Origin: Lyngbya sp. CCAP 1446/10
GTDB lineage: Bacteria > Cyanobacteriota > Cyanobacteriia > Cyanobacteriales > Microcoleaceae
Direction of reading: 5' to 3'
Length of the DNA: 64,000 nt
NCBI RefSeq assembly: GCF_026130175.1
Contig: NZ_JAIGNI010000015.1
Location: 1-64,000 of the forward strand
Part shown: in pieces, positions 1 to 64,000 of the stretch
Layout: every line of letters starts with the position of its first letter
How positions within the stretch are numbered: the first letter of the stretch is position 1
Program-made: the position numbers and the translations under genes
Notes under the pieces: model-generated
The model's input: only the letters and a program-made list of their open reading frames with translations
The model's database searches: none
Told to the model about the DNA's origin: nothing

Positions 1-42
1 CAAATCATGGGCGACATAAGAAGAACCAAGTAGGTATAATAT

Positions 43-543
43 TTGACATCCATACCGAAACATGAACCTATTCATATTCACTCATTTATTTATTATACAT
101 CGCTGAGGTTATTAAATTTTCATTCCTTATCAAAAATACCAGAATGTGCTGATATCGAAAAATTTGTTGGGTTTGCGGCACCAGAAATCGAAGCTTGGAT
201 TATTGCTGATTGGAATAATTCAATAGCTAAAAATTCAGATTTTCGAGGCAGACACGAACGGATGCGTTGGTGGCTGAGTAAAGAAAAAAATGTTCCTTTT
301 GAGAGTCCCGAATCATTTAGTGAATATGATTTTAAAAGAGATTGCTGTCAAGACAAGCTATCAGAGACATTAATTGAGTCAACAACTGTTGAACATGAGA
401 GCAATTTCGATCGACCACGCTTTTCCAAAGGATTGCATACTCCTTTACTATTGAGAGAAATCGATCCGAACGAAGTTCAAAAAAAATGTCCGTTATTTCG
501 CGAACTCTATAACTATCTCAATAATTTTTGTCGTTCTTCTTAG
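43..543 (+). pseudogene. DUF4276-like protein, 5' end broken or outside the window
   Basis: The readable part is about 166 residues and contains APEIEAWIIADW followed much later by a KGLHTPLLLREID segment, a layout reminiscent of DUF4276/TOPRIM-like conserved proteins, whose function is unclear. No good start is visible: the frame opens at a TTG just after a stop. In the frame beginning at position 3 a hydrophobic strand (VGIIFDIHTE) runs into a stop at about 63, as if it were the missing upstream piece. I therefore read this as a gene with a frameshift near positions 45-62, or as a gene whose true start lies before the window. The family name is a weak call; that it codes is more likely. Confidence 0.4.
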
Positions 544-544
544 C

Positions 545-1324
545 TTATTCTCCCGGCAATAACTCCAACCGATATCGGTACAAAGCCACAGGATGCCCCC
601 CAGCAGCAAAATAATCCGGGTCTTGGGGCGACAAATAAATCGCTGTCACCTGATCCGCCTCAATTCTTTTACTCGCATAACCGCCATTTTCCCCGCCTCC
701 AAACACTCGATAAGCCGTTGTTGTTTCCACCTCGTTTAAATAAATATCAGTCTCTCCCCGAAACACCTGCTGAGAAATCTCTGTAGACATAAATTCATCG
801 GGATTGGGCGTTTCAGTGCCGCGACTGGTAACAATCGAAATTAGTTGGCGATCGCCTTTGAGTATGGTAATCTGGCGGTTGGGATTGTTCGGATCGACTT
901 TCACGGAAAGTACGCCGCCGTCGCCTAAATAGGCTTTGGCGATGTTCAAACCGTTAAAAGTGCGATCGCCCACAATCTTCTTCGCTAGCTTAGATTTATA
1001 ATTAGAAAAAATACCAGTATCTATTTCCGGTTGAAATCGCACTTGAAATAATACGGGCTGCTGTAAATACTGGCGATTTTTTTCAAATCCAGGCGTGACA
1101 ATATTTGGCGCTAAAGGAGCGGCTAAATCCACCAAAATGCTCGCAACATTCCAATTTCCTCCCATCCAGTCTGGATACACCAAATCTCCCTTAGCTACAG
1201 CGATGGGAGGCTTGCGATCCCAATTGGGAAAACTGGAAATGCGATCGGCCAAAACCCCCGCCCTGGCAGCCCCACCCCACAGCAGCACAGCCAAAACCAG
1301 ACAAAAACCCCAAATTACCTTCAT
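545..1324 (-). CDS. DUF6816-like conserved cyanobacterial protein, exported
   Basis: A 259-residue protein starting MKVIWGFCLVLAVLLWGG, a clear Sec signal peptide ending near ARA (residues about 20-22), so it is probably lumenal or periplasmic. The mature part has WDRKPPIAVAKGDLVYPDWM and a C-terminal YRYRLELLPG, features I associate with the cyanobacterial and plastid DUF6816 group. No catalytic motif is visible and the function is unknown. It ends two bases after the stop of the opposite-strand gene at 543, so the two converge tightly. The family assignment is from memory of the sequence pattern. Confidence 0.75.
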   Translation of the reverse strand: MKVIWGFCLVLAVLLWGGAARAGVLADRISSFPNWDRKPPIAVAKGDLVYPDWMGGNWNVASILVDLAAPLAPNIVTPGFEKNRQYLQQPVLFQVRFQPEIDTGIFSNYKSKLAKKIVGDRTFNGLNIAKAYLGDGGVLSVKVDPNNPNRQITILKGDRQLISIVTSRGTETPNPDEFMSTEISQQVFRGETDIYLNEVETTTAYRVFGGGENGGYASKRIEADQVTAIYLSPQDPDYFAAGGHPVALYRYRLELLPGE

Positions 1325-1495
1325 ACCAAATTACATTCAAACAGCTAATTTTTTCTTTCTCTTCTCTCTTCTATGCGTTCTCAGCGCCTCTGCGATTAAT
1401 TAATCCATAAGTACGCAACAAATTAGTTAAACCTCATATTTATAGCATTTTCATAAGCAGGCATCTTGCCTGTTTCACAAAAATAAATTTGCCGC

Positions 1496-1524
1496 TTGTG
1501 GGGTGGGCATCCTGCCCGCCCCAA
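1496..1524. repeat. REP-like palindrome, GGGGTGGGC family
   Basis: Inverted repeat TGGGGTGGGC / GCCCGCCCCA with a five-base loop. Similar palindromes occur at 14746-14770, 31261-31285 and 50623-50646, all between genes, so this is a dispersed family rather than a gene-specific terminator. Confidence 0.7.
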
Positions 1525-1549
1525 ATATGCAATTTCAAAGTCGAAAAGC

Positions 1550-1960
1550 CTATTTTTCAAGTGTCTCAACAGGTGCGGGTTCCCAAACCTCCCCGTATTT
1601 TTCCTTCAATTCTTGCCAATTTTCCACCTGTCCCGGTTCATATTCCCCCGGCTTTCCCCACTGCAAAAACGCGCTCAAAGCAGCCTCATTTTGCTCGTCG
1701 AGGAAACGAATTGCATAAGTTGTAAAATTGCCTCTTTTCGCCTCCCCAGTCTCGAACTTCACCTGTTTGATTTTGTCCATATTCAGGTGAAACTCAAATA
1801 TTTCGGCGTGCATATTTGCATATTTACCCTTCGGTAACTCCGCATAAAACAGCTTGTGAATCGAACCGCGTACTTCCAGGACAGCCGCGCTGCTAGTCAC
1901 AATTAAACGCAGTGTACCCAATTTTTCGCAAGCTTCTAAGAATTCTTTCAGATTAGGCAT
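1550..1960 (-). CDS. ChuX/HutX-like (HemS-fold) protein
   Basis: A 136-residue cytosolic protein beginning MPNLKEFLEACEKLGTLRL. The pattern LRLIVTSSAAVLEVRG, then FEFHLNMDKIKQVKFETG and AIRFLDEQNEAALSAFL, fits the cyanobacterial members of the ChuX/HutX heme-utilisation carrier fold. A role in heme handling is family-based inference; no iron-uptake genes are adjacent. The frame stays open upstream to 2104, but that stretch is translated heptamer repeat, so the ATG at 1960 is chosen. It lies downstream of phoH on the same strand, separated by a repeat array. Confidence 0.7.
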   Translation of the reverse strand: MPNLKEFLEACEKLGTLRLIVTSSAAVLEVRGSIHKLFYAELPKGKYANMHAEIFEFHLNMDKIKQVKFETGEAKRGNFTTYAIRFLDEQNEAALSAFLQWGKPGEYEPGQVENWQELKEKYGEVWEPAPVETLEK

Positions 1961-1961
1961 A

Positions 1962-2178
1962 ATTTGGTAATTGGGAATTGATAATTGGGAATTGATAATT
2001 GGTAATTGGGGATTGGTAATTGGTAATAACAACCCAAAACACCAAATAACTAATAATACCCCATGACAACTGACAACTGACAACTGACAACTGACAACTG
2101 ACAACTGACAACTGACAACTGCCCACTGACAACTGACAACTGCCCACTGTCAACTGTCAACTGTCAACTGTCAACTGA
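1962..2178. repeat. STRR arrays: AATTGG(G/T)-type then CTGACAA heptamers
   Basis: Two adjoining tandem arrays fill the space between the ChuX-like gene and phoH. Positions 1962-2034 carry degenerate AATTGGG/AATTGAT heptamers. Positions 2064-2178 carry about 16 copies of CTGACAA, drifting to CTGTCAA at the right end. The array abuts the phoH stop codon directly. Short tandemly repeated heptanucleotides (STRR) are known in filamentous cyanobacteria. Confidence 0.9.
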
Positions 2179-3132
2179 CTACTTTTCGTGCAGTTCGTAA
2201 GCAGCGACAATCCGCTGCACTAGGGGATGTCTCACCACATCCGCCTGATTGAATTCACAGAACGCAATGCCCTCAACGTTGCCCAGAATTTGTTGGGCAA
2301 CTGACAATCCCGATTGTTGGTGTGGTGGCAAATCTGTTTGAGTGATATCGCCTGTCACTACCATTTTCGATCGAAAGCCCAGACGAGTCAACACCATTTT
2401 CATTTGAGCAGGCGTTGTATTTTGAGCTTCGTCCAAAATTACAAAAGCATTGCTGAGAGTGCGCCCTCGCATATAAGCTAAAGGAGCTACTTCGATCAAG
2501 CCTCTTTCCATTAAATCGGCCATTTTTTCGGGGTCGATTATTTCTTGGAGGGCGTCGTAAAGCGGACGCAAATAGGGATCGACTTTTTGCTGCAAGTCTC
2601 CCGGCAGAAATCCTAATTTTTCCCCAGCTTCTACGGCTGGCCTGGTTAAAATCAGCCGTTCGTACTGCTTGCTTAACAGCGCTTGCACGGCTAAAATAGC
2701 TGCTAGAAATGTTTTGCCAGTACCCGCAGGGCCGATGCAAAATGTCAAGTCGTGCGTGCGTACTGCTTGGACGTACTGGCGCTGTTTGAAGGTTTTGGCT
2801 CGAATTTCTTCGCCGCGGCGGGTTTTGGCGAGTACGTCTCGCTGTAAGTCTTGCAAATCGCCTTGGCGGTTGGTATCCAATGCGTAGCGGGCCGTCTGGA
2901 TTTCTACTCCGGTGATGGTTTTGCCGGATTTCCAGTAGTCGGAGAGCGATCGCACTAATTTATGGCACAATTCTACTTGAGTTTTTGTGCCGGAAATCAG
3001 TAGTTCCTGGCCTCGCATTACCAGGTTAGCTCCGGTTTGCTTAGAAATAATTTTCAGGTTTTCTTCTTGATTGCCGGCTAGCGACATGGCGCTTTGAGTG
3101 CTCGGTAACTCGATTGTTAGTTTTTCAGTCAT
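2179..3132 (-). CDS. phoH: PhoH family ATPase with N-terminal KH-like region
   Basis: A 317-residue protein with Walker A GPAGTGKT at residues 134-141, Walker B VILDEAQN at 231-238 and the PhoH-typical TGDITQTDLP afterwards. The first 100 residues look like the KH-like region found before the ATPase core in PhoH/PhoL proteins. PhoH proteins are cytosolic ATPases linked to RNA metabolism; the substrate is not settled. The start is the ATG at 3132: a GGAGGGG box lies 11 bases upstream, and the longer frame to 3174 would need translation through that box. The gene follows rpsP and the KH gene on the same strand but is separated from them by a terminator. Confidence 0.9.
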   Translation of the reverse strand: MTEKLTIELPSTQSAMSLAGNQEENLKIISKQTGANLVMRGQELLISGTKTQVELCHKLVRSLSDYWKSGKTITGVEIQTARYALDTNRQGDLQDLQRDVLAKTRRGEEIRAKTFKQRQYVQAVRTHDLTFCIGPAGTGKTFLAAILAVQALLSKQYERLILTRPAVEAGEKLGFLPGDLQQKVDPYLRPLYDALQEIIDPEKMADLMERGLIEVAPLAYMRGRTLSNAFVILDEAQNTTPAQMKMVLTRLGFRSKMVVTGDITQTDLPPHQQSGLSVAQQILGNVEGIAFCEFNQADVVRHPLVQRIVAAYELHEK

Positions 3133-3204
3133 GCTAGCATGAGCCCCTCCAAATAAGCAATTGAATGTTAACAATTAACGGTTAAATTAGCCCTACTTTG
3201 CGAA

Positions 3205-3250
3205 CAAAAAAACGCCAGATACTAGATTTTACCTAGTATCTAAGCGTCTT
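3205..3250 (-). terminator. Rho-independent terminator of the rpsP-KH operon
   Basis: On the minus strand a 9-bp perfect stem AGATACTAG/CTAGTATCT with flanking ACGC/GCGT pairing is followed by a run of seven T. It lies between the KH gene stop and phoH. Confidence 0.8.
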
Positions 3251-3299
3251 TTCTGTTTAACTCGCCAATGAGTTTGGTGCTTGAGGCACAAATCAAATC

Positions 3300-3470
3300 T
3301 CCCTTCTTTGAAGTGAGGTAACTTTAGATTTGAGATTTGAGATTTCAGATTTTAGATTTACCTGATTCCGCTGAGATTTGAGATTTTAAATTTTACATTT
3401 GTGTCCGATCGCAAAATCGGCAATCTAAAATCAAACGATACAACAGGCAATCTAAAATCTAAAATTCTTG
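3300..3470. repeat. Degenerate GATTTGA/GATTTTA heptamer tracts
   Basis: Short runs of GATTTGA, GATTTTA and CAATCTAAAAT fill the spacer behind the KH gene. The same low-complexity heptamers recur at 5660-5690, 8562-8597 and 23268-23300. Confidence 0.7.
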
Positions 3471-3483
3471 CTGGGTTCTTCAG

Positions 3484-3999
3484 TTAATAACCGGGAGTAT
3501 TTCTGCTCGTTCTAAACGTAGGTGTGTTAGTACGGCGAGGTTGTTCTCTCGGAGTTCTGCTAGGTAAGGGAGTCGGCGATGGAGGCGCTGTCCGGGGGCG
3601 GAAATCGCCTCGCGGCTCGCGCGTGCCACGATCTGGTCGATCGCGATCCGGGCGATCGCCCCTAGGCGGCAAGGAGTTGCGATCGCCCGCTTCGACATCA
3701 TATATGTCTAAGTAGAGAGACTGACCAGCAGTTTGCGCCACCGCTTCGAGGGTAGTTCTAATCGCCTGAATATTGCGTCCGCCCCTACCATAAACCCGCC
3801 CTTTGTCAGGATCTTCAAAAGCGAGACGAACCCATACCCGCGATTGACGCGGGTGCAGTTCGCAATCAACCCGCAAAGACGAGGGGGTCTCTAAAAAAGG
3901 CCCAATTAAAAACTGTACGAGTCCAGCGTAGTTGGGACTAGCTGACTGCTGCTGTGCTGGATTCAACGTTGGCTCCGGCTCCGACTTGTTCAAATACAT
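3484..3999 (-). CDS. KH-domain RNA-binding protein with basic RGD/RPD tail
   Basis: A 171-residue protein. Residues about 22-100 form a KH domain of the KhpA/YlqC type, with the GxxG-like loop in [18 protein letters not shown]. The last 60 residues are low-complexity and basic (repeated [18 protein letters not shown]), which suggests unspecific RNA contacts. KhpA-type proteins bind RNA and often sit beside rpsP and ffh/rimM genes, as here. The first ATG is inside rpsP, so the two genes overlap by 62 bases in different frames; no later ATG would keep the KH domain whole. Confidence 0.85.
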
Positions 4000-4222
4000 T
4001 CGCTTTTCTCAGGATGTCACGCACGGTGTCAGTTGGCTGAGCGCCTTGTTGTAGACGCTTGACAATCGCTGGAACATCCAGCCTGGTTTCGTTATTTCTA
4101 GGGTTGTAGAAGCCGAGTTCTTCTAGGGGACGGCCGTCGCGGCGGGTAGAGCTGTTCATCGCTACAATCCGGTAGCTTGCCTCGCGTTTCTTTCCGTATC
4201 TCTTCAATCGCAGTTTGATCAT
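3938..4222 (-). CDS. rpsP: 30S ribosomal protein S16
   Basis: 94 residues starting [20 protein letters not shown], the standard S16 N-terminus, followed by [16 protein letters not shown]16 is a small-subunit protein needed for 30S assembly. Its tail after residue about 80 ([15 protein letters not shown]) is not conserved in the family and overlaps the start of the downstream KH gene. It is first in a two-gene transcription unit that ends at the terminator near 3205-3250. Confidence 0.97.
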
Positions 4223-4303
4223 CTTCTTGCAGAATAGTCCTGTTTCAATTCTAAACTATTATGTCGGTCGTCTTTCGGCGAACCCCAACTCAACCCCTAT
4301 TTC

Positions 4304-5638
4304 TTAACCTCCCAGCAAAATATCGCTGCGATTTGCTGCCCCCAAAGCTGGTCTAGCACCGTCAATGTGCGGTGTAATTGCTAGCGGCAGGGCCGATGCA
4401 GTTCCCCACTGCTGCACCAATTTTTGCAAAAATATATCTTGCTGCGCTCTCAAAGAGTCCCAATCGGTGCCGCGATTGATAATTGCAAACCAAACTAAAC
4501 CCCGATCGCGCGTGGGTATCGCTCCAGCCAAAGCAATCACCGTGTCCAAAGTACCAGTTTTCACCACAGCCGATCGCGGAATGTGCCGATGTTCCACAGT
4601 TCCCTTATCGCGCCCAGACACCGGAAACAAGTCAGCAATTGTCAACCCAGTAGTCTGAAGGTTGCGGGCGATCGCCTGCATCATCCCGCAAGCCGCCCTC
4701 GGAGACATCTGATTTTCGACTCCCAAGCCCGAACCGTTAATTAATTGAAGTTCCGCCTCCGGCACCCCCGCCGCCCAAGTAGCTTGCTGCTGGACTATTT
4801 TTGCCCCGCCCAAATTGTCCGCCAGCATTTGGGCAATTTCATTGTCGCTGTGGACGTTCATCTGCTTGAGAATTTCGGGTAAAGGGAGCGATCGACGCTT
4901 CAGCAGTAAATGCCCCGAACTAGCAAATTTCTCAGCAATCACGCTGCCGGCGATCGTTACTTGCGACTTTTTAGTTCCCGGAGCCATCTTAGAATACATT
5001 GACAGCACGTCCTGCGACCAACTACGGCTATCAAGTGCCTGTCGCAGACCCTCCCCCGCAGCCACAGGATCGGACTGGTAATTCATGCGGAAATTGCCTG
5101 TCACGACCAAATTGCCAGCCACGCGATCGATACCCATTTGATTGAGAGCATTGCCAACGGCGATCGCCTCCTCCCAAACAAACAGCGGATCGCCCCCGCC
5201 ACTGACCACCAAATCTCCCTGCAATACCCCATTCCTAATCGGCCCCGTTCCCCAAAACCGCGTTTCAAACTGATAATCCACGCCCCAAGTTTCCAGGGAA
5301 GCCAGAGAAGTCGCAATTTTCGTCAGCGAAGCCCCAGGCATCAGCACCGTTCCCTGCTGACTTACCAGTGGCTGCATTCCCGCTTGCACCCAAACTCCCT
5401 GATTGCCGTCAATCAGATGCTTCGCCTTCAAATCTTTTAAATATTCCTCCACCGCCGCGGATGCCGGCAAGTCTGAATTTGCCGCATCTATTCCCCCAAA
5501 AGCCAGCTCTTCGGCTATCACTAACCCGGGTATCCCTCCCCGCCAAGCCAGTACCGACACAGCGTTGGGCGCGGCACTGCGTACCCCAGCCATGTCCAGC
5601 CATAGAGACATGATTCCTGAGCTAAATAAATCCAGCAT
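4304..5638 (-). CDS. D-alanyl-D-alanine carboxypeptidase, PBP4 type (peptidase S13)
   Basis: A 444-residue protein with the penicillin-binding triad: SLTK (S104, K107), SDN in HSDNEIAQML, and KTG in VVKTGTLDTV. This is the S13 (DacB/PBP4) family, which removes terminal D-Ala from peptidoglycan or cleaves cross-links in the periplasm. QGDLVVSGGGDPLF is typical of the S13 insert region. The N-terminus (MLDLFSSGIMSLWLDMAG) is hydrophobic but not a classical signal peptide. It stands alone, opposite in strand to plsX. Confidence 0.9.
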   Translation of the reverse strand: MLDLFSSGIMSLWLDMAGVRSAAPNAVSVLAWRGGIPGLVIAEELAFGGIDAANSDLPASAAVEEYLKDLKAKHLIDGNQGVWVQAGMQPLVSQQGTVLMPGASLTKIATSLASLETWGVDYQFETRFWGTGPIRNGVLQGDLVVSGGGDPLFVWEEAIAVGNALNQMGIDRVAGNLVVTGNFRMNYQSDPVAAGEGLRQALDSRSWSQDVLSMYSKMAPGTKKSQVTIAGSVIAEKFASSGHLLLKRRSLPLPEILKQMNVHSDNEIAQMLADNLGGAKIVQQQATWAAGVPEAELQLINGSGLGVENQMSPRAACGMMQAIARNLQTTGLTIADLFPVSGRDKGTVEHRHIPRSAVVKTGTLDTVIALAGAIPTRDRGLVWFAIINRGTDWDSLRAQQDIFLQKLVQQWGTASALPLAITPHIDGARPALGAANRSDILLGG

Positions 5639-5710
5639 TTTTTACTCCTAAAGTCAGTCGATTTTAGATTTTAGATTTTAGATTTACTCCGCTGATGAAT
5701 CTGGGAGATT

Positions 5711-6003
5711 GAACTTTGGTCTAAAATTTGGGGGCCGAGTCACGACGAGTGTCGGAAACTTGTACCCGTTTTTGGGCGGGCCCACTGTAAACTATTCCAT
5801 TGAGTTTTTCAATTGGCAGTCAAAAATAGTAAAGTAGGGACAAACTCTATCAGATTAGTCGTCAATGACAATTGTCCGATCGGGCGCGAGCAGATTTGAG
5901 TTATTTATTCGCACTTCTGGATTCAGACTCCAGACAAGCAAGAAACGGGTACAAGGCCCAGACGCTCTTGAGTGGATGCTCCCAAAATTTTAGACCAAAG
6001 TTC
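5711..6003. repeat. 293-bp element bounded by long inverted repeats, upstream of plsX
   Basis: The left arm at 5711 begins GAACTTTGGTCTAAAATTT and the right arm, ending at 6003, is its reverse complement with one extra T. A second inner pair, CTTGTACCCGTTT at about 5759-5771 and AAACGGGTACAAG at 5943-5955, nests inside. The loop has no convincing gene. It could be a MITE-like element or a long structured leader; see findings. The rest of the 5639-6115 spacer holds only GATTTTA and CTCAAAT heptamer tracts. Confidence 0.7.
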
Positions 6004-6115
6004 CTGCTCTCAGATTCAATGCTGCAAGTCAATCTCAAATCTCAACTCTCAAATCTCAACTCTCAAATCGACTGAGTTCCTGGTAGAATTTTTAGTGTTT
6101 CTCAAACATTGGTCA

Positions 6116-7165
6116 ATGGGATCGACACGCGCAAGAATTGCAATAGACGCTATGGGTGGGGATCATGCCCCCGCCGAGGTTGTAGCTGGAGCGCTTAAGG
6201 CACAAGCAGAATTAGGCGTAGAGATTTTGCTGGTGGGCGACCCGCAGCAAATAGAAGACTCGCTACGTCTTCAAGACGCGATCGGCCGCGTCTGCAAAGG
6301 TCAGCTAGAAATCGTTCCTTCAGAAGGAACGGTGGAAATGCACGAAGAACCTCTAAGTGCCCTCAAACGTAAGCCCAACGCTTCGATTAACGTAGCGATG
6401 AACTTAGTCAAGCAGCAGCAAGCTGATGGTGTGGTGTCCGCCGGTCACTCCGGCGCGGCAATGGCTGCTGCCCTGCTCAGGTTGGGACGCTTACCTGGAA
6501 TCGATCGCCCTGCGATCGGTGCAGTTTTGCCGACAATGGTACCTGGCACATCTGTACTGATTCTCGATGTTGGCGCTAATGTGGACTGCCGCCCCAAATA
6601 TTTGGAGCAGTTCGCTCTGATGGGAACTATTTACAGCCAGTGCGTCCTGGGCGTAGCCGAACCTAAAATCGGTCTGCTCAACATTGGCGAAGAACCTTCT
6701 AAGGGCAACGACGCGGCGGTTCGCACCCACCAGTTATTGGTGGACAATCCGAACATTCCTTTTGTGGGGAATGCTGAAGGCCGCGACGTGCTGTCGGGGA
6801 ACTTCAACGTAATTGTCTGCGACGGGTTTGTCGGCAACGTGTTGTTGAAGTTTGCCGAAGCGGTGGGCGAAGTCGTGGTGCAAGTGCTTAAGGAAGAATT
6901 GGCCGCCGGACTCAAAAATCAAATTAGCGCTCCCCTCTTGCAAGAAAGCCTCAAGGGGTTTAAGCAGCGGGTAGACCACGTTGAACACGGCGGCGGTTTG
7001 CTGTTGGGCGTTGCTGGAGTTTGCATTATCAGCCACGGTTCGTCTCAAGCTGCCTCGATTTTTAATGCCATTCGTTTGGCGAAGGGGGCTATTGACAACC
7101 AAGTGCTGGAGCGAATTCGATCGTGCAATCGCGAAAGTGCTTTGGAACAAGAAGCTGTGAAGTAG
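6116..7165 (+). CDS. plsX: Phosphate acyltransferase PlsX
   Basis: A 349-residue cytosolic enzyme that makes acyl-phosphate from acyl-ACP, the first step of phosphatidic acid synthesis in most bacteria. The family N-terminus RIAIDAMGGDHAP is present, as are SAGHSGAAMAAALLRLGR and GFVGNVLLKFAE. The ATG at 6116 is chosen since it directly precedes the conserved start; the frame is open for 48 codons upstream, but that part is repeat sequence. It heads a plsX-fabH-fabD-plsC order known in cyanobacteria, though here the genes are spread out by repeats. Confidence 0.97.
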   Translation: MGSTRARIAIDAMGGDHAPAEVVAGALKAQAELGVEILLVGDPQQIEDSLRLQDAIGRVCKGQLEIVPSEGTVEMHEEPLSALKRKPNASINVAMNLVKQQQADGVVSAGHSGAAMAAALLRLGRLPGIDRPAIGAVLPTMVPGTSVLILDVGANVDCRPKYLEQFALMGTIYSQCVLGVAEPKIGLLNIGEEPSKGNDAAVRTHQLLVDNPNIPFVGNAEGRDVLSGNFNVIVCDGFVGNVLLKFAEAVGEVVVQVLKEELAAGLKNQISAPLLQESLKGFKQRVDHVEHGGGLLLGVAGVCIISHGSSQAASIFNAIRLAKGAIDNQVLERIRSCNRESALEQEAVK

Positions 7166-7172
7166 AGGCATT

Positions 7173-7300
7173 CAGTTGACAGTTGACAGTTGACAGTTGA
7201 CAGTTGACAGTTGACAGTTGACAGTTGACAGTTGACAGTTGACAGTTGACAGTTGACAGTTGACAGTTGACAGTTGACAGTTGACAGTTGACAGTTGACA
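7173..7300. repeat. STRR array, about 18 perfect CAGTTGA heptamers
   Basis: An uninterrupted tandem array of CAGTTGA beginning seven bases after the plsX stop. The copies are essentially identical, implying recent expansion. The array is joined to the conserved block at 7301-7400. Confidence 0.97.
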
Positions 7301-7400
7301 GCTACCTCTCCCGGTCAGGAAGAGGATTAGAGTAATGAATAGTCTTCTTTTACTTTCTCCCTACAAGGGTTCCGGCTTTCAACCAATTCTTTCTGGTAAG
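7301..7400. repeat. Dispersed 100-bp block, copy 1
   Basis: It begins GCTACCTCTCCCGGTCAGG and ends CAATTCTTTCTGGTAAG. A second copy at 10166-10263 keeps the same borders at roughly 85% identity by eye, and both follow a CAGTTGA array with the same junction. No coding potential is evident. The remaining spacer to fabH is A/T-rich without other features. Confidence 0.85.
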
Positions 7401-7553
7401 TAGAAATTAAAAATTGAAAATGTCCAATTAAAAATGTCAGCTTAAATACTCTGTTTTACTTAAAAAAAAAGTAATTTCAGCAGTTTAAAAAGAATTTTAA
7501 TTTGTAGTTTTTAATTTTTAATTTCTCGACAGAACGCTCATAAATGGAGAGGA

Positions 7554-8555
7554 ATGTTGCAGCAATCAGGGTTCGGCATCGCCGTCACGGGTAGCGGTTC
7601 TTGTACACCGCAGGTTTCGCTTGATAATAACGGTTTGAGTCAGATAGTAGAAACGTCTGATGAGTGGATTGGGGCGCGAACGGGTATTCGATCGCGCAGG
7701 CTGGCGGACGATCGCACTTCTTTGTGCGATTTAGCGTCCGAGGCATCCCGAAGGGCGATCGAAATGGCAGAAATTTCGCCAACAGATATCGATTTGATTA
7801 TTTTGGCTACATCGAGCACTGATGACTTGTTTGGCACTGCCGGCAAAATTCAATATCAGTTAGGCGCGACAAAAGCTGTGGCTTTTGATTTGACAGCAGC
7901 TTGTTCGGGCTTTGTGTTTGGTTTAGTTACAGCCTCCCAGTTCATTCGGACAGGAGTTTATCAAAATGTTTTGCTGATCGGAGCAGATATTTTATCTCGC
8001 TGGGTGAATTGGTCGGATCGCGGTACTTGCATTTTATTTGGAGACGGTGCAGGTGCGGTGGTATTGCAGGCTTCAGAAGTCGATCGCTTTTTGGGATTTG
8101 AAATTCGCAGTGACGGTACGCAAAATTTGTCTCTAAATTTGGCTTACAAAGCCGAGTCAAAAGAATTAATTGAGGGCGTGAATATCGGACAAGGTGGATT
8201 TCAACCGATCACAATGAATGGTCAAGAAATCTATCGCTTTGCCGTGAGAAAAGTGCCGGAAGTCATAGAAAAAGCGATGTTTCGGGCAAATATTAGCGTC
8301 GCAGAAATTGACTGGCTGCTGTTGCATCAAGCCAATCAACGGATTCTCGACGCAGTTGCCCAAAGGCTCAAAATTCCCCCGGAAAAAGTAATCAGCAATT
8401 TGGCAAATTATGGCAATACCTCAGCAGCTTCAATTCCGCTTGCCTTAGACGAATCCGTGCGTCTGGGTAAAGTTAAATCTGGTGATACTATTGCTGCGGC
8501 TGGTTTCGGTGCAGGTTTGAGTTGGGGGGCGGCGATTTTTCAATGGGGAAGGTAG
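7554..8555 (+). CDS. fabH: Beta-ketoacyl-ACP synthase III
   Basis: A 333-residue KAS III, the enzyme that starts fatty-acid synthesis by condensing acetyl-CoA with malonyl-ACP. The catalytic triad is visible: C117 in AACSGFVFG, H258 in LLHQANQRI and N288 in NYGNTSAAS. The ATG at 7554 has a GGAGAGG box five bases upstream. Its place between plsX and fabD matches the usual cyanobacterial lipid cluster. Confidence 0.98.
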   Translation: MLQQSGFGIAVTGSGSCTPQVSLDNNGLSQIVETSDEWIGARTGIRSRRLADDRTSLCDLASEASRRAIEMAEISPTDIDLIILATSSTDDLFGTAGKIQYQLGATKAVAFDLTAACSGFVFGLVTASQFIRTGVYQNVLLIGADILSRWVNWSDRGTCILFGDGAGAVVLQASEVDRFLGFEIRSDGTQNLSLNLAYKAESKELIEGVNIGQGGFQPITMNGQEIYRFAVRKVPEVIEKAMFRANISVAEIDWLLLHQANQRILDAVAQRLKIPPEKVISNLANYGNTSAASIPLALDESVRLGKVKSGDTIAAAGFGAGLSWGAAIFQWGR

Positions 8556-9074
8556 TACGATTTTAGATTTTAGATTTGAGATTTTAGATTGGGGAATTAC
8601 TGATGAATTATGGGTTGGGATCGCGGGCCGGCGGTTTCATTTTTTTGGGGAACTGGTATAATATTTGGCATATTTCAAATTGCCAAGCGTGATTGTCGGG
8701 AGTGTAACCCTTGAAAAATAAAAATCCTTTAACACGCACGCCATCATACATAGGGTAAGGTGCGCACGGAGGGGTGCACCTGGAGGACAGCAGTTCTGGA
8801 CAGGCTCATCCTGAGATGAAAAATTCTCTATTGTTCGATCGACTTTCCCCGGCCCGAAGGTTGAAAATCGGGCTACGGCTATTCAACTGATTAAATTAGC
8901 CTAAAAAAATATAAACGTCGTAAAAAACGCATTTATATGTTAGGATTATGAGTCGCGAGTAGATAGTTCGTTAACAAAAAGATAGCGGATACCAGCCACC
9001 GAACTTAAAAGCGGGAAACAAAGAATTTTTGCAATCACAAATTAGCAACCACCAAATAGCAGATTACCGGAAAA
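8556..9074 (+). other. 519-bp spacer between fabH and fabD; unassigned, possible transcript
   Basis: Heptamer tract GATTTTA at 8562-8597, then a TATAAT-like box at about 8657-8662 with a TTTCAT hexamer 16 bases before it. The following 200 bases are more GC-rich and can form small hairpins (GGTGC...GCACC near 8760-8780, CAGG-CTCAT-CCTG near 8800-8815). No reading frame is convincing and I recognise no RNA family. It may be a non-coding RNA or simply the fabD leader. Confidence 0.25.
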
Positions 9075-9956
9075 ATGACTAAAACAGCATGGGTATTTCC
9101 CGGACAAGGTTCCCAGGCGATCGGGATGGGTGCAGACTTATTAAACTTGCCGACAGCCAAAGCTAAATTTGAGCTAGCCAAAGAGATTTTGGGTTGGTCT
9201 GTCTCGGAAGTTTGCCAAAAAGAAGAAGAAAAACTTGCTCGCACTCTCTACACTCAGCCTTGCTTGTTCGTAGTAGAAAGCATTTTGGCAGACTTAATGC
9301 GAGAAAAGAGCGATCGACCTACAGTAGTTGCAGGTCATAGTTTAGGAGAATACGTTGCCCTGTACGCAGCAGGTGTCTTTGACTTTGAAACGGGATTGCG
9401 CTTAGTAAAACGCCGCGCCGAACTGATGGAGACTGCCTCTGGCGGGCAAATGGTGGCTTTGATCGGGTTCGACAGGCAGGAATTAGAACTGCAAATTCAG
9501 TACAGCCGAGATGTGGTACTGGCAAACGACAACAGCGAAGCACAAGTCGTGATTTCTGGAACGCCGACAGCAGTAGAAGATTTGCTGGCTAAAATTAAAG
9601 TCAAACGCGCCGTTAAATTGAATGTTTCCGGTGCGTTTCACTCTCCGCTGATGGCATCAGTGGCGGCAGAGTTTCAACTAGCCCTAAAGGCTGCAAGGTT
9701 TTCCGATGCTAAAATGCTGGTACTCTCGAACTCAGAACCGACAGCGACTACTAGCGCAGCTACTTTAAAACAGCGGTTGAATTATCAAATGACTAAAGGC
9801 GTGCGCTGGCGAGAAATCTCCCTGCAATTGCCGCAACAAGGAATCGATCGCGTAGTGGAAATTGGCCCAGGCAAAGTGCTCACTGGTTTGATCAAACGGA
9901 CTTGTCCAAATTTAGCGCTGGTAAATGTTAGTAGTTTTGCCGATTTGCCTGCTTAA
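9075..9956 (+). CDS. fabD: Malonyl-CoA:ACP transacylase
   Basis: A 293-residue enzyme that loads malonyl groups on acyl carrier protein. The nucleophile is S89 in GHSLGEYVAL, the catalytic His is H189 in AFHSPLM, and the N-terminal FPGQGSQAIGMG loop is intact. It lies between fabH and plsC on the same strand. The spacing to both neighbours is wide because of repeats, so co-transcription is uncertain. Confidence 0.97.
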   Translation: MTKTAWVFPGQGSQAIGMGADLLNLPTAKAKFELAKEILGWSVSEVCQKEEEKLARTLYTQPCLFVVESILADLMREKSDRPTVVAGHSLGEYVALYAAGVFDFETGLRLVKRRAELMETASGGQMVALIGFDRQELELQIQYSRDVVLANDNSEAQVVISGTPTAVEDLLAKIKVKRAVKLNVSGAFHSPLMASVAAEFQLALKAARFSDAKMLVLSNSEPTATTSAATLKQRLNYQMTKGVRWREISLQLPQQGIDRVVEIGPGKVLTGLIKRTCPNLALVNVSSFADLPA

Positions 9957-10135
9957 TCTCTTGTTAAACGGTGATTCAGCCGCCGGCCCTAAAATTGAGT
10001 TAATTGGCTTGAACATTGCCCAAAAATGAATGGCACAACAGGCAAATCCGAATATGGCTTGTTGTGCAAATTGGCGATCGACAATCCAGACAGGTAGAAA
10101 ATCTCGATCGGCAAATCCTGATGTAGACTAAGCTT
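9957..10135. other. Spacer after fabD, no gene seen
   Basis: It contains a partial palindrome CACAACAGG...GCTTGTTGTG near 10032-10068 that might help end transcription, though no T-run follows. No coding frame of substance. Confidence 0.3.
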
Positions 10136-10165
10136 CAGTTGACAGTTGACAGTTGACAGTTGACA
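10136..10165. repeat. STRR array, four CAGTTGA copies
   Basis: The same heptamer as the array at 7173-7300, with the same junction to the dispersed block that follows. Confidence 0.9.
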
Positions 10166-10263
10166 GCTACCTCTCCCGGTCAGGAAGAGGATTGAAGCAA
10201 TGAATAGTCTGATTTTAATTTCTCCCTCAAAGGGAGAGGCTTTAAACCAATTCTTTCTGGTAA
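10166..10263. repeat. Dispersed 100-bp block, copy 2
   Basis: This is the partner of 7301-7400. In this copy the internal palindromic halves CCTCTCCC and GGGAGAGG are both intact. It is joined directly to the PstS-like remnant downstream. Confidence 0.85.
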
Positions 10264-10267
10264 AAAT

Positions 10268-10570
10268 CAAGATATCTTCAAGGAAACTGCTCAAGACTTG
10301 TCAAAAGTCGGCGGCCCGGCAGGCCCGATTAAAGTCATTAAGAGACCCGCAATTAGTGGCACTCACCAAGCATTTAAAGACCAAGTGCTCTGAGATGGCG
10401 AGTTTGGTACGGGGTGCGAGTTGTCCCCATAGACAGTGCGACGCCAGATGCCCCCAATTATCGCTATCAGTGGCAGTTGTACTACGCTGACAAAAATCCC
10501 CCCAGCCAAGCGGTTAAGGATTTCTTGGGCTACGCGACTTCCGATGAAGGAAAAAAACGATGCTGGCCGG
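10268..10570 (+). pseudogene. Remnant of a PstS-like phosphate-binding protein
   Basis: Two pieces in different registers match PstS-family substrate-binding proteins. Positions 10268-10393 give GPIKVIKRPAISGTHQAFK and then a TGA. From 10413 a second frame gives VRVVPIDSATPDAPNYRYQW and KNPPSQAVKDFLGYATSDEG, a typical C-terminal end. The stretch normally between them (about 50 residues) is deleted, and the whole N-terminal half is absent. It is clearly non-functional. A MITE sits at its very end (10575-10677). Confidence 0.7.
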
Positions 10571-10574
10571 AAAT

Positions 10575-10677
10575 CAATACCTCTCGGTTAAGCACAAAAT
10601 TGTAGGATTTAATCTCCTGAAATGCTTGTAAACTCGTTAGGGATTGTTAACCAAAGTTCCTTAACCGAGAGGTATTG
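10575..10677. mobile_element. 103-bp MITE with 18-bp perfect terminal inverted repeats and 10-bp target duplication
   Basis: The ends are CAATACCTCTCGGTTAAG (10575-10592) and its exact reverse complement (10660-10677). Both sides carry the same ten bases, GGCCGGAAAT, at 10565-10574 and 10678-10687, a perfect target-site duplication. The 67-bp interior codes for nothing. It must be mobilised by a transposase elsewhere. A 10-bp duplication fits IS4- or ISAs1-like elements, but that assignment is a guess. Confidence 0.93.
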
Positions 10678-10879
10678 GGCCGGAAATTAACAGAACTTAG
10701 TTAGTCCTAAAGTCTCGCGGGTGCGTCGCTGCGGGAATTTTCGCCACTATTTGAAATTATGCGATCGCCACGCACCCTACATCATTACGTTATGCGTTTT
10801 TTTCATAAGTCTTAGTTAATTTTCCAGAGCTGAACTGATAGGCTAATATTCGGTGTAGTTTAAAATTTAAGGTTTTTCC

Positions 10880-11518
10880 GTGAGCAAAAGTCGCGAACCA
10901 GTCGAGAGTTTACTTCTCTATTATTTATTCAAGTGGTCAATTGTCAGCCCGATGCTGCACCTTTACTTTCGGGGCCGCATCTACGGTACAGAAAATGTTC
11001 CAGCAGAAGGGCCAGTGGTGATAGTCAGCAATCACGCCAGCGATTTTGATCCGCCGATTTTGTCTAGTTCCATGAGGCGACCGGTCGCATTTATGGCGAA
11101 GGAAGAGTTATTTAAAGTTCCAATTTTGAAGCAGGCAATTACGCTTTACGGCGCTTATCCTGTGAAGCGAGAAAGTGCCGATCGCAGTGCAATTCGATCG
11201 GCTATCAAATCTTTGGAAAATGGCTGGGCGACTGGTGTATTTTTGCAGGGAACTCGCACGCCCGACGGCAGAATTACTGACCCGAAATTAGGGGCGGCGC
11301 TGATCGCTGCTAAGGCAAAAGTGCCATTGTTACCTGTGAGTTTGTGGGGAACTCATGCAATTTCGTCGAAAGGTTCGGCAGTGCCGCGTCCGGTGCCGCT
11401 GACGGTGCGAATTGGTAACTTAATTGAAGCGCCCGGTTCCTCGGATCGCGAGGAGTTGGAAGCGCTGACTCAAAGATGTGCAACGGAGATTAATGCGATG
11501 CACGATTTGGGCCGCTGA
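10880..11518 (+). CDS. plsC: 1-acyl-sn-glycerol-3-phosphate acyltransferase
   Basis: A 212-residue membrane-associated acyltransferase making phosphatidic acid from lysophosphatidic acid. The HX4D catalytic motif is H52-D57 in NHASDFDPP; FLQGTRTPDGR corresponds to the second substrate-binding block. The start is GTG at 10880, immediately before the SKSREPVES segment that is common in cyanobacterial homologues. It completes the plsX-fabH-fabD-plsC set. Confidence 0.93.
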   Translation: MSKSREPVESLLLYYLFKWSIVSPMLHLYFRGRIYGTENVPAEGPVVIVSNHASDFDPPILSSSMRRPVAFMAKEELFKVPILKQAITLYGAYPVKRESADRSAIRSAIKSLENGWATGVFLQGTRTPDGRITDPKLGAALIAAKAKVPLLPVSLWGTHAISSKGSAVPRPVPLTVRIGNLIEAPGSSDREELEALTQRCATEINAMHDLGR

Positions 11519-11559
11519 TGCAGCTTGGAGGATGTTTTTGTAGAACTTACGCAGGTTCT

Positions 11560-11608
11560 ATCGTTCGGACTTCACTCCTTCTTTTCTGAGGACTAAAGTC
11601 CGAACGAT
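11560..11608. terminator. Hairpin between convergent plsC and GAF gene
   Basis: A 13-bp perfect stem, ATCGTTCGGACTT and AAGTCCGAACGAT, with a 23-base loop. It lacks a long T-run, so it may be a dispersed palindrome or a weak bidirectional terminator. Confidence 0.5.
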
Positions 11609-11613
11609 CAAAC

Positions 11614-12252
11614 CTATTTTATGGCGGTTGTGCGTGAAGCGAAGCTATCCCCTAGGGAATCGCCCCTAACAAAAGCAACAGCCAAGGGCGAAATTTTTTC
11701 TGTAACTGCTGCGATAACTTGGCGATCGAAGTCAGTCCAAACTCTGGGGCGATCGAAAATACAAGGCTGCAAAACCCCCCATAACAAGCCGTCAGCACAA
11801 AGGTGAGCGTGAATCAAAGCACGATGTCCGAACTCTTTTGCCTCAAAATCTTTGTTAACAACTTCAGGATTTGCTGTTTCAACATCCTCCACAAAAATTG
11901 AAGGTTCAGTGCGCAAAGCCGCAGCAAACAAAGGGTCTTCGTCTCCTAAAGATTCCGGTTCTTTTTTCCACTGGGCACCGCTAACATCGGGATAGTTCGA
12001 GTTGCGACACCAGCAGTAAGGTGTTCTGCCCGTTTGGGTTTCAGGATTGCGGAGGTAGAGAAAAACGCGATCGCAATTTAACACCTCGCCTAAAGCCGGC
12101 ACCAAGGCCGAAAAAACAGCATCCGCAGTCTTGCTGTCACTCAAAATTTGCTCCAGAACTTGCGGCAGAATTTGGTCTGTCATTAACTTTCGGTCTTTAA
12201 GTTCACCTACAGATTTTAAACTACTAATCTTCTTATCTGACGGATTTGTCAT
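11614..12252 (-). CDS. GAF-domain protein
   Basis: A 212-residue soluble protein made essentially of one GAF domain (about residues 30-195). DRVFLYLRNPETQTG and GLLWGVLQPCIFDRPRVW are typical GAF strands. There is no bilin-type Cys-His pair at the chromophore position (HRALIHAHL instead), so a photosensory role is unlikely. No output domain is attached. The ATG at 12252 has an AAGAGG box four bases before it and is preferred over the upstream start at 12291. Confidence 0.8.
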   Translation of the reverse strand: MTNPSDKKISSLKSVGELKDRKLMTDQILPQVLEQILSDSKTADAVFSALVPALGEVLNCDRVFLYLRNPETQTGRTPYCWCRNSNYPDVSGAQWKKEPESLGDEDPLFAAALRTEPSIFVEDVETANPEVVNKDFEAKEFGHRALIHAHLCADGLLWGVLQPCIFDRPRVWTDFDRQVIAAVTEKISPLAVAFVRGDSLGDSFASRTTAIK

Positions 12253-12417
12253 CAGCCTCTTCGCGGTTTGTGAAATCGCTATCAAATACAAGTTTTAAAA
12301 ATTTGGGGAAGGGAAAAAGATTTTATCGCAACCGCACCCGACCTTTAGGGCGTTCTTAATTGCACAAATATGAGATTTTCTTCCTGTTGCTTTCTTCTTT
12401 TTGTTGCTTCCTTCTCC

Positions 12418-12472
12418 TGATGACTAATGACTACTGACTACTGACTACTGACTAATGACTAATGACTTCTTC
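12418..12472. repeat. STRR array of TGACTAC/TGACTAA heptamers
   Basis: About eight tandem heptamers just beyond the YdcF gene stop. This is a different base sequence from the CAGTTGA arrays but the same seven-base period. Confidence 0.9.
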
Positions 12473-12479
12473 CCTTTGT

Positions 12480-13070
12480 TTATTGAATTCTGGCATGGGT
12501 AAAGTCAGCACCCGTATAACCAGTTGTCAGCCACATAATAGCTCTAGCACCGTCGCGAACAGCTTTTTGCACCGGTTCGGGGGTTCGCCCAGACGGAACT
12601 GCCACAGGCTTAAAACTAATCCCTCGACTGCCGAGCACGATTTCGCCGATAATCTGAGCTCGCCGCATATGATCGTCAGAAGTGATCAGATACACGCTCT
12701 CAATCCCTTTAGCTTTCAATTCATCTACCAGCGTGGTAAAATTTGTTACCGTATCCACCGCTCTGTAGTCTAAGTGCAGGCGATCAGACTTAATTCCCGC
12801 TTCTGAAAACACCCATTCCGCGAACTCAGGATTGCTGCCAGAAGACACCCAAATCGGCAATTGAGGGTGCTTAACAGCAAATTTGGCAGCAAACACCTCT
12901 CGCTCCGTAGCCCCACCTAGAACTAACAAAGCTTGGGGTGTCTGAAACTCGCTCTTAACCTGCTGATAGCCAAACCAACAGGCCATCAAAAGCCCTACTA
13001 GGAACCAAAAATTGAGTGAATTCCTCAAACGCTTGTAACGCCGCGTGTTTGAATTGATTCTTAACCACAT
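12480..13070 (-). CDS. YdcF family (DUF218) protein
   Basis: A 196-residue protein with one N-terminal membrane anchor (FWFLVGLLMACWFGYQ, about residues 22-37). The DUF218 core follows: LLVLGGATEREVFAAKFA, IWVSSGS and SVYLITSDDHMRRA. YdcF/SanA-like proteins are envelope-associated and some are linked to cell-wall or vancomycin sensitivity; the reaction is not defined. It stands alone between STRR repeats and the split tRNA gene. Confidence 0.88.
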   Translation of the reverse strand: MWLRINSNTRRYKRLRNSLNFWFLVGLLMACWFGYQQVKSEFQTPQALLVLGGATEREVFAAKFAVKHPQLPIWVSSGSNPEFAEWVFSEAGIKSDRLHLDYRAVDTVTNFTTLVDELKAKGIESVYLITSDDHMRRAQIIGEIVLGSRGISFKPVAVPSGRTPEPVQKAVRDGARAIMWLTTGYTGADFTHARIQ

Positions 13071-13247
13071 CTAAACCCTATAAAAATTTTGTATAGCTGA
13101 CAAAGGAACCATAACAAAAAATACTGCACGTACAGCCCACTAACAGGAATTAAAAATTTTAAAATGGTGAATTCGTTAGCGGATATACAAAACAAAAGGG
13201 CAAAAATTAGGCTTTGCCCCTCTGCTTTTATTGGTTCTCGATTTTAA

Positions 13248-13572
13248 CGGGACTGGCCGGGTTCGAACCGGCGACCTAGCGCTTCAGATTTGTGTGAGTT
13301 TCCCCACTCTCCGGACTATTCCTTCACCGTGGGCTTTGCAGCCTTTAGGTGGCGGCCGTATGTTTAGGAGGTTTTATTGTGTTTACTTCCTAAAGCCAGT
13401 CTCTGCACCTTCCTTACCTAAACAATGTTCAGATAAAGCTTGGCTCAAGATTACCGTATCTGTCGTCAGACTTAGGCTTCCTTGAGTTTGACCACATTCA
13501 CTCCCAGAGTTTCCTCGCAGGGTGCCCGATTCTTCAGGAGGCGCTTGCTCTATCCATCTGAGCCACAGCCCC
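13248..13572 (-). tRNA. trnR-CCU: tRNA-Arg(CCU), interrupted by a group I intron
   Basis: Removing 13285-13535 leaves a 74-nt tRNA with every part in place: acceptor GGGGCTG/CAGTCCC (one G-U), D stem GCTC/GAGC, anticodon stem AGCGC/GCGCT with loop CTCCTAA, variable AGGTC, T stem GCCGG/CCGGC with TTCGAAC, and discriminator G. U33 is followed by CCU, reading AGG codons. No 3' CCA is encoded. The splice point follows the last anticodon base. Confidence 0.93.
13285..13535 (-). other. Group I intron, 251 nt, no open reading frame
   Basis: The sequence contains core elements like those of cyanobacterial tRNA-Leu introns: GGTAATCTTGAGCCAAGC (P4-P6 side) and GAAGGAATAGTCCGGAGAG (P7/P3 side). The 5' exon ends in U and the intron ends in G, as group I splicing requires. 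The internal guide appears short (GGG opposite CCU). The size, about 250 nt without a homing-endonuclease gene, is in the usual range for self-splicing cyanobacterial tRNA introns. The exact P1 pairing was not resolved. Confidence 0.88.
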
Positions 13573-13634
13573 AGTTGCTGAACCGTTTTGATTATAGCAG
13601 TTAATGTCGATTTTGAATTTTTTATTTTGGATGA

Positions 13635-14468
13635 TTATCGATCGCCCGTGGCAAGTCTCGCACCGATACCGGCAAAATTCTCTGCTGCTGTGAGTGTGCC
13701 GGCACCATAACAGGCGCGCCGTCGCCATGCAGTGACAGGGAGGTGTCCAGGGGGAGCATTTTCGCCCCATGAGAGCTCGTTGTAATATTTCCAATTTTCC
13801 TTAACTCGCCAGCCGACTCGATCGCACAATTCAGTATAATTGCCCCCGGTACTTTCCCAAATCTGCTGCTGCACTGTCAACCCGAACCGCCCGCTGCTGT
13901 ATTGTTGCCAAAGTTGGTCGATCGTGCGAAGGTCTGTAAGAGGAAAACTGTCAATATCCGCCGCACTTAGCCACCCTTCCTCTTCTCGGAGAGTTATCTG
14001 TAGCAAAATTTCCCAAGTATGTTCGTCAGCTTTGCGCCATTTTCGCATTTGTAACAGCTTTGTCAGTTGTCGGTAGTCCATCCCAACTTCAGACATCGGA
14101 GGAGTTTGGTCAGGTATGGCGCCTATTTTCTCTTCCAGTCGCAGTAGAGTGCTGGCAATGAATTCGGGGTTTAGTTGTTCCAGGCGGTACAGAACCCATT
14201 CTAACTGCGATTGCAGGTATGTGCGGGCGATCGCGCCTTGCTGCAATTCCTGTTGCAACTCATCAAATCGGGCTGACCAATTTTGTTGATTGCGGGCCGA
14301 TTCCCACATTTGTTTTGCCCATTGCAATCTAACTTGTTCTTGTTTTAAATAAGTTTTGGAAGGCTTAGCACGCGGCGGGTAGGGAGTCAAATCCCAGCCA
14401 CAAATTGAGCAACACAACTCTGCTTTTTCTTCTATGTAATCAGCACCGCACACTGGACAGTTAGACAT
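13635..14468 (-). CDS. GUN4-domain protein with N-terminal zinc ribbon
   Basis: A 277-residue protein. Residues 1-25 form a small zinc ribbon (CPVCGADY then CCSICGWDL). A coiled central part follows. The last 150 residues are a GUN4 domain: DLRTIDQLWQQYSSGRFGL, WESTGGNYTELCDRVGWR, and FPLTDL before them. GUN4 proper binds porphyrin and stimulates Mg-chelatase; paralogues with extra domains are common in cyanobacteria and their roles vary. The ATG at 14468 is chosen since it directly starts the zinc ribbon. Confidence 0.85.
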   Translation of the reverse strand: MSNCPVCGADYIEEKAELCCSICGWDLTPYPPRAKPSKTYLKQEQVRLQWAKQMWESARNQQNWSARFDELQQELQQGAIARTYLQSQLEWVLYRLEQLNPEFIASTLLRLEEKIGAIPDQTPPMSEVGMDYRQLTKLLQMRKWRKADEHTWEILLQITLREEEGWLSAADIDSFPLTDLRTIDQLWQQYSSGRFGLTVQQQIWESTGGNYTELCDRVGWRVKENWKYYNELSWGENAPPGHLPVTAWRRRACYGAGTLTAAENFAGIGARLATGDR

Positions 14469-14495
14469 ATTGCCATAAATTCGGTTGCCAACCAA

Positions 14496-14815
14496 TTATA
14501 TAATCTAATATGCTCCTAGGATAATAGACGAGCAATTGCATAAATTTTTGATAAATACCAAAACCGCAGATTTAAGACAGATAAACGCAGACAAACGCAG
14601 ATAAATTTAAGACACGAAAGCGATTTTTGTAATCATGTTCTCATAAGTTAGCGGTAGGGTGCGTCAGTTTAGTAATTTTTAATGAACGCCGACAATCAAA
14701 TTCTGACGCACCATCTAAGCTGTTGAGCATTTAAATTGCATATTCGGGACGGGCTATAAGCCCATCCCACAAGCATTTTATTGACTTTTGACACACAATT
14801 TAAATGTAGAACAGC
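14496..14815. other. 320-bp spacer with ACGCAGATAAA repeats and a REP-like palindrome
   Basis: Near 14565-14610 there are three close copies of an ACGCAGA(T)AAA motif. At 14746-14770 lies GGGACGGGCTATAAGCCCATCCCAC, another member of the GGGTGGGC palindrome family. No gene is seen. Confidence 0.6.
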
Positions 14816-15958
14816 TTAACAAGGCAAGCAAATAGTAAACAAGCTGCCTTTACCCAACTCAGATTTTGCCTCGATCGTGCCGCGGTGAGCTTCGACTATT
14901 TGGCGGCAGAGGTGCAGTCCCAAACCTGTGCTGGATTTCTTGTGAGTTCCCGATCCAAACCTTTCAAATAACTTGGCTTGTTCTGTGGGAGAAATGCCGG
15001 CGCCGGTGTCTTGGATTTCCATAATTACCCAAGCCAGCGGTTGGTTTTTGAAGCTGGTATAAGCAGGGGAATTGGCAGCTTTTAATCGGACATCTATGGA
15101 GCCGCTGTCGGTGAATTTGATCGCATTTCCGATTAAGTTTGTCAGCAAGCGGTGCAACTCCAGACGATCGCCCGGATACTTGGCAATCGGAGCACTTTCT
15201 GCACTGTCTGTCAAGTTTAAATTCAGCGACAAATTTTTAGCATCGGCTAGGGGAGCGAGTTCTTCGGCTACCTCATGAATGAGCTGGCGCAAGTCAACGG
15301 GAGCGAAACTTAGGGATTTGCGCCCTGCTTCGTAGCGGTAGACTTCCAGCAGCATATTTACCATCGCGATCAGGTTTTTGTTGCTGCGAACCATTGTCCC
15401 GAAAGCGTCCCCCATCTGAGGCGAGATTTCTCCCAAAGCTCCCTGCTGCATTAAGGTGAGCATTCGATCGGCTGCTACGAGGGGCGTCCGCAAGTCGTGA
15501 GCGAGTCTGGAGACAAAATCTTCGCGCTGGAGGGCGATCGAATTGCGCTCGTCTACGCTGTGTTTTAGGCGCAGGAGCGATCGCACCCTCGCCAGCAGTT
15601 CGTCCATTTCTACGGGTTTGCGGATGAAATCGTCTGCACCCATATCCAGTCCCTGGACTACGCTGGCGCTGTCGTGAGCTGTGATCAGCAAAATCGGGAT
15701 AAAGGGCAATTCCTTATTTTGTCGCATTCGCTGGGTGACTTCGTAACCGTCCATTCCCGGCATCATTACGTCTAGCAGTACCAAATCGGGGGTTGATTTG
15801 TCAATTTGGCTTAAGGCCGAAAAGCCGTTCTCGGCCGTGCTAATTTCGTAACCTTCTTCTTCCAGGATTGTCTGCACCAACAAAACATTATCTGGTGCGT
15901 CATCTACAACCAGAATGCGATCGGCTTTTGTGGCATTCGGAACAGATAAATAGTTCAT
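14816..15958 (-). CDS. Response regulator-histidine kinase hybrid
   Basis: A 380-residue cytosolic protein with a receiver domain first (residues about 14-130, phosphoacceptor D63 in LVLLDVMMPGMDGYEV, conserved K in RKPVE). A HisKA segment follows, with the phosphorylated His in SRLAHDLRTPLVAA (about residue 155). The HATPase has N-box LTNLIGNAIKFTD, G1 DTGAGISPTE and G2 GTHKKSSTGLGLHLC. No sensory domain is present, so its receiver is presumably charged by another kinase. It sits next to the adenylate cyclase on the same strand. Confidence 0.93.
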   Translation of the reverse strand: MNYLSVPNATKADRILVVDDAPDNVLLVQTILEEEGYEISTAENGFSALSQIDKSTPDLVLLDVMMPGMDGYEVTQRMRQNKELPFIPILLITAHDSASVVQGLDMGADDFIRKPVEMDELLARVRSLLRLKHSVDERNSIALQREDFVSRLAHDLRTPLVAADRMLTLMQQGALGEISPQMGDAFGTMVRSNKNLIAMVNMLLEVYRYEAGRKSLSFAPVDLRQLIHEVAEELAPLADAKNLSLNLNLTDSAESAPIAKYPGDRLELHRLLTNLIGNAIKFTDSGSIDVRLKAANSPAYTSFKNQPLAWVIMEIQDTGAGISPTEQAKLFERFGSGTHKKSSTGLGLHLCRQIVEAHRGTIEAKSELGKGSLFTICLPC

Positions 15959-16108
15959 TTAATTGTTGGCGTGGAAATAAATACTAACTTTAATCGGGCA
16001 TTCGATTTATGTTTTCACATTTTTCTACTTGTTAACTCTGTCATAAGGAAGATCTCAAAACTTTATCCAATCTTTTTATTTTGGGGCACTTATATCTGAT
16101 AAAATATG

Positions 16109-18781
16109 CTATTTGGTCGTCATAGTATGAACGCCGTCCCAATCGTCGGGCGGGGGTACTTCCAAATAGCTGAGTGTTCGCTGTAGGTGAACTTCCACCG
16201 GTCGATCGCTCGGTCGCATCGCTAAAGCCGCCTCAAAACAACTAATAGCTTTCTGAAAATTTCTCTTGATATAAGCATCCCGACCTTTACTGTAAAGTTC
16301 CAAAAACCTTTCGGTTTCTCCATCAAGGGGATCGGAACTATTTTGCAGCAACTCGTAAATGCCGATCGGTTGATTTTTGCCCTTAACCCGCACCTTGTCC
16401 AACTCTCGCACCCAAATTCCTTCGCGGCATAAATTGTAGGTAAACTCGCTCAAAATGATATCGCAGCCGTACTCTTTTGTAAGCTGTTCCAAGCGCGAAC
16501 TCAAATTCACCGCATCGCCGATTACCGTGTAATCCATCCGTTTTTCCGAACCAATATTGCCCGAAACCACCTCTCCAGAACTAATCCCAATTCCGAAGCG
16601 AAACGGATCTTTGCCGGGGCGAGAATCATTAAACTCTTTCAAACGCCGGCGCATATCTAAAGCCGACTGCACCGCCATCCAACCGTGACTTTCCGGGGGA
16701 TTGAGTGGCAGGGGCGCGCCGAACACGGCCATTAAAGCATCGCCGATAAACTTGTCTAAAGTACCTTCGTAATGGAAAACGGCCTCCACCATCGTCTCAA
16801 AATACTCGTTTAGCAGGGATACCACCTCCGATGCTCCCAGATTTTCGGTGAGGGTGGTGTAGCCGCGAATGTCCGAAAATAAAATAGTAACGTCTTTGCG
16901 TTCGCCCACCATCAGGGCCCCTTCGCCCAAGGCCATGACTTTATCTACGACTCCGGGAGTCAGGTAGCGGTACATCGTATTTTTCATCCGCTTTTCGCGG
17001 CTGATGTCTTCGAGTACCACTAAACCGCCGCGCACGCCGCCTTCTGGATTGATTAGGGGGTTGACAGTTAAATTCAAACTGCGTTCAATTACTTTAATTT
17101 GAGATTTCTGGATTGGTAGCGGACAATAAGGGTGATACCGGGCAGAATTCGGCAGCGAAAATAAAGATTGGGAATTAGCTAATTCTGCCCGCGCTACTTC
17201 TTCTGTCCAGGCACTGTTTTCGCCCCAAGCGTAATATAAATTCGGGTCTGTGCGATCGGGCACGGCCAAAATATAAATTTCTTCTGCTGTTTCTTCTGCT
17301 GTTTCTTCTGCGGATGCTGCGGAACAAAACGTTTTTTCCACCAACAGTCCCACAGTTAAACTTTGTTCGGGAACGTAATGTCGGGCTGCATGGTTGAGAC
17401 TATCTTCGAGTCGAAATTGCAAATTATCGATCGGCAAAACTTCCCAAACATAGCGATCGATCAGTTTTTCTTCCCAGATCTGGGGATGGTGTTTGCCTTT
17501 AGTTTGATTTGGGGGACAGCCCAACAATTCTAGGGCTGCTTCGTTAATTGTGACAATCCGCCCCTGCAAATCTGTGGAAATCACTGCATCTGACAGACTT
17601 TGCAGCATATCTTTTTGATACTGCTTTTCCACCATCACGTTTTGAAACAGTTGAGAATTTTGCAGCGCCATTCCAGCTTGGGAATTAAAGGCTCGCAAAA
17701 ACTCTTCGTCGGAAGCGGTGAAAGTGCCTTGATTTTTATTAATTAGCTGAGTTACCCCGATCAGCTCACCTTTAGCGTTATGCACAGGCATACACAAGAC
17801 AGTCCGAGTGCGGTATCCGGTTTGCTGGTCTGTAGATGGGTCAAAGCGGGGATCGTCGTAAGCATCTGTAATGTTTAGGGGTTGACCGGTCGAAGCCACG
17901 TAACCGGCAATTCCTTTATTGGCAGGAATGCGAATTTCGACGATGGTTTTACCGTCGGCTTTGGCGACTTTTGTCCAGAGTTCGTTGGTTTCCCGATTTA
18001 ATAAAAATAGCGTGCTGCGATCGGCCTGCATCAAGTCGCGAGCTTGATCCATGACTGCGCGCAAAGTTGTTTCCAAGTCAAGACTTTGACCTAAAGTTGT
18101 GGTGGCTCTCAAAAGCGCGGCCACTCCTCGCTGATTGCGGGCGACAACGTAGAAAGATTGACAGCTTTCGAGAATAATCCCGATCGAATCTGCAAAAGCC
18201 TGAAACTGCTGTTCGTCTTCCTCGGTAAAGGGGGCATTGCCAGCTTTATTTAACAGTCTGACCACCGCTACGGGTTCGTTTTGGCTCTTGCTGCTAAAAA
18301 TCGGCATACAGAGCATGGTCTCGATTTGGTACTCCGGCGGTTCGTCTACTTCGGAATTAAAATGCTCGTGCGATCGAGCTTCTGTGACATTTATCGATTT
18401 TCCGGTAGTTGCTACGTAGCCTAAAATGCCTGCATCCATCGGCAAGCGAACTTCTACATCTTCGCCCGTGAGCGCGTGGGCTGTTTTGTACCAAAGTTGA
18501 TTTTTGCTGGGGTCAACCAAAAAAATTGTTGTCCGGTCTGCTTGCAGAATTTGACCAATTTTGACAGTGAAGGCATCTAACAGTTGCTCTAAGAGAGTTT
18601 CGAGTGCGTCATTGTTAATCAGGTCCATCGCCCGGATAAATTGCTGAAATTCTGCCGTGATAAAGTCCAGCAGGCACACTAATTCAGGAACTGGCAGGCT
18701 CTTAACACGCGAGGTTAATGCCCCCATAAAATTTACTTGAGTCAGTGTAGCCAGAACGCTACCAGCATTGGAGAATGTCAT
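16109..18781 (-). CDS. Class III adenylate cyclase with two GAF domains and a PAS domain
   Basis: An 890-residue protein resembling Anabaena CyaB1/CyaB2. The order is GAF (about 55-210), GAF (about 225-385), PAS (about 395-600) and cyclase catalytic domain (about 630-830). Metal-binding Asp residues are in FSDIRGYTTL and FIGDALMAVFG. The Lys in LDKFIGD and the Thr in DYTVIGDAVN are the adenine-selecting pair, and N/R in NLSSRLEQL complete the site, so ATP is the expected substrate. The tandem GAFs probably bind cAMP. A short in-frame duplication gives EETAEETAEEI in the PAS region. Confidence 0.93.
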   Translation of the reverse strand: MTFSNAGSVLATLTQVNFMGALTSRVKSLPVPELVCLLDFITAEFQQFIRAMDLINNDALETLLEQLLDAFTVKIGQILQADRTTIFLVDPSKNQLWYKTAHALTGEDVEVRLPMDAGILGYVATTGKSINVTEARSHEHFNSEVDEPPEYQIETMLCMPIFSSKSQNEPVAVVRLLNKAGNAPFTEEDEQQFQAFADSIGIILESCQSFYVVARNQRGVAALLRATTTLGQSLDLETTLRAVMDQARDLMQADRSTLFLLNRETNELWTKVAKADGKTIVEIRIPANKGIAGYVASTGQPLNITDAYDDPRFDPSTDQQTGYRTRTVLCMPVHNAKGELIGVTQLINKNQGTFTASDEEFLRAFNSQAGMALQNSQLFQNVMVEKQYQKDMLQSLSDAVISTDLQGRIVTINEAALELLGCPPNQTKGKHHPQIWEEKLIDRYVWEVLPIDNLQFRLEDSLNHAARHYVPEQSLTVGLLVEKTFCSAASAEETAEETAEEIYILAVPDRTDPNLYYAWGENSAWTEEVARAELANSQSLFSLPNSARYHPYCPLPIQKSQIKVIERSLNLTVNPLINPEGGVRGGLVVLEDISREKRMKNTMYRYLTPGVVDKVMALGEGALMVGERKDVTILFSDIRGYTTLTENLGASEVVSLLNEYFETMVEAVFHYEGTLDKFIGDALMAVFGAPLPLNPPESHGWMAVQSALDMRRRLKEFNDSRPGKDPFRFGIGISSGEVVSGNIGSEKRMDYTVIGDAVNLSSRLEQLTKEYGCDIILSEFTYNLCREGIWVRELDKVRVKGKNQPIGIYELLQNSSDPLDGETERFLELYSKGRDAYIKRNFQKAISCFEAALAMRPSDRPVEVHLQRTLSYLEVPPPDDWDGVHTMTTK

Positions 18782-19360
18782 GATTAACTGCTTGCTCAGA
18801 GGGTTGACAGACCTGCTGGTCGATCGGTGCTAAATTCTGCGGCGGTGCCAACTTTTAAGTTGTTTGCAGGAATTGCCTGTACTTGCTTGTAGCTTTGAGG
18901 GATCGTGAGTTTATTTTTTCGCCGCAACTTCAGTTTGCTTTTTACATATGCTCGATCGATCGTTTTTTTTACAACATCGATACGGATCCTGGTTCGTGAA
19001 TTAAAGCTGAACTTGAGTTCGGAACACTGCCCGCCTGAAAATTAATTTGCAGGCTGGTGCGATCGATCGCGGGCAATGTAGATTTGACGCTATGTCAGGA
19101 GGCTGCTACGCAATCGGACTGCTTTAGCGCCTTCGGCTACCGTATCCGGTCTACTGAATGGCGGTATTTTGTCACGGGCGAAGCATTCCAAATGCTACTC
19201 ATAAGTTTAATGGTAAACGCAACAACACGATAGCTACAGCAATCTAAGCAGCAAAAAATTTCGATCGGTCTTTGAGGACATCCATCCCCGCTACAAACCG
19301 AAGTATCGCGCGAGACCAGCGAAGCTGTCAGTGCTGTTTAAAGGCACGACATCCCGGCAT
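18782..19360. other. 579-bp spacer between the cyclase and sqdX, no gene seen
   Basis: Both flanking genes are on the minus strand, so this is downstream of nothing and upstream of the cyclase on one side, and behind sqdX on the other. It has GATCGATCG runs near 18950-18966 and an eight-T tract, but no recognisable RNA or reading frame. Confidence 0.4.
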
Positions 19361-20494
19361 TTAGGCAGCAGAAGGCATGGACTGAGCAAATATCACCGAT
19401 TGATAGTAACGTCGCAGTTGTGAGGTGGCGGCGGCCCAACCCCAGCGTTCAGCTTCTTGGCGAGCGTTTTGGCGCAGGGTTTCCCGTTCTTCGGGATTCG
19501 CAAACAGACGCTGGGTGGCAGCCAGAGCTCCGGCTTCGTCGGCGGGGTCGAATAAATATCCGTTAACACCGTCGGTGACAATATCGGGAATTCCACCACT
19601 GCGCGCCGCGACTACGGGCGTCCCCGCAGCCATCGCTTCTAGGAGCACTAAGCCCAGGGTTTCGGTGCGGGAGGGAAAAATGAAGGCATCAGCAGATGCG
19701 TAAGCAGAAGCCAATTCTTGCCCCTTCAGGTAGCCCACAAAATTGGTGGGGGTGCCGGCAAAATATTGTTCGAGGGTTTGTCGGTGCGGGCCGTCTCCCA
19801 CAAGGGCGAGGCGGGCGTTGGGAATGGCTGCGAGGACTGGTTTGATCGACTCGATTTCTTTTTCGGCACCGAGGCGGCCGACGTAGAGGAGTAAGGGGCT
19901 GTCTGGGTTATTTTGAGAAAGGCGCGATCGCATTTCTGGACTTGCCAATTCGGGGACAAACATTTCGGTATCAACGCCCCGCTGCCACAAGTCTACCCGC
20001 TCAATGCCGTGAGTTCTCAACTCCTCCACCATTGCTGTGGAAGTACACAGATTCAATTCAGCTTGATTGTGAGCGCCTTTGAGCAATTCCCACAGCAAAG
20101 GTTCAAGCATTCCAAAACCGTAATGGTGCAAGTATTTAGGCAAATGCGTGTGGTAAGAAGCCAAAATCGGAATATTGAACTTTTTGCCATAATATATACC
20201 GCCTAATCCCAAAATAGCGGGATTGACAACGTGAATAATATCCGGTTCAAACTGCTGTAATTGTTGGCCGATTGCCGGACTGGGAAGCGCCATTTTCAGT
20301 TCCGGGTACATGGGCAAAGGCAAACCCTCCACACCGTATACTCGCGCGCCTTTGTATTCTGTAATCCCGTAATCTGGAGAAAAGATCAGAACTTGTGCGC
20401 CCGATCGCTGCAAGTGATCTACAGTGTGAATCAGCCGAGTGACAATGCCGTCTATTTTCGGCAGGAAAGTTTCAGTGAACAGAGCAATTTTCAT
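19361..20494 (-). CDS. sqdX: Sulfoquinovosyl diacylglycerol synthase
   Basis: A 377-residue GT4 glycosyltransferase that moves sulfoquinovose from UDP onto diacylglycerol at the thylakoid/plasma membrane, making sulfolipid. MKIALFTETFLPKIDGIVTR, ASYHTHLPKYLHHYGFG and the nucleotide-sugar motif SRTETLGLVLLEAMAAG are characteristic. The assignment is supported by sqdB lying less than 1 kb upstream on the same strand. The ATG is directly followed (on the upstream side) by a GAAGGAA repeat array. Confidence 0.93.
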   Translation of the reverse strand: MKIALFTETFLPKIDGIVTRLIHTVDHLQRSGAQVLIFSPDYGITEYKGARVYGVEGLPLPMYPELKMALPSPAIGQQLQQFEPDIIHVVNPAILGLGGIYYGKKFNIPILASYHTHLPKYLHHYGFGMLEPLLWELLKGAHNQAELNLCTSTAMVEELRTHGIERVDLWQRGVDTEMFVPELASPEMRSRLSQNNPDSPLLLYVGRLGAEKEIESIKPVLAAIPNARLALVGDGPHRQTLEQYFAGTPTNFVGYLKGQELASAYASADAFIFPSRTETLGLVLLEAMAAGTPVVAARSGGIPDIVTDGVNGYLFDPADEAGALAATQRLFANPEERETLRQNARQEAERWGWAAATSQLRRYYQSVIFAQSMPSAA

Positions 20495-20499
20495 AAAAC

Positions 20500-20571
20500 G
20501 AAGGAAGAAGGAAGAAGGAAGAGGGAAGAAGGAAGAAGGAAGAAGGAAGAAGGAAGAAGGAAGAAGGAAGA
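20500..20571. repeat. STRR array of GAAGGAA heptamers ahead of sqdX
   Basis: About ten heptamers, GAAGGAA with GAGGGAA variants, lie six bases upstream of the sqdX start, so they would be part of its leader. The same unit is inserted in the ketosynthase gene at 41655-41740. The rest of the spacer to 20809 shows a small CAGAGCCT-containing repeat and nothing else. Confidence 0.9.
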
Positions 20572-20809
20572 AGGCTGTAGTTATTCTTTATATATTATTG
20601 AGGAAATCGATATTTCCATTTTTTGGCAAATTTGGCGGTTAGTAACAGGATTCACTATTTAATTAAGGATCTAAAACTTAATAAATTAAGCACCTCATAC
20701 AGTCTTCTCTCCTGTAAGTTGCGATATCAAAGAAGGCAGAGCCTCCGAATCTGCATTACCAGGCAGAGCCTGGTAACGAGCAATCGCTTAAGTTATTAAA
20801 TTTTCATTC

Positions 20810-21115
20810 TTAAGTGCGATCGATAGGTTTTGGGGGTAAAATACAAATTCCCTGAATACCAATTGATACAATTATTCCACCTAAAAGCAATCCCACACCT
20901 TCAGCAAAGCAGTTAATTCGGTGAATTTCCTGTGCAGTTTTGGCGATTAAGATTTCCTTTTCTGTAGCATTCGGCGATTCGCTAACACGGCGGTAATTTT
21001 GATAACTCGCCTTTAGTGCAGCCCATTCCGGCACCAAATAATAAGCACAAACTGCACTAGCCAAAAATCCCGGCACAACAACTAAAAGCAACAAAATGAG
21101 AATTCGACTTTTCAC
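20810..21115 (-). CDS. Small hypothetical membrane protein
   Basis: A 101-residue protein with two predicted membrane helices, at about residues 5-26 (ILILLLLVVVPGFLASAV) and 74-92 (GVGLLLGGIIVSIGIQGI). A hydrophilic segment between them contains EILIAKTAQEIHRIN. I recognise no family. It lies between sqdX and sqdB on the same strand, but repeats on both sides make a shared function doubtful. Coding is supported by the clean start, the stop and the membrane pattern. Confidence 0.6.
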   Translation of the reverse strand: MKSRILILLLLVVVPGFLASAVCAYYLVPEWAALKASYQNYRRVSESPNATEKEILIAKTAQEIHRINCFAEGVGLLLGGIIVSIGIQGICILPPKPIDRT

Positions 21116-21401
21116 GGTATAGAAGGAAGAAGTTCGGCAACGGATTTTGTAACGGATGTAACGGATGGAAGAAGGAAGATGGAAGAAGGAAAAAGGAAGA
21201 AAAAATCGACCGCTTATGTTTCAGCAATTAAGAACGTCATAACCATCGGGCGCGGTTGCTATATTTATTCCCAAACAAGCTAGCAGTTCTTCTCTTCCCT
21301 TTTTTTCTCTTACTTCACGCCCTAGCGCTTACGCGCGGCTTCGCCTAACGCGCCTTCGCGGTTCGTTAAAAAAACTCTCTCCCGCAGCTAGACAGCCAAA
21401 T

Positions 21402-22652
<1,251 letters not shown>

Positions 22653-22667
22653 TCAGTTTTTTTTGCA

Positions 22668-23258
22668 TTAAACCTGAATTTCGTCGGCGAAGCTGGCCCA
22701 GCGGGTGAATTCAAAGGGGCCGGCTTGAGCTCCCCAGACGTGGGCATCGGTTTCTGGGTCGCGTCCGCGATCGTGGCTGACAAATTTGTTACCATCAATC
22801 TCGAATTCGCTGTCTAGATAGGTTTTTTTGCCCTTTCTGACTACGGCACAGCCTTTTCCTGGTTCGACGCGACCTTTAAAGCTGTTGCCCGTCCAGTGGG
22901 TAAAAAAGGTGCATCCGGGGAGCAGTTTCAGTTGTGCTGTTTTGATTTCTTGCAGCCGTTGGGGTTCGCGGGATGCGCCGTAGAATTGTGCTTCGTTTTC
23001 GATCGCATAATTTTCGATGTCGATGCGATCGTCCGCCGGGACTAATTTTAACACTCGCACTCGGTACGGAGAGTTGAGTTCGATGTCGTAGGCTTGTTCT
23101 AGATAAAGACTTACTCCGTCCAATATCTCCACGGGTAATGGTCTCATACAGACGCGGATGTGGGCGAAAAAAGGCGGATTTTCAAAGGCTTGGGCTTGAT
23201 TGCTGAAGTCGGCGGCCATCCAGCGGGCGAGGGTGACTATATCGGTGGAATGGGTCAT
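22668..23258 (-). CDS. cpcT: Phycobiliprotein chromophore lyase, CpcT/CpeT type
   Basis: A 196-residue soluble protein matching the CpcT/CpeT lyases that attach phycocyanobilin to the Cys-153-type site of phycocyanin or phycoerythrocyanin beta subunits. RPLPVEILDGVSLYLEQAYD, YRVRVLKLVP, the LLPGCTFFTHWTGNSFKG stretch and WGAQAGPFEF are typical. No phycobilisome genes are adjacent. Whether it acts on phycocyanin (CpcT) or another protein cannot be decided from sequence alone. Confidence 0.9.
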   Translation of the reverse strand: MTHSTDIVTLARWMAADFSNQAQAFENPPFFAHIRVCMRPLPVEILDGVSLYLEQAYDIELNSPYRVRVLKLVPADDRIDIENYAIENEAQFYGASREPQRLQEIKTAQLKLLPGCTFFTHWTGNSFKGRVEPGKGCAVVRKGKKTYLDSEFEIDGNKFVSHDRGRDPETDAHVWGAQAGPFEFTRWASFADEIQV

Positions 23259-23872
23259 TTCGATTTTAGATTTTGGATTTTAGATTTTGGATTGAGGGAG
23301 TAGAAATTATTTTAGATTAAAGCGAGAGCGATCGATTGGCGATTTTAGATTGGGGATTTTCGATTGAGGGGAACATAAGTTATTTTAGATTAAAGTGAGA
23401 ACTATCAATTGGCGATTTTGATCTCCCACTTACTTTACAAAGTTAGGTTTATGGATTTTCTGTTTTTTCAGGAAGTCTTAATCAATCAGTAAATCAATGA
23501 AACACAAGACTTGAGTTTGTATAAATTTCGATCTAGCTTTTAACCGCAGGTTTCCCCAGTACAGACACAGATGGACGCAGATGATTTAATAATTATTTGA
23601 AAGCGATTGAGTACAAATCGAGTCTAAAATACAATAAAACTTACCCACGGCTGTCATCATCTTTGTTTTTTTTCCGAAATACTATCGGGGATCATCTGTA
23701 GTTTTACAAAAAAACTAGCGGAATGCGGAAAGCGAGCGTGACTTTAGTGCGCTCGATGAAAGCGGGCGGGGACTTCAGTCCCCTTCAGTCTTTCTTGTAA
23801 AGTATTGTCACAGACTGTATTTGTTTTACACCAACTTTGCTGTTGTAAGTATATCGTGATCAGGTCGAAGTC
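23259..23872. other. 614-bp spacer; probable left flank of the tnpB element
   Basis: GATTTTG/GATTTTA heptamers at 23268-23300, then A/T-rich sequence. Near 23755-23783 two hairpins appear: GAGCGTGACTTTAGTGCGCTC and GGGGACTTCAGTCCCC. Subterminal hairpins are expected at IS200/IS605 ends, so these may belong to the left end of the tnpB element. The border itself could not be fixed. Confidence 0.4.
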
Positions 23873-25063
23873 ATGCTAGTTTTTGAATTCAAAACATACG
23901 GAAAGCGACAGCAGTTTGATGCTGTCGATCAAGCTATTAGAACAGTACAATTTATCCGAAACAAAGCAATTCGCTTGTGGATGGATGGCGAAAAGATTGG
24001 TAAAAACGATCTAAGTAAATACTGTGCATTATTAGCAAAAGAATTTTCGTTTTGTGATGAATTGAACAGTATGGCTCGACAGGCGAGTGCAGAAAGATCA
24101 TGGTCTGCAATCTCCCGATTCTACGATAACTGTAAGAAGAAGGTTCCCGGTAAAAAGGGATTTCCACAGTTCCAAAAAGACAACCGCTCAGTCGAATATA
24201 AGACTAGCGGTTGGAAATTGGCAACAGATAGGAAATCCATCACCTTTACCGACAAACAGGGGATTGGGAAGCTGAAACTAAAAGGGACGCGCGACTTGCA
24301 TTTCTACCAAGTCACTCAAATTAAACGAGTCAGGTTGGTAAAACGTGCAGACGGCTACTACGTTCAGTTTTGCATTCAGGTTGACCGTTCCGAAGTCGTA
24401 GAAATAACTGGAAATACCATTGGACTAGACGTAGGATTGAAAGAATTCTACACCGACTCCAATGTAATTGCAGTAGAGAATCCACGATTTCTCCGCAAGG
24501 GAGAATGTAGACTGAAGAAGTCCCAAAGACGGGTATCAAGGCGCGTCAAGGGTTCCAACAACAGAAAAAGAGCCAGAGTGACTCTGGGAAAACGCCACCT
24601 CAAAATAAGTAGACAACGTAAAGATTTTGCTGTGAAATTAGCAAGATGCGTAATTCAGTCTAACGACTGCATAGCTTACGAAGACTTGAGGATTAAGAAC
24701 ATGGTGAAGAATCACTGTCTAGCGAAATCGATTAACGACGCATCTTGGTATATGTTCCGAGTTTGGATGGAATATTTTGGCAAAGTATTCGGAAGAATTA
24801 CGATTGCCGTTTCACCCAATGGAACCAGCCAAGAATGCTCTAGCTGCGGAACGATTGTTAAGAAGAGTCTATCAACACGAACTCACGTTTGTAGATGTGG
24901 ATGTGTTTTAGACCGTGATCACAATGCAGCTAAGAATATCCTAAGTCGGGGATTAAGTACGGTAGGGCATACCGGAACTTGGGGTGACAATACCTTGAAC
25001 GCTTGTGGAGAATTGACCGCTACCGATGTTGAAGTAATTCTGCATCGGCAAGTCGATTCATAG
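23873..25063 (+). CDS. tnpB: TnpB, RNA-guided nuclease of the IS200/IS605 superfamily (orphan)
   Basis: A complete 396-residue TnpB. The RuvC-like residues are D186 (GLDVGLKEFY), E270 (AYEDLRIKN) and D349 (DRDHNAAKNIL). A four-cysteine zinc knuckle at 322-344 (CSSCG, CRCGC) splits the RuvC lobe. All catalytic positions are intact. No tnpA (Y1 transposase) is beside it, so it is of the IS1341-like, tnpB-only type. TnpB proteins use a guide RNA transcribed from the 3' end of the gene and the right end of the element; here that would cover about 24950-25150. Confidence 0.95.
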   Translation: MLVFEFKTYGKRQQFDAVDQAIRTVQFIRNKAIRLWMDGEKIGKNDLSKYCALLAKEFSFCDELNSMARQASAERSWSAISRFYDNCKKKVPGKKGFPQFQKDNRSVEYKTSGWKLATDRKSITFTDKQGIGKLKLKGTRDLHFYQVTQIKRVRLVKRADGYYVQFCIQVDRSEVVEITGNTIGLDVGLKEFYTDSNVIAVENPRFLRKGECRLKKSQRRVSRRVKGSNNRKRARVTLGKRHLKISRQRKDFAVKLARCVIQSNDCIAYEDLRIKNMVKNHCLAKSINDASWYMFRVWMEYFGKVFGRITIAVSPNGTSQECSSCGTIVKKSLSTRTHVCRCGCVLDRDHNAAKNILSRGLSTVGHTGTWGDNTLNACGELTATDVEVILHRQVDS

Positions 25064-25150
25064 AAGCAAGAATCGAGCGTGGCGTTGACTCCCGCTTGAG
25101 TGTCAAATTTGTAGTGCTGTGTTGCGATCGAGTCTTGGATAGCTGTGCTG
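24960..25150 (+). ncRNA. Expected omega RNA / right end of the tnpB element (tentative)
   Basis: In characterised elements the guide scaffold overlaps the tnpB 3' end and the guide begins at the right border. After the stop lies AATCGAGCGTGGCG-TTGACTCC-CGCTTGAGTG, which can fold back on itself, and this would suit a right-end hairpin. The border, and so the guide, is not determined. Confidence 0.3.
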
Positions 25151-25581
25151 TGCGAGACAGCACTCAAAAAAAATGCTTTGCGACAGAAATGAGATGCTCC
25201 CTACTCTCGTTAAAAGCCACTTCAACGACAAAAATCCGGTTTCTTAGGTATTGATGCGTAAGTCATATACAATATCGAGATCCACTCACATTTTATTGTC
25301 CAGTCTGCTTGCGGTGCTTTGATCACCAATGTTACAAATATAAATATTCAGTTCGCTAATTTTGCTAATTTAACCAAGCTTCGCAGATGTTTTCTCATTA
25401 ACTTAGCTCCGCTCTCATTAACAACTCTGTGGTAGTGAAATATCAATTGTATCTATAGCAATTATTAAAAAAGAAGTGAAGAGTAATGACGATAGACCAT
25501 TGATTACCAATTGCCCAACCAGTATTTATTACTTAAATACAAGTAATATAGACTTTTTTATAAAAAGAATAATTTAATTCT
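25151..25581. other. A/T-rich spacer before the histidine kinase, no gene seen
   Basis: No reading frame, palindrome family or RNA is recognised. A purine-rich stretch at 25466-25480 could hold regulatory signals of the kinase gene. Confidence 0.3.
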
Positions 25582-26799
25582 ATGAACATCGATATTTTAT
25601 TGTTGATTTCATTATTATTGATTGCGTTGGGAGCAGGATTTATGCTCTTGTCAATCATCAAAACTCAAAAAATTTTAGATTTACTAAAAGAACACAGTGG
25701 CTATCTAGCTTGGAAGATACTGCGGTTTTTGATGGTGTTTTTTCTACTGGGATATTGCCTAGCTTTATTCTTACTTATTAATCAACAGTGGCAATTCCTT
25801 CCTATTTTGATTGGCTTAGTATTTTGCCTGGGTTCACTATTTGTTCTGCTTAACGTTAATATCTATCATTACACGTTCCAGCAATTATTAGCAACACAAG
25901 TTACTCAAGAGGTTTACCGCCGCGCTCAAATCGCAACAGAGACTACCTTATTTGAGCTAAAAAAAACCCAAGCAAAGCTGATTCATAGCGAGAAAATGTC
26001 CAGTCTCGGACAAATAGTGGCAGGTATTGCCCACGAAATTAACAATCCCATTGGTTTTATTCACGGCAACCTTAGACATCTGGAGGAATACACTCAAATA
26101 ATACTGCATCTGATACAGCTTTATCATAAATACTTGCCACACCCTCCTACTGAAATTAAAACTGAACTAGAGGCGGTGGATTTTGATTTTGTGAAAAAAG
26201 ATATTAGCAAAATATTACAGTCTATGAATGTCGGCACTACCCGAATCAAAGATATTGTATTATCGTTACGTAACTTTTCTCGTTTAGATCAAGCTGAGTT
26301 TAAAAAAGTCGATATTCACGAAGGAATTGATAGCAGTCTGCTAATTTTAAGTCATCGCTTGAATGCTACTTCTACCCGCCCGCAAATTTCGATCGTCAAA
26401 AAGTATGAAGCGCTGCCAAAAATTGAGTGCTGTGCGGGACAATTGAACCAAGCATTTATGAATATTATCGCTAACGCTATTGATGCAATTGATGAAAAAA
26501 GTGTTATAGACAATACTAATCAACTTGAAACAAAGGTAGGTCAGATTACTATTCGGACATCTGTAGTCGATAGATTTATTAAAATTGCGATCGCCGATAA
26601 TGGATGCGGTATACTACCATCGATTCAAGGGCAAATATTCAATCCATTTTTTACCACCAAGCAGATCGGTAAAGGTACAGGAATGGGACTATCTATTAGC
26701 TATCACATTATTTGTGAAAAACATCACGGTCAGCTAAATTGTTCCTCAATTCCCGGAAAATTAACGGAGTTTACAGTTATGATTCCAATTATAATGTGA
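25582..26799 (+). CDS. Membrane histidine kinase
   Basis: A 405-residue protein with three hydrophobic segments in the first 110 residues (ILLLISLLLIALGAGFML, FLMVFFLLGYCLALFLL, FLPILIGLVFCLGSLFVLL). The kinase core of the cyanobacterial HisKA-like type follows, with the phosphoacceptor in GIAHEINNPIGFIHGN. N-box NIIANAIDAID, G1 DNGCGILP, F-box FNPFFTTK and G2 GKGTGMGLS are all intact. No sensor domain or partner regulator is adjacent. Its catalytic core closely resembles that of the large kinase at 32524-36351, suggesting a shared origin. Confidence 0.92.
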   Translation: MNIDILLLISLLLIALGAGFMLLSIIKTQKILDLLKEHSGYLAWKILRFLMVFFLLGYCLALFLLINQQWQFLPILIGLVFCLGSLFVLLNVNIYHYTFQQLLATQVTQEVYRRAQIATETTLFELKKTQAKLIHSEKMSSLGQIVAGIAHEINNPIGFIHGNLRHLEEYTQIILHLIQLYHKYLPHPPTEIKTELEAVDFDFVKKDISKILQSMNVGTTRIKDIVLSLRNFSRLDQAEFKKVDIHEGIDSSLLILSHRLNATSTRPQISIVKKYEALPKIECCAGQLNQAFMNIIANAIDAIDEKSVIDNTNQLETKVGQITIRTSVVDRFIKIAIADNGCGILPSIQGQIFNPFFTTKQIGKGTGMGLSISYHIICEKHHGQLNCSSIPGKLTEFTVMIPIIM

Positions 26800-27098
26800 G
26801 GGTTGGTCTGTCGTAATATAGCCTTTATCAAAAAGGTGAGGAGTTGAAAATTTAGATTTTAGATTCTTCGACTTCGTTCGCGAAGCCGAAAAACTTAAAA
26901 CTTGTACCGCGAAGCCGAAGTATCTATATTTTTTTTGACAAACGCTATATTAAACCTCTTGTCGAATTCTTCGATCGACCGAAGTATTGGCGGGCTAAAT
27001 CTAGAGGAAAAATTCAAGATTTTTTGCAGAAATACTTCGTTCGATCGCACGTTTGACCAGAAATTTAATGTTCTGGTTTTTACATCTAAGTTAGTAAA

Positions 27099-27200
27099 TT
27101 AGATGAGTTTGACAGCCCGCAGACCAAACATCAGCACTGTCGCCAAGGCGACCATGCCTCCGAAAATCCCAAAATAAGCTATTGCTCCGCTAAGAGTCAT
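27099..27200 (-). CDS. petL: Cytochrome b6f complex subunit VI, PetL
   Basis: A 33-residue single-helix protein beginning MTLSGAIAYFGIFGG and ending FGLRAVKLI. The C-terminal G-L-R-A-x-K-L/I signature after a hydrophobic helix is that of cyanobacterial PetL, a peripheral subunit of the cytochrome b6f complex in the thylakoid membrane. ATG at 27200, stop TAA at 27099-27101. It lies alone between the histidine kinase and aroB, on the opposite strand to both. The gene is short enough to be missed by automatic annotation. Confidence 0.85.
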   Translation of the reverse strand: MTLSGAIAYFGIFGGMVALATVLMFGLRAVKLI

Positions 27201-27277
27201 GGCAATTTCTCCAAAATAATCAATAAAAAGACCTATAAGAACTATAATCTAAAATCTATAATCTAAATTAGATAAAT

Positions 27278-28372
27278 ATGCAATCGATAATTAAAGTTGA
27301 CTTGGGCCCACAATCTTACAATATTTGCGTGCGATCGGGCGGCTTAGACGATCTCGGCACGCTGATGGGCGATTTAAGTTTGGGCAAAAAGGTGCTGCTG
27401 GTCTCGAATCAGTCGATTTTTCGGCAATATGGCGAAAGAGCAACAGCATCCCTCGAATCCGCTGGGTTTGAAGTCAGTACCTGCATCCTACCACCGGGAG
27501 AACAGTACAAAACGCTAAATTCGGTGCAGAAAATTTACAATGAGGCTTTGGCAAACCGCTTAGAACGTTCCTCAACAATGGTGGCTTTGGGCGGCGGGGT
27601 GGTTGGCGATATCACCGGTTTTGCGGCCGCGACTTGGCTGCGCGGAATTAATGTGGTGCAGGTTCCAACTTCGCTGCTGGCGATGGTTGATGCTTCTATT
27701 GGCGGCAAAACGGGGGTCAATCATCCTTCTGGGAAGAATTTAATCGGGGCTTTTCATCAGCCACGTTTGGTTTTGATTGACCCGGATGTACTTAAAACTC
27801 TGCCGGCGCGGGAGTTTCGTTCGGCGATGGCGGAAGTCATCAAGTATGGGGTGATTTGGGATGCTGAACTTTTCGGGAAGTTGGAGAATTGTAAGCGTTT
27901 GGATCAAATGCGCTATGTGAAGGCGGATTTGTTAGCTGAAATTTTGATCAGGTCTTGCCAAGCTAAGGCTGAGGTGGTTAGCAAGGATGAGAAGGAATCG
28001 GGTTTGCGGGCGATTTTGAATTATGGACACACGATCGGTCATGCTGTAGAAAGTTTGACTAATTACAAGGTGATCAATCACGGGGAAGGTGTGGCAATCG
28101 GTATGGCTGCGTCTAGCCGCTTGGCTGTGGAGTTGGGAATGTGGGATGCTGAGTGCGATCGCCGCCAATCTGCTTTAATTACCAAAGCTGCTTTACCGGC
28201 TAAGTTGCCGGCAGGTGTCGATGTTGAGGAGATTTTGAATACTTTGCAACTGGACAAGAAGGTGCAGGATGGCAAGGTGCGCTTTGTGCTGCCGGTGCGC
28301 TTGGGCGAGGCCGCTGTGAGCGATCGCGTGGATGGAGATGTGATTATACAAGTTTTGAGGGAAATGCTTTAA
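27278..28372 (+). CDS. aroB: 3-dehydroquinate synthase
   Basis: A 364-residue NAD-dependent enzyme, second in the shikimate pathway. [43 protein letters not shown] and the metal-binding [11 protein letters not shown] and HGEGVAIGM are all present and complete. The other shikimate gene of the window, aroC, is over 30 kb away, so they are not in an operon. The start is divergent from petL with 77 bases between them. Confidence 0.97.
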
Positions 28373-28416
28373 ATTTTCGTTCTTGGGGGTGTTGAACCGC
28401 TCTACAAGGTCGATTA

Positions 28417-28462
28417 ATGCCGATCGCCAATGATGTTTTTTCTGTCAATGTTCGATCGGCAT
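28417..28462. terminator. Hairpin between convergent aroB and TPR gene
   Basis: Arms ATGCCGATCG and CGATCGGCAT, 10 bp perfect, around a 26-base loop containing six T. A modest bidirectional terminator candidate. Confidence 0.4.
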
Positions 28463-28468
28463 TTCAGC

Positions 28469-29236
28469 TTAGGAACTACTGGACTGTGAATTCATTTCTT
28501 CCAAAATTTTATCTACTCTAGTAGCAGCTTGAGTTCTACCCTGCTTGATAAATAACTCCTTAGCTTTTTTGAGGCTGGCTACTGCCTCCGCTTGGTCTTC
28601 CTTTGCACCTTGTTGGTACAAACCGACTCCTAAATTATTTAAAGCATCGGGATATTGGCTGTTAATTTTAACGGCTTGTCTCCATAGCACAATCGCCTCT
28701 GGCAACTTCCCTAGACTTGCCATCGCCACGCCCAAATCGTTGTGAGCTTTGGCGTGCTGTGGGTTGACTTCAATGGCTTTTTGGAATTGGACGATCGCAT
28801 CGCTCATTTTACCTTGTCCTGACAGCAGACTTCCCAATTTATAATAAACATCGGCTTGTTTGGGATAGCGAGCGATTAGTTGCCGGTACAAAACTTCGGC
28901 ATTGACCAGATTTCCTTGACCGTAAAGGTCGTTGGCAGTTCTCAAACCCAGGGTGTAACCTTTGCCTACAACTTCGCACTTTTTCTCGGAGTTGCCTTGC
29001 TGCTTGCAAATCTTGAGTTCGTCTCCCTTCATCTCGTAGGATAGAACTTCGCGAACTGCCGGCCCCCGGCGCGGTGGCTGCGAGTTTTGCGACTGCAAGT
29101 TTGGGGAAATTTGCACCGTGGTTGGTTCAGCTTGTACAGGTGGGACAACTGCCAATGCGCACATTCCAGCCGCCACAATGCTTGGGCCAATCCAGGTAAA
29201 AGGTTTGAAAGGGCGAAACTCTCGATCGTTTTTCAT
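28469..29236 (-). CDS. TPR-repeat protein, exported
   Basis: A 255-residue protein. The N-terminus MKNDREFRPFKPFTWIGPS leads into a hydrophobic segment (about residues 18-36, IVAAGMCALAVVPPVQA), a signal peptide ending at AQA-like VQA. At least three TPR units follow from about residue 100: DVYYKLGSLLSGQGKMSDAI, KAHNDLGVAMASLGKLPEAI and DALNNLGVGLYQQGAKEDQA. TPR domains mediate protein contacts; the partner is unknown. Confidence 0.88.
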   Translation of the reverse strand: MKNDREFRPFKPFTWIGPSIVAAGMCALAVVPPVQAEPTTVQISPNLQSQNSQPPRRGPAVREVLSYEMKGDELKICKQQGNSEKKCEVVGKGYTLGLRTANDLYGQGNLVNAEVLYRQLIARYPKQADVYYKLGSLLSGQGKMSDAIVQFQKAIEVNPQHAKAHNDLGVAMASLGKLPEAIVLWRQAVKINSQYPDALNNLGVGLYQQGAKEDQAEAVASLKKAKELFIKQGRTQAATRVDKILEEMNSQSSSS

Positions 29237-29426
29237 GTCTTTTGTGGAAATGTGTTGTTGATATGCTGGGTTTCACTGCTTCGCCGTGAGAGTCCAAACA
29301 CATGGCGACTTACTATTGAACTTGTTATTGACAGTCGAGACATTTTAGCACGCGATCGGCAGATTTTGAGTTAAATTAGAGTATATTCCCGATCGATTCT
29401 CAGTCAACCTTAGCAGGAAAGTAGAA

Positions 29427-30266
29427 ATGGGGCAGTCTATTCTCACCATGCTGTTTGCGCTCATCCTCGGCTACGCTGTTAACTCAAGCGTGAAAATAGT
29501 CAGCGGTGGCGACGAAGCTTTAGTCGAACGTTTGGGTCAATACAAGCGCACCCTCAAGCCGGGATTCCACTTTATCAGTCCCCTGGTCGAAAAAGTCGTC
29601 TGCGTGGACACAAGCCGCGAACGAGTTTTAGACATTAAACCTCAATCAGCAATCACGGGCGATAATGTGGCCCTAGAAGTCGATGCCGTTGTGTATTGGC
29701 GGGTTGTGAATTTGCAGAAAGCTTATTATGGAATCGATCAAATTGAAAATGCGATCGCCAACTTAGTTTTAACTACGTTTCGCGCTGAAATTGGTCGATT
29801 GCCCATGCAAGACATCTTGAGTTCCCGAGATGACATGAATAAAAAGTTACTTAAGAAATTGGACGAAGCTACCGAAACTTGGGGCGTTAAAGTAATTCGC
29901 GTAGAAATTCAAAGCATTACACCTCCGAAAAGGGTGCAAGAAGCTATGGAAGAAGAACGCGCCACCAAGAGCGAATGGCAAGCAATGGTCAATAAGGCGA
30001 TCGGCACTAAGGAGTATATGAGGCTCCTCGTTGAAGCTTTAGACTCCCATCCGAATAGCAAGCAAGTTTTGAATTACTTAGTAACCGAAAAATACTTAGA
30101 GGCTCAACAAAAATTAGGCGAAAGCGACAATGCCAAAATTCTGTTTATGGACCCGAAGAATATGTCAGAAGCTCTCAACAATTTGATGGATTCTATGCCG
30201 GATGTCGAGCCGCATACTCACGGGGGAGAACTCCAAGCAATCGACCAATCAACCGCTCAAGATTGA
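29427..30266 (+). CDS. SPFH/band 7 (stomatin-like) membrane protein
   Basis: A 279-residue protein with an N-terminal membrane segment (ILTMLFALILGYAVNS) followed by the SPFH domain: GGDEALVERLGQYKRTLKPG, SRERVLDIKPQSAITGDN, and the coiled AMEEERATKSEWQAM. Stomatin-like proteins form ring oligomers on membranes and often support proteases. No NfeD-type partner gene is adjacent. Its 3' end overlaps the convergent folP stop by 10 bases. Confidence 0.92.
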   Translation: MGQSILTMLFALILGYAVNSSVKIVSGGDEALVERLGQYKRTLKPGFHFISPLVEKVVCVDTSRERVLDIKPQSAITGDNVALEVDAVVYWRVVNLQKAYYGIDQIENAIANLVLTTFRAEIGRLPMQDILSSRDDMNKKLLKKLDEATETWGVKVIRVEIQSITPPKRVQEAMEEERATKSEWQAMVNKAIGTKEYMRLLVEALDSHPNSKQVLNYLVTEKYLEAQQKLGESDNAKILFMDPKNMSEALNNLMDSMPDVEPHTHGGELQAIDQSTAQD

Positions 30267-31120
30267 TTTCTGAAGATGGCGTCGGCAACCAGACAAACAT
30301 CGTGCATTTCTCTGACATCGTGAACTCGCAAGATATCTGCCAAATTTGCGATCGCACCTGTACAAGCCGCCGCTGTCCCCCAAATTCTTTGTTTAGCTTC
30401 CGGCTGCTGCAAAATCTGACCGATGAAGCTTTTGCGGGATACTCCGACTAAAATCGGACAGTCCAAAACACGAAATTTTGGCAACTGTTGCAGAATTTCC
30501 AAACTTTGACTGTAAGTCTTAGCAAAGCCAATACCGGGGTCGATAATTATCTGAGATTTGTCAATTCCCGCAGCAACTGCCGCTGCAATTCGACTCTGCA
30601 AAAAGTCCCCAATTTCCCCCATTAAATCCTGATAATCTGTGAGTTTTTGCATGGTCTGGGGAGTTCCCCGAATGTGCATCAAAATTATTGGTACTTGCAA
30701 CTGGGCAACTGTTGACAGCATTTCCGAGTCAAAAGTTGCTCCCGAAATATCGTTGACAATATCAGCCCCCGCGTCAACCGCAGCTTTGGCAACCTGCGCT
30801 CTGGTAGTATCGACCGAAATCGGAACTGAGCCAAAAATATCGGCTTTTTGCCTCAGCATATTGACAACAGGTATAACGCGATCGAGTTCCTCGGCTAAGG
30901 ATATTTCCGCTGCACCGGGCCGAGTAGATTGACCGCCAATATCAATAATATCTACCCCCGATTTTACCATATTTTCAGATTGCGCTAAAGCAGATTCTAT
31001 GGTATTGAAATCGCCGCCGTCGCTAAAACTGTCAGGAGTTACGTTCAAAACGCCCATTAAATAAGTGCGTTTCCCCCACTCGAAAGTTTTATTTCTAATG
31101 GTTAATTTGCGATCGTTCAT
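30257..31120 (-). CDS. folP: Dihydropteroate synthase
   Basis: A 287-residue TIM-barrel enzyme joining p-aminobenzoate to dihydropterin pyrophosphate for folate synthesis. MGVLNVTPDSFSDGGDF, GGQSTRPGA, NDISGATFD, IIDPGIGFAKT and VGVSRKSFIG are the family motifs and all are intact. It lies behind tpiA on the same strand with a 232-bp gap carrying a REP-like palindrome. Confidence 0.96.
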   Translation of the reverse strand: MNDRKLTIRNKTFEWGKRTYLMGVLNVTPDSFSDGGDFNTIESALAQSENMVKSGVDIIDIGGQSTRPGAAEISLAEELDRVIPVVNMLRQKADIFGSVPISVDTTRAQVAKAAVDAGADIVNDISGATFDSEMLSTVAQLQVPIILMHIRGTPQTMQKLTDYQDLMGEIGDFLQSRIAAAVAAGIDKSQIIIDPGIGFAKTYSQSLEILQQLPKFRVLDCPILVGVSRKSFIGQILQQPEAKQRIWGTAAACTGAIANLADILRVHDVREMHDVCLVADAIFRNQS

Positions 31121-31260
31121 CAGTTATTTTAAATAGCTATAAGTTATTAGACAAGATTGCATTCATTTGCAAACCATCTTGAAATTATCTGCGTTGCATC
31201 GCCTTGTATCTGCGGTTGACAGGCTCGCATCAAAGATTTATGCAATCTTGTCTAATATTC

Positions 31261-31285
31261 GGGGCGGGCTAGAAGCCCACCCCAC
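31261..31285. repeat. REP-like palindrome, GGGGTGGGC family
   Basis: GGGGCGGGCTAGAAGCCCACCCC in the tpiA-folP gap. It is the same family as 1496-1524, 14746-14770 and 50623-50646. The nearby text AATATTCGGGxCGGGCTA is shared with the 14746 copy. Confidence 0.7.
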
Positions 31286-31352
31286 AAGAGTTTGATTATT
31301 TCTTGATATTCAATTGCAATTCTGAGCTATCTTACCAATTACAAATTACCAA

Positions 31353-32078
31353 TTATTTATAATTGACAATTTTATCGAAACTCGCAGCTTCCAAACTCGC
31401 ACCGCCTACCAAAACGCCATCAATCTCAGGCATCGCCATAACTTCATCAATATTCTCACCTTTGACAGAGCCGCCGTACTGAATTGGCACGTCAGGATTA
31501 ATCAATTTACTGCGAATCAAACCAATAACTCGGTTAGCTTCCTTCGTTTCGCAAGTATCGCCAGTGCCGATCGCCCAAATCGGTTCATAAGCTATTACTA
31601 AGTTATCTTGATCAACACCAACCAAATCCTGAGCCAACTGAGATAAGATGTGAGATTCAGTTTCTCCGGCATCCCGCTGCTGCTTCGTCTCTCCCACGCA
31701 CAGAATCGGAACTAAACCAGATTTCTGAGCAGCTTTCAGCCGCAAATTCACTGTTTCGTCAGTTTCGCCAAAATATTGCCGTCGTTCGCTGTGACCCACT
31801 ATGACGTAGCGAACCCCAAGTTCTGTCAGCATTTGCCCGGAAATTTCGCCAGTATAAGCTCCCGACTCCTGCCAGTGGACGTTCTGAGCACCGAGTCTGA
31901 TCCGGCTTCCGTGCAGGTTTTTCGAGAGGACACTCAAATCTGTGAAGGGAACGCAAAGCACGATTTCCCGTTCCTCTGGGGTTTCCGTCAGACAGGACAT
32001 GAATCCTTGAAGAAACTCTAGGGATTCTGCCCTAGTTTTGTACATTTTCCAGTTGCCAGCTATAACTATTTTGCGCAC
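31353..32078 (-). CDS. tpiA: Triosephosphate isomerase
   Basis: A 241-residue enzyme interconverting glyceraldehyde-3-phosphate and dihydroxyacetone phosphate in the Calvin cycle and glycolysis. AGNWKMYKT (active-site N and K), [12 protein letters not shown] (catalytic His) and [11 protein letters not shown] (catalytic Glu) are intact. YGGSVKGEN is the phosphate loop. It is upstream of folP on the same strand. Confidence 0.98.
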
Positions 32079-32146
32079 TATTTTTTTAAATCCTTGTCCT
32101 TACAACGCATTTTATAGTCTAGAGCTTTAGGGTACATTTCGATCCC

Positions 32147-32332
32147 TTATTGCCCAAACTCGATGCGAGCTTGCTCAACTAGGTCAACTGTGATGACTTC
32201 GGTTTCGGCTTCGCGGGCTAGCTGCTCAATGCGGACGCGAGCTTGTCCCCGGACAAAATAGGGAATATTTTTGAGCTTGGTTTTGGCTTCGGGTGTCCAT
32301 TTTAAATCGTTTGAGAATTCGGAATCTGGCAT
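32147..32332 (-). CDS. PCP-reductase-domain small protein
   Basis: A 61-residue protein with [20 protein letters not shown] and [20 protein letters not shown], matching the small C-terminal domain (PCP_red) of ChlB, the light-independent protochlorophyllide reductase subunit. As a free-standing domain it recurs in cyanobacteria. A link with protochlorophyllide reductase or another iron-sulfur enzyme is family-based inference, as it has no cysteines of its own. Confidence 0.8.
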
Positions 32333-32444
32333 GGTGTATCGGTCGATCGACTACAAGCGCTCAGTTTTCAATTTTGACAAAAGTCTGTCTGATTATTGAA
32401 TTTACCATGTTTTGGGGCGATCGGGCGATCGAACTAAACTAAAA

Positions 32445-32533
32445 CGGCGGTTGAAACCGCGCCTAGACAAACTTGCGTCTTCAACCCGCGCACCATCCGG
32501 GTTTCGTTTGTGTAGACGCGGTTTCAACCGCCG
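32445..32533. repeat. 89-bp palindromic element (CGGCGGTTGAAACCGCG ends), copy 1
   Basis: Arms of 21 bp with one mismatch, at 32445-32465 and 32513-32533. Copy 2 is at 50439-50566. The two share their ends and the GTTTGTG beside the right arm but not the interior. The stop codon of the upstream kinase gene lies inside the right arm. Confidence 0.85.
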
Positions 32534-35500
32534 AATCTTCTAATCGGAATCTCGATCGCCAACTCAGTACCTTTCCCTAATTCCGAACTACACTTAAAAA
32601 CACCACCGTGTTTCTCTACCACAATTTGGTAACTAATTGACAGTCCCAATCCAGTACCTTTGCCCACCGGCTTAGTCGTGAAAAAAGGGTCAAATATGCG
32701 TTCTCTCATCGATTCCGAAATTCCAGAACCGTTGTCAGAAATCCGAATCACCGCGCTAGGAACATTGCCATTAAGTTGACCGACAGCAGTAGAGATTTTA
32801 ATTTGAGGACTCACTGATTTGCGATCGACCAACTTGTCCGATTCCAAAGCATCGATCGCATTTCCGATGACATTCATAAACACCTGATTCAACTGTCCGG
32901 CATAACACTCAACCAGAGGCAAAGTGCCGTACTCTTTAACTAGCACAATGGGTGCACTGTCGGGATTAGACTTCAACCTGTGCTGCAAAATTAACAGCGT
33001 GCTGTCAATGCCTTCGTGAATATCAACCGCCTTCATTTGACTTTCATCCAGACGAGAGAAATTTCTCAAAGACAGAACAATTTGACGGATGCGATCGGCT
33101 CCCACCTTCATAGACAATAGCAACTTCGGCAAATCTTCGAGCAGAAATTCCAAGTCAATATTTTCGGTCAATTCAGCAATTTCAGGACTAGAATCGGGAT
33201 ATTGCTGCTGGTAAAGTTCCAGCAAAGTCAGCAAATTTTCAGTATAATCACTAGCGTGATTGAGATTACCGTAAATAAAATTAACGGGATTGTTAATTTC
33301 GTGAGCAATGCCTGCCACCAGTTGCCCCAAACCAGACATTTTTTCAGTCTGAATCAATTGAGCTTGAGTTTGCTGCAAATCCTTTAAATTTTGAGCAATT
33401 TGTGCTGATTGGTTTCTGGTTTGAGCCAGCAAATCGGCTTGTTGAATAGCTACACCTAACTGATTGGCAACTTGAGCTAAAAATTTAACTTCTGAACTTT
33501 CCCAGCAGCGCGGCCCAGAATGTTGATAAGCTGCCAACAAACCCCAAAGTTCTTGTCCCACAAAAATTGGTGCGATCGCATAAGCCTTCACCTGAAATTG
33601 CTCTAAAATACCGACGACACACTCCGAGTGACAAACTTGATAGATATCCTCAACGGCTAGAGTTTCATTATTGCGATACCTGCCGCCTCGGTGTTGCTGC
33701 AAATAAGTATCCTCCCAAACCGTATTGATATCTTCCCCTACCAATTTTTTCCAGCCATCTTTGACAAACTCAGCAACATATTCGCCTCCCCAATCAGAAT
33801 TGAAGCGATATACAGCAATTCTATCAACTTGCATAAACTGACAAACTTCTTGAGTTGCTGTCTGAAAAATCGCGTTAATATCGAGAGATTCTCGAATCTT
33901 GACCACCACTTCAAACAGTATCCGCTGTTGCTCGGCAGCCCACTGGATATCGATCGTTTGCTGCCGCGTTTTGGCGAGCAAATCTGCTTGTTCTAATGCA
34001 ACGCTCAACTGAGCTCCAACTTGCGTCACAAACTGAATTTCCGAACTGTTCCAATTGCGCGGACTGTCGCATTGGTGCACGCACAGCAAACCCCAAAGTG
34101 CGCTGCCATTCATCATTGGCATAATTATTTGCGCCTTAATTTGAAATTGAGCTAAAAGAGCAGTGTGGCAGTCTGAGAGTCCCGCATTTTCGATGTCTGG
34201 CAGCACTTGAATTTGTCCCTGACTGTATTTTTTTGCATACTTTTCGCTAAAGAAACGATCGTAAACTTTTACATTCATTGCTGAATCAAAAGCTGGCAAA
34301 ACAGCTTCGGTAATAAATTCACCTTCATTAAAATTCAAATCAGGATCGAAGCGATAAATTCCAACTCTATCTGCATTTAAAATTCGCCGCAGTTCTGTAG
34401 TTGTCGTGCAAAAAATTGTATCTAAATCGAGAGATTGTCTAATTTTAGCAACAACCTCAAATAGTATCCGCTCCTGCTCGGCTGCCCGCTGCAAATCAAC
34501 TGCTTGCTCCTGAGTTTGAGCGAGCAAATCTGCTTGTTCTAGGGCGATGCTGAGCTGAGCGGAAATTTGGGTAGCAAACTGAATTTCGGAAGATTCCCAG
34601 TGGCGGGGAGCCGAACACTGGTGCACGCACAGCAACCCCCAAAGGTCGTTGCCTTTCATCACCGGTGCAACTAAAGTAGCTTTCACCTGAAATTGCTCCA
34701 AAATTCCCCGAAAACAATCTGGCAGTCCCACTTGTCTGATGTCGGGCAGTGCGTGAACTCGCCCCCTAGAGTATAGCTGGGCGTATTTTTCTCCAAAGCA
34801 ATGATCGTGCACTTTCACAGCCATTGCTGAGAGAAAATCTGGTAAAACATCTTCGGCAACGAATTCGCCATCCTTAAAATTCGATGCGGGATCGAAGCGG
34901 TAAACCCCAACGCGATCGGCATTTAAAGCCTGCCGCACTTCCTGGGACATTGTGCTAAAAATCCTGTTCAAGTCCAGGGATTCTCGCATTTTTGCCACCA
35001 CTTCAAACAGCACTCGCTGCTGTTGGGTCAACTGCTGTAGTTGAGCTGTCCGCTCTTGAACTTGATTTTCTAAATTAGTGTTAAGTTCCTCTATTTGTTG
35101 GTCGAGTTGGTAGTGGTTAATTGCCTTAGAAAAATGGCTACCAAAAGTTTGTACGAGTTCAATTTCTTCAGCATTCCATTCGCGAATCTGAGCGGTTTTT
35201 GACTCTTTCCACGCTTCAAAAGATATCCGAGATTGGGCGAGCCGCCCGTCGGCATCAAACTGTCCTGCCCAGAGAGTTTCGGTGTCAAATTCTTCTCTAA
35301 AAATGCTCAAATAACCGAATATTTGCTGGCGGTTTCTGAGCGGTATGATTAAAATGCTGCGAATTTTTGTCGATCGAAATGCAGGTTGCAGGCTTCTCAA
35401 ACTGCTAATTTTGTACAAGTCGGGAATTGCCCAAACCTGTTGCTCGCCCGACTTAAAATATTCGGGCCAGACGCTGTATTGCTCTACCTGCTGGTATTTT

Positions 35501-36351
35501 GCCGAAACTTGCATCCTCGGCCCTGATCCGCAAGTGTAGACTTTGGGTGCGCGAGTGGAATTGTCGGAGTTGGGTTCTAAACTGGTGACTTTGTTGCTGT
35601 CAAAAATGCACAGCCTGCCACCGGCTGCGTCTAGTGCAGCTACAGATTCTGCCAAAGCTGCTTGCAGTTCGATCGCGGGCTGGGAGTGCAGGGCTGCGGC
35701 GACGCGGTTGACGGCAGCTTCCCGCTGAGCTTTCGCTCTCGCGCGCGCCAGGAGGGTTGATTGGGCTATGGCGACGCCGAGGTGATCTGCCACCATCTGA
35801 ACGCCTTGCAATTCGTCTTCTGGGACACTCCGGGACTCGGAGTGGTGAGATACCAACAACCCCCAGAATTCTTCGCCATGAAAAATTGGTACTGCTAAGG
35901 AAGCCTTGACGCCGAGTGCAGTCAAGTATTCAGCGTGGCAGGAGTCGATCGGCCTGTACCGCACTTCGTCGGGCAGCAGTTGGCCGGAAACCGCGTCGCG
36001 GCGGGGACTTTGGCCTAGCTGCCCGGAATCGATATCGGCGATCGATCGCACTTGTACTTGCGCGAACAGTTGGCGGGCGTGAAGGGGAATATCGTCTGCG
36101 GGAAAATGCAGCCCCAATAGCGATGGTAAGCGGTTGCCGTTAATTGATTCGGCAATCACTTCACCACTGCCATCGCTATGGAATTTGTAGATTTTTACTC
36201 TGTCTGTTCCCAAGAACGATTGAACTTCCGCTGCTGTGGCGCTGAGAATTTCTGGCAATTCTAGAGAGCGGCGAATGCGGTTGGCGATGCGATCGAGTAA
36301 ATTTACTCGATCGTACATTACCTTGACATTTTGGATCTTTAATGAGTCCAT
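32524..36351 (-). CDS. Multi-GAF sensor histidine kinase with a knotless-phytochrome-like N-terminus
   Basis: A 1275-residue cytosolic kinase. GAF1 (about 28-205) has the phytochrome-type FPADDIPLHAR at 83-93 and a Cys-His pair at 138-139 (DSCHAEYL), the bilin site. There is no N-terminal PAS, as in Cph2. Residues 205-410 look like a PHY domain with the tongue LWAGQFD and SRISFEAW (PRxSF-like) at 360-381. Then GAF2 (about 450-605, Cys546 without His), GAF3 (about 630-785, Cys728-His729) and GAF4 (about 810-970, Cys911). The kinase core has its phosphoacceptor at H1017 (GIAHEINNP) and a full HATPase ending GKGTGLGLSISY. Light sensing is inference from these motifs. Confidence 0.9.
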   Translation of the reverse strand: MDSLKIQNVKVMYDRVNLLDRIANRIRRSLELPEILSATAAEVQSFLGTDRVKIYKFHSDGSGEVIAESINGNRLPSLLGLHFPADDIPLHARQLFAQVQVRSIADIDSGQLGQSPRRDAVSGQLLPDEVRYRPIDSCHAEYLTALGVKASLAVPIFHGEEFWGLLVSHHSESRSVPEDELQGVQMVADHLGVAIAQSTLLARARAKAQREAAVNRVAAALHSQPAIELQAALAESVAALDAAGGRLCIFDSNKVTSLEPNSDNSTRAPKVYTCGSGPRMQVSAKYQQVEQYSVWPEYFKSGEQQVWAIPDLYKISSLRSLQPAFRSTKIRSILIIPLRNRQQIFGYLSIFREEFDTETLWAGQFDADGRLAQSRISFEAWKESKTAQIREWNAEEIELVQTFGSHFSKAINHYQLDQQIEELNTNLENQVQERTAQLQQLTQQQRVLFEVVAKMRESLDLNRIFSTMSQEVRQALNADRVGVYRFDPASNFKDGEFVAEDVLPDFLSAMAVKVHDHCFGEKYAQLYSRGRVHALPDIRQVGLPDCFRGILEQFQVKATLVAPVMKGNDLWGLLCVHQCSAPRHWESSEIQFATQISAQLSIALEQADLLAQTQEQAVDLQRAAEQERILFEVVAKIRQSLDLDTIFCTTTTELRRILNADRVGIYRFDPDLNFNEGEFITEAVLPAFDSAMNVKVYDRFFSEKYAKKYSQGQIQVLPDIENAGLSDCHTALLAQFQIKAQIIMPMMNGSALWGLLCVHQCDSPRNWNSSEIQFVTQVGAQLSVALEQADLLAKTRQQTIDIQWAAEQQRILFEVVVKIRESLDINAIFQTATQEVCQFMQVDRIAVYRFNSDWGGEYVAEFVKDGWKKLVGEDINTVWEDTYLQQHRGGRYRNNETLAVEDIYQVCHSECVVGILEQFQVKAYAIAPIFVGQELWGLLAAYQHSGPRCWESSEVKFLAQVANQLGVAIQQADLLAQTRNQSAQIAQNLKDLQQTQAQLIQTEKMSGLGQLVAGIAHEINNPVNFIYGNLNHASDYTENLLTLLELYQQQYPDSSPEIAELTENIDLEFLLEDLPKLLLSMKVGADRIRQIVLSLRNFSRLDESQMKAVDIHEGIDSTLLILQHRLKSNPDSAPIVLVKEYGTLPLVECYAGQLNQVFMNVIGNAIDALESDKLVDRKSVSPQIKISTAVGQLNGNVPSAVIRISDNGSGISESMRERIFDPFFTTKPVGKGTGLGLSISYQIVVEKHGGVFKCSSELGKGTELAIEIPIRRFGG

Positions 36352-36807
36352 TATTAATCTTTTGCTTTCCCAGCAATAATATTAAGTGGCTGAAAAGTCT
36401 TGTGCCTGTTACAAAAATAGACAAGCACAGGCATTTAATAAAATATGAATATCCAGTAGGGCGATGGTAGATGAGTTTTGCGCCGCTAGGGATCTGCCTT
36501 GACACTGCAACTTCCCATTGCAACTTTCAATTTTGTGTGATTAAAACTTTTCTACTCTCAATATAAACTTTGTAGAGCGTGCCTTGCAAGCTCTTTACCC
36601 GAACAAATTAAAATTGTCAAGTGTCAAGACTTGCAGAATCATTCAGAGAAAGGTCGATCGACTTTTGAGCCATTTTTTCCAGATATACCAACCTGACAAC
36701 TAGAAAGCTCTTGATTTCCCAAAGCCACACAGTCTATTGCTTTTTTTATTCTTCCTGACATCCGTTATATCCCGTACATTGTTCGTTGCCGAACTTCCTT
36801 CTAGCCT
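36352..36807. other. Spacer upstream of the phytochrome-like kinase, no gene seen
   Basis: A/T-rich, with a short AGAGCGTGCCTTGCAAGCTCT hairpin near 36574-36594. No reading frame is credible. Confidence 0.4.
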
Positions 36808-36841
36808 AAAAAAGCTCCCGCCGTTAAGCAGGAGCTTTTTT
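36808..36841 (-). terminator. Terminator of the psbD-psbC region
   Basis: AAAAAAGCTCC and GGAGCTTTTTT around a 12-base loop, 35 bases beyond the psbC stop. Both strands carry a T-run, so it works in both directions. Confidence 0.9.
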
Positions 36842-36876
36842 AGATTAGACCATCAAATCAGCAAAAGCGCGATCGA

Positions 36877-38256
36877 TTAGTCCAAATCAGGCATAGACAG
36901 CACAGCTTCATTTTCGCGATTGATACCTCTTTCAAAGCCAGCGACAGCCGCGCGAGCGCGACCAGCGTGCCACAAGTGGCCGACCAAGAAGAAGAAACCC
37001 ATCACAAAGTGGAAACAGGCCAACCAAGAACGGGGAGAAGTATAGTTAAAGGCATTAACTTCAGTTGCCAAGCCGCCCACAGAGTTCAAAGAACCCAAAG
37101 GAGCGTGAGTCATGTACTCAGCAGCTCGGCGAGCTTGCCAAGGCTGAATATCGTTCTTGATTTTGTTCAAGTCCAAACCGTTAGTACCGCGCAAGGGTTC
37201 CAACCAAGGGCCTTGGAAATCCCAGAAACGCATCGTTTCACCGCCGAAAATGATTTCGCCAGTAGGAGAGCGCATCAGGTATTTACCCAGACCGGTAGGG
37301 CCTTGTGCAGAACCGACGTTAGCACCCAAGCGTTGGTCGCGGATCAGGAAGGTCAAAGCTTGCGCTTGAGAAGCTTCCGGGCCCGTCGGGCCGTAAAATT
37401 CGCTAGGGTAAGCAGTGTTGTTGAACCAGACAAAGCAGGCGGCGATGAAACCCATAAGGGACAAAGCGCCCAAGCTGTAAGACAGGTAAGCTTCACCAGA
37501 CCAGATTAAAGCGCGGCGAGCCCAGCCGAAAGGCTTGGTCAAAATGTGCCAAACACCGCCACCGATACAAATCAAGCTGAGCCAGATGTGACCGCCGATG
37601 ATGTCTTCCATGTTGTTGACGCTGACAATCCAGCCTTCGCCACCAAAAGGAGAGCGAGTCAAATAGCCAAAAATCACAGCGGGGTTGAGGGTTGGGTTCG
37701 TGATAATACGCACGTCGCCACCACCTGGAGCCCAAGTGTCATAGACACCGCCGAAGAACATGGCCTTAGCCACCAGCAGCAAGCAACCGCCACCCAATAA
37801 AATCAGGTGATAGCCGATGATGTTGGTCATCTGGTTCTTGTCTTTCCAGTCGTAGCCGAAGAAGGAAGAGTATTCTTCGAGAACTTCTGGGCCGCGAACG
37901 GCGTGATAAATGCCGCCCAAACCGAGAACAGCAGAGGAAATCAAGTGCAGAACACCGACTACGAAGAACGGGAAGATATCAATAACTTCACCGCCGGGGC
38001 CGACGCCCCAACCCAAAGTAGCGACGTGGGGCATCAAGATTAAGCCCTGTTCGTACATGGGTTTTTCTGGGATAAAGTGAGCGACTTCAAACAAAGTCAT
38101 TGCTCCAGCCCAGAAAACGATCAAACCAGCGTGAGCGACGTGTGCGCCCAGCAGTTTGCCTGAGAGATTGATTAAACGAGCGTTGCCTGACCACCAAGCG
38201 AACCCGGAGGATTCTTGGTCGCGACCGCTTGCGTAGGAATTAGAGAGCGTTACCAC
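36877..38256 (-). CDS. psbC: Photosystem II CP43 chlorophyll-binding protein
   Basis: A 459-residue core-antenna protein of photosystem II with six membrane helices. [20 protein letters not shown], the large lumenal loop with [20 protein letters not shown] (CP43 Glu and Arg near the Mn cluster) and [16 protein letters not shown] are intact. The start is GTG at 38256 giving MVTLSNSY, with GGAGG about 10 bases upstream. In most cyanobacteria this GTG lies within the end of psbD; here 162 bases separate the two genes, and the leader retains a fossil of the psbD end. Confidence 0.98.
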
Positions 38257-38418
38257 GCGGTAGAACCTCCAACGATGTTAGGTTTAGGTTTTGGATTTCG
38301 GTTTTTTTGTTCCCCAGTAGGGTACGGGAGTACCGCGCCTGCGCTGGGGAATAGGGATTTGGATTTCAATTTGAATTTAAAAAACTTAAATTAATCTGAA
38401 ATCCAAATCCTGATTTTT
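38257..38418 (-). promoter_or_regulatory. psbD-psbC spacer with fossil psbD end and two hairpins
   Basis: Bases 38242-38271, read on the minus strand, encode EVLPRGNAL and a stop, the same as the last nine residues of psbD, in the frame that overlaps the psbC start. A hairpin with arms GGATTTGGATTTCA (38355-38368) and its exact complement (38397-38410) follows the psbD stop. A second, TTCCCCAG...CTGGGGAA with an inner GGTAC/GTACC stem, lies near 38309-38350. They could end or process the psbD transcript. Confidence 0.8.
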
Positions 38419-39477
38419 TTAAAGTGCGTTACCGCGAGGCAGAACTTCTTCTGGGAAGATGAAGTTTTCGTGGGGTTGGTCGGTCGGAGCCATCCAAGCA
38501 CGGATGCCTTCGTTAAGCAGAATGTTCTTAGTGTAGAACGTTTCAAACTCAGGATCTTCAGCAGCGCGCAATTCTTGTGATACGAAGTCATAAGCACGCA
38601 GGTTTAATGCTAAACCGACGATACCAATGGAGCTCATCCACAAGCCTGTGACGGGCACGAACAACATGAAGAAGTGCAACCAACGTTTGTTGGAGAACGC
38701 AATTCCGAAGATTTGCGACCAAAAACGGTTAGCTGTCACCATCGAGTAGGTTTCTTCTGACTGAGTTGGGTTAAAAGCTGGGAAAGTGTTAGCACCTTCG
38801 CCATCTTCAAACAGGGTGTTTTCTACGGTTGCACCGTGAATAGCGCACAACAGCGCGCCGCCCAAGATGCCTGCAACGCCCATCATGTGGAAGGGGTTGA
38901 GCGTCCAGTTGTGGAAGCCTTGCAGGAAGAGTAGGAAGCGGAAAATTGCTGCGACGCCGAAACTAGGGGCGAAGAACCAACCTGATTGACCCAAGGGGTA
39001 CAGCAGGAACACGGACACAAACACGGCGATGGGGCCGGTGAATGCGAGGGCGTTGTAGGGACGGATGCCGACTAAACGGGCAATTTCGATCTGACGCAGG
39101 CAGAAGCCGATCAGTGCGAAGGCGCCGTGAAGGGCGACAAATGTCCACAGGCCACCGAGTTGGAACCAGCGGGTGAAGTCCCACTGTGCTTCGGGGCCCC
39201 ACAGGAATAGCAGGGAGTGTCCGAGGCTGTTGGCTGGGGTGGATACTGCGACGGTGAGGAAGTTGGCTCCTTCGAGGTAGGAGCTTGCCAAACCGTGGGT
39301 GTACCAGGAGGTAACGAAGGTGGTGCCTGTCAGCCAGCCACCGATGGATAGGTAGGCGCAGGGGAATAGCAGGATGCCAGACCAGCCTACGAAGACGAAG
39401 CGATCGCGCTTGAGCCAGTCGTCGAGTACATCAAAGATGCCTCGTTCGGTCTGGGCGCGTCCGACTGCGATTGTCAT
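38419..39477 (-). CDS. psbD: Photosystem II D2 protein
   Basis: A 352-residue reaction-centre protein with five membrane helices. [20 protein letters not shown], the helix-D region with [20 protein letters not shown] (iron and quinone ligands), and the end [10 protein letters not shown] are standard. It is complete and probably functional. In many cyanobacteria one of two psbD copies overlaps psbC; this copy precedes psbC but does not overlap it. ycf4 is divergent, 200 bases away. Confidence 0.98.
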
Positions 39478-39678
39478 AGCTCTTAAATCCTCTTGCTTGT
39501 TAAAAGACCAAGGTTTCTAATTAAAGTTAACATAACTATATATTATAAGTTCATTAATTTTCAACTAAAACGGCAGGAGTTGATACAGAATCGCGATCGG
39601 CTAGTCGCGATCGCCCAGGCGAATTGTGACGCACAGGTGGGCTAGTTGAATTAAAATTTGGCTTTAAGGCTGTTTATT

Positions 39679-40245
39679 ATGACTGCAAAAACAATGACCT
39701 CGATCGATTCTGTCCTGCGCTACCAGGTTTTGGGCTCTCGTCGCTTCAGCAATTTCTGGTGGGGGACGATTGTCACCATTGGAGGCACTGGTTTCCTGCT
39801 GTCGGGCATTTCCAGCTACTTGCACGTGAACTTGCTGCCTTTTTCTGACCCGACTAAGCTCATTTTCATCCCCCAAGGCATCGCGATGGGTTTCTACGGT
39901 GTCTGCGGCGTGCTGTTGGCGCTTTACCTGTGGCTGACTATTCTCTGGGATGTCGGTGGCGGATACAATGAGTTCGATCGCAAAACAGGTAACATTCGGA
40001 TCTTTCGCTGGGGATTTCCCGGCAAAAACCGCAAAATTGATTTTACTTGCCAGACATCGGACGTGCAATCTGTGCGGGTCGATATTAAAGAAGGTCTCAA
40101 TCCCCGCCGCAGTATTTATCTTAAGCTCAAAGACCGCCGTCAGTTTCCCCTGACTAGAGTCGGACAGCCGATTTCTTTGTCTGATGTGGAAAATCAAGCT
40201 GCCGAATTGGCTCGATTTTTGCAAGTTCCCCTAGAAGGACTTTAG
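39679..40245 (+). CDS. ycf4: Photosystem I assembly protein Ycf4
   Basis: A 188-residue membrane protein with two helices (about residues 25-45 and 65-90), FSNFWWGTIVTIGGTGFLLS and GIAMGFYGVCGVLLALYLWL. WDVGGGYNEFDRKTG follows. Ycf4 is a scaffold for photosystem I assembly in thylakoids. The ATG at 39679 is preferred over a GC-poor upstream codon at 39658. Divergent from psbD, as in other cyanobacteria. Confidence 0.96.
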   Translation: MTAKTMTSIDSVLRYQVLGSRRFSNFWWGTIVTIGGTGFLLSGISSYLHVNLLPFSDPTKLIFIPQGIAMGFYGVCGVLLALYLWLTILWDVGGGYNEFDRKTGNIRIFRWGFPGKNRKIDFTCQTSDVQSVRVDIKEGLNPRRSIYLKLKDRRQFPLTRVGQPISLSDVENQAAELARFLQVPLEGL

Positions 40246-40397
40246 GGATTTTCGATTTTCGATTTTCGATTGGTAATGTCTTGTAGGGTGCGCGGCTGCG
40301 CACCAAATCGATAAATCTAAAGTATGTACGCCGTGCACATTATCCCCGGTAAATCGATAAATCTAGGGTGCACGGCTGCACCTTATGTTGAGTCAAA

Positions 40398-41210
40398 GTG
40401 AAAATAAAAATGCAAATGCAAATCAAAATTCAGCGGTGGTTCTTCTCACTTTTAATAGTTGGTGCGCTATTTGTCGGGGGATGCGGTAGTTCCCCTGCTG
40501 CAAACTCAACTCCAACACCAAATCCGGCATCGGGTGAAAGTATTTCTTTGTCTCCATCTCCGTCTCCGTCTGCGTCTCCGCCTGCTGCTGTGGCGGCTGG
40601 TTCGCAATTTAGCAATTTGGCCCGCTTGACCGGAAAAGCAACGGTGGTGATGATCGTCAAAGGTGCTCCGATTACGATCGAACTTGACGGCACAAATGCC
40701 CCAATTACTGCCGGCAATTTTGTCGATTTGGTTCAGAAAGGAGTATACGACGGGCTGGTATTTCACCGAGTCGTGCGGGAACCTCAGCCTTTTGTAGTTC
40801 AGGGCGGCGACCCCCAGGGTAAAGACCCTAAATTCCCTACGGCGCGGCTCGGAACTGGCGGTTTTATTGACCCGAAAACTTCTACAGAACGCAGGATTCC
40901 TCTGGAAATTAAAGCTAAAGGTGCTGCAAACCCGACTTACAGCCAAACGCTACAAGAAGCTGGGGTTGCCCAGAAACCCGTGTTGATGCACACTCGCGGG
41001 GCTGTGGCTATGGCTCGATCGCAAAGTCCTGATTCGGCTTCTTCTCAGTTTTACTTTACTTTGACCGATGTGCCGTTTTTGGACGGTAGTTATGCGGTTT
41101 TTGGCTACGTGAAGCAAGGGATGGATGTAGTCGATCAGATTCAAGCGGGCGATCGCATTGAAAAGGCTACTGTTACTCAGGGTTTGGAAAATTTTAAACC
41201 TGTTAATTAG
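40398..41210 (+). CDS. Peptidyl-prolyl isomerase, cyclophilin type, lipoprotein
   Basis: A 270-residue protein starting GTG with a lipoprotein signal: [15 protein letters not shown], lipobox Cys about residue 29. A Ser/Pro/Ala-rich linker ([13 protein letters not shown]) precedes the cyclophilin domain from about residue 70: [30 protein letters not shown] and [10 protein letters not shown]. It probably assists folding of exported or lumenal proteins. The active-site Arg (FHRVV) is kept. The C-terminal part includes a short insert ([15 protein letters not shown]) common in cyanobacterial TLP40-like members. Confidence 0.9.
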
Positions 41211-41211
41211 T

Positions 41212-41310
<99 letters not shown>

Positions 41311-41361
41311 ACACAACTGCTTTCTGTTTTCTACTTTCTGCCGAAAGCAAGCTTTCTATTT

Positions 41362-42576
41362 ATGGATGTTGTGGTTACGGGAATTGGTCTTGTTTCAGCT
41401 TTAGGTAATTTAGAAAATAGCTGGAAACAACTGTTGTCTGGGAATTGTGGCATTCGGAAGCATCAACCTTTTTTAGAACTTGAACCGCAGCTTTTGGCTT
41501 TGGTTGGTACAAAACCTGCTGATTTAATAACTTTAATTCGGCAGGTTTTGGCAGATGCTTTGCAAGATGCTGATTTGACTTTGCCTTTGCCTGATTGCGG
41601 AATTGCGATCGGCTCTAGCCGCGGCTTTCAGGCAAATTTGGAACAGTTGGCTAGGGAAGAAAGAAGGAAGAAGGAAGAGGGAAGAAGGAAGAGGGAAGAA
41701 GGAAGAGGGAAGAAGGAAGAGGGAAGGGAATTCTCAATGCCCAATTCCCAATTACTAATTCCCGATTCTCGATTTGTGGATTTTTTGCCTCACATGGGGG
41801 CGATCGCGGCGGCGAGGGCAATTGGCTCGACGGGGCCTGTATTCGCACCGATGGCTGCTTGTGCGACGGGCCTACAGTCGATCGCCCGCGCTGTTGATTT
41901 GATCCGCACCGGTGAGTGTCAGCGGGCGATCGCCGGTGCTGTGGAAGCCCCAATTACACCGCTGACTCTGGCTGGATTTAGCCGGATGGGTGCTTTGGCA
42001 AACACGGGCTGCTATCCGTTTGACGAACATCGGGAAGGCTTGGTGCTCGGCGAAGGCGGGGCTTTATTTGTATTAGAATCGGCTGAGTTGGCAAGCCGTC
42101 GTGGCGCTAAAATTTATGGTCGAATTTCTGGTTTTGGGTTTACAAATGATGCTTGTTATGCTACTGCGCCGGAGTTGGGTGGGAAAAGTGCGATCGCGGC
42201 GGTAACTCAATGTTTGAAACGCAGCAATTTATCGGCGGTTGATATAGATTTTATTCACGCTCATGGTACTGCAACTGATTTAAATGACCGACATGAAGCA
42301 CTGTTAATTCAGAAATTGTTTCAGCAAGGAGTTGCTGTTAGTTCGACTAAGGGGGCTACGGGTCATACTTTGGGGGCTTCGGGTGCTTTGGGCGTGGCTT
42401 TTTGTTTGATGGGTATTAAATACCAAATGTTGCCACCTTGCGCTGGTATGAAAAAACCTGGGTTTGAGTTAGATTTTGTGCGCTGTGCCCGATCGACTAT
42501 TGTGAGAAATGCGGTTTGTTTGAGTTTTGGCTTTGGCGGACAGAATGCTGCGGTTGTCTTATCTGGCGATCGTTAA
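41362..42576 (+). CDS. Beta-ketoacyl-ACP synthase (FabF-like) with an in-frame heptamer insertion
   Basis: A 404-residue condensing enzyme. C167 in MAACATGLQ, H301 in HAHGTATD, K330 and H335 in TKGATGHTLGASG make a complete catalytic set. Residues about 98-137 are an insertion made of translated heptamer repeats with a seven-residue period (ERRKKEE, GRRKREE, GRGKKEE), followed by PNSQLLIPDSRF. It falls in the loop between the GSSRG strand and the active-site region, where homologues vary. The downstream frame is preserved, so the enzyme may still work. This is probably not the main FabF, since the sequence has diverged. Confidence 0.88.
   Translation: MDVVVTGIGLVSALGNLENSWKQLLSGNCGIRKHQPFLELEPQLLALVGTKPADLITLIRQVLADALQDADLTLPLPDCGIAIGSSRGFQANLEQLAREERRKKEEGRRKREEGRGKKEEGREFSMPNSQLLIPDSRFVDFLPHMGAIAAARAIGSTGPVFAPMAACATGLQSIARAVDLIRTGECQRAIAGAVEAPITPLTLAGFSRMGALANTGCYPFDEHREGLVLGEGGALFVLESAELASRRGAKIYGRISGFGFTNDACYATAPELGGKSAIAAVTQCLKRSNLSAVDIDFIHAHGTATDLNDRHEALLIQKLFQQGVAVSSTKGATGHTLGASGALGVAFCLMGIKYQMLPPCAGMKKPGFELDFVRCARSTIVRNAVCLSFGFGGQNAAVVLSGDR
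41655..41740. repeat. GAAGGAA/GAGGGAA STRR inside a coding sequence
   Basis: About 12 heptamers in the ketosynthase gene, related to the array at 20500-20571. Three heptamers equal 21 bases, which gives the seven-residue periodicity of the protein insertion. Confidence 0.9.
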
Positions 42577-42909
42577 TTTTTGGCAATGAAAGGCGATCGG
42601 CATTTAAATTGTGCGCTCTTTCTAAAGTTAAAATCTTGTCATGCTCGCCGCTGAACTCGATCGCACATCCAATTAAAATCTCACAAATATTACCATATTT
42701 ATGGATTTTAGTCAATTAATTAAGAATTTGCGCGAGATTGCTGCTGCTGTCTGAGTCTGGCTCTACATTCCCGCGATCGCCCTTTCCCGGCCAGGGATGC
42801 CAAAACATAGAGCCAGATTCAAGCAGTATTGTATTTTATCAACGCATCGATGCCGATCGGCGAAAATAGAAAAAAGAAACTGTTTAAATTAAGCATTAGG
42901 TATCATCTC

Positions 42910-44019
42910 ATGGATCTGGCATCTCATCGATTTATGTCTTATTTTGAACCTCTGCAAGCTGCTCACCTGTGTCAAATAGCTGTATTGGAGAGTTTTGCTG
43001 AGGAAACGCTAGTTTTTGAAGAAGGAGAAACAGCCGATTTTTTATATCTAGTTTTAGAAGGTGAAGTCGAGTTTAGCAAGCGGATTGAAAACGGTAAATA
43101 TCAAACTATTGCTGTCGCTAAGCCAGACGATTTTTTTGGCGAACTCGGAGTTTTAGACGGAGAGCCGCGCAGTGCTAGAGCTGTGGCATTTGGCGGCACG
43201 ACTTTGGCAAAAATATGCCGCGAAGAACTAATAGCAACTCTAGAGTTTGCTAAAGGCAGTTCGGTACTGGAAATGTTTAGTTTCATTATTAAAAATTTGC
43301 GTTCTACGACAGATCAATATGTTAGCCAGTTCGTACACAAACAAAAAATGGTATTAGTAGGAGAAATGGTGAGTACAATCATTCACGATTTCAAAAGTCC
43401 TTTTACGGGAATTAAACTCTCCAGCGAAATGCTCAAAGAAATGCACCCGGATGAGGAAACTCAGGAGTGGTGCGAACTTATTCAATTACAAGTTCAGCGA
43501 ATGTTGGGGATGGCTGAAGAAGTATTAGAATTTTCGCGAGGGAACTCTGTATTAAATAAAAAACCAGTCAATTTAATCCAGACATTGCAGCAGTTTGAAA
43601 AATTGAACAGAGTTTATTTTGATGCGGCAAAAGTAGATTTGGTGCTGCGGGTGACAGAAGTGATAGTGGAAGCGGACGAAAATAAGATTTTGCGCGTTTT
43701 GCAAAATCTAGTTGGGAATGCTGTTGAAGCTTTTGGCGGGCGCGGGGGGCGAGTTGAGATTATTGTGACACAAACCGAGGAGTGGGCAGAAATTAGCATT
43801 TACGATAACGGCCCAGGTATTCCGCCATCAATTCAGGACAAATTATTTGAACCGTTTGTGACCTACGGAAAGCGGACTGGTACTGGCTTGGGAACGGCGA
43901 TTGCTAAGTCGATCGTTGATGCTCACAAAGGGGAAATTACCTATGAATCGGACAATGAAAAAGGGACAATTTTTTACATTCGATTGCCGAAAAATATTGC
44001 AGAAGCGGAGCAAGTTTAA
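42910..44019 (+). CDS. Cyclic-nucleotide-binding-domain histidine kinase
   Basis: A 369-residue soluble kinase (from the ATG at 42910). The CNMP domain is about residues 10-130, with the phosphate-binding cassette FFGELGVLDGEPRSARAV, in which the conserved Arg is present. A dimerisation segment carries STIIHDFKSPFTGIK (phosphoacceptor His), and HATPase motifs LQNLVGNAVEAF, DNGPGIPP and GKRTGTGLGTAI end it. It probably responds to cAMP or cGMP, which would connect with adenylate cyclases such as the one at 16109-18781. The frame is open upstream with ATG codons at 42850 and a TTG at 42829; the true start is uncertain. Confidence 0.88.
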   Translation: MDLASHRFMSYFEPLQAAHLCQIAVLESFAEETLVFEEGETADFLYLVLEGEVEFSKRIENGKYQTIAVAKPDDFFGELGVLDGEPRSARAVAFGGTTLAKICREELIATLEFAKGSSVLEMFSFIIKNLRSTTDQYVSQFVHKQKMVLVGEMVSTIIHDFKSPFTGIKLSSEMLKEMHPDEETQEWCELIQLQVQRMLGMAEEVLEFSRGNSVLNKKPVNLIQTLQQFEKLNRVYFDAAKVDLVLRVTEVIVEADENKILRVLQNLVGNAVEAFGGRGGRVEIIVTQTEEWAEISIYDNGPGIPPSIQDKLFEPFVTYGKRTGTGLGTAIAKSIVDAHKGEITYESDNEKGTIFYIRLPKNIAEAEQV

Positions 44020-44120
44020 TTAGCAGACAGATATCAGGCTTTTCTCGATTTTCGTGAGATATAATGTGTAGCGAGTAGCAGAATCAAGTAGAATTTAATT
44101 AACGAACTGCTAAAAATCTG

Positions 44121-46028
44121 ATGCCAGTTACTATTCAAACCTTACCCGCAGAAGTTATCAATTTAATTGCCGCCGGCGAAGTGATTGACTCGATCGCCGC
44201 TGCGGTACGAGAATTAGTTGAAAATTCTCTGGATGCTGGCGCAACTCGCATCGTTGTGTCTGTTTGGCCCGAACAGTGGCGGGTGCAAGTTGCAGATAAT
44301 GGTACGGGAATGGATCTGGAAAATTTGCAACAGGCGGCTTCGCCTCACAGTACGAGCAAAATTACCACGGAAGCTGACCTTTACAAAATTGCTACTTTGG
44401 GATTTCGCGGGGAAGCTTTGCACAGTTTGGCTCAGTTGGGCTGTTTGGAGGTTTTGAGCAGGCCGAATGATTTGGGATTGGGGGATTTTTGGGAAAATCG
44501 AGAGTCTGCGGAAACCCCCCCCAGCCCCCCCTTGTTAAGGGGGGGAGTTGAGAATTCATCGTTTAACAAAGGTGGAGTTGAAAATGCTCGATCGGGCTGG
44601 CGGGTAGTTTACAACAACGCGGGCGTTGCTGTGGATCTGGAAACAGTGGCGATCGCCCCTGGTACGGTGGTGAATGTGGATAATTTGTTTGGCAATTGGC
44701 CTGTGCGCCGCACTTTTTTGTCGCCGGCACAGCAAATGCGATCGATCCAATCAATTATTCAGCAAATAGCTATTTGTCACCCGCACGTTAATTGGCAGTT
44801 GCGTCAAGCAAATACGCCTTGTTTTTATGTAACTTCTGCCAGCACAGCGGCACAAATTTTGCCTCAATTTGTGCGCGGTGTGCGATCGAGCGATTTACAA
44901 TATTTAAAGTTAGATTTGCCTGCGAGTCCTCAAAATCAGCAAGCAGCAAATTTTTTGCGAGAAACTCAACTTGTGGGAGCTACAAGCAAGCACAATTATC
45001 AATTACCTGCTGCTACTTCTCAATCATCTGTTACCAATTCCCAGTCTTTGGAATTAGTAATTGGTTTGCCCGATCGCTGTCACCGCAGGCGGCCGGATTG
45101 GGTTAAGGTGGCGGTGAATCGGCGGGTTGTGCGATCGCCCCAATTAGAGCAAACTATTCTCAGCGCCTTCGCCCGCACTTGTCCGCGCGATCGCTATCCT
45201 GTGTGTTTTGTTCACCTACAACTCTTCCCCTCGGAAATCGACTGGAACCGCCACCCGGCTAAAGTGGAAATTTATCTGCACGATCCGAGTTTTTGGCAAG
45301 CACAAGTTGGCGCTGCAATCGATCGGGCTTTGCACCTGAATGATGAGGTTTTGCCAGATCCTCCAATTCCCGATCGCGTGGGACAATTGCTGAAGGCATC
45401 GGAACAGAAAAGTGCTTACAGTGTAGGGGTTTCGGCTCGCCAGAATGATGAAGGGTGCCAAGATACAAAAAGTCGTAAAATAGGATTGATGGAACTGAGG
45501 GCGATCGCACAAGTTCACAATACTTACATTGTGGCCGAACATTCCAGCGGAATGTGGTTGATAGAACAACACATCGCTCACGAGCGCGTTTTGTACGAAC
45601 ACATCTGCGCTGATTGGCAGTTAAAATCTCTCGAAAAACCAGTAATTCTCAGTCAATTATCTGCCCTGCAAATCGAGAATTTGTCGCGCTTGGGTTTGGA
45701 GGTAGAAACATTTGGCGAACAGCTATGGGCGGCGCGAGAAGTGCCTGAATTGTTGGCCGATCGAGATGACTGTGCGGCTGCGCTTTTTGAACTCAGTAAA
45801 GTCGCAGATTTGCAAGCTGCTCAAGTTGCTACTGCTTGTCGCAGCGCTATGCGTAACGGTACTCCTTTGAGTCTTTTGCAAATGCAAAATTTGTTGGATG
45901 AATGGCAGCAAACTCGCAATCCGCGCACTTGTCCTCACGGACGCCCTATCTATTTTGCTTTGGAAGAATCGACTCTGGCTCGAATTTTTCGCCGCAGTTG
46001 GGTAATTGGTAAAAGTCACGGGATTTGA
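44121..46028 (+). CDS. mutL: DNA mismatch repair protein MutL, with in-frame repeat insertion
   Basis: A 635-residue GHKL ATPase with ELVENSLDAGA, DNGTGM and GFRGEAL in the N-terminal domain. The C-terminal nuclease-type motifs are EQHIAHERVLYE (Asp of DQHA replaced by Glu) and CPHGRPIYFAL, so it is of the endonuclease class. Residues about 115-158, including ETPPSPPLLRGG and FNKGG, are foreign to MutL. They come from a dispersed CCCCCC...GGGGGG palindrome at 44514-44547 inserted in frame between LEVLSRP and GWRVVYN. The ATPase domain boundary loop may tolerate this. Confidence 0.93.
   Translation: MPVTIQTLPAEVINLIAAGEVIDSIAAAVRELVENSLDAGATRIVVSVWPEQWRVQVADNGTGMDLENLQQAASPHSTSKITTEADLYKIATLGFRGEALHSLAQLGCLEVLSRPNDLGLGDFWENRESAETPPSPPLLRGGVENSSFNKGGVENARSGWRVVYNNAGVAVDLETVAIAPGTVVNVDNLFGNWPVRRTFLSPAQQMRSIQSIIQQIAICHPHVNWQLRQANTPCFYVTSASTAAQILPQFVRGVRSSDLQYLKLDLPASPQNQQAANFLRETQLVGATSKHNYQLPAATSQSSVTNSQSLELVIGLPDRCHRRRPDWVKVAVNRRVVRSPQLEQTILSAFARTCPRDRYPVCFVHLQLFPSEIDWNRHPAKVEIYLHDPSFWQAQVGAAIDRALHLNDEVLPDPPIPDRVGQLLKASEQKSAYSVGVSARQNDEGCQDTKSRKIGLMELRAIAQVHNTYIVAEHSSGMWLIEQHIAHERVLYEHICADWQLKSLEKPVILSQLSALQIENLSRLGLEVETFGEQLWAAREVPELLADRDDCAAALFELSKVADLQAAQVATACRSAMRNGTPLSLLQMQNLLDEWQQTRNPRTCPHGRPIYFALEESTLARIFRRSWVIGKSHGI
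44514..44547. repeat. C/G-rich palindrome within mutL
   Basis: CCCCCCCC-AGCC-CCCCCTTGTTAAGGGGGGG, a member of a dispersed family also seen at 52286-52469 and 55053-55084. See the mutL entry. Confidence 0.8.
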
Positions 46029-46195
46029 AAGTTAAAAGTTATGTTGTAAGGTGCGCGTTACATACAAAACTGTTTTTTTTAACCGCAGAGGGCGCAGAGA
46101 ACGCAGAGAGGAAGAGTAGAGAGATGTTTTTAATGTTTTTTTGGGCAACAGGATATTCGGATAAAATGTCAATTAAAATCAAATAAATCATTAAT

Positions 46196-47017
46196 ATGGA
46201 CTTTTCAAGAGCCAGACAACTCTTTTATCAAGAAATTAATCAGCCTGATGGTTCGATCGACCTGGCGAAAGCTGCACTGTATCTGGCTTTGGAAGAATAC
46301 CCGAATTTAGAGCCGGAAGCGTATCTCAATGTTCTCGATTCGATCGCCGATCAAGTGCGCGATCGCCTCCCGCCACAGAATTATCCGCTGCGGATCATTC
46401 AAACAATTAACCGCTATCTGTACGAGGATTTGGAATTTTCCGGCAACGATGTTGATTATTATGACCCCCGCAATAGCTTTTTGAATCAAGTGATCGATCG
46501 CCGCACTGGCATTCCCATCTCTTTATCATTGGTTTATTTGGAGGTTGCTAAGCGCATTGATTTTCCGATGGTGGGGATTGGGATGCCGGGACATTTTTTA
46601 ATTAAGCCGGATTTTGAAGATGCTGGGATTTTTGTGGATGCGTTTAATGGTGGCGAAATACTATTTCCTGAAGATTGTCAAGGGAGACTTTCTCAACTTT
46701 ACGGTCAACCGATGGAGTTGCAACCGGCTTTTCTCGCCCCGGTAAGTCCGCGGCAGTTGTTGGGGCGAATGCTGGGGAATTTGAAGGCGATTTACTTCCA
46801 ACAGGGTGATGCTATGAGGTTTCTCGCGGCGATCGATCGGATTTTGCTGCTGTTTCCCGATGCGCTGTTGGAAAGGCGCGATCGCGGAATTCTCTACTAT
46901 CAACTGGGGCGCTTGGCGGAGGCGCGCCACGATTTGGAACTATACCTGACAAATGCTCCGAATGCTGAGGATGCTGCTAGAATTCGCCTATTGCTCGAAA
47001 GGCTCGACCAGAACTAA
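46196..47017 (+). CDS. SirB1/transglutaminase-like TPR protein
   Basis: A 273-residue soluble protein of the SirB1 family: a transglutaminase-like core (about residues 30-200) with DYYDPRNSFLNQVIDRRTGI, ISLSLVYLEVAKR and GMPGHFLIKPDF, then TPR-like helices (FLAAIDRILLLFPDALLERR, YYQLGRLAEARHDLE). The catalytic Cys of true transglutaminases is replaced by Ser in ISLSL, so it is probably non-enzymatic. Its role in cyanobacteria is unknown. Confidence 0.88.
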   Translation: MDFSRARQLFYQEINQPDGSIDLAKAALYLALEEYPNLEPEAYLNVLDSIADQVRDRLPPQNYPLRIIQTINRYLYEDLEFSGNDVDYYDPRNSFLNQVIDRRTGIPISLSLVYLEVAKRIDFPMVGIGMPGHFLIKPDFEDAGIFVDAFNGGEILFPEDCQGRLSQLYGQPMELQPAFLAPVSPRQLLGRMLGNLKAIYFQQGDAMRFLAAIDRILLLFPDALLERRDRGILYYQLGRLAEARHDLELYLTNAPNAEDAARIRLLLERLDQN

Positions 47018-47143
47018 CTTAAATGGGCGATCGCACAACATCGCATCCCAAGCCACACTCGATAAACTGCTGCTGGACAGCCCAATATCGCTCTTATAAG
47101 TTTTGCAAAGCTCGATGAATTCTTGCAAATCTGGGTATAACAT
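46988..47143 (-). CDS. Possible small protein, 51 residues
   Basis: ATG at 47143, stop TAG at 46988-46990. It reads MLYPDLQEFIELCKTYKSD and IGLSSSSLSSVAWDAM, with an amphipathic N-terminal helix and no low-complexity sequence. Its 3' end overlaps the convergent SirB1 gene by 30 bases, so the last ten residues may be fortuitous. I recognise no family; it could be a truncated regulator. Confidence 0.25.
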   Translation of the reverse strand: MLYPDLQEFIELCKTYKSDIGLSSSSLSSVAWDAMLCDRPFKLVLVEPFEQ

Positions 47144-47303
47144 ATAACCGAGCGATTAACACCTATCTTTTGATAGGTTACATTTGCTCGACCTGACTGT
47201 AAAATATTATGTCATTTACGGAAGTCCTGAGTCCACTTTCCCCACTGGTACCCGCAGAGACGATCGATCGAAACAGTATTTTGACGTAAAAAGGCACAAA
47301 CCC

Positions 47304-47981
47304 ATGAACTTTAAGTTTCAACCAAATTATCTCAACGGAATGCAGCTACAGTCAGCCCATTTTACCAAAAAAATGTCAAAGTCTTTATCATTAGGTTTGG
47401 CACTTTTAATCTCGACAAGTGCAGTATTTCTCAACAGCGGCAAAGCTTTTGCACTAGACAATGTTACCGTAAAATACGGTGCAGTTGACGTAACTTTACC
47501 GATGAGCGACTTGCAAAGCTTTGCACAAACCGGCAAAGCATCACCTCAACTGCAAAGCGTTCTGAATTTGTCGAAACAAAGTCCCGATTCGGTACGCGAA
47601 ATATTAACGCGAGAAGTGGCTTTAGATTCCCAATTAGTAACGCGGTTGGCAAATACTTATTTTGGGGAAATTGTTTTCAAAGAATTGGGCGACGTTGCTT
47701 ATACGCCGACAACTAGGCTGCAAAGCGCGCCGGCACTGCGCGATGCCTTACTCGCAGCTTCCAAAGATGGCAAAATATCGCTGATCGAAGTGATTCAAAA
47801 TTACGGGCCTGCTGCTTTAGAAGTGAATGGCAATCAAGCGGTGGCCATCTATCAGCGAGTCATCAAAGATTTGCAAGATATGCAGGCTTTATATCAGAAT
47901 TCCCCAGCTTTGCAAAATACGGCAGGTCAAGCAAGACAAATGATTTGTCAGCCCAATTCATCATCGGGGGCTGGGAAGTAA
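47304..47981 (+). CDS. DUF1400-domain exported protein
   Basis: A 225-residue protein. A signal peptide is visible after the third Met (MSKSLSLGLALLISTSAVFL, cleavage near AFA-LDN). The mature part has VTVKYGAVDVTLPMSDLQSF and SVREILTREVALDSQL. It matches the DUF1400 module often found before an alpha/beta hydrolase domain. Here the hydrolase part is missing and the protein ends after the second DUF1400 helical block (IQNYGPAALEVNGNQAV). The ATG at 47304 or 47373 are both possible starts. Confidence 0.75.
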   Translation: MNFKFQPNYLNGMQLQSAHFTKKMSKSLSLGLALLISTSAVFLNSGKAFALDNVTVKYGAVDVTLPMSDLQSFAQTGKASPQLQSVLNLSKQSPDSVREILTREVALDSQLVTRLANTYFGEIVFKELGDVAYTPTTRLQSAPALRDALLAASKDGKISLIEVIQNYGPAALEVNGNQAVAIYQRVIKDLQDMQALYQNSPALQNTAGQARQMICQPNSSSGAGK

Positions 47982-48130
47982 ATAACTGAAATTGTTGGAA
48001 TTAAGAAATCAGAAATCGGGAATTGGGAATTGGAAATTGGGAGTTGCTAATTGCGAATTGGTGCTGCTTTTTCTATTAATCTTGAGGTTTCAACTATTGC
48101 CAATTACCGATTCCCAATTACCGTTACCGA

Positions 48131-48595
48131 TTAGCTATTACTAATTTTTTCCGATAATTGCTCCGCTACTCGTTTGAGTCGGCGGAGTTGGTCTTTCATG
48201 TCTTTCTTGGTCAAAGAAGCTGCAAAGCGATTGAAACCAAATCTAATTAAAGGATTGGGGATTTGAAATTCAAAGCGGTTAATCAAGAGAGTTCCTTGGA
48301 TTTGGGGCTGACATTCCCAGCGATCGCATCCTTTGAAAAATCCGTCGAACCCCCACACAATTAAACCGGGTTGTCGCTCCAACACTACGCTCTCTAAAGT
48401 GGGTTGCAAAACCGGAATTTTTATGATAAATAAGCTGCGACTTCCCACAGCAGTATCCCATTCGCCTTCAGGATCGCAGCGCAGTATGGGATTCAGCCAT
48501 TTGTGCATTAAAGTGCGATCGACTATACAGCGCTCAACCAAGGTAGCAGCAGCGCGAATTTCAATAGATTGCTCGAAAACTTGACGAATTGACAT
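48131..48595 (-). CDS. SRPBCC (START-like) family protein
   Basis: A 154-residue soluble protein. SIRQVFEQSIEIRAAATLVE and HKWLNPILRCDPEGEWDTA open the fold, and TLLINRFEFQIPNP with a long C-terminal amphipathic helix (KDMKDQLRRLKRVAEQLS) closes it, as in polyketide-cyclase/START-like domains. These bind hydrophobic ligands; the ligand here is unknown. The ATG at 48595 is chosen; another at 48607 is equally possible. Confidence 0.8.
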   Translation of the reverse strand: MSIRQVFEQSIEIRAAATLVERCIVDRTLMHKWLNPILRCDPEGEWDTAVGSRSLFIIKIPVLQPTLESVVLERQPGLIVWGFDGFFKGCDRWECQPQIQGTLLINRFEFQIPNPLIRFGFNRFAASLTKKDMKDQLRRLKRVAEQLSEKISNS

Positions 48596-48672
48596 GGAAA
48601 CCTGCAAGCTAGAAGCGTATTCTTACAGTTTCTTATCTTGTTTGTCAAATCTGACGTTAATCTGAGAAAAAA

Positions 48673-50370
48673 ATGAATCAAACTTGGCAAGAAATAACTC
48701 AACCGATATCGGGCCCAATGGTGGCTTTGTCCGATGGCTTACGCCCCGCTACGCTACGCATTTTAGCACAGGCCCCGGCAGCCACGAATCCGCTGGCAGA
48801 TGCCGAACGCGGAATTAACAATTTTGTGGTGGGTTCAAACATTGAGAATCTGATCTGGGCGATCGGTATCCTGCTAATTGGCTTGATCGTATCAGCCCTC
48901 GTCTCATCCCTAGTTGGGGGATTGCTCAAGAAGACGACGATCGACAACCGACTGGCTGGTTGGATTACTGGCCGCCCGGAAGGAGAAGGCTCCCCGCAAG
49001 TGGAAAAATGGATTTCCGGTGCGGTATTCTGGATCATTTTTATCTTTTTCCTAGTTGCCTTTTTCAACCGGCTGAATCTAACGGCTGTCTCGCAACCCCT
49101 CAATACATTTCTCAATCAAATTGCCGGTGCTTTGCCTAAGTTAGCCAAAGCCCTAATTTTTCTGGGGATTGCTTGGGTGTTGGCGACAGTTGCCAAATTG
49201 GCATTATCGCGGGCGATGCGGAGTTTTGGCGTAGACGAGCGCTTGAATCAGCAGGTGGGGAATGCACCTACCGAGAATCCTTTGCTGCTGAGCGAGACTC
49301 TGGCGAATGCGCTGTACTGGTTCATTTTTCTGCTGTTTTTGCCGTCGGTTCTCGAATCGCTGGAATTGCAGCAGGCTTTGCTACCAGTTAATAATTTGCT
49401 GAACCAAATTTTGGCGGCAATTCCAAAAATCCTGGAAGCTTTGGTGATTGGGTTTATCGGCTGGCTGCTGGCTCAAGTGGTGCAGCGGATTGTCACGAAT
49501 CTGCTGGCTGCTGCTGGGGCGGACAGTTTGGGCGCTCGGTTTGGCATTTCCCGGAGTTCGGGCGGACAATCGCTGTCGTGGATTATCGGTACGATCGTCT
49601 ACGTGTTGATTTTGATTCCCACGGCGATCGCAGCTTTGAACGCTTTGGACATCCAAGCGATTTCCTTGCCGGCAATCGCGATGCTCAACACGATTCTGGG
49701 CGCGCTTCCCAACATTTTTACAGCAGCGATAATTCTGGCCGTTGCTTACATTTTGGGGCGCTGGATCGGCGATTTGGTAACGAATATCTTGACGGGAATT
49801 GGCTTTAACAATGTCTTTTCTTGGTTGGGAATGCAGCCGAAACAGCCGCTGCGACTACCGCCTAGTTCGATCGATCCTGAAGCAACGATTCTTCAGGAAC
49901 CGGAACTTCCTGCGCGCACGCCTTCGGAGTTTGTCGGCATTGTGGTGCAGGTGGGCATCCTCCTGTTTGCGGTGGTGGCTGCTACCGATGTGCTGAGGAT
50001 TCCAGCGCTGACAGCGATTGTCAGCGGTATTGTGCTGGTTGCAGGTAGAGTGCTGGCCGGTTTGGTCGTATTTGCGATCGGCTTGTATTTGGCGAACCTG
50101 GCCTTTAGTTTGATTGCTAGTTCTGGAACTCGCCAAGCGCGGTTGTTGGGCCAAACGGCTCGCATCGCGATTATTGCTTTTGTGGCGGCATTAGCGCTGC
50201 AACAGATGGGCATTGGCAGCGATATTGTGAATTTGGCTTTCGGGCTGTTGCTGGGGGCGATCGCAGTTGGAATTGCTCTAGCCTTTGGTTTGGGTGGGCG
50301 CGACATTGCGGCCAACGAACTTCGCGAATGGTTAGCGTCGTTTAAACAAGATAAAACGCCGCGTTTGTAA
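48673..50370 (+). CDS. Mechanosensitive ion channel-like membrane protein with TM-helix repeats
   Basis: A 565-residue integral membrane protein with about ten hydrophobic segments. An amphipathic motif recurs at least four times: LNTFLNQIAGALPKLAKALI, VNNLLNQILAAIPKILEALV, IAMLNTILGALPNIFTAAI. This repeat is the 'conserved TM helix' found in MscS-related cyanobacterial proteins. A classical MscS beta-domain is not evident. Its gating role is inference. The 3' end is followed at once by a strong terminator. Confidence 0.8.
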   Translation: MNQTWQEITQPISGPMVALSDGLRPATLRILAQAPAATNPLADAERGINNFVVGSNIENLIWAIGILLIGLIVSALVSSLVGGLLKKTTIDNRLAGWITGRPEGEGSPQVEKWISGAVFWIIFIFFLVAFFNRLNLTAVSQPLNTFLNQIAGALPKLAKALIFLGIAWVLATVAKLALSRAMRSFGVDERLNQQVGNAPTENPLLLSETLANALYWFIFLLFLPSVLESLELQQALLPVNNLLNQILAAIPKILEALVIGFIGWLLAQVVQRIVTNLLAAAGADSLGARFGISRSSGGQSLSWIIGTIVYVLILIPTAIAALNALDIQAISLPAIAMLNTILGALPNIFTAAIILAVAYILGRWIGDLVTNILTGIGFNNVFSWLGMQPKQPLRLPPSSIDPEATILQEPELPARTPSEFVGIVVQVGILLFAVVAATDVLRIPALTAIVSGIVLVAGRVLAGLVVFAIGLYLANLAFSLIASSGTRQARLLGQTARIAIIAFVAALALQQMGIGSDIVNLAFGLLLGAIAVGIALAFGLGGRDIAANELREWLASFKQDKTPRL

Positions 50371-50377
50371 CTCTATA

Positions 50378-50412
50378 AAATGGCGTTTGTCAAGTACAAA
50401 CGCCATTTTTTT
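50378..50412 (+). terminator. Rho-independent terminator of the channel gene
   Basis: A 13-bp perfect stem AAATGGCGTTTGT/ACAAACGCCATTT with a five-base loop and a T-run, eight bases after the stop. Confidence 0.93.
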
Positions 50413-50438
50413 ATGGTTAATTTCATTGCCAGTTGAGA

Positions 50439-50566
50439 CGGCGGTTGAAACCGCATCTAGACAGACAAAACCTGCCTCCGCATGAAGAGTGAGTGGTTGA
50501 AATCACGTTATTTTCTTTAGTCGGCGGAGGCAGACTTCGTTTGTGTAGACGCGGTTTCAACCGCCG
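50439..50566. repeat. 128-bp palindromic element (CGGCGGTTGAAACCGCG ends), copy 2
   Basis: Arms at 50439-50459 and 50546-50566, 20 of 21 bases matching. A second inner pair, TGCCTCCGC (about 50471) and GGCGGAGGCA (about 50523), nests within. See 32445-32533. Confidence 0.85.
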
Positions 50567-50622
50567 AGTCTTGTTAACTGAAGCCTAAATTTTTCCAAGT
50601 ATAACGACAAATCAATTGCCTT

Positions 50623-50646
50623 GTGGGGTGGGATTATAGCCCGCCC
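50623..50646. repeat. REP-like palindrome, GGGGTGGG family
   Basis: GTGGGGTGGGATTATAGCCCGCCC, downstream of the GTPase gene stop. Member of the same family as 1496, 14746 and 31261. Confidence 0.65.
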
Positions 50647-50684
50647 ATAAACAGATTATTAAAAACAAGCAAGTCCCAAAACAA

Positions 50685-52136
50685 TCAATGAGATTGATGT
50701 TTTTCCCCACTCCCCAAATTCAACTTAGCCCGCAACTCATCCTTAATCCGATTTAAAATAGAATCCTCATCCAAAGAAGACAAAATCTTGCTCACCACAG
50801 CCTTCGGCCCATCATCTCCCCAAGAAGCACCATTAGCCAAATAAGCCTTAGTAACTTGACCGATTCCGTAGCAAGAAACCCCAGCAATTGCAGCTTGAGT
50901 CACAGCCACAGAAATATAAGGCCCCAAAGCCAAACCTCCCGTCGCCGGTGTCGCCAAACCCAACAATCCTTTCAAAGAACTCAAACCCAAATTAGCCAAC
51001 AATTCGCCCGCAGTAATTCCCCCCATACTAATCGCAATCTTTTGCAGCAACTCCACCGCCCCCGCTTCTGTCATCGCAATGCCGTAAACTTTAGATAAAG
51101 TTAATATCATCACCACATCAATTACCGCACCGCTAAGAATATCAACTACAGTAACTGGATTTAGGGCGATCGCCACAGCTTTAGTCATTACGCCATTCCA
51201 GATAATGCGATTAGCAGCATCATCTCGAATTTCCATTTTTCGCTGTACTAACTGCTCATTAATATCTCCCGCACAGAGCATCGTATTCAGCGCCACCAAA
51301 GACTTGCCTTCGCGGTCTAAAATCTCCAAAATCTTTAATTTTAAATCTTGCACTTGTGGCAAACTGCGCGTCATTTTGACTCCCATACTGCCATCGGGAC
51401 GGCGCACCGCCTGCGCTGTCAAAGGTGAAGCCGCGGACATCACAATTTCATCGGGAGATAACAATTCTCTCACGCGATCGTCGCGAATTTTATGATAAAT
51501 TGCCAGTCTATCTGCATCGGGATACTGGTCAATTTTATTAAAGACTAATAACATCGGTTTTCCGGCTTCCCGCAACTGCGAAAGTGCTTGATATTCCACT
51601 TTCGTAATGTCGCCAGCAACTACAAACAATATCAAATCGGCTTGTTTAGCGACGCGGCGGGCTAAAAGTTCGCGAGTTTCGCCGTCAACTTCATCTATTC
51701 CCGGTGTGTCGATTAATTCTACTTGCGATAAACGGTAAATAACAGGCGAAAGTCGATCGGGTAAACCGTCATCAACACCATCTCCGACATCCCACTGGCC
51801 AATAGTTGTGGTACGAGTCACCCCGTGAGTAGGGCCTGTTTCAAACACATTTTGACCGAGTAGCGCGTTCAAAACCGAAGATTTTCCCCTTCCTACCATC
51901 CCAAACACAGCGATTTGCACGCAAGCGCGCTCTAGCTTGTCCAGCATGGTTTCCAAGCCGCCAATTTCCGGCTCCAGTCCAGTTCGCTCTTGTGCTGTCA
52001 AGTCGAGATTTTCTACTATATCTCGCAGAGCATCTTTAGCGCGGCGCAGGTTTAGTTCTGCTTGAATGTCTGCGAAACTTAATATTGTGTCGTCTAATTC
52101 GCGATCGACATTTGAGAAATCCGATACTTCAGTCAT
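50685..52136 (-). CDS. Era/Obg-like GTPase with C-terminal DUF697 membrane region
   Basis: A 483-residue protein. G1 is GMVGRGKSS (about residue 80), G3 is DTPGIDEV, and G4 is NKID (FNKIDQYPD). The C-terminal 200 residues contain hydrophobic stretches (VVDILSGAVIDVVMILTL, GYGIGQ-type glycine-rich segments) of the DUF697/YcjF type. Such fused GTPases are widespread in cyanobacteria and thought to act at membranes; the target is unknown. Confidence 0.88.
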   Translation of the reverse strand: MTEVSDFSNVDRELDDTILSFADIQAELNLRRAKDALRDIVENLDLTAQERTGLEPEIGGLETMLDKLERACVQIAVFGMVGRGKSSVLNALLGQNVFETGPTHGVTRTTTIGQWDVGDGVDDGLPDRLSPVIYRLSQVELIDTPGIDEVDGETRELLARRVAKQADLILFVVAGDITKVEYQALSQLREAGKPMLLVFNKIDQYPDADRLAIYHKIRDDRVRELLSPDEIVMSAASPLTAQAVRRPDGSMGVKMTRSLPQVQDLKLKILEILDREGKSLVALNTMLCAGDINEQLVQRKMEIRDDAANRIIWNGVMTKAVAIALNPVTVVDILSGAVIDVVMILTLSKVYGIAMTEAGAVELLQKIAISMGGITAGELLANLGLSSLKGLLGLATPATGGLALGPYISVAVTQAAIAGVSCYGIGQVTKAYLANGASWGDDGPKAVVSKILSSLDEDSILNRIKDELRAKLNLGSGEKHQSH

Positions 52137-52277
52137 TGTTACCTGATGTTATAGCTTTGCTTCACTTAAAGTTTTAACCGATATGATGCTATTCTAGCTT
52201 TTTCTGTGGGCTTTGTACATTGGGGACGGGATAATGCTCGTGAGTGTCAACTTAAACCTGACAACCCTTGTATCTGT

Positions 52278-52469
52278 CGTTAATAGCCGAGGCCAGATCC
52301 CCCTAAATCCCCCTTAAGAAGGGGGACTTTGAGTGTTTCCGGTTCCCCCCTTCTTAAGTTCGTTAATAGCCTAGGCCAGATCCCCCTAAATCCCCCTTAA
52401 GAAGGGGGACTTTGATCAGAATCTTGTCCCCCCCTTTTTAAGGGGGGCTAGGGGGGATCTGGCCTCGGC
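52278..52469. repeat. Nested palindromic elements between the GTPase and CPBP genes
   Basis: Outer arms GCCGAGGCCAGATCCCCC (52286-52303) and the exact complement (52452-52469). Inside, the block CGTTAATAGCC(G/T)AGGCCAGAT plus CCCCCTTAAGAAGGGGG occurs twice in direct order, at about 52278-52332 and 52361-52415. This looks like one element inserted in another of its kind. No gene is present in 52137-52572. Confidence 0.85.
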
Positions 52470-52572
52470 AGCAAACAGAAGTATATGAATAAGTTTGACA
52501 TTAAGTTTACACCAGCGAGCAATGTTATGCCCATAAAAATGTCATGTCAAATCCATTTAATTTACAACAATA

Positions 52573-53400
52573 ATGATTAACACCAACAAAATAGCAAAGT
52601 ATCCATTTCTATTACGAATAATAATTTTTCTCTTAATCTTAGCAGCAATCTGGCTGCCCGTCGCCGCCCCAATTTATCTCTTAGTTAAAGATAGGAACCT
52701 CGCAACTATTCTGACAATGGGATTGTTGTTTGTCGAATTTCTGTTCCTAGTGCCGCGCTGGGGAAAACAGGTTTACGGACAAACGCAATTACTCAAAAGT
52801 TACGGTTTAGTCAATACGCGACAAAACGGTTTTGAACTTTTGACTGGATTGGCGATCGGGCTTTCGATCACTTTCACCCTATTTTTAGTGCAAGGACTGT
52901 TCGGTTTTGTCTCATGGCAAAATTCTGATAATTTGCCTCGAATCATCGCAGAAGGGCTATTAAGCGCCCTGGGAGTGGGTTTTGCGGAGGAGTTAGTATT
53001 CCGTGGTTGGTTGCTCGACGAGTTGCAGCGGGATTACAACAATCAAATTTCTGTGCGGGCGAATAGCCTGGTATTTGCCCTATCTCATTTTATCAAACCT
53101 GTGGCGGCGATGTTGCGGACTTGGCCTCAGTTTCCGGGCTTGTTGTTGTTGGGTTTGATACTGGTTTTGGCAAAGCGAAGCCGTCAAAATAGGCTGGGTT
53201 TGTCGATCGGGCTTCATGCAGGTTTAGTCTGGGGATACTATATAATTAACGTCGGTGAGTTAGTACGATATTCTGGCTCTGTCCCGGATTGGGTGACTGG
53301 AGTTAACGGCAATCCGTTGGCTGGGGCGATCGGGCTTTTGTTTTTGAGCGTGTTGGCTGTGGGAATGCGACAGATGTCGGAACAGTCCAAAGGTTCGTAG
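52573..53400 (+). CDS. CPBP-family intramembrane metalloprotease
   Basis: A 275-residue protein with about seven membrane segments. The CPBP (CAAX/Abi) motifs are EELVFRGWLLDELQ (EExxxR), FALSHF (FxxxH) and GLHAGLVWGYYI (HxxxW-type). These proteases cleave within membranes; some process bacteriocins or prenylated proteins, but the substrate in cyanobacteria is unknown. The start has no obvious ribosome site, and an alternative could lie a few codons in. Confidence 0.88.
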   Translation: MINTNKIAKYPFLLRIIIFLLILAAIWLPVAAPIYLLVKDRNLATILTMGLLFVEFLFLVPRWGKQVYGQTQLLKSYGLVNTRQNGFELLTGLAIGLSITFTLFLVQGLFGFVSWQNSDNLPRIIAEGLLSALGVGFAEELVFRGWLLDELQRDYNNQISVRANSLVFALSHFIKPVAAMLRTWPQFPGLLLLGLILVLAKRSRQNRLGLSIGLHAGLVWGYYIINVGELVRYSGSVPDWVTGVNGNPLAGAIGLLFLSVLAVGMRQMSEQSKGS

Positions 53401-53471
53401 CTCGTAGGGGCGGTGCCCCCGTGCCCGCCCGAATTTATCGCAGGCGACACACCCTACAACTACTTAGGCTT

Positions 53472-53690
53472 ATGTCTCAGAATTTTCAGATAATTAGCAT
53501 TTCTGATGAAATTATGGGCGGAACTCCTGTTTTTATTGGCACTAGGGTTCCTGTTCAAACACTTTTTGACTATTTAGAAGCCGGAGAGTCAATTGATGAT
53601 TTTTTAGAGGGATTTCCCACTGTAACTAGGGAGCAAGTAATTGCTCTGTTGGAAGTTCTGAGAAAACAATTGATGGCAATGGTGGCGTAG
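53472..53690 (+). CDS. DUF433 antitoxin-like protein
   Basis: A 72-residue DUF433 protein: IMGGTPVFIGTRVPVQTLFD and YLEAGESIDDFLEGFPTVT form the conserved winged-helix-type core. DUF433 genes are typically paired with DUF5615 PIN-like toxins, as here, with the partner one base downstream of the stop. The ATG at 53472 begins the conserved part; the longer frame back to 53421 is rejected. It appears intact. Confidence 0.92.
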   Translation: MSQNFQIISISDEIMGGTPVFIGTRVPVQTLFDYLEAGESIDDFLEGFPTVTREQVIALLEVLRKQLMAMVA

Positions 53691-53691
53691 A

Positions 53692-54012
53692 ATGAAGTTG
53701 ATATTGGATGAGTGTATCGATCGCAGATTGGCAAAAGAGTTTGTGGGCTATGAGGTGAAAACAGTTCCACAGATGGGATGAGCCGGAATTAAAAATGGTC
53801 AACTTCTGGCTCTAGTAGAAGCAGAGTTTGATGTTTTTATTACAGTCGATCGCAATTTGTCATTTCAGCAAAATCTGCCACAGTTTAACATTGCCGTGGT
53901 TGTTTTGCAAGCATCGTCTAACCGCTTGGCAGATTTGAAGCCAGTGGTGCCAAATATTTTAGCGATTTTAGCTAACGTAGTTAAAGGTAAAGCTACAGTT
54001 GTTAGTGCGTAA
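53692..54012 (+). pseudogene. DUF5615 PIN-like toxin gene with in-frame TGA
   Basis: Read through, this is a 106-residue DUF5615 protein: MKLILDECIDRRLAKEF, then QMG-stop-AGIKNGQLLALVE, VFITVDRNLSFQQN and IAVVVLQASSNRL. The acidic PIN-like residues (D7, E8 and D in TVDRN) are present. At 53779-53781 a TGA stands where the family has Trp (MGWAGxKNG), a single-base change from TGG. The rest of the frame stays open and well conserved, so the lesion is recent, or a sequencing error. Confidence 0.88.
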
Positions 54013-54099
54013 GCGCGATATTTGGCTCCATGACTCCACCGGCTGATGAAGCAAGAAACCCGACTCCAGCAAAAAAACATTATCAGATTAAATTGATAT

Positions 54100-54477
54100 T
54101 TAGAGATTACTTAGGTTAGAAATAATTTCTTGAGAACGCTTGATCGCAATAGTAGCAATCGCAGATAATAAGGGAAAATTATCGTCATAATCTGCTTGAT
54201 TTCGATAGCGGCGCAACACTGCTAAATTATCGGCGATTAATTGATATCTTGAGTCAGGATTAATATCAAATTCTTGCCAAACATAGCGGTTAACATCGCT
54301 AGTTTTTGGCAGGGAATGACTTTGTTTATCTCGCAAATAGTTCCGCGCTGAGATAAAAGCAGCATAATAGGAACGACTGATAGCATCCCTCAATCGCGCC
54401 TCCTGTTCAGCAGGAATAGTTGCTTGACCAGCAAGTTCTTTTGCTAAATTTAGGTATTGCGACCAATCAAAACTCAT
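54100..54477 (-). CDS. HEPN-like domain protein
   Basis: A 125-residue all-helical protein, with ISRSYYAAFISARNYLRD near residue 30 and VLRRYRNQADYDD near residue 90. The RSYYAAF and RxxxADYD pattern fits a HEPN-like family often found in two-gene toxin modules. The usual RX4-6H catalytic motif is not obvious (R-N-Q-A-D-Y-D), so RNase activity is doubtful. Its start overlaps the preceding gene by 11 bases, implying translational coupling. Confidence 0.7.
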   Translation of the reverse strand: MSFDWSQYLNLAKELAGQATIPAEQEARLRDAISRSYYAAFISARNYLRDKQSHSLPKTSDVNRYVWQEFDINPDSRYQLIADNLAVLRRYRNQADYDDNFPLLSAIATIAIKRSQEIISNLSNL

Positions 54478-54931
54478 CAGTGTATTCCAAAATTGTATAA
54501 AAATGCTCCCGAATTTCGTGGGATAATCCCCTCGACCAATTTTTACGCAATTCGTCTTCTCTATCCATTGCTGCATCGGGTTCGAGGTCTGTTAAGATGA
54601 TTGAGAGAACCAGATGAATATAGTTAGGAATTTCCGGGTCATTGATGACTTGAAGTAATAGTTTTTGTTTGGGAAAATAAGGGCTAATCTGAACGGGTGC
54701 GTCTAGGACAATGGGAAGTAGAAACGGATATTTGTTGATAAATTCAATGACTTCTGTTTTGTCTCGGAAAATGTATGATTTTTCTAGGGTTTCGATGTCT
54801 GATTGGGAAATGAGGAACGGCGCGACTCTGGGTGCTGATATCTTTTGTAAGATTAAGGATGCTATGGCATTTTGTTCTGCTTCGGGTAGTTGAGAGACAG
54901 TGGCAAAACTTTCTGCTAATAGGTTATTCAT
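54467..54931 (-). CDS. Hypothetical partner of the HEPN-like protein
   Basis: A 154-residue protein. The first 32 residues, MNNLLAESFATVSQLPEAE and QNAIASLILQKI, look like the short helical leader of several cyanobacterial antitoxin-like proteins. The rest (FINKYPFLLPIVLDAPVQIS, LSIILTDLEPDAAMDREDEL) matches no family I know. Because of the overlap with the downstream HEPN-like gene the two should be made together. Confidence 0.6.
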   Translation of the reverse strand: MNNLLAESFATVSQLPEAEQNAIASLILQKISAPRVAPFLISQSDIETLEKSYIFRDKTEVIEFINKYPFLLPIVLDAPVQISPYFPKQKLLLQVINDPEIPNYIHLVLSIILTDLEPDAAMDREDELRKNWSRGLSHEIREHFYTILEYTDEF

Positions 54932-55052
54932 TTTATAAATCTCCTCTGCGACTATTCGTGAGAAAAATCAATATTTCTAATTATAATCTGTTCATGGGTG
55001 AATCTGAAAAAAAAATTATACCATTTTTCTAAAATCGTGCAACACTCTTCGA

Positions 55053-55084
55053 CCCCCCCTAGCCCCCCCTTGTAAAGGGGGGGA
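55053..55084. repeat. C/G-rich palindrome, same family as in mutL
   Basis: CCCCCCCTAGCC-CCCCCTTGTAAAGGGGGGG between the hypothetical gene and the FGE gene. Confidence 0.75.
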
Positions 55085-55261
55085 ACAAGAATACTGTTGC
55101 ATTTTTTTTTAAAATTGGTATTAGTTTACTACGCTGGAACCCATCCTAAATCAGTACCAACTCCTCCGTAAATAAACCAGACTATTTCAGCAGACTTGTC
55201 TCTACAGAAAGTATTGACACAGTGACAGTGATTTTCCCAAACAAGACTTACGCGCAGGTGC

Positions 55262-55332
55262 CCAGAAACCGGGTTTTTTGCGATATCCTTCGCTGTACTC
55301 CACAGATTAAGTAAAAAACCCGGTTTCTTTGT
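55262..55332. repeat. Hairpin of the AGAAACCGGGTTTTT family
   Basis: AGAAACCGGGTTTTTTGC and the reverse complement AAAAAACCCGGTTTCT about 40 bases apart. Another locus is 57637-57787. The whole region 55085-55454 is otherwise without a credible gene. Confidence 0.85.
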
Positions 55333-55454
55333 CGGGAGTTCATCCACGAGTGCAAAAATAAATCGAGTCACCAGAGACGACCAAAAAAGTGAAAAAGAAA
55401 AAAGAGTAAAGAGCAAAAGGGCAAAAGAGCAAAGAAGAGTCCTCGCGGGGAAAA

Positions 55455-56078
55455 CTAGGACGACGAAGAAACCAAAGCAACCGCTACGCGAAAACCCCTG
55501 AACCTCCACCTGTAGTCCGCCAAGCCGTAGTTACGATAGGCACTCCGGCAATGAACCGCATAGTAGTTCCAGGAACCACCACGCTGCACCCGGTTTTTAC
55601 TATCTCCACCACTTTCCCAAGCACTTCCGTCAGTCGGCGCACCGCTATAATTATCGTGCCAAACATCTTGACACCATTCCCAGACATCCCCGTGCATATC
55701 ATAAAGTCCAAAGCTATTAGGCGGAAAACTACCCACAGCAGTTGTTTTTTCACGATAGATTCCCTTCGGTGTCGAACCGTAGGATTGATTCCCCTTATAA
55801 TTAACTAAATCCGGGGTAATAGTGTCCCCAAAATAAAAAGGTGTAGTGGTTCCTGCACGACAAGCATATTCCCATTTTGCCTCACTAGGCAATCTATAAT
55901 TGCGTCCAGTAAGTTGAGATAACCTAGCACAAAATTCTATAGAATCATCCCAAGATACTTTCTCAACAGGCAAATCATCACCTTTAAATTTAGACGGATT
56001 GGGATTGAGGTCAATCTTGACTTTCGGTAAACCTGCCACAGCCCGCCACCCGACCTGAGTTATTTCATAATTTCCCAT
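55455..56078 (-). CDS. FGE-sulfatase (formylglycine-generating-enzyme-like) domain protein, N-terminally truncated
   Basis: A 207-residue protein starting [19 protein letters not shown], in the middle of the domain: family members normally have about 60 residues before this point (GGTFxMGS). [52 protein letters not shown] and [18 protein letters not shown] follow. Many cyanobacterial relatives are fused behind a Ser/Thr kinase, and such a kinase lies 127 bases upstream, so this is probably a split and deleted former fusion. The C-terminal end resembles a retroelement variable region (see findings). Confidence 0.8.
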
Positions 56079-56205
56079 ACCAATACTTCGGACAGTTTTA
56101 GATATAGTCGAGTCTCCGAAACCATTGCTGGCTATATTTTGGATTATTTTTTCAATGTTTAAGTTCAGCCCTAAGTTTCAGAAAATGCGTAAAAAAGGGC
56201 AGGGC

Positions 56206-57243
56206 TTAGTCCGTAAGGCTTACAAGGCCATTAAAAAACCCTCCGAAGAATTGCCATACAAAAAGTAAAAAAATGAGCGACATTAATAACAGTATGGTGT
56301 TGAAAACTAAACGGATAAGTCCTAATCCAGCTAAACGGACGAATTGTAAAAAGCCTCGCCTTGTCGGCGGCGGTGGCGGTGGTGTTGGTGTCGGTGTCGG
56401 TGCCGGTGGTGGTGTAGGAGGCGGCGACAAAGATAAAATTGCTTGCAATGCTTGCTCTGCATTTTGATAACGCTGACTGAAATGGTCGCGCACCATTTTA
56501 TCTAACACATTTGCTAAATTATTACTGACTTGCGCTTGATTTCGCCAAATAATTTCTCCCGTCTGCGGATCTTCTGGTAAGGTATAAGGAGCTTGACCAG
56601 TCAATGCTTGAATCCCAATCATCCCCACTGCATAAATATCGCTACACAGTTTAGGTTTGCCCTTCGCTTGTTCACTGGGCATATAACCCGAAGTACCAAT
56701 GCCAACGGTGAAGCTAGTTTGTCCTTGAGCATTAACAACCATTGTGCTAATTTCCTTGACCGCTCCGAAATCAATCAAGATAATTTTACCATCTTGGCGG
56801 CGCATTAAATTAGCAGGTTTCAAGTCGCGATGAATCACATTTTGCTGATGAACAATGGCTAAAATTGCTAAGATATCGTGCAATAATTTAATACTATAGG
56901 ATTCGCTTAATTTTTTTCCTAGAATCAGTTCTTTGGTAAGGTCATGTCCTTCGATCAAATCTTGCACCAAATAAAATTCGCCATTTTCCTCAAAGTGGGC
57001 GGAAAGGCTGGGGATTTGGTCGTGTAGCTTACCCAATTTATACAGGGTTTCGGCTTCTTTGTCGAACAAGCCTTTGGCAATTAGTAAGTCGGCGGGTTTT
57101 AGGCTTTTCGGTTTAAGATGTTTGACAACGCACTGGGGCTGTCCGGGTAAGTCTAAATCTTTGGCGAGGTAGGTGTCGCCAAAAGCGCCTTGTCCCAAGA
57201 ATTCGATAATTTGATAATGATTGCGGAGGGTACGATCCAGCAT
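56206..57243 (-). CDS. Serine/threonine protein kinase with C-terminal membrane anchor
   Basis: A 345-residue kinase. The Gly loop is LGQGAFGDTYLAKD, the catalytic loop is HRDLKPANLM, and the Mg loop is IDFGAVKE. The activation segment ends GTSGYMPSEQ. A proline/threonine linker (PPPTPPPAPTPTPTPPPPPP) is followed by RRGFLQFVRLAG and a membrane helix (FNTILLLMSLIFLLFVWQF). In related cyanobacterial proteins the linker continues into an FGE domain; here it ends shortly after the helix, before the truncated FGE gene. The invariant Lys is in CVVKHL. Confidence 0.93.
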   Translation of the reverse strand: MLDRTLRNHYQIIEFLGQGAFGDTYLAKDLDLPGQPQCVVKHLKPKSLKPADLLIAKGLFDKEAETLYKLGKLHDQIPSLSAHFEENGEFYLVQDLIEGHDLTKELILGKKLSESYSIKLLHDILAILAIVHQQNVIHRDLKPANLMRRQDGKIILIDFGAVKEISTMVVNAQGQTSFTVGIGTSGYMPSEQAKGKPKLCSDIYAVGMIGIQALTGQAPYTLPEDPQTGEIIWRNQAQVSNNLANVLDKMVRDHFSQRYQNAEQALQAILSLSPPPTPPPAPTPTPTPPPPPPTRRGFLQFVRLAGLGLIRLVFNTILLLMSLIFLLFVWQFFGGFFNGLVSLTD

Positions 57244-57299
57244 AGTATTCAGGGAATGCAGTGGAAGTTAGGATATATTGTCGCACAAAAAGTAATGAG

Positions 57300-57611
57300 A
57301 TGCTTAAATTCAGAATCGTTGCCGCATTTATACTGCTAATTAGTGCCAGTTGTTCAACTCCCGCACAATCACAAAATCCTGCACAAGTAAAGCCAAATAA
57401 CTCTTTAGTTCAACTCCAGCCAACCCGCGAACAAATCCTCAATGCTTGCGTGATCAATCGCGCGGAAACTCTGCCAAATCCTTTTACGGATGTGCCATCA
57501 AATCACTGGGCTTACAAAGCTGTTTTGACGATGTATTATTGCGGCGCTTACCGAGAAGCAACTGCACCTGCTTTAATTCAAGAATTGCTCGAATCACCAC
57601 AAATCAATTGA
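57300..57611 (+). CDS. Small lipoprotein with one SLH-like motif
   Basis: A 103-residue protein with signal and lipobox (AFILLISASC, Cys about residue 18). FTDVPSNHWAYKAVLTMYYC is a recognisable S-layer-homology half-motif. It starts divergently from the kinase gene. SLH motifs anchor proteins to the outer envelope or porins; a single one is weak. The function is unknown. Confidence 0.7.
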   Translation: MLKFRIVAAFILLISASCSTPAQSQNPAQVKPNNSLVQLQPTREQILNACVINRAETLPNPFTDVPSNHWAYKAVLTMYYCGAYREATAPALIQELLESPQIN

Positions 57612-57636
57612 CTATCCCGCATTTCATCAGAGGCCA

Positions 57637-57787
57637 GAAACCGGGTTTTTTACGACAATACTTGTTGAAAATCATAAATCTCGTAAAAAACCCGGTTTCT
57701 TAGTTCGCAGTATCAAGGCCAAAGAAACCGGGTTTTTGAGAGTTTTAGGGTGTGGTAACGAAGTATTTCGTAAAAACCCGGTTTCTG
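57637..57787. repeat. Cluster of AGAAACCGGGTTTTT hairpin units
   Basis: Four half-sites (two AGAAACCGGGTTTTT and two complements) in 150 bases, forming two hairpins back to back. They lie between the SLH-like gene and DUF3146. Also present at 55262-55332. Confidence 0.88.
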
Positions 57788-57791
57788 AATA

Positions 57792-58058
57792 TTAAAACTG
57801 AGCCCGAACCGTGAACGAATAATCGCCACCTGGTTCAAGCTGATAATCCCATTTTTCCAGAAAACGGTGCAGCGGTTCTTGAATCAATGCCCTACCCTGA
57901 GATGGTTCAAGAATCAGTGTTTTTTCCTCCCGAAAACGCCATTGAAAGTGCCACTCAAAACTGCCGGCAGTCACTTCACCTTCAATCGTGCCTTTTAGCC
58001 AAGATTGACCCGTAACTCGGACATGGGCTGTAGTTTCCGGCAAACGTCTCGAACTCAC
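57792..58058 (-). CDS. DUF3146 protein
   Basis: An 88-residue soluble protein starting MSSRRLPETTAHVRVTGQSW and ending EPGGDYSFTVRAQF, matching the cyanobacterial DUF3146 family as I recall it. Function unknown. Its start overlaps the end of pth by four bases (ATGA type), so it is translationally coupled to it. Confidence 0.8.
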   Translation of the reverse strand: MSSRRLPETTAHVRVTGQSWLKGTIEGEVTAGSFEWHFQWRFREEKTLILEPSQGRALIQEPLHRFLEKWDYQLEPGGDYSFTVRAQF

Positions 58059-58717
58059 CTTTTTGTTTCCGCGCTTGTTTCTGCAATGGTACGATTGTTG
58101 TAAAGACTCATGGCTTTTTCTACTCCCTGATGGAGGCTAAGTTCCACAGCTTCTACAACTAATTTAAGCATTTTTTCTACTAATTGACTTTCCTCTGAGG
58201 AAAATTTTCCTAATACGAAGGAAATCGTATCTTTGTCGTTTTTAGCAGGATCGTTTTGAGGTTTGCCAATGCCAATCCGCAATCTGGGAAATTTGTCGGT
58301 GCCCAAATGAGCAATTGTCGATTTCATACCGTTGTGCCCGCCCGCTGAACCGGCCAGCCGCATTCTCATTTTGCCGATCGGCAAATCCATATCGTCGTAT
58401 ACTACTAATACGGACTGTGGAGGTATTTTGTACCAATCTGTGGCCGCCCGAATCGATTGGCCAGACAGGTTCATGTACGTCAGCGGTTTCAGCAAGCGGA
58501 TTTTCTGTCCCCGCGGCCGATTTCCCTCGCCAAATATTCCTTGAAATTTGCGGTTTTCTGACAGGGAAATTTGCCAAGATTTAGCGAAGGCATCTACTGC
58601 ATTAAAGCCGATATTGTGTCGCGTGCGATCGTACTTTGGTTCAGGATTCCCCAAACCCACAATTAGCTGGGGAATTACTAACTCCGCTGGTGTTTCCGAT
58701 TTCTGAGTGTTGTTCAT
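58055..58717 (-). CDS. pth: Peptidyl-tRNA hydrolase
   Basis: A 220-residue enzyme that releases peptides from prematurely dissociated peptidyl-tRNA. LIVGLGNPEPKYDRTRHNIG (catalytic His in RHN), LKPLTYMNLSGQS, YDDMDLPIGKMRMR and GSAGGHNGMKS are all conserved. It follows tatA directly (start codon adjacent to the tatA stop) and overlaps DUF3146. Confidence 0.97.
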   Translation of the reverse strand: MNNTQKSETPAELVIPQLIVGLGNPEPKYDRTRHNIGFNAVDAFAKSWQISLSENRKFQGIFGEGNRPRGQKIRLLKPLTYMNLSGQSIRAATDWYKIPPQSVLVVYDDMDLPIGKMRMRLAGSAGGHNGMKSTIAHLGTDKFPRLRIGIGKPQNDPAKNDKDTISFVLGKFSSEESQLVEKMLKLVVEAVELSLHQGVEKAMSLYNNRTIAETSAETKR

Positions 58718-58975
58718 CTAACTGTTTGTGCTATCTTCCTTAGCAGCAGCCGCGAGTTTTTCTGGTTCCGGCTTTTTGGTAGTTGCTACTGCTTCTTCTA
58801 GCTGCTTGGTTTCCCGCGTAAACTCCGACTCAAAATCCCGCGAAGCATCTTGAAAACCCCGAAGTGCTTTCCCGAAACTCCGACCAATTTCTGGCAACTT
58901 TTTTGGGCCGAATACCAACAGGGCGATGGTAAAAATCACTGCCATTTCCGGCAAACCAATGCCAAAAATATTCAT
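58718..58975 (-). CDS. tatA: Twin-arginine translocase subunit, TatA/E type
   Basis: An 85-residue protein with a short N-terminal helix (FGIGLPEMAVIFTIALLVFG), the hinge FGPKKLPEIGRSFGKAL and an acidic amphipathic tail. TatA-type proteins form the channel of the Tat pathway in thylakoid or plasma membranes. Located between psbH and pth. Confidence 0.93.
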   Translation of the reverse strand: MNIFGIGLPEMAVIFTIALLVFGPKKLPEIGRSFGKALRGFQDASRDFESEFTRETKQLEEAVATTKKPEPEKLAAAAKEDSTNS

Positions 58976-59122
58976 TTTTTGTCTCCGGTAATTTGTTTAA
59001 TTAGTTAGCATTTAATTACGAGGGACTAACGGGAAAGGGCAAGGGAAAATGGGAAAACTTAGCTTTTACCATTTCTCCTCCACCCTCAGCTTTTACTGTT
59101 AGCCTTAATTTTCGCTCAAATT

Positions 59123-59326
59123 CTAGCGGCCGAGACTCGACCAATCAACATCCACATTCTCTAGAATCAGAGAAGAGTTGTAGATTTGCAAAATAATCAA
59201 CAAGAACACGAAAAACAATCCGATGAAAACGCTCATCAACAGGGTGGTTCCCCAACCTGGGGCTACCTTGCCGTATTCTGAGTTAAGGGGTTTGAGTATA
59301 TCTCCTAACCAAGTCCGCTGTGCCAT
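59123..59326 (-). CDS. psbH: Photosystem II 10 kDa phosphoprotein-like subunit PsbH
   Basis: A 67-residue single-helix PSII subunit: [40 protein letters not shown]. It lacks the phosphorylated N-terminal extension of chloroplast PsbH, as usual for cyanobacteria. psbN is divergent, 211 bases away, the classic psbH-psbN pairing. Confidence 0.98.
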
Positions 59327-59537
59327 AAGTCACCTACAATGAATCTCTACAGAAAAGTTTGACATACTTCCACCGCTAATTGCGATCGCAATTTCTCAGA
59401 AATGCGGCAGGGGGACTGAAAACAGCGGGAGTGGGCTCGGCTGCCTTACCGTACTGCGCGTAAAATCACTAGACTTTTAGACAGATTGTTATTTTTTGTA
59501 ATATTATAGAGGGGATCACTCATAATCGATCGCAAAT

Positions 59538-59669
59538 ATGGAACCAGCAGCAGTTCTCGGCATTTCTCTCGGTATCTGTCTGGTGGCAATCACCGGCTTC
59601 TCTATCTACACGGCTTTTGGCCCTCCCGCTAAGGAATTGAGAGATCCTTTTGAAGAACACGAAGACTAA
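59538..59669 (+). CDS. psbN: PsbN protein
   Basis: A 43-residue single-helix protein reading [15 protein letters not shown] and ending [15 protein letters not shown]. PsbN is not a stable PSII subunit but is needed for its assembly. ATG at 59538, TAA at 59667-59669. It is divergent from psbH, as in other cyanobacteria and chloroplasts. Confidence 0.97.
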
Positions 59670-59975
59670 AAAAGAAGAAAGTTCGGCAGCGGATTTTGTA
59701 ACGGATGTAACGGATGGATGGATGTTCGGCAGCGGATGTAACTGATGTCAGAAAGAGGGAAGAAGAGATTTTCACAGTTTTCCTCTTCTGGCAATTCCCT
59801 CCTCTCCCCTGTCCCTCGTAGATATTCTGCTACCGGGATGCGATCGAACTTCTGTGCTGCGATCGACCGAAAGCCCCCAGTCAATGCTATATTCTTCAGA
59901 AATACCCTAAATCTATATTTAAAAAATCTATCTTCCAGTTAACGTAAAAAATATCAATTTTCAGGGAAAAGCATT
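59670..59975. other. 306-bp spacer before aroC, no gene seen
   Basis: It contains short direct repeats of GTTCGGCAGCGGAT (59682 and about 59724) and of GTAACGGATG, which also occur near 21130-21165. No hairpin or reading frame of note. Confidence 0.5.
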
Positions 59976-61076
59976 ATGGGCAATAGCTTCGGGCATCTAT
60001 TTCGGATTTCGACATTTGGGGAATCTCACGGCGGTGGTGTCGGGGTAGTCATTGACGGTTGTCCGCCCCTGGTTGCGATCGACGCTTCGGAAATTCAAGC
60101 GGAACTCGATCGCCGCCGCCCCGGACAAAGCAAAATTACCACGCCCCGCAAAGAAGCTGATACCTGCGAAATTCTGTCGGGCGTGTTTGAAGGCAAAACT
60201 CTGGGAACTCCGATCGCAATTTTAGTCCGCAATCAAGACACTCGCCCTCAAGATTACGGCGAAATGGCCACAACTTACCGCCCTTCCCACGCCGACGCTA
60301 CCTACGATGCTAAGTACGGAATTCGCAACTGGCAAGGCGGAGGTCGAAGTTCGGCGAGGGAAACTATTGGTAGAGTAGCAGCAGGGGCGATCGCCAAAAA
60401 AATTCTCTTCCAAGCCGCAGGCGTAGAAATAGTCGGCTACGTTAAACGCATCAAAGACTTAGAATGCGTCGCCGACCCAGACACTGTTACCTTAGAACAA
60501 GTAGAAAGCAACATTGTCCGCTGTCCCGATGCCGACTGCGCCGAAAGAATGATTGAACTAATCGAAAAAGTTCGCGACAGCGGAGATTCGATCGGCGGCG
60601 TAGTCGAATGCGTCGCCCGCAACGTACCCAAAGGCCTGGGAATGCCCGTATTCGACAAACTCGAAGCCGACTTAGCCAAAGCGATCATGTCCTTACCCGC
60701 TAGCAAAGGCTTTGAAATTGGTTCGGGCTTTGCCGGGACTCTGCTCAAGGGCAGCGAACACAATGATGAATACTATACTGATGAACAAGGAGAAATTCGC
60801 ACAGTAACGAATCGCTCCGGTGGAATTCAGGGTGGCATTGCTAACGGTGAAAATATCATTCTGCGGGCGGCTTTCAAGCCAACTGCGACAATTCGGCAGC
60901 AGCAGCGCACTGTGACCCGAGAGGGTGAAGCAACACTGCTAGCAGCCAAAGGACGGCACGATGCTTGCGTTTTACCAAGAGCTGTGCCAATGGTCGAAGC
61001 AATGGTAGCTTTAGTGTTGTGCGACCATCTGCTGCGCCATCACGGACAATGTGGAACCTTAAAGTCTGAATTTTAA
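59976..61076 (+). CDS. aroC: Chorismate synthase
   Basis: A 366-residue FMN-dependent enzyme finishing the shikimate pathway. [19 protein letters not shown] is the family start. [33 protein letters not shown] and [12 protein letters not shown] are conserved FMN- or substrate-binding blocks. It ends one base before the next gene. Confidence 0.98.
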
Positions 61077-61077
61077 A

Positions 61078-61989
61078 ATGGAAATCAGCTTGTCCTCTGT
61101 AGTGGCAAATCCCGTTGATTGCCCTCAACCCTCCGAAGCAATAAAAGGTATAGATGATTTTGTAGTACAGTTCTGGGGCGTCCGGGGCAGTGTTCCGACA
61201 CCAGGATCGGAAACTGTTCGCTACGGCGGAAATACTTCTTGTTTGGAAATGCGAGTCGGTGGAAAACGCTTGATTTTTGACGGCGGAACTGGCTTGCGGA
61301 TGCTGGGAGACCAGTTGATGCAAGAAATGCCGATACAAGCTTATATGTTTTTTACTCACTACCACTGGGATCACATTCAAGGTTTCCCGCTGTTCGCCCC
61401 AGCTTTTATCCGCGGCAATAGGTTTGATATTTATGGGGCGATTCCGCCGGATGGAGATTGTCTGAAACGGCACTTCGTCGAACGGGTTCTGCACTCGAAT
61501 TCGCCGGTGCCGCTTATGGGTTTGCCGGCAGATTTGAATTTTCACGAGATCAATCACAACCAGACGATGATGCTGGATGATATTGAGATTAGGACTGGTT
61601 CTCTTAATCACCCGAATACTGCGATGGGATATCGGGTGACTTGGCAGGGACGTTCTGTTGTTTACTGTTCGGATACTGAACATTTTCCCGATCGACTCGA
61701 TGAGAATATTTATAATCTAGCCCTCGATGCTGACGTGCTGATCTACGATGCGATGTACACCGACGAGGAATATCACAACCCGAAGTCTCCGAAGGTGGGT
61801 TGGGGACACTCGACTTGGCAGGAAGCGGTGAGAATGGCTAAGGAAGCGCGGGTGAAACGGGTGGTGATTTTTCACCATGATCCGGCTCATACTGACGATT
61901 TTCTCGATCGCATCGCCGAAGAGGTACAAATCGCTTTTCCCAAGGCTGTCATGGCCCGCGAGGGTCTTATTTTGCCGATCGGCTTCTGA
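61078..61989 (+). CDS. Metallo-beta-lactamase-fold hydrolase
   Basis: A 303-residue protein with FWGVRGSVPTPGSETVRYGG, THYHWDHIQGFPLF (HxHxDH), YCSDTEHF and FHHDPAHTDD. The long N-terminal motif and the SDTE metal site resemble the PhnP/RNase Z-like and cyclic-phosphodiesterase-like group. The substrate is unknown. It follows aroC with one base between the stop and this ATG, so they are probably co-transcribed. Confidence 0.9.
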   Translation: MEISLSSVVANPVDCPQPSEAIKGIDDFVVQFWGVRGSVPTPGSETVRYGGNTSCLEMRVGGKRLIFDGGTGLRMLGDQLMQEMPIQAYMFFTHYHWDHIQGFPLFAPAFIRGNRFDIYGAIPPDGDCLKRHFVERVLHSNSPVPLMGLPADLNFHEINHNQTMMLDDIEIRTGSLNHPNTAMGYRVTWQGRSVVYCSDTEHFPDRLDENIYNLALDADVLIYDAMYTDEEYHNPKSPKVGWGHSTWQEAVRMAKEARVKRVVIFHHDPAHTDDFLDRIAEEVQIAFPKAVMAREGLILPIGF

Positions 61990-62037
61990 ACTTTCGTCGG
62001 TACGATCAATCGTATCTTTGTCAAACCATCATTTGAT

Positions 62038-62080
62038 GTGGAGCAGGTCTTGCGGCCTGCTCCACAACTTTTTTATTTTT
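62038..62080 (+). terminator. Terminator after the aroC-hydrolase pair
   Basis: GTGGAGCAGG and CCTGCTCCAC, a perfect 10-bp stem with an eight-base loop and a T-rich tail. Confidence 0.93.
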
Positions 62081-62788
62081 AGCAATTACTGTTAGTGCGT
62101 GGTATAATTCTGGGCTAGTAACTTTTTAGGAAGAATATTTAAGTTTTTTTTGATTGTTTTACCCGCTCTTATTTGAGAATATCGGCAAAATTAGCAGTTG
62201 GTTAATCGCGATCGGGAGTTTAGCCGATCGATCCTGCGGGCTTGATGGCTTCGTTGAGCGTAATTGCGATCGGTTTGAATGTGCCGTCAGAAGAAGTATC
62301 GAGTTTGAGGGCATCTCAGATGAGAGCGAAGTGCCGTACAACCTGCGGGCGATCGCAGGATCGAGCAACAACGCACCCGCGCGATCGCTTCCGCAAAACG
62401 CACAGCAAGAAGTAAAATAATTGAAGGATTGCAGCAGGCGAAAAAGTGAAAGTTTTAAGTGTCAACAAACACGGCGAGGCTCCGCAAGATTTCACTCTCG
62501 CACGAGGCTCCCCTGATGGCAACAGACTTGGCTTGATCATCGTCATACCTGCAATTTTTTGAGTAATTCCTAAACAAAAAAGCTGAGGTTACAGTTAGGA
62601 AAAAACACAAGTTAGGTGCTTTTTTGGAAACATGAATATTTGCAACTCTGAAAAGCCGATCTGAGAGCTTTTCGCTACAATTTGAGTGATTTTTTCGCAG
62701 TCAATTTCATTCAAAAGAAAGAAACCATCGCTCTTTGGTTTGGGACTAGCTGCAACAGCAAAGTGAATGTTATGACTTGACTATCAAA
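62081..62788. other. About 700-bp spacer, no certain gene
   Basis: Several small frames exist, for example from an ATG near 62244 reading MASLSVIAIGLNVPSEEVSS and ending in a basic tail near 62415. None has a convincing ribosome site or family. It may be decayed coding sequence. GCGATCG motifs are frequent here. Confidence 0.3.
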
Positions 62789-63784
62789 ATGGGAAATTTA
62801 CGTTTTAGATCTTCATCAAATCAGTACAGATGGATTGCCCTAGGCAGTTTTGCTGTAATTATGGGTATTTCAGGGGCATTAGCCTACCGCCTAGCTCCGC
62901 TGCCGGGATTCCTGGCCCAAGGCACTCTGACTTCTAATAATCCGCCAGTAAAATTTTCGAGTACGGGCGCGACAATTCTCAAGCAGGGAGAGCAACTCAC
63001 TCCCGATGTTTTGCTGGCAGATAATGTTGTCAAAGCAGTGGCAGATGCAGTTAAGCTGTCGCCTCAGCAAATTCGACAAAATGCTAGCGTCAAGATTTCT
63101 AAGCCGGAAGAACCTCTACAGATTGCTGTTGGGTATCGCTCGCTTGATCGGGATCAAGCAGTGCAAACGGCGGATATGTTGATGAAGGGCATGGTTGAAA
63201 AAAGCCGCCTGATTAATAGATATCGGTGGCAATCAGTCAATCAGTCGCTCAACCAACGCTTGGCACAAGTCACTCAAGACCTCAAACAAGCTCAGCAAAA
63301 ACTCGACCAATACGAAAGAGAGCGCGCTCGCCTGTTGCAGCAAATGAAGCTTCAGCAAGACGTATACAACAAAACTCAACTGGCAATGGCGGATACGCAA
63401 GCGTCAGAAAAAGAAATGGTGAGCAGTTTTGCCGCCGCTACGGCGCCGCAAATTGTGGCGACGCCCACGAGCGATCCGACTGTGCCTCTAATTGTGGGAG
63501 TTGGCCTGCTGTTGGCGATTTTGGTGAGCCGCGGTTTGATTCCTTCGGTGGCTGATTGGCAGAACAAATCAGCTTTTCAGCGAGAAGAGAGCGAAAGACT
63601 CCAAAGTGCTTTGTACCGACTGATCAAAGAAGGCAGCGGCGAAATCACTCTGGTGCGGTTTGCGATGGAGACGCGGCTGTCGCCGGATGTCGCTCAGCGT
63701 TTTTTGAACCAACAAGCTGAAGTCTTTAATGCCAATTGCGAAATTAAAGACGATGGCAGCATTTTGTATCACTTCCACATTTAA
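62789..63784 (+). CDS. Wzz-like membrane protein with coiled coil
   Basis: A 331-residue protein with a membrane helix near each end of its outer part (about residues 16-35, IALGSFAVIMGISGALAYRL; about 232-250, PLIVGVGLLLAILVSRGLI). Between them is a coiled coil (VTQDLKQAQQKLDQYERE). The layout resembles polysaccharide co-polymerases of the Wzz type. After the second helix a cytosolic tail carries a winged-helix-like ITLVRFAMETRLSPDVAQRF. The start at ATG 62789 is preferred to a TTG four codons earlier. Function not certain. Confidence 0.7.
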   Translation: MGNLRFRSSSNQYRWIALGSFAVIMGISGALAYRLAPLPGFLAQGTLTSNNPPVKFSSTGATILKQGEQLTPDVLLADNVVKAVADAVKLSPQQIRQNASVKISKPEEPLQIAVGYRSLDRDQAVQTADMLMKGMVEKSRLINRYRWQSVNQSLNQRLAQVTQDLKQAQQKLDQYERERARLLQQMKLQQDVYNKTQLAMADTQASEKEMVSSFAAATAPQIVATPTSDPTVPLIVGVGLLLAILVSRGLIPSVADWQNKSAFQREESERLQSALYRLIKEGSGEITLVRFAMETRLSPDVAQRFLNQQAEVFNANCEIKDDGSILYHFHI

Positions 63785-63809
63785 AGGGCTGCGGGCGTGA
63801 CTGCCCCAC

Positions 63810-63857
63810 AAAAGAGTTTAGCCGATCGAGCAGTGGCTCGATCGGCTAAACTCTTTT
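63810..63857 (+). terminator. Strong terminator after the Wzz-like gene
   Basis: A perfect 21-bp stem (core AAGAGTTTAGCCGATCGAG) around the loop CAGTGG, with flanking A- and T-runs. The remaining 140 bases to the window end show no gene start. Confidence 0.93.
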
Positions 63858-64000
63858 GGGACAAGCACGATGTTGAAGCAATTACGGCTTCAGTTATCGC
63901 CGCTAGCAGAAAAATCAATATTAGCAAGGGTTTTAGCAATTAATCACGCCGCGGGCGATCGGCTAGCATTTGTGTTGATTTGGTAAACTTTTTTAATTTT

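Follow-up and report, generated by a model that had tools for sequence, protein, structure and literature searches.

In most of the cyanobacteria sampled here psbC (CP43) begins within the end of psbD (D2), the two genes sharing 17 nt, and tobacco plastids have the overlap as well. It has been used as an argument for coupled translation. In the window, by which we mean the whole stretch of 64,000 nt analysed from Lyngbya sp. CCAP 1446/10, psbD is followed by psbC on one strand with ycf4 adjoining, as in the canonical operon; however, the overlap is absent, the psbD stop codon ending at 38419 and the psbC GTG lying at 38256. The leader and start of psbC can be read as another psbD end, which raises the question of how the two genes came apart and why a piece of psbD stands in front of psbC.

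A relic of the psbD 3' end at the psbC start

On the minus strand, GAGGTTCTACCGCGTGGTAACGCTCTCTAA at 38240-38269 reads EVLPRGNAL-stop in the psbD frame (Table 1). An earlier note on this DNA had recognised this copy, although it placed it 2 nt off, at 38242-38271; the true psbD end lies exactly where the note had it, at 38419-38448. The two copies differ at six sites (GAA/GAG, CTG/CTA, CCT/CCG, CGC/CGT, GCA/GCT and CTT/CTC) and, as the note had also observed, all six are third codon positions of the psbD frame. Four of these differences would break psbC in an overlap: GAA destroys GGAGG, CGC destroys GTG, and GCA and CTT alter second codon positions of psbC.

Table 1. Features of the psbD-psbC locus, in window coordinates.
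Feature	Position	Strand	Remarks
psbD (D2), operon copy	38419..39477	-	TIGR01152, E 5.7e-232; tail type
Self-standing 3' end of psbD, without Shine-Dalgarno and GTG, GAAGAAGTTCTGCCTCGCGGTAACGCACTTTAA	part of 38419..39477	-	
True psbD 3' end, EVLPRGNAL-stop	38419..38448	-	
psbD-psbC intercistronic region, 162 nt	38257..38418	-	ancestrally none (17-nt overlap)
Hairpin 1 (GGATTTGGATTTCAG / AAATCCAAATCC)	38355..38410	-	almost unchanging across the genus
Hairpin 2	38310..38351	-	sequence varies in the genus, with compensatory changes
Old psbD 3' end kept as a relic (EVLPRGNAL-stop), today's psbC start region	38240..38269	-	
Upstream, non-coding stretch of the relic with one extra base, made up of GGAGG Shine-Dalgarno (38266-38270) and 9-nt spacer	38257..38270	-	
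psbC (CP43), GTG start within the relic	36877..38256	-	TIGR01153, E 5.2e-262
ycf4, divergent neighbour, marker of the ancestral psbD-psbC locus	39694..40245	+	Ycf4 identity confirmed

Because 17 of the 30 relic nucleotides (38240-38256) are psbC's own first codons, which would be conserved in any case, only the 13 nt of Shine-Dalgarno and spacer (38257-38269) are independent evidence. With up to three mismatches allowed, the window has a single occurrence of the 17-mer GAGGTTCTACCGCGTGG, where 0.12 would be expected, and the 9 nt between Shine-Dalgarno and GTG fit the psbD codon pattern TNYTNCCNC at all six informative sites, a pattern matched by 0.05% of window 9-mers. The match is beyond chance. 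The stronger argument is one of positional homology, as the relic lies exactly where psbD ends in overlapping relatives.

The piece is homologous to psbD and no longer encodes D2, a complete psbD ending upstream of it. The proposal that it is an old psbD 3' end, the present psbD having a different and self-contained one, is borne out. 'Fossil' is essentially a fair description, except that the piece still functions: it contains the only plausible psbC initiation site (GGAGG 9 nt ahead of GTG, followed by VVTLSN), and over half of it codes for psbC. Positions 38257..38270 are unchanging in the genus alignment apart from two columns. An assembly artefact is ruled out, since the complete chromosome of Microcoleus vaginatus HSN003 (L025) has the same junction, which is also found in other genomes of one or few contigs.

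Distribution of the split junction

At every readable junction of Microcoleus, Tychonema and Kamptonema the genes are 84-168 nt apart and the relic is present, in the form GGAGGTT[C/A]TACCG[C/G/A]GTGG, and 19 spaced rows from these genera form one clade in the psbC tree (support 95). The ancestral 17-nt overlap is kept in other genera of the family (g3, g5, g6, g8 and g10), in agreement with the claim that psbC and psbD once overlapped here; g1 and g7 are spaced. Comparison with relatives, which share both spacer and relic, did not refute the earlier reading, but the relic is not peculiar to this genome, and the restriction of changes to third positions does not extend to all relatives. Some relics differ at other positions as well (CCGGGTGG, CCGAGTGG, GTTATACC), as expected of a piece that no longer codes for D2.

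Among 60 further junctions sampled across the class, 10 are split (L212, L220, L221, L223, L225, L226 and L231-L234) and the remainder overlap, three with an apparent 4-nt gap (L210, L211, L216) being counted as overlaps with an extrapolated start. Decay of the relic is graded: it is near intact in L220, where 14 psbD codons are kept, intermediate in L212 (EVLHRANVI-stop), L231 (EEVKPRDN) and L234 (VEVLSCD), and unrecognisable in f28 and L233. Coleofasciculus and Symplocastrum (L051, L055) provide a further split case. On the psbC protein tree (118 rows) the split state requires eight changes, three of them forced by well-supported branches; the figure of eight is not firm, since the tree is built on one gene and many of its nodes are weak. 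An entire clade shares the split, which occurs again in several other cyanobacterial lineages.

One junction (L223; G128:C116:7083-7563) has three copies of the psbD tail ahead of psbC, and the middle one forms an in-frame fusion with a hydrophobic stretch (ELLLTLLLALGLVVGTIVFVFFYKG...) without a Pfam match.

In Trichodesmium-type genomes (g11; L069, L073, L079, L082, L116) the operon psbD is gone, and a decayed 3' piece of it lies between ycf4 and psbC, which in several of these genomes are about 600 nt apart, compared with about 1440 in the window. The 44-53 decayed codons (51-68% identity, mostly with stops) reach the psbC GTG, and a complete psbD lies elsewhere where the assembly shows it. 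The remnant shows independently that psbC's needs preserve the psbD 3' end once D2 coding has been lost. Apparent remnants in Okeania and in Planktothrix G047 were set aside, as N at the breakpoints (L075, L117) and contigs that end at the psbD repeat indicate probable assembly joins. Such assemblies seem misjoined at the duplicated psbD, a warning for surveys of operons in short-read genomes.

Two psbD copies and their tails

The second psbD that the earlier note had suggested looking for was found in the window genome as a solo gene (C169:7334-8389). Its protein is identical to that of the operon copy and 12 of 1056 nt differ; the psbD proteins of other genomes show 99% identity or less. This is the pattern of concerted evolution, which has been reported for psbD paralogues over about 2.6 Gyr (PMC6053082).

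The 3' ends of psbD fall into types. GAGG and GTG are both present in 92 of 93 overlapping tails; GAGG is absent from 28 of 31 split-operon tails and from 22 of 27 solo or other tails. These counts are drawn from non-independent rows, and there may be some truncated contigs among the solo or other tails. Over the last 30 nt, psbD1 and psbD2 differ at 1-8 sites (mean 5.7) in six overlap genomes, though their bodies are often nearly alike, and at 0-3 sites (mean 1.75) in twelve split genomes.

In G036 (g7) the two copies do not differ between about nt 849 and the end of the stop codon, nor over the next 15 nt, into the spacer, so that the psbD2 3' flank (L154) and the psbD1-psbC spacer (L113) share their first 15 nt, like a conversion tract across the stop. 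Transfer between psbD copies can thus carry a tail together with its flank, although the donor there may have been psbD1 and not psbD2. Homology between the psbD2 3' flank and the spacer is absent from the window genome and from most pairs checked, G036 being the only one to share these 15 nt.

The intercistronic spacer

The spacer folds into two hairpins (MFE -53.8, z -5.6). Double-changed cells number 21 over the whole structure; shuffles give 7.9 and slid controls no more than 9. The hairpin at 38310-38351 shows compensatory base changes across Microcoleus. The spacer may act in processing or stabilising the mRNA between the two cistrons. The promoter scan of the psbD-psbC locus gave one sigma-70-like minus-strand site, upstream of psbD, and the promoter and terminator scan of the spacer gave nothing.

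No second copy of the spacer was found in its own genome, where the best matches besides its own inverted repeat have E 0.08 or worse, and the hairpin motif has one weak other match there. A search of the spacer against Rfam gave no match that reached the gathering threshold; the inverted repeat had weak microRNA matches, rejected as chance. The last third of the spacer resembles the heptamer AAAATCC, and a degenerate form of it stands at the spacer's end (38271-38300). The heptamer has 57 near matches in the window genome (G000), compared with four for a reversed control.

How the overlap may have been undone

We consider it rather likely that the operon psbD gained a 3' end of its own, gene conversion being the probable route and the solo copy the probable partner, and that selection kept the old tail for psbC initiation. 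The 17-nt overlap would have been undone in the ancestor of Microcoleus, Tychonema and Kamptonema, when the operon psbD took up an entire 3' end of the psbD2 type, along with some DNA from beyond it, and left its original tail in front of psbC. That tail would have been protected from loss because it holds the GGAGG, spacer, GTG and first codons of psbC; outside this function it drifts, as its role in coding D2 is over. Translation of psbD would now finish at 38419, and psbC would be initiated at GGAGG-9 nt-GTG within the relic, from an autonomous leader, 162 nt past the psbD stop in the window. The new psbD end, of solo-psbD tail type and free of psbC signals, would let concerted evolution reach the stop codon. 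The earlier note had proposed that psbD was replaced or displaced by another copy. Displacement does not hold, since the order ycf4-psbD-psbC is retained and at most the 3' end was replaced; replacement is plausible but unproven, because the same pattern would result if the tail had been duplicated and had then drifted or been homogenised.

The tail types and differences and the tract in G036, taken with the published concerted evolution of psbD, favour replacement of the tail by conversion, local duplication also being possible. Tandem duplication or slippage of the tail, after which the spacer expanded, the upstream copy became the psbD end and the downstream one stayed with psbC, would need no paralogue; psbD2-type codons in the psbD1 tail could then derive from drift or later homogenisation. 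The three consecutive tails of L223, which show repeated tail acquisition of some kind, fit such a course, as do the spacers of most genomes, which have no paralogue flank, and the split f28 genomes, in which a single psbD was found, a point that counts against conversion. In the window genome itself, conversion with flank is not directly visible because nothing in the spacer is homologous to the psbD2 3' flank. However, the functional and middle tails of L223 are both unlike the psbC-type relic, and the window spacer does not repeat psbD or psbC sequence, its matches in its own genome being weak apart from its own inverted repeat. We regard duplication as a serious but unlikely alternative.

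A small mobile or repeat element that inserted into the tail of psbD and duplicated the tail end at its target site could account for the long inverted repeat and for a spacer ending in a heptamer common in the genome; however, the spacer is single-copy in the window genome, a 30-nt target duplication would be unusual and the spacers of other lineages share nothing obvious with it, which makes this origin very improbable. We give still less credence to the view that there is no relic at all, the spacer having always been present and the likeness being a by-product of psbC's conserved start (Shine-Dalgarno, GTG, VVTLSN). A generic GGAGG and the large share of psbC codons in the relic are compatible with it, but genera of the same family overlap and the 9-nt spacer still spells psbD codons. 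The graded relics, with 14 psbD codons upstream of psbC in L220 and far more in Trichodesmium-type genomes, largely refute it.

A more general reading, which we advance tentatively, starts from a conflict: the overlap opposes psbD concerted evolution because the operon tail must retain the psbC start signals. The conflict may have been resolved repeatedly, and by the same route in unrelated lineages, through a paralogue-type operon tail and a free-standing psbC module. If so, an overlap that ranks among the most conserved in photosynthesis has been lost in the same way several times over. The split is also a clade marker and an example of how overlapping coding restricts gene conversion between paralogues. 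The repeated loss of the overlap with only Shine-Dalgarno and GTG kept is a natural experiment on what the psbC start needs, and split junctions imply that coupling by overlap is dispensable.

Comparison with known systems

Literature searches of open-licence papers found none describing the split or the relic. In cyanobacteria and plastids the overlapping psbD(I)-psbC operon has the same genes, order, ycf4 neighbour, Shine-Dalgarno-GTG module and GUG start of psbC, the last shown in tobacco, where psbC begins at the corresponding GUG and requires an extended Shine-Dalgarno (Kuroda 2007, as cited in PMC9845219). In the window, by contrast, 162 nt separate the end of psbD from the psbC GTG, and a separate copy of the tail serves as the module. 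Translation of psbC in tobacco is essentially uncoupled from psbD initiation, or at most marginally coupled to it (PMC8133689), and the start module should therefore be able to stand alone.

The identical psbD1 and psbD2 proteins of the window, encoded by genes with 12 differing nt in 1056, parallel the published concerted evolution of psbD paralogues (PMC6053082). The main text of that paper mentions neither psbC nor the overlap; here the overlap tail is where the copies stay different, and splitting lifts the barrier. Remnants of psbD near psbC are also known from the Rhopalodia spheroid body (PMC2246100). There, both genes are pseudogenes, dead after the loss of photosynthesis, whereas in the window both are intact and the remnant is in use.
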